Origin: a virus
Length of the DNA stretch: 21,878 bases
Reading direction: 5' to 3' (one strand)
Virus record (IMG/VR): IMGVR_UViG_3300005536_000018
Coordinates: 1 to 21,878 of that record
Below, in pieces: positions 1 through 21,878 of the stretch (position 1 is the first letter of the stretch; each line of letters opens with the position of its first letter). The translations under genes were made by a program, and so were the position numbers. The notes under the pieces are model-generated. The model saw only the letters and a program-made list of their open reading frames with translations, did not search any database and was not told where the DNA came from.

Positions 1-492
1 TGCCATCGCTTGATCGAATACGCCATGCGGACCGCGATCGGCGCCGATGCGGGCCTCAAGCCCATCGTCTGCGAAGCGGCGGAGTGGAGCTTCATGGCCT
101 GGGAGGACTGGGCGAAGTCCGTCGCGCTCAAGCCGCTCCTGATCGAGCGCGTCGTCTATTCCAAGCGCCACGGCTACGCGGGCACCGTCGATCTCCTGGC
201 GCGCGTCAACGGCATCGTGACGTTGGTGGAACTCAAGACCTCGAAGGCGATCTATGCCGAGTCGTTTTTGCAGGCCGCGGCGTATGCGACCGCGCTCGAA
301 GAGATGGGCTATGCCGCGCCGGCGGCCTCGGTCATCGTGCGCTTGCCGAAGGTGGAAACCGACCCGCACTTCGAGGTACGCGCGGTGCCGCCGACTGTGG
401 AGCTGTTCCCGGTCTTTCTCGCCGTCAAACAGATGTGGGCGTGGCAGGCGAAAAACGACGCGGAGTACTGGCGAAAGCGGAGGACCGCATGA
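1..492 (+). CDS. PD-(D/E)XK nuclease, RecB/Cas4-like, 5' partial
   Basis: The frame is open through the left edge, so the N-terminus lies outside the window. The TTG at 10 is probably an internal codon. Counting from that TTG, Asp61 (in GYAGTVDLL), Glu74-x-Lys76 (in VELKTSK) and Gln88 with Tyr92 (QAAAY) form the D / ExK / QxxxY signature of the RecB-Cas4-YqaJ branch of PD-(D/E)XK nucleases. These are metal-dependent DNA exonucleases that phages use in recombination or end processing. The conserved core is complete and ends in a short basic tail. The next gene starts in its stop codon (ATGA), so the two are probably translated together. Inference: part of a phage recombination module whose partner would lie to the left. 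Another function within the same fold cannot be excluded. Confidence 0.8.
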   Translation, partial: CHRLIEYAMRTAIGADAGLKPIVCEAAEWSFMAWEDWAKSVALKPLLIERVVYSKRHGYAGTVDLLARVNGIVTLVELKTSKAIYAESFLQAAAYATALEEMGYAAPAASVIVRLPKVETDPHFEVRAVPPTVELFPVFLAVKQMWAWQAKNDAEYWRKRRTA

Positions 493-626
493 CGCCCAAA
501 CCTGATCCCATCGTCGACGTCGCGCTCGTGCCGCGGTCCCAGATCGAGCAGCTCGCCGCGGCGATCGCCGAATTGCAGATCCTGTTGAAGGCGCTGCAGG
601 CGAATGCGAAAGCGGACGGCCGGTAA
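489..626 (+). CDS. small helical protein, 45 aa
   Basis: The ATG at 489 overlaps the nuclease stop as ATGA, and the stop TAA is followed directly by the HNH gene's ATG, so it sits in a tight three-gene string. The product starts MTPKPDPIVD and then has one helical heptad-like stretch (SQIEQLAAAIAELQILLKAL) that could form a coiled coil. No family was recognised. Support comes from the gene spacing and the helical pattern, not from known homologs. Confidence 0.6.
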   Translation: MTPKPDPIVDVALVPRSQIEQLAAAIAELQILLKALQANAKADGR

Positions 627-998
627 ATGGGCTACTACCAGACCTGCCCGATCCCGAAGCCGGAGATCGGCGCCGTCACCCGCAAGCGCCGCGACTTGAC
701 CGACGCGCAGGCCGAGCGTGCGTGCCGGGCGTTCGTGAAACGCCGGGATCACAACCGGTGCGTCGTGCCGCGCTGCCGCCAGTACGGCCGGCACATGCAC
801 CACGTCGTCTACCGCTCGAAGTCGAAGGGCCTCCGGTGGGCGACCTCCAATAATTGTTTGCTCTGCACCGATCATCATCGGCTCGCGCACGCCGGCGAGA
901 TCACGATCCGCGGCGACGCCGACGCGACGCTCCGCATCACCGGGGATGTGGACCTCCTCACCAAGGTCCGGATCAGACGAGACCCCGGGCGCCGCTGA
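627..998 (+). CDS. HNH endonuclease
   Basis: A 123-residue protein with an HNH/zinc-finger core in its middle third. Cys45-x4-Cys50 is followed by His58-His59 in HMHHVVYRS, Asn75/Asn76, and Cys77-x2-Cys80 with His83, His84 and His88. This is the usual beta-beta-alpha-metal arrangement, with two cysteine pairs binding structural zinc and the histidines and Asn as catalytic candidates. HNH proteins cut DNA as homing, packaging-associated or restriction-like nucleases. The N-terminal 40 residues are basic and helical. Its ATG follows the previous TAA with no gap, so it probably depends on re-initiation. It is not next to the terminase in this window, so a packaging role is only possible. Activity is inferred from the motif. 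Confidence 0.85.
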   Translation: MGYYQTCPIPKPEIGAVTRKRRDLTDAQAERACRAFVKRRDHNRCVVPRCRQYGRHMHHVVYRSKSKGLRWATSNNCLLCTDHHRLAHAGEITIRGDADATLRITGDVDLLTKVRIRRDPGRR

Positions 999-1139
999 CG
1001 ACCACGATCCGCCCGCGCGGTACGGGAGGCCCGGCAGACACCCCGTGCGCCGCCATTCGCGCCAGCAGACACCCCTGCCTGGGGGAAGGCGAGCGCGGCG
1101 GGGCACGCGCGCGAATAGGAACCTCGGGAGACTCGCGCG
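999..1139. other. non-coding gap between convergent genes
   Basis: About 140 bases between the HNH stop and the stop of the minus-strand gene at 1140. It holds an 11-base direct repeat, GCAGACACCCC, at 1034-1044 and 1065-1075, a short CCCC/GGGG inverted pair near 1072-1085, and the hairpin listed separately. No convincing reading frame was seen. Confidence 0.5.
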
Positions 1140-1140
1140 C
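1107..1140. terminator. hairpin at convergent junction, possible two-way terminator
   Basis: GCGCGCGA (1107-1114) is the perfect reverse complement of TCGCGCGC (1133-1140), with an 18-base loop. The stem ends on the stop codon of the minus-strand gene, exactly where two converging transcripts would meet. There is no T-run on either side, so it is not a classical Rho-independent terminator. Short GC-only inverted repeats are also easier to find by chance in GC-rich DNA. Confidence 0.3.
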
Positions 1141-1469
1141 TAGGTCGTCTTGGTGCCGCGGCCGGCTTTCTCGGCCTTCGGTTGCCGACGGGCGCGGATC
1201 GTGTGCCCGAGCTCGTTGGGGAGCACGCGCGCATCGGTGACCGTCAGCTCCTGGAAGCTGCCGATGAACAGCTTGCCCGCCTTGTCGACGCCGACGCTCG
1301 ACGGCGAGTGGCCGCGCCAGTCGCAGGTCTGGAGCAAGGTGACCGTCTCCCCCGTGGCGTCGATGATCGCCTCGGTCGGGAACGGGAGCGGGGAGGCCGG
1401 GCCGAGCATTTGATCGCCGACGGCGTAGGTCTGGGGCTCGTTTTTGGACGGCGAACCGGGTCGGTACAT
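1140..1469 (-). CDS. unknown protein, 109 aa, minus strand
   Basis: Read on the minus strand. The ATG is at 1469-1467, with AGGAG at 1483-1479 (9-base spacer), which is a good ribosome site and the main reason to accept the gene. The product (MYRPGSPSKNEP...) has a proline-rich N-terminal third, a beta-rich middle (EAIIDATGETVTLLQTCDW, then KLFIGSFQELTV) and a basic lysine/arginine tail that could bind nucleic acid. No family was recognised. It points away from the XRE regulator at 1724 and converges on the HNH gene. Opposite orientation beside a regulator is a common place for a lysogeny or immunity gene, but nothing in the protein confirms that. Confidence 0.7.
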   Translation of the reverse strand: MYRPGSPSKNEPQTYAVGDQMLGPASPLPFPTEAIIDATGETVTLLQTCDWRGHSPSSVGVDKAGKLFIGSFQELTVTDARVLPNELGHTIRARRQPKAEKAGRGTKTT

Positions 1470-1554
1470 AGGTCTGTTCTCCTGATCGGCGCCGCGATCA
1501 TGCGGCGGCTGGTTCAGGAGTCTACGCCCGGAAGAGCACGAAGGGGACGACGAA

Positions 1555-1683
1555 ATGCACGAAGAGGCTATGGCGCGCGGGGCTACTCAGGCGGGCTCGC
1601 AGCCCCTCCAGTCCGCCGCGGGGCCGGTCCGGGTGATGCGGAGCCGCGGTGTCTCGGCTGAGTCGTCCAACAAGTTAATTTGA
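1555..1683 (+). CDS. possible small protein, 42 aa
   Basis: An ATG at 1555 is preceded by AAGGGG at 1541-1546 with an 8-base spacer. The frame (MHEEAMARGATQAGS...) ends at TGA 1681-1683, which overlaps the TTGACA box of the next gene's promoter. No motif was recognised. It could equally be untranslated DNA between two divergent genes. The ribosome site is the only positive evidence. Confidence 0.3.
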   Translation: MHEEAMARGATQAGSQPLQSAAGPVRVMRSRGVSAESSNKLI

Positions 1684-1708
1684 CAGGACCGGGCGACTTC
1701 GCTACAGT
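1680..1708 (+). promoter_or_regulatory. sigma70-like promoter for the XRE regulator
   Basis: TTGACA at 1680-1685 is a perfect -35 box. TACAGT at 1703-1708 matches 4 of 6 bases of TATAAT, and the spacing is the optimal 17 bases. Transcription would start near 1714-1716, only about 8-10 bases before the ATG at 1724, so the mRNA would be almost leaderless. The 15 bases before the ATG contain no good Shine-Dalgarno, which agrees with that. Confidence 0.7.
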
Positions 1709-1723
1709 GGCGGGCCTCAGACC

Positions 1724-1945
1724 ATGCCGACGAAGAATCTCGCGCTCAAGATCGCCATCATTCAAAGCGGCCTCTCGCAAGCCGACGTCGCGGAAGCGGC
1801 CGGCTGGCACGCCAGCAAGTTCAGCCTCATCGTGAACGGCCGCCAGCAGGCGACCGAGGCGGAGCGGAAGATCATCGCCCGCATTCTCAAACGCAAAGCG
1901 GCGGACCTCTTCCCGCCGCCGGCCGAAACGACGAGCGCGGCATAA
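1724..1945 (+). CDS. XRE/Cro-type HTH regulator, 73 aa
   Basis: A single-domain helix-turn-helix protein. Residues about 5-60 match the Cro/C1 layout: KIAIIQSGLSQADVAEAAG gives helices 1-2, and WHASKFSLIVNGRQQ is the recognition helix and turn with the typical S-x-I-x-N-G-R segment. Then comes ATEAERKIIARIL. There is no peptidase or dimerisation domain, so it is nearer to Cro or small Arc/C-type regulators than to a cleavable CI repressor. It has its own strong promoter at 1680-1708 with a near-absent leader, and it diverges from the 1140-1469 gene. Inference: it sets the lysis/lysogeny or early-gene switch and binds sites in the 1470-1723 gap. No operator repeats were found there. Confidence 0.85.
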   Translation: MPTKNLALKIAIIQSGLSQADVAEAAGWHASKFSLIVNGRQQATEAERKIIARILKRKAADLFPPPAETTSAA

Positions 1946-1952
1946 CGGACCC

Positions 1953-2168
1953 ATGCCGGCGCTCCCCCTGACGCAGCGCACTCCCGGGAACGGGCACGCC
2001 CACACCGGCCGGCAAGCGCTCCTCCGGCTGGCTGTGGCGCAGCTCGCCGTCGCGCTCGACGCCGGGGCGGTGACGCTGACGATCGGGGACCTAGAGGCGC
2101 TCGCGGTGCTCTGTGACGGCTATCAGTTGCCGCGGGAAGCCGCGCGGGTCCGGCGGTGGATCGCGTGA
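1953..2168 (+). CDS. small protein with EAARxRRW tail, 71 aa
   Basis: The ATG at 1953 is 7 bases after the XRE stop. The protein has an N-terminal basic segment, a helical middle, and a C-terminal stretch LEALAVLCDGYQLPREAARVRRWIA. That stretch aligns without gaps with LESLHGLARCCDAHHYTVEAARIRRWLDV of the 5782-6000 gene, in register from the EAAR motif. Two copies in one phage point to a phage-specific family of small basic proteins, possibly nucleic-acid binding or a protein partner. The function is unknown. The next short gene overlaps its stop as GTGA. Confidence 0.7.
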   Translation: MPALPLTQRTPGNGHAHTGRQALLRLAVAQLAVALDAGAVTLTIGDLEALAVLCDGYQLPREAARVRRWIA

Positions 2169-2251
2169 CGGTGCCGGCCGTCGTGCTCGTCGGGTGCGTG
2201 ATCGCCGTGGCGGCGGTCGTCGGGATCGGCGTGGTGTTGCGGAAAGGGTAA
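2165..2251 (+). CDS. 28-residue single-span membrane peptide
   Basis: GTG at 2165 overlaps the previous TGA (GTGA), and the frame ends at TAA 2249-2251. After MTVP the product is almost entirely hydrophobic (AVVLVGCVIAVAAVVGIGVV) and ends LRKG, which fits a single transmembrane helix with a positive cytoplasmic end. The overlap and composition support a real gene. No family is known. A holin-like role is possible but not shown, since it is far from the lysis genes. Confidence 0.55.
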   Translation: MTVPAVVLVGCVIAVAAVVGIGVVLRKG

Positions 2252-2339
2252 CGAGCTCAGGCCCGGGGGGAGTCCTGGGAGGGCAGGGACCGCAAGCGCC
2301 AAGGTGTAACACCAGCGGCCCCTGATGGGCACTACGGAC

Positions 2340-2358
2340 GGACTGTTAGGAGCAGTCC
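2340..2358 (+). promoter_or_regulatory. hairpin displaying the Shine-Dalgarno (translational operator candidate)
   Basis: GGACTG (2340-2345) and CAGTCC (2353-2358) form a perfect 6-bp stem around the 7-base loop TTAGGAG, which contains the AGGAG ribosome site for the ATG at 2364. A palindrome GGTGTAACACC sits just upstream at 2303-2313. Phage RNA operators bound by regulatory proteins often have this form. No binding protein is identified. Confidence 0.5.
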
Positions 2359-2363
2359 CCGCC

Positions 2364-2753
2364 ATGCGCGATCGGATTGTACCAAACTCGGCGTTACTCA
2401 CCACGGGCGACCTGGCGCGGTTGTTCGAACGGACGCCTCGCGGCGCGCGATGGATCGCGGATCAGGAGAACCTCGCGTGCGAGCGCTTGCGGAACGGGCG
2501 CCTGTTGTTCCGGCCGGGCGATGTGCAGCGGCTGGCGGAACGGCGGCTCGAACAACGGCTGAAGCGGGTCACGAACCTCCGCCCCAAAATGTTGTGGGTC
2601 CGTGGCGAGCCACGCCAGATCTCGTTGTGGGGTCCACGAGCCGCACTTCCCAAAGGGGAAGTACTTCGCGCGCGATTGCCGGGGAATCAGGGTGCGTCAG
2701 ATAACGTACGCAATGTTAACAAGCGAGGCGCGCGATGCCGACGCAAGAGCTGA
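2364..2753 (+). CDS. excisionase/MerR-type HTH DNA-binding protein
   Basis: The start is set at ATG 2364 because AGGAG lies at 2348-2352. The earlier in-frame ATG at 2325 has no ribosome site. The 129-residue product has one winged HTH in residues about 10-65: ALLTTGDLARLF, TPRGARWIADQENLACERL, then the wing NGRLLFRPGDVQRLAERR. This resembles the helix_turn_helix_17 group (excisionases, small MerR-like regulators). The remainder is basic (RLEQRLKRVTNLRPKMLW...) and probably adds DNA contact. The gene sits beside the XRE regulator and so probably takes part in early control. Its translation may be governed by the hairpin over its ribosome site. It overlaps the next gene by 19 bases. Confidence 0.7.
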   Translation: MRDRIVPNSALLTTGDLARLFERTPRGARWIADQENLACERLRNGRLLFRPGDVQRLAERRLEQRLKRVTNLRPKMLWVRGEPRQISLWGPRAALPKGEVLRARLPGNQGASDNVRNVNKRGARCRRKS

Positions 2754-2941
2754 TGAGCCGTGCCGAATTCGATCGGTTCATCGAGCGAAAGAAGATTCCG
2801 ATCTGTGTCGCGCCGCCGTACGACGTGGTGCCGTGTTCGTGTGGCGACGTCAACTGTCACGGCTGGCGGTTCGTCGCGGTGATCGGCGAGCGGTCCGGGA
2901 TCCGGGATCTGACGTACGAGCCGGTGTACGCGGGCGTCTGA
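2735..2941 (+). CDS. small cysteine-rich protein, 68 aa
   Basis: The product starts MPTQELMSRAEFDRFIERK and contains VPCSCGDVNCHGWRF, a compact Cys-x-Cys-x4-Cys-His cluster that may bind zinc. The ending GERSGIRDLTYEPVYAGV is typical of globular proteins. The ATG is inside the 3' end of the HTH gene, with a weak GAGG site upstream. No family was recognised. The gene is followed by a long spacer carrying repeat element A. Confidence 0.6.
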   Translation: MPTQELMSRAEFDRFIERKKIPICVAPPYDVVPCSCGDVNCHGWRFVAVIGERSGIRDLTYEPVYAGV

Positions 2942-3176
2942 GGGAGACACCGAGACCGACGGCGGTCCAGATCTCCCACGCGGTAGCTAAGGGCTGGCGG
3001 CTCGGTACTGTGAATCGACCACGCGCGGAAAGGGAAACCGCATTTTTGGGAGTGCAACTTTCGACGAGCAGGGACGTGCAGGGCGCGGATAACTCGCGTG
3101 CGGTCGGAAACTCCGCTGATAGGTCAAGTGATCGTTGAGTCGATCGCAACCTGTACGTCCCGGATTGAAGGAGGGC
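2942..3176. other. spacer with repeat element A
   Basis: No convincing gene. A frame crosses it but shows no coding character. It holds the first copy of the three-block repeat listed next. Near 3025-3047 there is a weak GCGG/CCGC stem followed by ATTTTT, a poor terminator candidate. It ends in AAGGAGGGC before the ATG at 3177. Confidence 0.5.
2978..3154 (+). repeat. three-block repeat element, copy A
   Basis: Block 1, ACGCGGTAGCTAAGGGC, is at 2978-2994. Block 2 is the 23-base segment at 3005-3027 (core ACTGTGAATCGACCACGCG). Block 3 is GATAG, AGTGATC, GTTGAG and CCT-CGTCC spread over 3118-3154. Blocks 1 and 2 are identical to 20975-20991 and 20998-21020. Spacing between blocks differs (10 against 6 bases, 90 against 44 bases). 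Both copies lie before a gene start, so a shared promoter, operator or recombination boundary is likely. Confidence 0.7.
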
Positions 3177-3524
3177 ATGGCTGACGATCCCCCGGTCGAT
3201 CAGGTCGAACAGTTGGTCGCCGACGCCCGGCGCGCCTTCGCGAAAGACGTCGACCTGCTGTTCCACGAGATGAAGGTCTTCAGTGAGTCGCTCGGATCGG
3301 CCGTCGGCACGCTCAGTCGCGAAGATGCCTGGCGCGTCCTGCGGCGCGCGATGCTCGAGAAATTCAATCAGCGGCTGCCGCTGCGGAGTCATGCGGATCC
3401 AGTCCTGTTGCAGCTCGTGCGCGAGGCGCTCGAGATCTTGTCGGACGACGACTGCAAGTTGGATCGCCTGGAATGGCGGAAAGCGGCGCGCAAAGTTTTG
3501 CTGGGCGACCAGGTCGTGACGTGA
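3177..3524 (+). CDS. unknown helical acidic protein, 115 aa
   Basis: The start is placed at ATG 3177, just after AAGGAGGGC. The spacer is short (2-3 bases) but the match is strong. A TTG at 3135 would add 14 unlikely residues. The product (MADDPPVDQVEQLVADARR...) looks fully helical, with charged heptads in its first 60 residues, a basic middle (EKFNQRLPLRSHADP) and a final helix. No domain was recognised. It is the first gene after repeat element A and is coupled to the next gene by TGATG. It may be a structural adaptor or a regulator of replication. There is no evidence to choose. Confidence 0.65.
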   Translation: MADDPPVDQVEQLVADARRAFAKDVDLLFHEMKVFSESLGSAVGTLSREDAWRVLRRAMLEKFNQRLPLRSHADPVLLQLVREALEILSDDDCKLDRLEWRKAARKVLLGDQVVT

Positions 3525-3751
3525 TGCTGAACCTCACGAAGACGACCTCGTGCGGCCGCTTTACAGTGACCGTGGTATCGAACGCCGCGGCAGTGACGCC
3601 GGTCGCGCCCGACGAGATGGCGCGATCGCTGAACGAGCTCGCCGAGCTGCTGGTGACGGGCGCGGACGCGGCGATCGAACTCGCGCGGCAGTTCCTGCCG
3701 CCCGTGCGGACGCACACCAGCGAAGAGGACGGCACGTTGGATTTTGAGTAG
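3524..3751 (+). CDS. unknown protein, 75 aa
   Basis: ATG 3524 shares its A with the previous TGA. The N-terminal part is beta-like (MLNLTKTTSCGRFTVTVVSN), followed by a helical segment DEMARSLNELAELLVTGADAA and an acidic end (EEDGTLDFE). No family was recognised. It forms a two-gene unit with the 3177 gene, upstream of the replication leader. Confidence 0.6.
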   Translation: MLNLTKTTSCGRFTVTVVSNAAAVTPVAPDEMARSLNELAELLVTGADAAIELARQFLPPVRTHTSEEDGTLDFE

Positions 3752-3909
3752 GCAGGTCGAGCGATCCAGGAGGCGGGGCAAACCTCAGAGATCGCCCGAC
3801 GGTGAAAGAAAGGAACGATCGAACCACTGAGCGAGTGACCAACTAAGTAGCGCGATCGTTTCCCAGCGCGCGCCCTAACTAACCATGCCACTGGAGTAGG
3901 AGGGCCGAG
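3752..3909. promoter_or_regulatory. structured leader before the replication genes
   Basis: An inverted repeat pairs GGAACGATCG (3812-3821) with CGATCGTTTCC (3853-3863): 8 perfect base pairs plus a G-T and a G-C. Inside its 31-base loop a second pair, CACT and AGTG, can form. The region is less GC-rich than its surroundings. A clear ribosome site, AGGAGG, follows at 3898-3903. No complete sigma70 promoter was identified. It may be an operator or attenuator for the replication operon. Confidence 0.4.
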
Positions 3910-4044
3910 ATGCGTCTAGGTGCTTTGAATAGTACCAAGTTTTTAGTAAGGGGAGTAGACGGCGGCGGGCGGAAATTCGCGCCGCTGATCAGATTTTCTC
4001 GCGTCGAAAATAGCTGCGTCGGCTTTCGCTGCGGTCGGCACTAG
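3910..4044 (+). CDS. possible small basic protein, 44 aa
   Basis: The ATG at 3910 has a near-perfect ribosome site, AGGAGG at 3898-3903 with a 6-base spacer. The frame ends at TAG 4042-4044, eight bases before the initiator ATG. The product (MRLGALNSTKFLVRGVDGGG...) is basic, with two cysteines near its end. No family was recognised. It could be a leader peptide whose translation affects the initiator, whose own start has no visible Shine-Dalgarno. AT content is higher than in neighbouring genes. Confidence 0.45.
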   Translation: MRLGALNSTKFLVRGVDGGGRKFAPLIRFSRVENSCVGFRCGRH

Positions 4045-4052
4045 TCGGCTCT

Positions 4053-4922
4053 ATGAGTGGCCGCTACGTGTCGTGTGTCCTTGAATCAGGGCTGCCGCCG
4101 GATCTGAAGTTCACAGCAGTGGTGTTCGCGTCGTTTGCCGATGAGGACGGCTATCGGATCTGGCCGTCGATGGGCGAGGTCGCGCACCTCCGGGGCATCA
4201 CCGAACGCGCGGTCCAGTATCACGCGAAGGAGCTTCGTGCCATGGAGATTCTCGAGCTCGTCAAACCCGCGACGCAGTGGTTTTCCGCGCAGTATCGGAT
4301 GCGGCTCGACAAGCTGCCGCAGCGCCCCGCGTACGATCCACCCGAGCGGCAGCGGTATCTGCTCGGCCCACCAGGCGAAAGTCCGGGTGAGAAATATTCA
4401 GGGGTGAAGTCCCCTTCACCCCCGCCAGGGGTGAAGTACAGCGCGCCAGGGGTGAAGCCCACTTCACCCGATCCGTCACTAGATCCATCACGTACACACA
4501 CTAATGCGCGCGCGCGCGAGGCGAGCGCGGATTCAGAGGTGAAGCCGGCTGCACCCCTTACAGGCGAAAGTCCGCTCGTGACGTTGCCGCTGATCGTGGC
4601 GCCCGCGCGCGATCCCGATCACGACGCGCACGCGTGGTGCGGTCGGCTCTGCGTCCCGAAGTTTCTCCACAAGCAATTCAAGCACGCGCTCGGTGGACCG
4701 GTCACGAAAAAGCCGGAGCGGCTGCGCGCGTTCTATGCGGACACGATCGCCGCGATTCCCGGCACGGCCGATATCGGTGACCGACCGGTCGACTTCTGGC
4801 GCGCCGCATTTGCGAGCCGCTTCATGCGGACGGTGCCGAAGGCCGCAACCAACCCGCGCGAGATTCCCGTCGACCTCTATGCGTTGGCTGAGGAACAACG
4901 TCGGCGCCGAGGGGGACGATGA
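4053..4922 (+). CDS. replication initiator, winged-helix (lambda O-like role)
   Basis: A 289-residue protein in three parts. Residues about 14-90 form a winged HTH of the HTH_36 type, with IWPSMGEVAHLRGITERAVQYHAKELRAM as turn and recognition helices and FSAQYRMRL as the wing. Residues about 100-190 are a proline/serine/glycine-rich disordered linker. Residues about 195-289 form a helical C-terminal domain (HAWCGRLCVPKFLHKQF..., VDFWRAAFASRFM) ending in an arginine run. Phage initiators of this build bind repeats in their own gene and recruit the helicase loader. Both features are present: palindromic repeats in the linker DNA (4401-4469) and a DnaC-type gene overlapping the stop (ATGA). No Shine-Dalgarno is visible before the ATG, so translation may depend on the short upstream frame. 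The initiator role is inferred from context. Confidence 0.75.
   Translation: MSGRYVSCVLESGLPPDLKFTAVVFASFADEDGYRIWPSMGEVAHLRGITERAVQYHAKELRAMEILELVKPATQWFSAQYRMRLDKLPQRPAYDPPERQRYLLGPPGESPGEKYSGVKSPSPPPGVKYSAPGVKPTSPDPSLDPSRTHTNARAREASADSEVKPAAPLTGESPLVTLPLIVAPARDPDHDAHAWCGRLCVPKFLHKQFKHALGGPVTKKPERLRAFYADTIAAIPGTADIGDRPVDFWRAAFASRFMRTVPKAATNPREIPVDLYALAEEQRRRRGGR
4372..4574. other. candidate replication origin inside the initiator gene
   Basis: GGGGTGAAG occurs at 4401-4409, 4428-4436 and 4449-4457. Its reverse complement CTTCACCCC occurs at 4414-4422, and CTTCACCC at 4462-4469. Two are arranged as palindromes around 3-4 bases. A further AGGTGAAG lies near 4537. An AT-rich patch (GAGAAATATTCA) touches the left side at 4389-4400. 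The whole array is bracketed by the 14-base direct repeat CAGGCGAAAGTCCG at 4372-4385 and 4561-4574. In lambda and P22 the origin iterons also lie within the linker-coding part of the initiator gene. Confidence 0.6.
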
Positions 4923-5782
4923 CAGCGGAGCCGATCTGCCCGCACTGTGACGGCACCGGCTGGACGACGCGCTACGTGCCATACCTCGAGCCGCGCGTGA
5001 ACCGCTGCGCGTGCTGGCACGCGCACCAGCAGCAGGACCGGATCGCCGGTGCCGGCATTCCGCCGGAGTATCGCGGCTGCAGGCTGGACACCTATCGTGC
5101 CTACACGCCCGCGCTGACCGAGGCGCTCGACCTCGCGCGGGCCTATGCGGCGCGCTTTCCCGTGATGCTCGAGAAGAGCGATCCCACCGGCCTGCTCCTG
5201 ATCGGTCCGGCCGGCGTGGGGAAGACCCATCTCGCCGCGGCGATGCTGCACGCGATCATCGCGCGGACCGGGATTCACGGACGCTTCTGCAAGATGGGCG
5301 AGCTCCTCCGGCAGATGCGTGACAGCTACAACCCGACCATTCAAACCACCGAGCGGCAAATCCTCGAGCCGGTCCTGACGTGTGATCTCCTCGTGCTCGA
5401 TGACCTCGGCCGGGAGCGGCTCACCGAGTGGGTGGCCGATACGATGGACCTCATCATCGACACGCGCTATTCCGCGGGCAAACCGATCCTCGTGACGACG
5501 AACTATCCCGACCTCGACGACTCGACCGAGGTCAACGGCTTGTGGTGGCGCGTCGGCTTCCGGACCCGGTCCCGGCTGCACAAGATGTGTCGGGCCGTGA
5601 CGCTGGACGGGGCCGACTATCGTGACGTCTCGCCCGAGGCGAGCGACAAAGATCTGCGGCGACTCGCGCGTCAGCGTGGCGTCGTCGCGCCGACGCGTCC
5701 ATTACGACCCGGCCCGCGGCCGGCGCCAAAGGACGGCCAGGACGATCTGAACTGGCCCGGCGGGAAAGGCGGGAACAGCTGA
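4919..5782 (+). CDS. DnaC-type AAA+ helicase loader
   Basis: A 287-residue ATPase with an N-terminal zinc ribbon (Cys7-x2-Cys10 and Cys30-x-Cys32) and a DnaC/IstB-type AAA+ domain. Walker A is GPAGVGKT (96-103), Walker B is LLVLDDLG (157-164), and sensor 1 is in TTNYPDL (193-199). An arginine-rich segment near 235-245 (RTRSRLHKMCR) is positioned as the arginine finger and sensor 2 area. Such proteins load the replicative DnaB helicase at an origin marked by an initiator. The tail after about residue 255 is proline/basic and disordered. It overlaps the initiator stop (ATGA) and the next gene (TGATG), forming the core replication operon. No phage DnaB was seen in the window, so the host helicase is the probable client. 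Confidence 0.9.
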   Translation: MTAEPICPHCDGTGWTTRYVPYLEPRVNRCACWHAHQQQDRIAGAGIPPEYRGCRLDTYRAYTPALTEALDLARAYAARFPVMLEKSDPTGLLLIGPAGVGKTHLAAAMLHAIIARTGIHGRFCKMGELLRQMRDSYNPTIQTTERQILEPVLTCDLLVLDDLGRERLTEWVADTMDLIIDTRYSAGKPILVTTNYPDLDDSTEVNGLWWRVGFRTRSRLHKMCRAVTLDGADYRDVSPEASDKDLRRLARQRGVVAPTRPLRPGPRPAPKDGQDDLNWPGGKGGNS

Positions 5783-6000
5783 TGCCGCCGCTGACGATCC
5801 GGCTGAACGACGGGCTCGACGAGCTCGCGCAACGGATCCTGGCGGGCGAGCTCACGATCGTGGTCGATCGGTGCACGGTTCCCGCCGTCGACGTCGAGAC
5901 CGTCCTCGATCTCGAGAGCCTGCACGGCCTCGCGCGCTGCTGCGACGCGCACCACTACACAGTCGAAGCCGCGCGAATTCGTCGCTGGCTGGACGTATGA
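5782..6000 (+). CDS. small protein with EAARxRRW tail, 72 aa, paralog of the 1953 gene
   Basis: ATG 5782 shares its A with the loader's TGA. The N-terminal half differs from the 1953-2168 protein (MPPLTIRLNDGLDELAQRIL...), but the C-terminal 28 residues carry the same pattern of leucines, Cys-Asp and the EAAR(I/V)RRW ending. The N-terminal half alternates charged and hydrophobic residues in an amphipathic way. The function is unknown. Its position between the helicase loader and the J-domain gene suggests a replication accessory or adaptor. Confidence 0.7.
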   Translation: MPPLTIRLNDGLDELAQRILAGELTIVVDRCTVPAVDVETVLDLESLHGLARCCDAHHYTVEAARIRRWLDV

Positions 6001-6671
6001 GCGACGACGCCACCCGCTATCCGCTCTCGTGGCCGCGCGGCTGGAAGCGGACGACGTTTCGCCGACAAGCGATGTTCAACAAAAAAGTCCGGCGCACGAA
6101 TCTCGACGGATCCCCGGCGCGGCCGCGCACCGAGAATCTGTCGGTCGGCGACGGCCTGCGGCGGTTGACCGACGAACTCCGGCGGCTCGGCGCGAGTAAC
6201 CCGGTCATCAGTAGCAACCTCCGCCGCAATCTGGACGGGAGCATCACGGCGGGGCAGGCGAAGATGCTCGCCGATCCCGGCATCGCGGTGTACTTCCGGT
6301 TGAATCAGCAACCCCTCGTCCTCGCCTGCGACAAGTGGAACAGCGCGGCCGACAACATGGCGGCGATCGCGGGGCACATCGAAGCGATCCGGACGCAGGA
6401 ACGCTATGGCGTCGGCTCGCTCGATCAGGCGTTCGCGGGCTATGCGGCGCTACCGCCGGTGGGCGGGACGCAGGGCGGCGACTGGCGCGCGGAGTTCGGC
6501 TTTGACCCGCTCGACCACCGCGTGACGCTCGAGAGTGTGGAGTTGCGGTATCGGTTGCTCTTGAAATCCCGGCATCCGGACGCGGGTGGGAGTCACGATG
6601 CCGTCGTGCGGTTGAACCGCGCGCGCGATGAGGCCCGGGCGTACTTCAAAGCGGAGGCGCAACCCACATGA
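5997..6671 (+). CDS. J-domain (DnaJ-like) phage protein
   Basis: The start is ATG 5997, overlapping the previous stop as ATGA. Earlier codons in this frame are shadows of the previous gene. The 224-residue product begins RYPLSWPRGWKRT and contains VYFRLNQQPLVLACDKW, then NMAAIAGHIEAIRTQERYGV. These segments are typical of a family found in phage and plasmid replication regions. The C-terminal third (about 161-220) is a J-like domain: the HPD motif is at 193-195 (KSRHPDAGGSH), preceded by a helix II-like RYRLLLK and followed by a helix III-like LNRARDEARAY. J-domains stimulate Hsp70 ATPase. In lambda, host DnaJ/DnaK free the helicase from the initiator complex, so a phage J-protein here would make that step phage-encoded. 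The family match is from memory of its motifs, and the role is inferred. Confidence 0.8.
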   Translation: MSDDATRYPLSWPRGWKRTTFRRQAMFNKKVRRTNLDGSPARPRTENLSVGDGLRRLTDELRRLGASNPVISSNLRRNLDGSITAGQAKMLADPGIAVYFRLNQQPLVLACDKWNSAADNMAAIAGHIEAIRTQERYGVGSLDQAFAGYAALPPVGGTQGGDWRAEFGFDPLDHRVTLESVELRYRLLLKSRHPDAGGSHDAVVRLNRARDEARAYFKAEAQPT

Positions 6672-6904
6672 CCACGACGTGCGTGATCACGTCGGTTGCG
6701 CTGACGGCCTACGGCCTCTGGTTAACGCACGTGTGTCGGTGGGCACTCAAGGAAGGGCGGCGACAAGCTCAGAAGCACGCGGATGCGGACGCGGCTCTCG
6801 CGAAAGCCAGGAAAGAATTTGCGGCCGCCCAGGCCGCGCGGCGATCGCTGCCGCTCGTGATCCTCGCGGTCGCCGTGGGGTATGCCCACCAGGCCAAGAA
6901 CTGA
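6668..6904 (+). CDS. small membrane protein, 78 aa
   Basis: ATG 6668 overlaps the J-protein stop (ATGA). An N-terminal hydrophobic helix (VITSVALTAYGLWLTHVC), a charged helical middle (KEGRRQAQKHADADAALAKA) and a second hydrophobic helix near the end (LPLVILAVAVGYA) suggest a two-span protein with a cytoplasmic coiled loop. No family was recognised. It could anchor replication complexes to the membrane, but nothing specific supports this. Confidence 0.6.
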   Translation: MTTTCVITSVALTAYGLWLTHVCRWALKEGRRQAQKHADADAALAKARKEFAAAQAARRSLPLVILAVAVGYAHQAKN

Positions 6905-6907
6905 TCA

Positions 6908-7015
6908 ATGGCGACCAAGACGTACGACGACGAAGAGACGTTTTTGACGCGCAGGGGCAATCGAGGTGACTCCCATCGGTTCCAGTCCTCCGCGTCCAGC
7001 ATCGAGGTGGCGTGA
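6908..7015 (+). CDS. possible small protein, 35 aa
   Basis: The ATG at 6908 comes three bases after the previous stop, and the stop overlaps the next gene's ATG (TGATG), which supports translation. The product is polar (MATKTYDDEETFLTRRGNRG...). Its KTYDDEET resembles KTHDDDET in the 17195-17557 protein. Its DNA also contains a 15-base segment (TTTTGACGCGCAGGG, 6942-6956) found again at 20562-20576. No known motif was seen. Confidence 0.45.
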   Translation: MATKTYDDEETFLTRRGNRGDSHRFQSSASSIEVA

Positions 7016-7731
7016 TGGAAAGCACGACGACAGTCCGACCCGATCTCGAAACCCTACCGCCGCGTTTGCGAAAATTGCCGGTCGATGTGCGCGGTTATCC
7101 GGTGCCGTGGTTTGTCGCGTGGGTTGACGGGCCCGACGGGCCGGAGACGGTGCCGGATTTTCGCGTCGTCGATGCGCGGAAGTTTCGCGCCGCCGTGAAG
7201 CTCAAGCTCTGTTGGGTGTGCGGCGAACCGCTCGGCCGGTGGCTCGCGTTTCCGATCGGGCCGATGTGCGCGATCACGCGGACGATCAGCGAGCCGCCGT
7301 CGCATGTCGAGTGCGCGGAATGGTCGGTGCGCAATTGCCCGTTCCTGTCGCAGCCGAAGATGGTGCGCCGCGACGACAACTTGCCCGCCGACGCCACGGA
7401 ACCGGCGGGCTTCGGGATCAAACGCAACCCCGGCGTGATGTGCCTCTGGGTGACGCGGTCGTTCGAGCTGTTCAACGACGGCCGCGGCAAACCGCTGATC
7501 ACGATCGGGAATCCCGATCGGGTCATGTGGTGGTGTGAAGGCCGCACGGCGACCCGCGCCGAAGTGGATGCCTCCGTCGAGAGCGGCTTGCCGATCCTGA
7601 TGGGCGACGCGCAGCGCGAAGGGAAGTTCGCCGTGGAATCGCTCGGCCGGTTCTACGAACGGGCGAAGGCGCTCTTTCCGGCGCCGACGCTCGAAAGGGG
7701 AGACAACGACCGTGACGCATCAGCCGGTTGA
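7015..7731 (+). CDS. zinc-knuckle phage protein of unknown function, 238 aa
   Basis: ATG 7015 is chosen over GTG 7012 because GAGGTGG ends four bases before it. The motifs match a widespread family of phage proteins of unknown role. An N-terminal RLRKLPVDVRGYPVPWFVAW is followed by a CWVCG zinc pair (Cys66, Cys69) and GPMCAITRT (Cys85). Then come SEPPSHVECAEW and NCPFL with two further cysteines, and KRNPGVMCLWVTRSF. The C-terminal part (MWWCEGRTATRAEVDASVESG) is alpha/beta. The cysteine layout suggests zinc binding rather than catalysis. Family recognition is confident, function is not. Its 3' end overlaps the 7712 mini-gene. Confidence 0.8.
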   Translation: MESTTTVRPDLETLPPRLRKLPVDVRGYPVPWFVAWVDGPDGPETVPDFRVVDARKFRAAVKLKLCWVCGEPLGRWLAFPIGPMCAITRTISEPPSHVECAEWSVRNCPFLSQPKMVRRDDNLPADATEPAGFGIKRNPGVMCLWVTRSFELFNDGRGKPLITIGNPDRVMWWCEGRTATRAEVDASVESGLPILMGDAQREGKFAVESLGRFYERAKALFPAPTLERGDNDRDASAG

Positions 7732-7801
7732 CGTACGCGGAGGACTGGAGACGCCCAGTACACCCGCGATTCCCCTGCGCGCCGAAGGTTCGTCGTCGTG
7801 A
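7712..7801 (+). CDS. 29-residue mini-gene, mostly the shared C-terminal peptide
   Basis: GTG 7712 has AAAGGGGAG at 7694-7702 and a 9-base spacer. Its TGA (7799-7801) overlaps the GTG of the next gene. After only eight unique residues (MTHQPVDV) the product is the peptide RGGLETPSTPAIPLRAEGSS plus a final Ser. Closely similar peptides end the proteins at 13244-13570 and 17195-17557. The ribosome site, the GTGA overlap and the conserved reading frame of the repeat support translation. Function unknown. It may act in translation of the downstream gene or as a stand-alone peptide. Confidence 0.6.
   Translation: MTHQPVDVRGGLETPSTPAIPLRAEGSSS
7735..7801 (+). repeat. tail repeat, copy 1 of 3
   Basis: A 67-base segment. 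The 21 bases at 7735-7755 (core GCGGAGGACTGGAGACGCC) are identical to copy 3, and GCGCGCCGAAGG is identical to copy 2. Similarity to copy 3 extends a further 10 bases to the left. The segment ends on the stop codon of the mini-gene. Confidence 0.85.
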
Positions 7802-8079
7802 GCCATAAGTCCGTAACGGATCTCATCCTCGGCGGCTGGCGCGCCCGACGGGGTGACGATCCGCCGTCCTCAACCGGCACGCTGACGTGGCACCACACCG
7901 AACTCGGCCGGCGTACGAATGACGACCGGTACCGGATCGTGCGGCACGGGGACGGCTGGGTCCTGCTCGATGCGGAGTGGAACGACCTGGGCGTCGCGCG
8001 CACGATCGAGGAAGCGCAGCAGCTCGCCGAACGGCTGGCGAGACGTTCGGCCCACACGACACCGGAGGCGCAGCCATGA
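7798..8079 (+). CDS. unknown protein, 93 aa
   Basis: GTG 7798 overlaps the mini-gene stop as GTGA. After a basic start (MSHKSVTDLILGGWRARRG), residues about 30-80 look like one small domain with short beta strands (YRIVRHGDGWVLLDAEW) and a helix (TIEEAQQLAERLARR). The strand-strand-helix pattern resembles small single-sheet DNA- or protein-binding domains. No family was recognised. It overlaps the next gene by ATGA. Confidence 0.65.
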   Translation: MSHKSVTDLILGGWRARRGDDPPSSTGTLTWHHTELGRRTNDDRYRIVRHGDGWVLLDAEWNDLGVARTIEEAQQLAERLARRSAHTTPEAQP

Positions 8080-8303
8080 CCCGCCGTACGACGCCCCTGA
8101 AGACGGCCGACCAACTCCAGCGCGAGATCGCGTACTTCGCGGCCCAACTCCAGCGCACGACGTCGCGCGATCGGATTGCCCGGGCGCACGCAGCGATTCG
8201 CCTCCGGGAACGGCAACTCGCCGACGTCCGGCGGGCGACGCTTCCACGTGGAACGTCCGACAGCGTCGGACCTGTCGGACTGTCGGACCCTGTCGAACCA
8301 TGA
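8076..8303 (+). CDS. small basic helical protein, 75 aa
   Basis: ATG 8076 overlaps the previous stop (ATGA). The first 50 residues are helical and arginine-rich (TADQLQREIAYFAAQLQRTT and RIARAHAAIRLRERQLADV), suggesting a coiled coil. The end (TLPRGTSDSVGPVGLSDPVEP) is encoded by the palindrome and GTCGGAC repeats at 8242-8288, so the DNA there may matter more than the peptide. No family was recognised. Confidence 0.6.
   Translation: MTRRTTPLKTADQLQREIAYFAAQLQRTTSRDRIARAHAAIRLRERQLADVRRATLPRGTSDSVGPVGLSDPVEP
8242..8253. promoter_or_regulatory. parS-like palindrome
   Basis: TTCCACGTGGAA is a perfect 12-base palindrome. It equals the core of the 16-base ParB-binding site form TGTTCCACGTGGAACA, with 13 of 16 positions matching when the flanks are included. 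The window shows no ParA or ParB gene, so host ParB or a different palindrome-binding protein would be needed. Confidence 0.35.
8255..8288. repeat. GTCGGAC repeat cluster
   Basis: GTCCGAC (8255-8261) faces GTCGGAC (8265-8271), a 7-bp inverted repeat with 3 bases between. Further GTCGGAC copies follow at 8274-8280 and 8282-8288. The 16 bases at 8265-8280 are the exact reverse complement of both 8628-8643 and 8649-8664. Confidence 0.7.
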
Positions 8304-8821
8304 GAGAGCCCGGCTGGATCACGAAGGCGGAAGCGGCGGCGTTGAACCACTGCGACCCGCGCACGATCGAGCGCAAGGCGGCGGCCGGGAAAATTGCCTC
8401 CACGGCGCGTCCGGGGTTTCCGACGCTCTACTGGCAGGCCGACGTCGAGAAGTTGCAGCAGACGGGCACCGGCGAGGTCCGGACGGGCGTTTTAGAACCG
8501 GGTCCGGCCGGGAACGGGAACGGGTCACACACATCGGATGTGTCGAACGCACAGATCGCGCGTGTGCCGGACCCTGTTCACCAGCTCTGCGCCCTCTTGG
8601 TCCAACTGCTCACGGCCGGTCCGATCGGTCCGACAGGTCCGACCGGTGGTCCGACAGGTCCGACACCGCCGACCGTGTACGTGACGGTGCAGGAGGCCGC
8701 CGCGATCCTGGGGTTGCCGCAAGTGGACGTCCGGCGACTGGTGGACGAGGGCGATCTGAAGGCACGGCTGACCGGCCGTGGCGGGATGCGGATTCGACGG
8801 AAGGATTTGGAGGCGTTATGA
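8300..8821 (+). CDS. double-HTH protein with collagen-like linker
   Basis: ATG 8300 overlaps the previous stop (ATGA). The 173-residue product has two separate excisionase/MerR-like units. Unit 1 (about 6-52) reads WITKAEAAALNHCDPRTIERKAAAGKI, then a strand ending YWQADVEKL. Unit 2 (about 126-173) reads VYVTVQEAAAILGLPQVDVRRLVDEG, then MRIRRKDLEAL. Between them lies a flexible Gly/Asn/Pro linker, a short helix (VHQLCALLVQLL) and the collagen-like run GPIGPTGPTGGPTGPT (108-122). Each unit type normally binds DNA alone in small excisionases, so this protein may hold two DNA sites or bend DNA. Unit 2 resembles the C-terminus of the next protein, suggesting domain duplication. Confidence 0.75.
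   Translation: MREPGWITKAEAAALNHCDPRTIERKAAAGKIASTARPGFPTLYWQADVEKLQQTGTGEVRTGVLEPGPAGNGNGSHTSDVSNAQIARVPDPVHQLCALLVQLLTAGPIGPTGPTGGPTGPTPPTVYVTVQEAAAILGLPQVDVRRLVDEGDLKARLTGRGGMRIRRKDLEAL
8628..8664. repeat. GTCCGAC tandem repeats encoding the Gly-Pro-Thr run
   Basis: The 16-base unit GTCCGACAGGTCCGAC is present at 8628-8643 and 8649-8664. Both are inverted relative to 8265-8280. The run encodes the collagen-like linker, so its repetition could come from protein constraint, but that does not explain the inverted copy in another gene. Confidence 0.7.
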
Positions 8822-9366
8822 GCGCGTTGAAGGAGCTGAAGGACTCCGCGGAGGCCCTCGCCCGGCGGTTCGCCACGTCGCCGTCCGTCGCGTCCGCGGA
8901 CGCGCGCGATTCATGCCGGGCGCGCACGATGCGGCTCGTGAAAACCGGGCGGCTGGTCCGCGCAGCCTGCGAGCGCTGCGGGGCCGAGAAGGTCCAGGCC
9001 CACCACGAAAACTATCGGCGGCCCGACTTCGTGCGGTGGCTGTGTCACAAGTGCCACCACGGCGTGCATCATCGCGGGTGGCTGTTACCCCTCCGACTCC
9101 CGACCCGTCCCACTGATGACGAGGCCGCGCGGTGGATCGCGGGCGGGTTGATGCGTGGGATTGCGGATGCGGCGGACGCGGCGGAGAAACTGGCGGAGGA
9201 GGCGGAGCGTCGTGGCGGCGCGCGGCTGTATCTCACGCTGGCGGAGGCGTCCGCATTGACGGGCCTGTCTGAACGGGTGTTGCGCCGGAAGTGCCGGGAC
9301 GGGTCGCTGCCGGCGATCAGGGACGTGGCGTGGAAGATCAAGCGGACGGATCTGGAGCAGCTCTGA
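8818..9366 (+). CDS. HNH-like zinc domain fused to excisionase-type HTH
   Basis: ATG 8818 overlaps the previous stop (ATGA). The 182-residue protein has an N-terminal helix, then an HNH/zinc domain. Cys51-x2-Cys54 (CERCG), His62-His63 in QAHHENYRRPD, then WLCHKCHHGVHH with Cys76, Cys79 and several histidines give the usual CxxC-HH-CxxCH-H order. A helical connector (WIAGGLMRGIADAADAAEKL) leads to an HTH unit at about 136-182 (LYLTLAEASALTGLSERVLR, then WKIKRTDLEQL), which is paralogous to the end of the preceding protein. Adding a sequence-reading HTH to an HNH fold would suit a targeted nicking or cutting enzyme. Alternatively the zinc domain may be a non-catalytic binder. The fusion is clear from sequence, the activity is not. 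Confidence 0.75.
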   Translation: MSALKELKDSAEALARRFATSPSVASADARDSCRARTMRLVKTGRLVRAACERCGAEKVQAHHENYRRPDFVRWLCHKCHHGVHHRGWLLPLRLPTRPTDDEAARWIAGGLMRGIADAADAAEKLAEEAERRGGARLYLTLAEASALTGLSERVLRRKCRDGSLPAIRDVAWKIKRTDLEQL

Positions 9367-10100
9367 TGCTGGTCGATCGCGCGCGCCTGCAGGCCATTCG
9401 CGCGTTGTGCCGGACGATGCCCCGCTTCCGCGCGGGGAAACGCCTCTGGAGCCAGGCCGACGATCGCGAGCTGCGGCGGACCTTTCCGCACACGGACACG
9501 GCCACGCTCGCGCAGCAGTTGCGACGGACCTACACCTCGACCTGCGGGCGAGCCGCGAAGTTAGGCCTCCACAAGAGCGCGGCGTATCTCGCGCGCCATC
9601 GGCGCACCGGAGCCAACCGGCTGCGGACGTGTGGCGCCCCATTCAGATTTCAGCCAGGTCACGTCTCGGCGAACAAAGGCCTGCGGCGTCCGGGCTACGC
9701 GCCGGGTCACATGAAGGAGACGCAATTCAAGAAGGGCGGGCTACCGCGGAACTACATGCCGGTCGGCAGCACGCGCACCTGCGACGGGTACGTGTACGTG
9801 AAAGTCGCCGACGTCCGCTACGTGCCCTACACGGTCAACTGGCTGCCGCTCCACATCATCGAGTGGGAGCGCGTCAACGGTCCGCTGCCAGCCGGGCATG
9901 CGCTCGCGTTTCGCAACCACGATCGCACGGACCTCCGGCTCGAGAACCTCGAGTGCATCACCCGGCGGGAGTTGATGGCGCGCAACAGCGTCCATAACCT
10001 GCCCGCGCCGCTGAAGCAGACCGTGCAGCTGCTCGGCGCGCTCAACCGTCAGCTTCGAAGGAGAACCCGCGATGCGGAACAAGATCGACGATCTGCGTAA
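9366..10100 (+). CDS. HNH homing-type endonuclease
   Basis: ATG 9366 shares its A with the previous TGA. The 244-residue product has three parts. The N-terminal part resembles a SANT/Myb-like helical domain (WSQADDRELRRTFPHTDTAT, 28-47). A middle segment rich in glycine and lysine (FQPGHVSANKGLRR, FKKGGLPRNY) resembles the DNA-contacting insert common in these enzymes. The C-terminal HNH_3-type core has His163, Asn171-Gly-Pro, Gly177-His178 and the ENLECITRRELM end. Free-standing HNH enzymes of this type are often homing endonucleases that spread between phages. The end overlaps the next gene by 29 bases, which is more than usual here. Confidence 0.85.
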   Translation: MLVDRARLQAIRALCRTMPRFRAGKRLWSQADDRELRRTFPHTDTATLAQQLRRTYTSTCGRAAKLGLHKSAAYLARHRRTGANRLRTCGAPFRFQPGHVSANKGLRRPGYAPGHMKETQFKKGGLPRNYMPVGSTRTCDGYVYVKVADVRYVPYTVNWLPLHIIEWERVNGPLPAGHALAFRNHDRTDLRLENLECITRRELMARNSVHNLPAPLKQTVQLLGALNRQLRRRTRDAEQDRRSA

Positions 10101-10326
10101 TCACCTCTTCGAAACGCTCGAGGCGCTGAAGGATGACGAGAAACCGATGGACTTGGATCGCGCGCGCGCGATCGCCGAGGTCGCGAAGGTGATCGTGGAC
10201 TCCGCGAAGGTCGAAGTCGACTTCCTGAAAGTGACCGGCGCCGCGCGGAGCACGGACTTCCTGCCGGACGGCAGCGACCTGACGGCGCCCACCAGCCGGC
10301 GATTGAACGGGAAGCCCGTCCAGTGA
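10072..10326 (+). CDS. small helical phage protein, 84 aa
   Basis: ATG 10072 has AAGGAG at 10058-10063 with an 8-base spacer. MRNKIDDLRNHLFETLEALK followed by DLDRARAIAEVAKVIVDSAK and VEVDFLKVTG matches a pattern seen in small podovirus and Mu-like phage proteins of unknown function: a helical hairpin followed by a disordered tail. The helical part suggests a dimerising adaptor. Function unknown. Confidence 0.75.
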   Translation: MRNKIDDLRNHLFETLEALKDDEKPMDLDRARAIAEVAKVIVDSAKVEVDFLKVTGAARSTDFLPDGSDLTAPTSRRLNGKPVQ

Positions 10327-10595
10327 TGCCCGATGATGTCGATCTTCCCCTCGATCGCTGCGACGTCCTGACCGCTGCGCATACGCACGAATCCCGTGGC
10401 TACCTGCAGGCGCGATTGTCCGCGCTGTCGAAGCTGCTCCGGGAGGAAGCGCCGCGGGATCTGACGCGGGTCGAAGTCGCCGCCATCATCCCGGGCAAGG
10501 CGCCGGCCGGCTGTCCGCAGAACCGCGTGCGCGGGCGGATCTTGCGCGCGTTGAACGACGCGGGCTTCACCGTGGGGGGGAAGCGCTGCACATGA
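10326..10595 (+). CDS. unknown protein, 89 aa
   Basis: ATG 10326 overlaps the previous TGA (TGATG). A GTG at 10323 would add one residue. The central part (LQARLSALSKLLREEAPRDL, then VEVAAIIPGKAPAGCPQNRV) and the end (RGRILRALNDAGFTVGGKRC) fit a compact helical domain, possibly a winged HTH, since RVRGRILRALNDAGF looks like a recognition helix before a strand. No family was confirmed. Confidence 0.6.
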   Translation: MPDDVDLPLDRCDVLTAAHTHESRGYLQARLSALSKLLREEAPRDLTRVEVAAIIPGKAPAGCPQNRVRGRILRALNDAGFTVGGKRCT

Positions 10596-10783
10596 ACGAC
10601 GACCGCGCCCGCCTGGCCGCCATCATGATGGAGCCGGACGACCGCCGCCAGGTCGCGTTGATTCGCGAGTACTGGCACGACGCGGACCGCTCCGATCGGA
10701 CGCCGCGGGAATTTCTATATTTGCACCTCGGCATCGTCACGGGGATCTGTGACCGGCTCCTCGGCGACGGCACGGTGCATTAG
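10592..10783 (+). CDS. small acidic protein, 63 aa
   Basis: ATG 10592 overlaps the previous TGA (ATGA). It reads MNDDRARLAAIMMEPDDRRQ, then helical segments around REYWHDADRSD and FLYLHLGIVTGICDRLL. No motif was recognised. It is part of a run of four small genes at the end of the plus-strand accessory block. Confidence 0.6.
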   Translation: MNDDRARLAAIMMEPDDRRQVALIREYWHDADRSDRTPREFLYLHLGIVTGICDRLLGDGTVH

Positions 10784-10787
10784 GGCC

Positions 10788-11234
10788 ATGGCCGACCGCA
10801 AGCCGAAGCTGCCGGGGGATCCGCGTCGCGCGACCACCACGGTGAAGTATCGCGACCCGGCCGATCGGATCGTCGAAGTCGATCGAGCCGACGTCAGGGC
10901 GCGGATTGTCGCCGCCCTCGCCGTCCACCAGCCGCTCTTCAAATGGGAACTCCGCGAACAGCTGCACATCGCGGAATACGTGATCTACCGCGAGCTGCAG
11001 ACGCTGCGTCTGACCGGGAAGGTCAAGGCCGTCGGCCGACGGCTGACCGATCGCAAGTGGGCGCCAGTGGATTGGCAGCCGGCGCTGGTGAAAGCCACGG
11101 CGCCGATCTACCCCAACGAACACACCGCGATCCGTGAGCAGAAACCGGCGCCAGCGAGCGATTCGTGGTGGACGCGGCCGACGCTGACGCGGGAGCAGTT
11201 CCAGGAGCGGGCCCGACGGCGGGCGGATGGCTAA
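10788..11234 (+). CDS. winged-helix-like protein, 148 aa
   Basis: The ATG at 10788 follows the previous stop by four bases, with TAGGG upstream. An earlier in-frame start would run far into the previous gene. The basic N-terminus leads to RADVRARIVAALAVHQPLFKW, then ELREQLHIAEYVIYRELQTL and RLTGKVKAVGRRLTDRKWAP. This helix-turn-helix plus beta-wing order resembles MarR- or GntR-like winged helices. The C-terminus is proline-rich with an Arg-rich end. Its stop (TAA 11232-11234) overlaps the opposite-strand stop (TAG on 11233-11231), so the two convergent genes share their last bases. Confidence 0.65.
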   Translation: MADRKPKLPGDPRRATTTVKYRDPADRIVEVDRADVRARIVAALAVHQPLFKWELREQLHIAEYVIYRELQTLRLTGKVKAVGRRLTDRKWAPVDWQPALVKATAPIYPNEHTAIREQKPAPASDSWWTRPTLTREQFQERARRRADG

Positions 11235-11632
11235 CGCTTGCCGGTCGCGACGTTCGCGCGGACCTTGGATCCCTTGGAGGGCTTGACGGTCGCCCACTTC
11301 GCCGGGTCGCCGGTCTCCGTACTGTCGATCAGCACCTTCAGCGCAAACCCCTGATCCACGCCGCCGGCGACGAGCAGCGCGACGATCGTGTCGGGGTTCA
11401 ACCAGCTCTCGCCCTTGCGTTCGCAGTGCAGGACGTCGTAGCCGAGACAGGTCACGCCCTCACCCTTTTTCAGACCCGCCGCCAGCAGCCGGGCGTCAAT
11501 CTGCTTGCGGAGCGCCTTCTCGACGTCGACGAGCGGCGCGACCGGCGCGATCTGCGCCTCGAGCCGTCGCTGTTTCCGGACCAGCGGCGGGAGATCCACG
11601 AGCGCGGCGTACGCGGTGTAGTCCTTCAGCAT
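11231..11632 (-). CDS. coiled-coil phage protein, 133 aa, minus strand
   Basis: Minus-strand ATG at 11632, overlapping the previous gene's stop (TGATG). Upstream codons of the same frame are shadows of the 11632-12024 gene. The first 50 residues (LPPLVRKQRRLEAQIAPVAP, VDVEKALRKQI) form a helical coiled stretch. The rest is a beta/alpha domain (GVTCLGYDVLHCERKGESW, then NPDTIVALLVAGGVDQGFAL) with a basic tail. Similar architectures occur in small phage proteins with an N-terminal coiled coil and a C-terminal domain of unknown function. It is the last gene of the inverted block. Confidence 0.65.
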   Translation of the reverse strand: MLKDYTAYAALVDLPPLVRKQRRLEAQIAPVAPLVDVEKALRKQIDARLLAAGLKKGEGVTCLGYDVLHCERKGESWLNPDTIVALLVAGGVDQGFALKVLIDSTETGDPAKWATVKPSKGSKVRANVATGKR

Positions 11633-12024
11633 CAGACGGGACTCGTCGCCGGCGCCGCCGGTGTGTACCGCCCAGACTGGCCGCTGAACATCCAGTGCCA
11701 TGTGCGCGGCGTCGGCAGGTTCTCGGCCTCTGGCGTCCATTCCTCGTACGCCACGCTCGTCGCCCAGAACGTGTCCGAGCCGTCGAGCATGACCTTCAGA
11801 TTCGCGCGCCCGCTGCCGTCCGTCGCGACGACCATCGCCGGGCAGATGTCGCCCGCGTGGACGTCGTTGCCGATGTGCGCCTGCGCGCCGGCCGGCCACT
11901 GTGGCACGTCCGAACGCATTCGCTCGGCAATGCTCGAGCCCGTCGTGCGGCGCCGCATGACTTCCGCGGCGCTCTGCTCGTCGAACACGAAATACACGAT
12001 CCGTCCGCACACGAGTCCGTCCAT
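11632..12024 (-). CDS. widespread phage protein of unknown function, 130 aa, minus strand
   Basis: Minus-strand ATG at 12024, coupled to the upstream stop by TGATG. The product opens MDGLVCGRIVYFVF and later has ICPAMVVATDGSGRANLKVML, DTFWATSVAYEE and TWHWMFSGQ. This order (GRIVYFV, PA-VV, DG, WATSV-Y-E, TWHW) matches a small family common in tailed phages, with the middle of this copy enlarged by about 30 residues. It is beta-rich and possibly a small accessory structural or regulatory protein. The role is unknown. Confidence 0.7.
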   Translation of the reverse strand: MDGLVCGRIVYFVFDEQSAAEVMRRRTTGSSIAERMRSDVPQWPAGAQAHIGNDVHAGDICPAMVVATDGSGRANLKVMLDGSDTFWATSVAYEEWTPEAENLPTPRTWHWMFSGQSGRYTPAAPATSPV

Positions 12025-12479
12025 CAGACCACCTCCACATTGCGCGTCAGAAGAGCGACCGTGTTCTGGAACGCCGTCTCGAGTAGCTCCGGCGACAACT
12101 GCAACGGATACACGCTGCCGCTGCGCGCCATGCCGGCCATCACGCAGTCCGCGATGAAGTCGAGCACGTCGATCAGGTTCACGTCCGCCGGCACGCCGTC
12201 GGCCTGCATCAGGTGATGCCGATTCAGGTGCCGATGGCGGTCCCACCAGCCGGTTTGCGCGAAGCCGGTCACGAAATCGGCGTGGAAGCCGTCGATGTCG
12301 GTGAGCTTGTCGGGATCGTGATCTCGTGCGGCGACGGCTAGCCGTTGACCGAAGAACGCGAGGGCCTCGCGCACATCCCCGATGTGTTGCTTTGAACTGG
12401 CGAGCAGCGTCTCCTTCGTCACGGTCGCGAAGTCGCAGGTGCGCGTGTCGGCCGTCTCGCTCGTGCGGATCCGGATCAT
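12024..12479 (-). CDS. HD-motif-like phage protein (resembles DUF5662), 151 aa, minus strand
   Basis: Minus-strand ATG at 12479 (TGATG with the upstream gene). The frame continues further upstream, but that part is a shadow of the 12479-12697 gene. Conserved-looking features are QHIGDV (His32), AARDHDPDK (His54, Asp55, Lys58), RHRHLNRHH (82-89), and VNLIDVLDFIADCVMAGMAR followed by SG. This His/Asp pattern resembles DUF5662-type proteins and HD-fold hydrolases, but the full HD phosphohydrolase set is not evident. It could bind metal and act on nucleotides. Function unproven. Confidence 0.65.
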   Translation of the reverse strand: MIRIRTSETADTRTCDFATVTKETLLASSKQHIGDVREALAFFGQRLAVAARDHDPDKLTDIDGFHADFVTGFAQTGWWDRHRHLNRHHLMQADGVPADVNLIDVLDFIADCVMAGMARSGSVYPLQLSPELLETAFQNTVALLTRNVEVV

Positions 12480-12697
12480 CAGGCGGGCCACTTCATCGGC
12501 GCAATCGTCGGCGGCTGTTGGAGTCGCGCGATCTCGTCCAGCAAGGCCTGACGGTCGGCGATCGCCGCCCAGACCCAGCCAGGCGCGGCCTCGGTCCGCG
12601 TGCGGTCGATCGTCTGCCGGGCCTTGATCGCCGCGAGATCGAGCCCGACCGGCGCGACGGGCAACGGGAGCGGACGCGTCGGGAAGCGCGGACTCAC
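12479..12697 (-). CDS. unknown small protein, 72 aa, minus strand
   Basis: Minus-strand GTG at 12697 overlaps the upstream stop (GTGA), and its own stop overlaps the next ATG (TGATG). The N-terminus is proline-rich (MSPRFPTRPLPLPVAPVGLD). Two short helices follow (LAAIKARQTIDRTRTE and WAAIADRQALLDEIARLQQ). No family was recognised. Acceptance rests on overlap geometry with both neighbours. Confidence 0.55.
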   Translation of the reverse strand: MSPRFPTRPLPLPVAPVGLDLAAIKARQTIDRTRTEAAPGWVWAAIADRQALLDEIARLQQPPTIAPMKWPA

Positions 12698-12960
12698 GCC
12701 GATCGCTCCTCCCGGTGATGCCGGCCCCGATCCTCATTCGCGCGCACGTGCGCCGTCCGGCAGGCGTCGATGTAGGTCTCCAGATCGCGCGGGTCGACGC
12801 GCCAGCGCGTGCCCAGCCGGATCGCCGGCAAGCGCCCTTCGCGGATCAAGCGGCGCACGAATTCCTGACTGGCGCTCAAGCGATGCGCGACATGCGACAC
12901 CTCCAGGAGGCGGGGCAGCGCGTGCGGCAGCGGGAGTCCGTCGATCGGATTCGGGAGCAC
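12694..12960 (-). CDS. excisionase-like HTH protein, 88 aa, minus strand
   Basis: Minus-strand GTG at 12960, first gene of the inverted block. LLEVSHVAHRLSASQEFVRR followed by LIREGRLPAIRLGTRWRVDP and RDLETYIDACR is a complete helix_turn_helix_17 unit: helix, recognition helix, wing strand and final helix. Small excisionases and recombination directionality factors use it to bend DNA. The N-terminal 18 residues are proline-rich, and the end is basic (HVRANEDRGRHHREERSA). No integrase was seen in the window, so an excisionase role is not established. It may instead regulate the divergent late genes from the spacer next to its start. Confidence 0.75.
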   Translation of the reverse strand: MLPNPIDGLPLPHALPRLLEVSHVAHRLSASQEFVRRLIREGRLPAIRLGTRWRVDPRDLETYIDACRTAHVRANEDRGRHHREERSA

Positions 12961-13142
12961 CGTTCTCAGGATGTATCGGGCCGACCCGCGCCGGCGTGCA
13001 TTCCCGACGGCGTTAGGCCCACCGGAGCACCACTAGGCGCACCGGGGCCGATCTTCCGGCTGAGATCGGGCGTAGCGTCAGACCTAGCCGCCGCGTTCAC
13101 CCGCGCGTACTGCACACCTCGGACAACTGAAGGGATCCCGCC
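12961..13142. promoter_or_regulatory. divergent spacer with operator-like inverted repeat
   Basis: This lies between the starts of the minus-strand block (12960) and the late plus-strand genes (13143). CCGATCT (13048-13054) and AGATCGG (13063-13069) form a 7-bp inverted repeat with an 8-base loop. The spacer must carry promoters for both directions, but no convincing -35/-10 pair was found on either strand. The HTH protein encoded next door is a natural candidate to bind here. Confidence 0.4.
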
Positions 13143-13247
13143 ATGCGGAGACGTCGCCCGGTGCTTCGACGGCTCTGTGTGGATGGCATTCGCGTGACCG
13201 TGTTGACGCTCTACATCGTGCCGGACCCGTGGAGCTGGATCGAGTGA
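13143..13247 (+). CDS. possible small basic protein, 34 aa
   Basis: ATG 13143 has GAAGGGA about 7 bases upstream. The stop TGA (13245-13247) overlaps the next GTG. The product starts with an arginine cluster (MRRRRPVLRRLCVDG), then a hydrophobic segment (RVTVLTLYIVPDPWSW) too short for a clear membrane span. No family was recognised. It would be the first product of the late transcript. Confidence 0.45.
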   Translation: MRRRRPVLRRLCVDGIRVTVLTLYIVPDPWSWIE

Positions 13248-13570
13248 TCTTCGATTGGGACGCCGCCACGGTGACGGTCACGGTGCCGGTGCATCACACG
13301 GCTACGACGGATCAGCAGGACGTCAAGCTGACGTTGCGGCAGTTCGTCGGCCTGCTGCTGTCGCGGGCACCGGCCGTGACCGCGCCCGTCGAACTCGCGC
13401 TGTCGGCCAACGCCATCAAGGCGATGCACATTTCCACCGAGATTCGCGAACGCAACAAGCGCGCGGCCGAGGGAGACACCGGACCCACGGAACAGCCGGA
13501 AGACAAACGCGGAGGACCGGAGACGCCGACTACACCCGTCCTGTCCCCGCGCGCCGAAGGGTCTTCGTGA
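13244..13570 (+). CDS. unknown protein ending in the shared tail peptide, 108 aa
   Basis: The start is placed at GTG 13244, which overlaps the 34-residue gene's stop (GTGA) and has GGAG about 10 bases upstream. GTG 13229 is an alternative that adds five residues. The N-terminal half is beta-rich (MIFDWDAATVTVTVPVHH), then comes a helix (KLTLRQFVGLLLSRAPAV). After a polar linker the last residues RGGPETPTTPVLSPRAEGSS are the repeat-encoded tail. The stop overlaps the next GTG. No family is known. It is placed first among late genes, just before the membrane protein and transglycosylase, so a lysis-related or structural role is possible. Confidence 0.6.
   Translation: MIFDWDAATVTVTVPVHHTATTDQQDVKLTLRQFVGLLLSRAPAVTAPVELALSANAIKAMHISTEIRERNKRAAEGDTGPTEQPEDKRGGPETPTTPVLSPRAEGSS
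13507..13570 (+). repeat. tail repeat, copy 2 of 3
   Basis: 64 bases. The first 21 match copies 1 and 3 with a single T-to-C change (GGACCGG for GGACTGG). GCGCGCCGAAGG matches copy 1. Like the others it is read in the RGG-x-ETP frame and ends at a stop that overlaps the next start. Confidence 0.85.
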
Positions 13571-14010
13571 TTCCCTACACCAACTTGGAAGGCTTGCGCG
13601 ACTATCACGCACGCGTGACACCCCCGGTCAGCGGCCGTCGCGTGTGGATCTTTCTCCTCGGCATGCTCCTCGGCCTCCTCCTCGGCGCGCAGCTCCACGC
13701 CGCCGACTGTGTCCGCCTCCAGGTGCGCCCGTCGTTTCTCCTCAGTCGCGGCGACGTCGACGTCCAGGCGCACGTCGCCCGGCACACCGATCACCGGGCG
13801 CTCGTCGTGATCTGGAATTCCGCCGAAGGCGGCGCGGGAAGCCGATCGTTCGACCTCGAGGGAACCGATCGCGATCGCGTCCTCTTCCAATGGACGAACA
13901 AGGACCAGGTCGCCGGGCACTATATCTATGACGCGCGCGTGACGGACGCCGGCGGCCGCGCGCTCGGCTCGAGTCGCGCGGAGATTCGATCGATCGAGGC
14001 GGCGCCATGA
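13567..14010 (+). CDS. membrane-anchored extracytoplasmic protein, 147 aa
   Basis: GTG 13567 overlaps the previous stop (GTGA). Residues about 27-42 form one hydrophobic helix (VWIFLLGMLLGLLLGA), preceded by a basic segment (VSGRRV), which indicates an N-in, C-out signal anchor or signal peptide ending HAADC. If it is a lipoprotein, the Cys would need a closer lipobox than is seen. The remaining 100 residues look like an all-beta Ig-like domain (RLQVRPSFLL, DHRALVVIWNSAEGG, VLFQWTNKDQVAGHYIYDAR), ending ALGSSRAEIRSIEAAP. The gene immediately precedes the transglycosylase (ATGA), which suggests a spanin-like or virion-associated accessory role in lysis. No holin-type gene was recognised. Confidence 0.65.
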   Translation: MIPYTNLEGLRDYHARVTPPVSGRRVWIFLLGMLLGLLLGAQLHAADCVRLQVRPSFLLSRGDVDVQAHVARHTDHRALVVIWNSAEGGAGSRSFDLEGTDRDRVLFQWTNKDQVAGHYIYDARVTDAGGRALGSSRAEIRSIEAAP

Positions 14011-14456
14011 CGGCGTACCGCGCCGAGATCGTCGCCGCCGCCACCACGCACGGGCTCGATCCCGATCTCGTGGAAGCGCTCGTCCTCGTCGAATCCGCTG
14101 GCCAGGCGCACGCGTACCGCTACGAGCCGCAGTTCTGGGCGCGCTACCTGGCGACGGACCCTCTGTACCAACATCGCAATCCCCACCGCGTCGCCGCGAG
14201 CTACGGCCTGATGCAGATCATGTACGTCGTCGCGGTGGAAGTCGGCTTCACCGAAGCGGACCCGGAATACCTCTTCGTGCCGCACATCAACCTCGAATTC
14301 GGCTGCCGGAAGCTGCGGCTGCTGCTCCTGTGGGCGCAGGAGGACGTCGCGCAAGCCCTCTGCGCCTACAACGGCGGCCGCCGCGGCAATCAGATCCGGC
14401 CCTTTCGGAATCAGGCCTACGCCGATCGCGTGGCCCTGGCGCAGGCGACGGTGTGA
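14007..14456 (+). CDS. lytic transglycosylase (SLT-like)
   Basis: A 149-residue enzyme overlapping the membrane protein gene (ATGA). It carries the goose-lysozyme/SLT signature in order: ALVLVES with catalytic Glu29, SYGLMQI (65-71), and the AYNGG motif (120-124). It is close to a bare catalytic domain with no signal peptide, so it needs a holin or other route to reach peptidoglycan. The neighbouring membrane gene could provide it. Alternatively it could act in virion entry. Placement just upstream of the terminase genes follows the lambda/P22 order, where lysis genes precede packaging genes, so an endolysin role is favoured. Confidence 0.88.
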   Translation: MTAYRAEIVAAATTHGLDPDLVEALVLVESAGQAHAYRYEPQFWARYLATDPLYQHRNPHRVAASYGLMQIMYVVAVEVGFTEADPEYLFVPHINLEFGCRKLRLLLLWAQEDVAQALCAYNGGRRGNQIRPFRNQAYADRVALAQATV

Positions 14457-14488
14457 CCGCGATCGTTCACCCAAGCAGGAGATCCCGT

Positions 14489-14905
14489 ATGACGCGACTC
14501 GCGATCCTCGGTGTGTGTGTCTTCCTCGGCTCGATCCTCCCGGCCTCGGCGCAAACGATCGACAAGTGGCAATTGCGCGTCTACAACACCGGCGCCGCCG
14601 CGCCGCTCTCGGTGACGGACCTCCAAGCGGCGGCCGTCACCTGCGGCCTCGCCACGGGCCTCACGGGCTCGACGATCAATCCCAACAAGGTCGGGTTCGA
14701 TGATCCCGTGACCGCCGCGCGGTTCTGTCTCTGGACCGATCCCGGAACGGGCGTCCTGAACAGTTTGCCGTTCGGCGCCCAGAGTTACGACGGCACACTC
14801 GCCGCGGTCGCCGGCACGGCGTCCAGTCCGGAAAGTGCGCGCGCCGCCTTCACGCGGCCCGGCGTCGCGCCGACGGCACCGACCAATCTGCGGATCGTGC
14901 GCTGA
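14489..14905 (+). CDS. secreted protein with Sec signal peptide, 138 aa
   Basis: ATG 14489 has AGGAG at 14477-14481 with a 7-base spacer. MTRLAILGVCVFLGSILPASA is a typical signal peptide with an A-x-A cleavage site before QTIDKW. The mature part (about 116 residues) is beta-rich, with two cysteines (VTCGLA, RFCLW) that could pair once exported, and a Thr/Ala/Pro-rich end. No family was recognised. Export of a phage protein beside the lysis genes suggests a periplasmic function such as superinfection exclusion or envelope work. This is inference from location and signal. Confidence 0.7.
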   Translation: MTRLAILGVCVFLGSILPASAQTIDKWQLRVYNTGAAAPLSVTDLQAAAVTCGLATGLTGSTINPNKVGFDDPVTAARFCLWTDPGTGVLNSLPFGAQSYDGTLAAVAGTASSPESARAAFTRPGVAPTAPTNLRIVR

Positions 14906-14962
14906 ATGATCACGAGCCCGCTCGGGAGCAGTCGGGCGGAGATTCGATCCGTCGCCCCATGA
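14906..14962 (+). pseudogene. remnant of a paralog of the 13567 membrane gene (or tiny gene)
   Basis: The short frame from ATG 14906 to TGA 14960-14962 reads MITSPLGSSRAEIRSVAP. Its LGSSRAEIRS equals the end of the 13567-14010 protein (ALGSSRAEIRSIEAAP). The DNA is identical only over GCGGAGATTCGATC (13978-13991 and 14936-14949). The Gly-Ser-Ser codons differ, which shows protein-level ancestry rather than a fresh copy. It is best read as the surviving 3' end of a lost duplicate. Confidence 0.5.
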
Positions 14963-14972
14963 CCAAAGCCGT

Positions 14973-15290
14973 GTGGGGCTGACGCCCGATCATGGGACGC
15001 GGCGGCGCTATCAGATCGGCTGTCGCTGTCTCGTGTGCACCGACGCCAATCGGCGGTATAGCGCACACTACCGCCAGGCGATTCGGACGGGACGTCTCCC
15101 GCTCGGCGCGCATGTCGCCGCCACGGAGGCGCACCGCCTGATCGCCGCGCTCGTGGCCGATGACTTCACGACGGCGGCGATCGCCCGCGCGCTCGGCCAG
15201 CACTTTGAAGCGCGCCTGCAGTACACCGATCGCGTGACGCAGCGCACCGCCCTCAAGATCCGTCGCCTCGTGCGGCAGTGGACCACATGA
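14973..15290 (+). CDS. small CxC-xxC protein with HTH-like half, 105 aa
   Basis: Starts at GTG 14973 (weak ribosome site). GLTPDHGTRRRYQIGCRCLV followed by CTDANRRYSAHYRQA is a compact motif (HGT-x-RRY-x2-GCRC-x2-C) common in small phage and actinobacterial proteins, probably zinc binding. The second half (RLIAALVADDFTTAAIARAL, then TALKIRRLVRQW) resembles a helix-turn-helix. Its role just before the terminase small subunit may be transcription control of the packaging genes or DNA binding. Confidence 0.65.
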   Translation: MGLTPDHGTRRRYQIGCRCLVCTDANRRYSAHYRQAIRTGRLPLGAHVAATEAHRLIAALVADDFTTAAIARALGQHFEARLQYTDRVTQRTALKIRRLVRQWTT

Positions 15291-15294
15291 AATC

Positions 15295-15723
15295 TTGAAA
15301 TCGAAATCAAGTTCGCACGGCGGCAGGCGCCCCGGCGCGGGCAAGCCGAAAGGCACCGTCCAGCAGGACACCCTCGACAAGATCGCGGCGCGCGAGTTCG
15401 TGCGGCAGCGCGTCACGGCCGCGCTCGGCCCGTTGCTCGATGCCCACCTGGCCAACGCGCTCGGCATCAAGTATCTGGTGACCCGGCACAAACGCACCGG
15501 CAAGTTCATGCGGGTGACCGAAGCGATGGCCCGGCTCGAGCGCGGGAAAGAGGAAGAGCTGATCGAAGTCTGGGAGAAGGATCCCTCCGTTCACGCGTTC
15601 ACGTATCTCCTCGATCGGGCGCTCGATCGGCCGAAGGAACAGGAACTCGAAGTGAAGCTGACCAACAGCGACGCGCTGCTCGCGCGGCTCGACGCCGGAC
15701 GCGCCCGCAATGCCAAGCGCTGA
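15295..15723 (+). CDS. terS: terminase small subunit candidate
   Basis: 142 residues, next to the large terminase and overlapping it by 14 bases. The N-terminal GGRRPGAGKPKG (9-20) is the basic Gly-Arg-Pro motif seen at the start of many TerS proteins. Helical segments then follow (TLDKIAAREFVRQRVTAALG; REFVRQ as a candidate DNA-binding helix), and a coiled end (EEELIEVWEKDPSVHAFTYL). TerS recognises the packaging site and regulates TerL. The start is unusual: TTG 15295. An ATG at 15287 reads ATGAAATCTTGA and stops at once. The DNA ATGAAATC-TTGAAATC-GAAATC looks like a tandem duplication that moved the original ATG out of frame, so TTG is taken. Identification rests on context and motif. Confidence 0.7.
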   Translation: MKSKSSSHGGRRPGAGKPKGTVQQDTLDKIAAREFVRQRVTAALGPLLDAHLANALGIKYLVTRHKRTGKFMRVTEAMARLERGKEEELIEVWEKDPSVHAFTYLLDRALDRPKEQELEVKLTNSDALLARLDAGRARNAKR

Positions 15724-17188
15724 GCGCGACCTCGAGACGGAGCTGCACGACGCCGTCGCCGACTGCTACGCCGATCCGCTCGCGTTCGTCCTGACGATGT
15801 ATCCGTGGCCGATCAAAGGGGAAGACGGCCCCGACGCGTGGCAGCGCGAGTTGCTCGAGGAGATCGGCGCGCAGGTCCGCGCGCACAAGTTCAACGGCCG
15901 CGATCCCGTGCTCCCGATCCGCATCGCGGTGGCCTCCGGGCACGGCATCGGCAAGTCGACCCTCATCGCCTGGCTGACCGACTGGATCATGTCGACGCGG
16001 CGCGACTGTCACGGCACGCTCACGGCGAATACCAACGACCAGCTCGAGAAGCGCACCTGGGCGGCGGTCCGCGAATGGACCAAGCTCTGTCTCACCGCGC
16101 ACTGGTTCGAGATCAACTCCGAGATCATGTACCGCAAGGATCACCGCGAGACGTGGTTCTGCGCGCCGGCCTCCTGCGCCGACACCAACAGCGAAGCGTT
16201 CGCCGGCCAGCAGGCGAAGGGCTCGACCAGCTTCTACATCAACGACGAAGACTCGGCCGTCGGCGACAAGATCCACGAGGTCGAAGAAGGCGGACTTGTC
16301 GTCGGCGAGCCGATGCAGTTTCTCTTCGGCAACCCGACGCGCAATACCGGCGCCTTCCACCGCGCGACATTCGGCGCCGGCCGCGACCGCTACACCGTGC
16401 GGACGATCGACTCGCGCACCTGCAAGTTCCGCAATCAGGCCCTGATCGCCGAGTGGCTCGCGGACTACGGCGAAGACTCCGATTTTTTCCGCGTCCGCGT
16501 CCGCGGCCTCCCGCCCAACGCCGACGAACTGCAATACATCGACGCCGGCCGCATCGCGCAAGCCCAGCACAACGTCGTCCAGCCGGTCCACGGCGAGCCG
16601 CTCATCGCGGGCGTCGACGTCTCCGGCGGCGGGAAAGCGTGGACCGTCTGCCGCTTCCGCCGCGGCTTCGACGCGCGCTCGATTCCGCCGATCCGCCTGA
16701 CTGGGGAACAGACCGTCGCGCATGACCGCCAGCTCGTCGTTGCGAAGCTCGCGGAGGCGCTCAGTCAGACGGCGCCCGACCGCAAGATCGCGGCGATGTT
16801 CATCGACTCGGCGTTCGGCGCGGTCATCGTCAGCCGGCTCCGGTCGATGGGGTACGAGCAGGTGCACGAGGTCAACTTCGGCGGCCCGGCGCTCGACGTG
16901 CACGACGCGAATGCCCGGGCCTTCATGTGGCGGAAACTGAAGGAGTGGCTGCCGACGGGCGCGATCGACCCGCACGACGTCCGCCTGGCGACCGACCTGG
17001 GCGCCCCGGGCTTCCACCTGAACAAAAAGAATCAGCTCGTCCTCGAGTCGAAGGAGTCGATGCAGAAACGCAACGTCGCCAGCCCGGACGACGGCGATGC
17101 CGAGGCCCTGACGCACGCGATGCCGGTCGCGGTGCCCCAGAAGGCCGCCGCGCCGCGGCCCGCGCCGCCCCGCAGTACCTGGGGCTAG
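15710..17188 (+). CDS. terL: terminase large subunit
   Basis: A 492-residue packaging motor. The N-terminal ATPase has Walker A SGHGIGKST (76-84), Walker B with the acidic pair at 179-180 (FYINDEDSAV) and the coupling motif FGNPTRNTG (207-214). The C-terminal RNase H-like nuclease shows IAGVDVSGGG (Asp303), MFIDSAFG (Asp366) and PDDGDAEAL (Asp461/Asp463) as metal-binding acids. It pumps DNA into the prohead and cuts concatemers. The length is normal for a two-domain TerL, and it ends in an Ala/Pro tail. Its ATG lies 14 bases inside the small subunit gene. The headful or cohesive-end cutting type cannot be decided from this window. Confidence 0.95.
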   Translation: MPSAERDLETELHDAVADCYADPLAFVLTMYPWPIKGEDGPDAWQRELLEEIGAQVRAHKFNGRDPVLPIRIAVASGHGIGKSTLIAWLTDWIMSTRRDCHGTLTANTNDQLEKRTWAAVREWTKLCLTAHWFEINSEIMYRKDHRETWFCAPASCADTNSEAFAGQQAKGSTSFYINDEDSAVGDKIHEVEEGGLVVGEPMQFLFGNPTRNTGAFHRATFGAGRDRYTVRTIDSRTCKFRNQALIAEWLADYGEDSDFFRVRVRGLPPNADELQYIDAGRIAQAQHNVVQPVHGEPLIAGVDVSGGGKAWTVCRFRRGFDARSIPPIRLTGEQTVAHDRQLVVAKLAEALSQTAPDRKIAAMFIDSAFGAVIVSRLRSMGYEQVHEVNFGGPALDVHDANARAFMWRKLKEWLPTGAIDPHDVRLATDLGAPGFHLNKKNQLVLESKESMQKRNVASPDDGDAEALTHAMPVAVPQKAAAPRPAPPRSTWG

Positions 17189-17194
17189 TTCATC

Positions 17195-17557
17195 ATGGTC
17201 AGACGTGATGCTGTGGGGCACCAACTCGGGCTGGGCTTCGGCAAAGGGCGCCGCGTGATCAAAACGGTGATCTGTGGCGACGCGCTCCAGGCCGCACTCG
17301 CGCGGCAGCGCGACTGGTGTCAGCGCCACGGCGTCGAAGACGCGGCACCGGCATCAATTGATACCGGGTCGAAACTGCGCATGGCGAAGGCGGATCTCCG
17401 GCCGAAGACCCACGACGACGACGAGACCGTGCGATCCACCACGGCTGACGGACGCGGAGGACTGGAGACGCCGGGAGCACCCCGCGTGGCCCCGCGCGCC
17501 AGACCCTCGTCGTCGTACGCTTTACCTTTGGATCCGTTGGCCAGTTACACCCCATGA
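17195..17557 (+). CDS. unknown patchwork protein with shared tail, 120 aa
   Basis: ATG 17195 follows the terminase stop by six bases. GTG 17255 with AAAGGG upstream is an alternative start. The N-terminus (GLGFGKGRRVIKTVICGDAL, then QAALARQRDWCQRHGVEDA) looks like a small globular unit. DDDETVRSTTADG leads into the tail RGGLETPGAPRVAPRARPSS. The last residues (LPLDPLASYTP) are encoded by a 21-base segment found again, in another reading frame, in the 17769-18062 gene. It thus consists of three pieces of different origin. The stop overlaps the next ATG (ATGA). The function is unknown. Confidence 0.55.
   Translation: MVRRDAVGHQLGLGFGKGRRVIKTVICGDALQAALARQRDWCQRHGVEDAAPASIDTGSKLRMAKADLRPKTHDDDETVRSTTADGRGGLETPGAPRVAPRARPSSSYALPLDPLASYTP
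17452..17516 (+). repeat. tail repeat, copy 3 of 3
   Basis: 65 bases. The first 21 are identical to copy 1, and GGCTGACGG to the left also resembles copy 1 (GGTTGACGT). After that it diverges more than copy 2 does, but it keeps CCCCGCGCGCC and TCGTCGTCGT. It is in the same reading frame relative to its host gene. Confidence 0.85.
17529..17549 (+). repeat. 21-base direct repeat, left copy
   Basis: GGATCCGTTGGCCAGTTACA plus one preceding T is identical to 17957-17977, 428 bases downstream. It is read in a different frame in each place, so the identity is at DNA level. It sits between tail repeat copy 3 and the start of the zinc-ribbon gene. Confidence 0.85.
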
Positions 17558-17772
17558 GTGACCCGATCTGCTGTCCCCTCTGTCACGAAACGCATGCCCC
17601 GGCCGCCCAGCTCGGCCCGATCGCCGTCTGCGCGAAATGCGGCGCGTCGCTCGTGGTGGAGGCCAGCGGGATCCGCCGCGCGACCTTCGCGGATACGACT
17701 GCGTTGGGGAAAGCCGACTTGAGCACCTTGCAACATGCGCGCGCCCAGATTGCGCGCCCGGCGCGCCGATGA
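17554..17772 (+). CDS. zinc-ribbon small protein, 72 aa
   Basis: ATG 17554 overlaps the previous stop (ATGA). The N-terminal half is a four-cysteine ribbon: CPLC (8-11) and CAKC (31-34), with an extra Cys at 7, typical of nucleic-acid or protein-binding zinc ribbons. The C-terminal half is helical (STLQHARAQIARPARR) and basic. It overlaps the next gene by ATGA. It lies between the terminase and the portal, so it may act in packaging or late regulation, but no direct evidence supports that. Confidence 0.65.
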   Translation: MSDPICCPLCHETHAPAAQLGPIAVCAKCGASLVVEASGIRRATFADTTALGKADLSTLQHARAQIARPARR

Positions 17773-18062
17773 ACGGGCTCGAGCAACGGCAACGGCACAC
17801 CGCAATCGCGACGGCGGAGGTCCGCCTGGCCGATCTGTCGACCGTGGTGCAGGAGCTGGACGGCCGGATCCTCGAGCTGGCGCGCATCGTCCAGACCCTC
17901 GACGAGCGGCAAGTCGCGCTCAGCCAGGCGACGTCGGACGCCTTCGCCCTCGTCGATGGATCCGTTGGCCAGTTACAGGCCCGGATCGCGCGGCTCGAGC
18001 GCTCCCTCTGGCAACGGGTGCGCGATGGCCTGTCCGGCGTGGTCGCGCGGGTGACGCCGTAA
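17769..18062 (+). CDS. coiled-coil protein, 97 aa
   Basis: ATG 17769 overlaps the previous stop (ATGA), and its TAA abuts the portal ATG. Nearly the whole chain fits heptads (VRLADLSTVVQELDGRILEL, RIVQTLDERQVALSQAT, LQARIARLERSLWQRV), so a long rod or oligomer is expected. No cysteines or membrane span. Possibly a head-assembly or portal-associated adaptor by position. The 21-base repeat at 17957-17977 lies inside it. Confidence 0.65.
   Translation: MNGLEQRQRHTAIATAEVRLADLSTVVQELDGRILELARIVQTLDERQVALSQATSDAFALVDGSVGQLQARIARLERSLWQRVRDGLSGVVARVTP
17957..17977 (+). repeat. 21-base direct repeat, right copy
   Basis: Identical to 17529-17549. Here it encodes part of DGSVGQLQ in the coiled-coil gene and keeps the heptad pattern, so this is probably the original and the left copy derived from it. 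Confidence 0.8.
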
Positions 18063-20357
18063 ATGGGCTTCCTGGACGCGCTCAATAAACTCACCGGCGG
18101 CGGCCCGGCCGACGACGACACCCCGACGCCGGTGGTGATGTCGGACGACGACGCCGCGCTGCTCGAGGAAATCCTCGCCGACTACAACTACGACGTCGAC
18201 AACTGGGCGCCGATCCGCGCCGAGGCCGATATCGATGTGAGCTACGCGGCCAACGACACCTGGACAAAAGAGGACGAAGCGGCGCGCGCCGGGCGCCCGA
18301 TGCTCAACCTCGATCAGCTCAGTCAGTACCGGAACCAGGTCGAGAACACCGTCCGCCAGAACAAGCGCGGCGTGAAAGTCTCGCAGGCCGGCGGCGGGGC
18401 GACGGAGAAGACCGCGGAGCTGCGGGCCAACCGCATCCGCGAGATCGAATACCAGTCGCACGCGCAGGAAGCCTACTCGCAGGCCTTCAGCGATTGCCTG
18501 ACGCGCGGCTACGGCTTCGCGCGCATCGTCGCCGAGTACGAAGACGAAGAGAGCGACAACCAGGTCTTTCGCACGAAGAGCATTCCTGATCCGAACTCGG
18601 TGATCCCTGACTCCGACGCGCAGTCGACCTCCGGCCGCGACTGGCGCCGCTGCGTGTTCGTCGACACCGTCTCGATCGCGCAATTCAAACGCGACTGGCC
18701 GACGGCGCGGGTCCAGAGCTTCGACGCGGCGAGTGTCGCGCATCTGCCGCGGTGGTTCGGCAAAGAGGGGCGCGTGCAGATCGCCGAGGTCTGGCGGCTC
18801 ACCGAAACGCCCAACCCGCGCGGCCGGGGCAAGCCGACGCGCGAGGTCTGCCAGTACGTCACCAACGGCCTCGAGTTTCTGGTCAAGCCCGGGATGCCGA
18901 AGAAGACCGTCTGGAAGGGCAAGTACATCCCGTTCGGCGCGTGTCTGGGCCGCATCATCTACCGCGGCACGACGACCGGCGACAGCCAGAAGCTGATCCT
19001 CTCCTATATCCGGTTTGCGCGCGACAGCGCGAAGGGCTTCAACTGGACGTGGTCGACGATCCTGGAAAAGATCGCGCTGCCGGTGAAGGCCTCGCTCATG
19101 GGCTTCAAGGGCCAGGTCGACAACGACATTCTCGCGCTCGTGGAACGCTCGACCAAGGAACACGTGCCGTGGATCGGGTTCAACGCCATGACCGATGCGA
19201 CCGGCCAACAGGTGTTGCCGTTGCCGCAGTACGGCTCGCGCGAAGCGGACATCCAGGCGGACATGGCGGCGGCCGAGGGCTTCCAGCGCAACATTCAGAA
19301 CTCGCTCGGCCACTTCAATGCGACCGACGCGCGCATGGGACATACGAAGGTCACCAGCGGCGTCGCGCTCCAGGAGCTGAAGCGCAGCGGGGACCTCGGG
19401 AGCTACGACTACCTCGATCACTACGACGACTTCCAGAAGTTCATGGGCGAGCAGTACGACGATCTGCTCAGCGCCTACGACGACACGGACAAAGAGGTCG
19501 CGCTGCGCCTGCCCGACAACACGACGAAGATGCAGCGCATCAACCATATGACCGGCCGCGCGCCGGACGGGTCGCCCGCGTATGCGCCCGACGATCTGCG
19601 CATGGATCAGGGCCGGCACACCATCACGATTTCCACGGGCCCGAGCTTCGACAGTCAGCGCGAAGCCGGGAAGGAAGCCGCGATGAACCTCCTGCAGAAT
19701 CCGCAGGCGTTCCCGATCATCGCGTCCGACGCGGTGAAACTCATGGACCTGGGCCCCATCGGCGATCAGATGGCCGAAGATCTCGAGTTCCTCCAGCCGC
19801 CCGTGATGCAGCAGGCGCGGCAGCAGAAAGCCGGCGGGGAGGGGGCGCCCGATCCCCGGCAACTGCAGCAGGAGAACAGCCAGATCAAGCAGCAGCTCCA
19901 GCACGCCGAGCAGACGATGCAGCAGATGCAGGGCGAGCTCCAGGGCAAGCAGGCGGAAATCGCGTCGAAGGAAAAGATCGCCGGGCTGCAGATCGCCAGC
20001 GCGGAGCGCATCGCCGACGTCGAGTCGCGGCGGCGCGCGGAGACGGCGATTACCGTCGCCGAGATCAACTCGAAGGCGAAGGACGCAGCGCTGTTCATGG
20101 AAGAGCGCGGGCGCATCGGCGTCCAGATCGCGGACCAGGCGGCCCAGGCCTCCGACCACCTGCACGAACACGTGCAGGCCGACTTGGCACGACAGGCCGC
20201 GGCCGAGCAGGCGCAACAGGCGCAGCAGCATCAGATGGGCATGGCGGCGGCCGGCGCCGGCGCCGCGGCCGACGCGCAACAGGCGGGGCACGAACAGACG
20301 CTCGCCCAAGGGCAGCAGGCCGCGGATCTCGCGCCGCAGCCGACCGGTGAAGAGTAA
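18063..20357 (+). CDS. portal protein, P22-type
   Basis: A 764-residue protein starting directly after the previous TAA. Early segments match the P22 portal pattern: NWAPIRAEADIDVSYAANDT, GRPMLNLDQLSQYRNQVENT, VRQNKRGVKVSQ, and AYSQAFSDCLTRGYGFARI. A stem and wing follow (about 150-450), with YDYLDHYDDFQKFMGEQYDD near the crown-linking region. Residues about 585-745 are very rich in Gln and Ala (QQENSQIKQQLQHAEQTMQQ), consistent with the C-terminal helical barrel. Twelve copies would form the DNA channel at one head vertex, bound by TerL. The chain is slightly longer than the P22 portal (725 residues). The long, repetitive Gln-rich end is a notable feature. Confidence 0.92.
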   Translation: MGFLDALNKLTGGGPADDDTPTPVVMSDDDAALLEEILADYNYDVDNWAPIRAEADIDVSYAANDTWTKEDEAARAGRPMLNLDQLSQYRNQVENTVRQNKRGVKVSQAGGGATEKTAELRANRIREIEYQSHAQEAYSQAFSDCLTRGYGFARIVAEYEDEESDNQVFRTKSIPDPNSVIPDSDAQSTSGRDWRRCVFVDTVSIAQFKRDWPTARVQSFDAASVAHLPRWFGKEGRVQIAEVWRLTETPNPRGRGKPTREVCQYVTNGLEFLVKPGMPKKTVWKGKYIPFGACLGRIIYRGTTTGDSQKLILSYIRFARDSAKGFNWTWSTILEKIALPVKASLMGFKGQVDNDILALVERSTKEHVPWIGFNAMTDATGQQVLPLPQYGSREADIQADMAAAEGFQRNIQNSLGHFNATDARMGHTKVTSGVALQELKRSGDLGSYDYLDHYDDFQKFMGEQYDDLLSAYDDTDKEVALRLPDNTTKMQRINHMTGRAPDGSPAYAPDDLRMDQGRHTITISTGPSFDSQREAGKEAAMNLLQNPQAFPIIASDAVKLMDLGPIGDQMAEDLEFLQPPVMQQARQQKAGGEGAPDPRQLQQENSQIKQQLQHAEQTMQQMQGELQGKQAEIASKEKIAGLQIASAERIADVESRRRAETAITVAEINSKAKDAALFMEERGRIGVQIADQAAQASDHLHEHVQADLARQAAAEQAQQAQQHQMGMAAAGAGAAADAQQAGHEQTLAQGQQAADLAPQPTGEE

Positions 20358-20567
20358 ATGGTCGAACTGACAATCCGCGCGGATGATCACGGGCAGATCA
20401 CGGTCAGCGGCCCGATCGACAACAAGGCGCTCGCCTACGGTCTGCTCGCGGTGGCGCAGGACGTCGTGCGCGACTTTCATCAGCAGCAGGCGCAGAAGAT
20501 GGCACGGGTGCAGCTGGCGCAGCCGGTGTTGACGACCGCGCCGCCGACGGTCAGGAAGATCTTTTGA
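20358..20567 (+). CDS. unknown protein, 69 aa
   Basis: Starts directly after the portal TAA. It reads MVELTIRADDHGQITVSGPI, then a helix ALAYGLLAVAQDVVRDFHQQ and a basic end (PPTVRKIF). A small alpha/beta domain. No family was recognised. Its stop overlaps the next start (TTGA). It may be a head-associated accessory by position. Confidence 0.65.
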   Translation: MVELTIRADDHGQITVSGPIDNKALAYGLLAVAQDVVRDFHQQQAQKMARVQLAQPVLTTAPPTVRKIF

Positions 20568-20791
20568 CGCGCAGGGTCAGGACGGGTTGTCCTCCGCAGC
20601 GACCGACGGGGGTGCTGAGTCGGACGGCGACGACAGCGGGGTTTACCGTGCATCGGTTCGCATGGCGCGGCCTCTGGTGCTGGCGGGTCTTTCGCGGGAC
20701 GACGCTGATCGCGAAGGGCGCGCACGCACAACCGTACGACGCGACCGAGCGCGACGTCCGCGCGCTGTTTCCGCAGTGGGTCACGCGATGA
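20564..20791 (+). CDS. unknown protein, up to 75 aa
   Basis: TTG 20564 overlaps the previous TGA and has CAGGAAG about 6 bases upstream. An alternative is GTG 20648, giving a 47-residue core (VHRFAWRGLWCWRVFRGTTL, then YDATERDVRALFPQWVTR). The core resembles a small beta-helix unit rich in Trp and Arg. The first 28 residues are low-complexity. The end overlaps the next gene by ATGA. Confidence 0.5.
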   Translation: MTRRVRTGCPPQRPTGVLSRTATTAGFTVHRFAWRGLWCWRVFRGTTLIAKGAHAQPYDATERDVRALFPQWVTR

Positions 20792-20997
20792 ACGTGACGC
20801 ACATCCGGCACTGGGGCGCGGATATCGCCGTGATTCAGGATCGCACCGTCGCGGTGATCGTTCGCTGTCAGCTCTGCTTTGACACGATGGTGGAGACCGA
20901 CACGTGGCGCACGCGCATCTGTCGGAAGTGTTACGCCGAGCGGCGGCAAGCGCCCGCGATCCCCGCGTCCGACGACGCGGTAGCTAAGGGCGCCTGA
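20788..20997 (+). CDS. zinc-ribbon protein, 69 aa
   Basis: ATG 20788 overlaps the previous stop (ATGA). MNVTHIRHWGADIAVIQDRT is a beta-hairpin start. CQLC and CRKC in VRCQLCFDTMVE and TRICRKCYAE form a zinc ribbon, with a short disordered tail ASDDAVAKGA. The last codons lie inside block 1 of repeat element B, so the tail is dictated by the repeat. The function is unknown. Confidence 0.65.
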   Translation: MNVTHIRHWGADIAVIQDRTVAVIVRCQLCFDTMVETDTWRTRICRKCYAERRQAPAIPASDDAVAKGA

Positions 20998-21100
20998 GTA
21001 CTGTGAATCGACCACGCGCGAGAAATGATCGTCGTCGTCGGTCCGACGTCGTTCGTGTGACTTCGATAGAGTGATCAGTTGAGGGTGCGAGCCTCGTCCT
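20975..21100 (+). repeat. three-block repeat element, copy B
   Basis: Block 1 (20975-20991) covers the end of the zinc-ribbon gene, block 2 is at 20998-21020 and block 3 at 21065-21100 (GATAG, AGTGATC, GTTGAG, GCCTCGTCC). Blocks 1 and 2 are identical to element A. Block 3 is similar with indels. A short palindrome, CGTCGG-T-CCGACG, lies at 21036-21048. Confidence 0.7.
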
Positions 21101-21292
21101 AAATACGATTTGCGCGTCTGGCTAGAGCCTGCAGCTCGAACCGTCCCTTAATCCAGGACCGCCAGCGTACAAGGGATCACACGACGGATGGCGTGCCGGA
21201 CATTCTCCCCGGCGTGCACGCGCCATTTGTCGTTGTCGGTCCCCCGGAGACTGGATGGTTGCGCGACGGATTGACGCGCCGCGGATGGTTCC
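20998..21292. other. 295-base spacer before the scaffold gene
   Basis: Contains blocks 2 and 3 of repeat element B (above). No plus-strand gene was found. A TTGAGG (21079-21084) with TACGAT (21104-21109) is a weak promoter-like pair (spacing 19). A minus-strand frame running through 21148-21250 looks protein-like in places (WRVHAGENVRHAIRRVI), but it is open only because it runs antisense to the scaffold gene. Confidence 0.45.
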
Positions 21293-21878
21293 GTGCTCGA
21301 TCCGTCGCCGATCGCTGACGCCAGCCCCGCCGTCTCGTCCCCGGCCCCCGAGTCGTCGTCCGGCCCAGCCGATTCGCTCGACAACTTGAGCGCGTCGGAT
21401 CTGCACGCCTGGCGCATGACCGGCGCGATGCCCGACCCGACCAACGTTCCGGCGTCGACCGCGGGCACGCCACCCGCCGAGCCTGTCGAGCAGGCCGTCT
21501 CAACGGAGACGGAAGTTGAGGCCGCCTCGGAACCGGCCACCGCGACCGACGATCCGCCGCTGAAGGCGAAAACCCAAGCGCGGATCGATGAACTGCTCGC
21601 GGAACGCGCGCGCGAACGGGAGCGCGCCGATCGCGCCGAGCAGCGCAATCGCGAATACGAACGCACGCACCAGCCGACTCCCGACGCCCGACCTGCGGCC
21701 TCGTCCGCCGCCCCGGCTGCCGCCTCGACCCTCGTCAAACCCGACCCGGAGGCTTACGCCTACGGCACGGCCGATCCCGGCTACCTCGAAGCGCTGACGG
21801 ACTACAAGGTCGCCGCGACCTTGGCCGCGGAACGCGCGACGTGGGAGCAGGGGCAAGCCGCGGCCCGCCAGCGGGACG
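21293..21878 (+). CDS. scaffold-like protein, 3' partial
   Basis: The frame opens after an in-frame TGA at 21272-21274, with GTG 21293 as the first start. It runs off the right edge, so at least 195 residues are visible. The first 70 residues are acidic and Pro/Ala/Ser-rich (MLDPSPIADASPAVSSPAPE). SASDLHAWRMTGAMPDP follows. The centre is a charged helix (KTQARIDELLAERARERERA, DRAEQRNREYERTH) typical of scaffolding proteins, then GTADPGYLEALTDYKVAATL. Position immediately downstream of the portal and small genes, where a P22-like genome has scaffold then coat, supports the call. No ribosome site stronger than GGATGG was seen. Confidence 0.65.
   Translation, partial: MLDPSPIADASPAVSSPAPESSSGPADSLDNLSASDLHAWRMTGAMPDPTNVPASTAGTPPAEPVEQAVSTETEVEAASEPATATDDPPLKAKTQARIDELLAERARERERADRAEQRNREYERTHQPTPDARPAASSAAPAAASTLVKPDPEAYAYGTADPGYLEALTDYKVAATLAAERATWEQGQAAARQRD

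Follow-up and report, generated by a model that had tools for sequence, protein, structure and literature searches.

A probable replication origin within the disordered linker of a winged-helix initiator gene in a tailed phage genome fragment

The replication origins of most phages, and of nearly all uncultured ones, are unmapped. The locus described here raises the question of whether a phage initiator gene carries, in the section that encodes its linker, the origin at which its own product acts. It lies in IMG/VR record IMGVR_UViG_3300005536_000018, of which we analysed 21,878 nucleotides (positions 1 to 21,878; hereafter, the window). The window includes a terminase large subunit-like gene (15710-17188; phrog_2 match) and a gene for a P22-like portal (18063-20357; PF16510, E 9e-83), and we therefore take the record to be a fragment of a tailed phage. 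The features of the locus are the following (window coordinates; strand given where it applies).

4053-4922, forward strand: initiator gene, 289 amino acids, with an N-terminal winged helix, a disordered linker bearing the putative origin and a C-terminal helical domain
4372-4385, forward strand: left outer 14-mer CAGGCGAAAGTCCG, an exact repeat; its core, GGCGAAAG(C/T)C, occurs at the equivalent place in relative L016
4401-4422, unstranded: iteron palindrome 1, GGGGTGAAG-tccc-CTTCACCCC, found as repeats and kept as DNA in L016
4428-4436, forward strand: lone half-site GGGGTGAAG, found as a repeat and identical in L016
4450-4469, unstranded: iteron palindrome 2, GGGTGAAG-ccca-CTTCACCC, abutting the tandem motif; found as repeats and in L016
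4470-4490, forward strand: tandem unwinding-type motif in two copies 12 nt apart, GATCCGTCA (4470-4478) and GATCCATCA (4482-4490)
4470-4505, unstranded: AT-rich patch, candidate unwinding element, 56% AT against 35% for the gene
4491-4518, unstranded: mostly alternating purine-pyrimidine tract (CGTACACACAC ... GCGCGCGCGCGCG), kept in L016
4535-4558, unstranded: iteron palindrome 3, imperfect, AGAGGTGAAGccggCTGCACCCCT, beyond the AT-rich element; found as repeats and in L016
4561-4574, forward strand: right outer 14-mer CAGGCGAAAGTCCG, an exact repeat; its core, GGCGAAAGTC, occurs at the equivalent place in L016, in another frame
4919-5782, forward strand: DnaC/IstB-like helicase loader gene, overlapping the end of the initiator gene (PHROG_50 and Pfam)

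An initial annotation, made from the sequence alone, had read these two genes as a winged-helix initiator followed by a DnaC-type loader, and profile searches agree: the initiator matches PHROG_391 (“replication initiation O-like”, E 2.9e-7), and the loader matches PHROG_50 (“DnaC-like helicase loader”, E 3.5e-53) and Pfam IstB_IS21 (E 1.6e-14). In Pfam, searched up to E 1, the initiator matches HTH_36 only (PF13730; 20.3 bits with a cut-off of 25, E 5e-4, spanning 2-54 of 55), with neither the lambda O N-terminal domain model nor RepA_N (PF06970) found; because HTH_36 is the sole match, we have not filed the protein as a lambda O protein. An AlphaFold2 model shows a confident winged helix over residues 1-90 (mostly pLDDT >90), while most of linker residues 142-189 fall below 50. 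With this model, Foldseek returned no strong match among solved structures; the only replication initiators matched were the RepA/Rep N-terminal domains 4pql, 5kbj and 4pt7 (E 0.02-0.1), which sit among many other winged helices.

Within the linker, GGGGTGAAG occurs three times (4401-4409, 4428-4436 and 4449-4457), facing a perfect inverted copy, CTTCACCCC, at 4414-4422 and a second, CTTCACCC, at 4462-4469, which agrees at 8 of 9 bases. The three direct and two inverted copies of the initial annotation are thus exact except for the last one, and a third, imperfect palindrome (4535-4558) had been overlooked. The record contains 11 copies of the heptamer GGTGAAG, where 1.9 are expected and none of 100 shuffles reached 11; six of the 11 are concentrated in 4403-4544. 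When codons were shuffled synonymously within the gene, by which protein and codon usage are kept constant, neither the six copies of one 7-mer nor the eight perfect inverted repeats of the initiator gene were equalled in any of 3000 shuffles. The AT-rich patch noted beside the repeats is likewise confirmed: 4470-4505 is the most AT-rich 36-nt stretch of the gene and among the top 0.3% of the record. It begins with two tandem GATCC(G/A)TCA units (4470-4490), which had also escaped notice and whose motif is common to most relatives; this tandem and the third palindrome matter more than the features first noted.

The closest relative found (L016) has 63% identity in the winged-helix domain, and its DNA matches the window at nearly every base across both palindromes, the lone half-site, the spacer and the third palindrome, the alignment also covering the CACTAGATCC and ACGTACACACAC / CACGTACACACAC stretches and the CGCGCGCG / CGCGCGCGCGCGAG run. 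In L016, the right half-site of palindrome 3 (CTTCACC) agrees with the consensus at one more base. A protein search of viral contigs with the full window initiator gave no close relatives, tblastn in named phages gave one weak match only, and the diversity of a 14-domain alignment precluded its use as a search query. A search of viral contigs for GGGTGAAGnnnnCTTCACCC gave 24 stretches, about half of them in linkers of winged-helix initiators.

It could be argued that the linker is conserved for its protein, i.e., that GVKxxSP units serve flexibility or partner binding and that the DNA repeats are a by-product; indeed, all three half-sites of the window are read in the same frame, and a disordered state is predicted for the proline-rich linker. 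Elsewhere, however, the same palindrome is read in different frames in unrelated initiators, as GVKxTSP in some and as GEAxFTP or GEVDFTP in others, which argues that it is selected as DNA and not as a protein repeat. Synonymous shuffles, moreover, reproduce neither the palindromes nor the tandem motif, and the latter occurs in all three reading frames (see below). We consider a protein-level origin of the repeats highly improbable.

The outer 14-mers were checked in the window and in L016. CAGGCGAAAGTCCG has no copies in the record other than the two exact ones at 4372-4385 and 4561-4574, and a direct repeat of at least 14 nt arises in 16 of 1000 synonymous shuffles (1.6%), so that the 14-mer alone is weaker evidence than the palindromes. 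In 13.9 kb of L016, GGCGAAAG occurs exactly twice, both times at the positions that match the 14-mers of the window, and the right copy is read in another frame; because of this correspondence, the outer repeats are plausibly a part of the origin. The extra layer that the initial annotation saw in them is possible, since the core also flanks the putative origin of L016, but two genomes are thin evidence for it. A relation of the 14-mer to the iterons as a degenerate copy was rejected by eye, GGCGAAAG and GGGTGAAG differing at 3 of 8 positions. As judged from the genomes compared, the outer GGCGAAAG pair appears peculiar to the lineage of the window, and so does the palindrome beyond the AT-rich element: in the family described next, an exact upstream half-site beyond the tandem motif is rare (2 of 70 genes).

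The recurrence of this arrangement was assessed in 107 distinct initiator genes, reduced to 100 nonredundant ones, which were picked by winged-helix domain patterns alone and hence not by their repeats; a few seed genes recur among the 100, and only the seeds had been chosen for a GGTGAAG array. A linker 7-mer present at least four times on either strand was found in 84 of the 100 genes (2.5 in shuffles), and a perfect inverted repeat in 65 (20 in shuffles). The half-sites are lineage-specific (GGTGAAG, GGTGACA, GGTGCAN, GGTGTCA, GCGGGG and others), many with an outer GGTG.

Directly 3′ of the iterons, the family has a tandem motif, A[AT]CC[AG]TCA, with 148 copies in the 100 genes, where synonymous shuffles give 15.7 (sd 3.6). 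At least one copy is present in 72 genes and at least two in 53, the exact motif being absent from about a quarter of them. It was first noticed in GGTGAAG-bearing loci, and those genes account for about nine of the 148 copies. The motif is strand-specific (only two copies lie on the opposite strand) and is found in all three reading frames (22/95/31). In 57 of 75 cases, the spacing of neighbouring copies is 10-13 nt. The first unit is most often separated from the last CACC by 2 nt (24 of 73 genes), and the family mean of AT content is raised by 0.15 at the tandem units but at no other place within 200 nt. The motif is followed in 20 of 73 genes by an alternating GC run of at least 6, compared with 10.3 in shuffles (largest 16); such a GCGCGC run stands after the tandem units in the window (4506-4518) and in relatives L009, L017 and L063. 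Among named phages, the motif occurs in Bordetella PHB09, Pseudomonas LESphi3 and TC7, and Arthrobacter Elkhorn, and in the form GAACCAGTCA in ST64B, mEp460, AsXd-1 and Vibrio D173. In three autonomous plasmids whose initiators are related, other repeats occupy the corresponding position (TGCCTCAgtcagTGAGGCA in Rhodococcus pRA1, for example), and the exact tandem motif is absent.

The palindromes might instead act in the mRNA, as hairpins controlling translation or transcript ends; by inspection, palindromes 1 and 2 would indeed fold into hairpins of 8-9 bp with 4-nt loops. The window nevertheless has a lone half-site, and in 32 of the 84 family genes with a repeated 7-mer, the commonest one is present in a single orientation only and so implies no hairpin. 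An RNA element would also leave unexplained the covariation of the repeats with a DNA-recognition helix, and we regard it as barely credible.

This covariation, which bears on the reading as an origin, concerns the residue that follows a conserved Gln in the recognition helix: it is Arg in 16 of 16 genes with GGTGACA half-sites, whereas only 3 of 40 genes of other classes have Arg there (Fisher 2e-11), and it is Lys in both genes with GGTGAAC/T. In the CCGGGG genes, Arg replaces the conserved Gln itself in five of six. In a tree built without the helix, the GGTGACA class falls in several places, and related genes switch site and helix together (L200 as compared to L201/L211; L150 as compared to L160). 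Well-supported branches hold three independent contrasts only, of which two agree and none oppose, and for that reason the support from covariation is good but not independent of descent. Among the lines of evidence, covariation makes the strongest case for the domain as the probable binder of the linker repeats.

Binding alone would also be expected if the repeats were operators by which the winged helix limits transcription of its own gene, with the origin elsewhere; covariation points only to probable binding of the domain to the repeats, and autoregulation is frequent in plasmid initiators. Such operators would, however, be placed some 350 bp inside the gene and would abut the AT-rich tandem motif, from which many of them keep a constant spacing. 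Repeats are similarly placed in the plasmids that encode related initiators, and both lambda and pSK41 have their origin at this position (PMC7466680, PMC5703833). Operators are accordingly, in our estimate, an improbable reading.

We therefore favour, with a probability of roughly 0.82, the interpretation that 4372-4574 is a phage replication origin, placed where the phage's own initiator gene encodes a disordered linker, as the initial annotation had proposed; the linker iterons, the AT-rich element, the adjoining loader gene, the DNA conservation in L016 and the covariation of site and helix all speak for it. From the observed layout, its conservation as DNA, its recurrence across the family and the correspondence of half-site and helix, we infer that binding, strand opening, helicase loading and the start of replication would take place here. 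Winged-helix dimers of the initiator would bind the GGGGTGAAG palindromes (predicted dimer target GGGGTGAAGnnnnCTTCACCCC) and bend or wrap the DNA, and the resulting strain may open the adjacent AT-rich GATCC(G/A)TCA units. Either the initiator or the DnaC-like loader could then hold one strand of the opened array of units, and the loader would place the host replicative helicase. GC skew, uninformative in a fragment of 22 kb, has no minimum at 4470 and shows a weak shoulder only.

An origin inside an initiator gene is of a known kind. In lambda, the inverted-repeat iterons within gene O are occupied by dimers of O, the AT-rich DNA next to them melts, and the exposed single strand is kept by O and P while DnaB is loaded (PMC5043065, PMC7466680). 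As in lambda, the Stx phages and P22 gene 18, the repeats of the window lie midway along the initiator gene, each of them an imperfect inverted repeat, with an AT-rich region on one side and a loader (or helicase) gene next; the lambda-type iterons are bound by dimers, which for the window is a prediction. The position that the initial annotation attributed to the lambda and P22 origins is correct (PMC7466680, PMC5043065). Its contrast between palindromes in the window and plain direct repeats in lambda falls, since the annotated lambda iterons are themselves imperfect inverted repeats (annotation; PMC5043065, PMC7466680). The window does differ from lambda in the family of its initiator by profile (HTH_36 / PHROG 391), in its iteron sequence, in its GC-rich genome with GATCC(G/A)TCA units, in the palindrome past the AT-rich element and the outer GGCGAAAG direct repeats, and in a loader of the DnaC type, not the P type. 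By eye, lambda (L128) and P22 (L129) have short tandem ACAAAAGACA-like repeats 3′ of their iterons, which may correspond to the AACCRTCA units.

In the staphylococcal RepA_N plasmid pSK41, the winged-helix N-terminal domain binds repeats in the middle of rep, and the linker DNA is the origin; in staphylococcal pPR9, the RepA_N domain and the origin have been exchanged together for a segment with a phage-like pfam13730 domain, and the rep region replicates autonomously (PMC5703833). The pPR9 hybrid is a precedent for a portable cassette of winged helix and linker DNA, i.e., of initiator and origin. The fold of the window initiator weakly resembles the Rep N-terminal domains (E 0.02 or weaker); unlike the RepA_N proteins, it has no RepA_N sequence match and is encoded in a phage operon with a loader gene, and no DnaG-binding C-terminal domain is assigned to it. 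Like the 13-mers of oriC and RK2, the tandem units are spaced by about one helical turn in an opening region (opening being predicted here) next to sites for the initiator; the RK2 initiator binds the region once it has opened (PMC5043065). Unlike those 13-mers, the unit is A[AT]CC[AG]TCA, not an AT-rich 13-mer, and it lies in the linkers of phage winged-helix initiators.

As far as we have searched, the tandem motif and the correspondence of site and helix are new; in the open literature, with subscription journals largely outside the search, we found no report of the motif in an origin. We give an even chance to the proposal that tandem A[AT]CC[AG]TCA, spaced by about one turn, is an undescribed sequence-specific element for opening or loading, read by a common partner, which we propose because the motif is common to phage origins whose iterons differ. 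Candidates for this partner are the loader, a replication protein of the host and some conserved portion of the initiator itself. What reads the motif in phages whose initiators bind different iterons is thus a concrete question, and the covariation makes the specificity of initiator for origin directly testable. An origin of this type could be located from sequence as a winged-helix initiator linker with lineage-specific half-sites followed by tandem A[AT]CC[AG]TCA units; if this holds, the motif and the residue-to-base correspondence would make the origins of many uncultured phages readable from their genomes.

Some further observations were made alongside. In L139, L141 and P22 gene 18 (L129), the unwinding element is succeeded by a CCCCCCTACCCCCC...GGGG stretch, read as TPLPPKGG-like protein; present in several unrelated initiators, it may be a third DNA-level element. 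In Rhodococcus plasmid pRA1 (L252), TGCCTCAgtcagTGAGGCA palindromes with a spacing of about 23 bp occupy 408-495 in the linker of a winged-helix initiator, and they are probably the origin of this plasmid. A scan of genome contigs for arrays returned mostly unrelated coding genes, and only loci with a winged-helix open reading frame were kept; from a scan with a pattern of palindrome plus motif (L095-L106), most matches were unrelated genes and were discarded. A pattern-based sorting of downstream loaders and C-terminal types proved too crude for use. Six loci on contigs of Actinobacteria or Coriobacteriia (L034, L048, L050, L061, L066 and L073) have GGTGAAG palindromes in initiator-like winged-helix genes and are probably prophages or other mobile elements. 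In three loci labelled Phycisphaerales or planctomycete (L031, L044 and L080), the GGTGAAG palindrome arrays are not in mid-gene; they are located where a winged-helix frame ends or just past that point, or else lie in no long frame.
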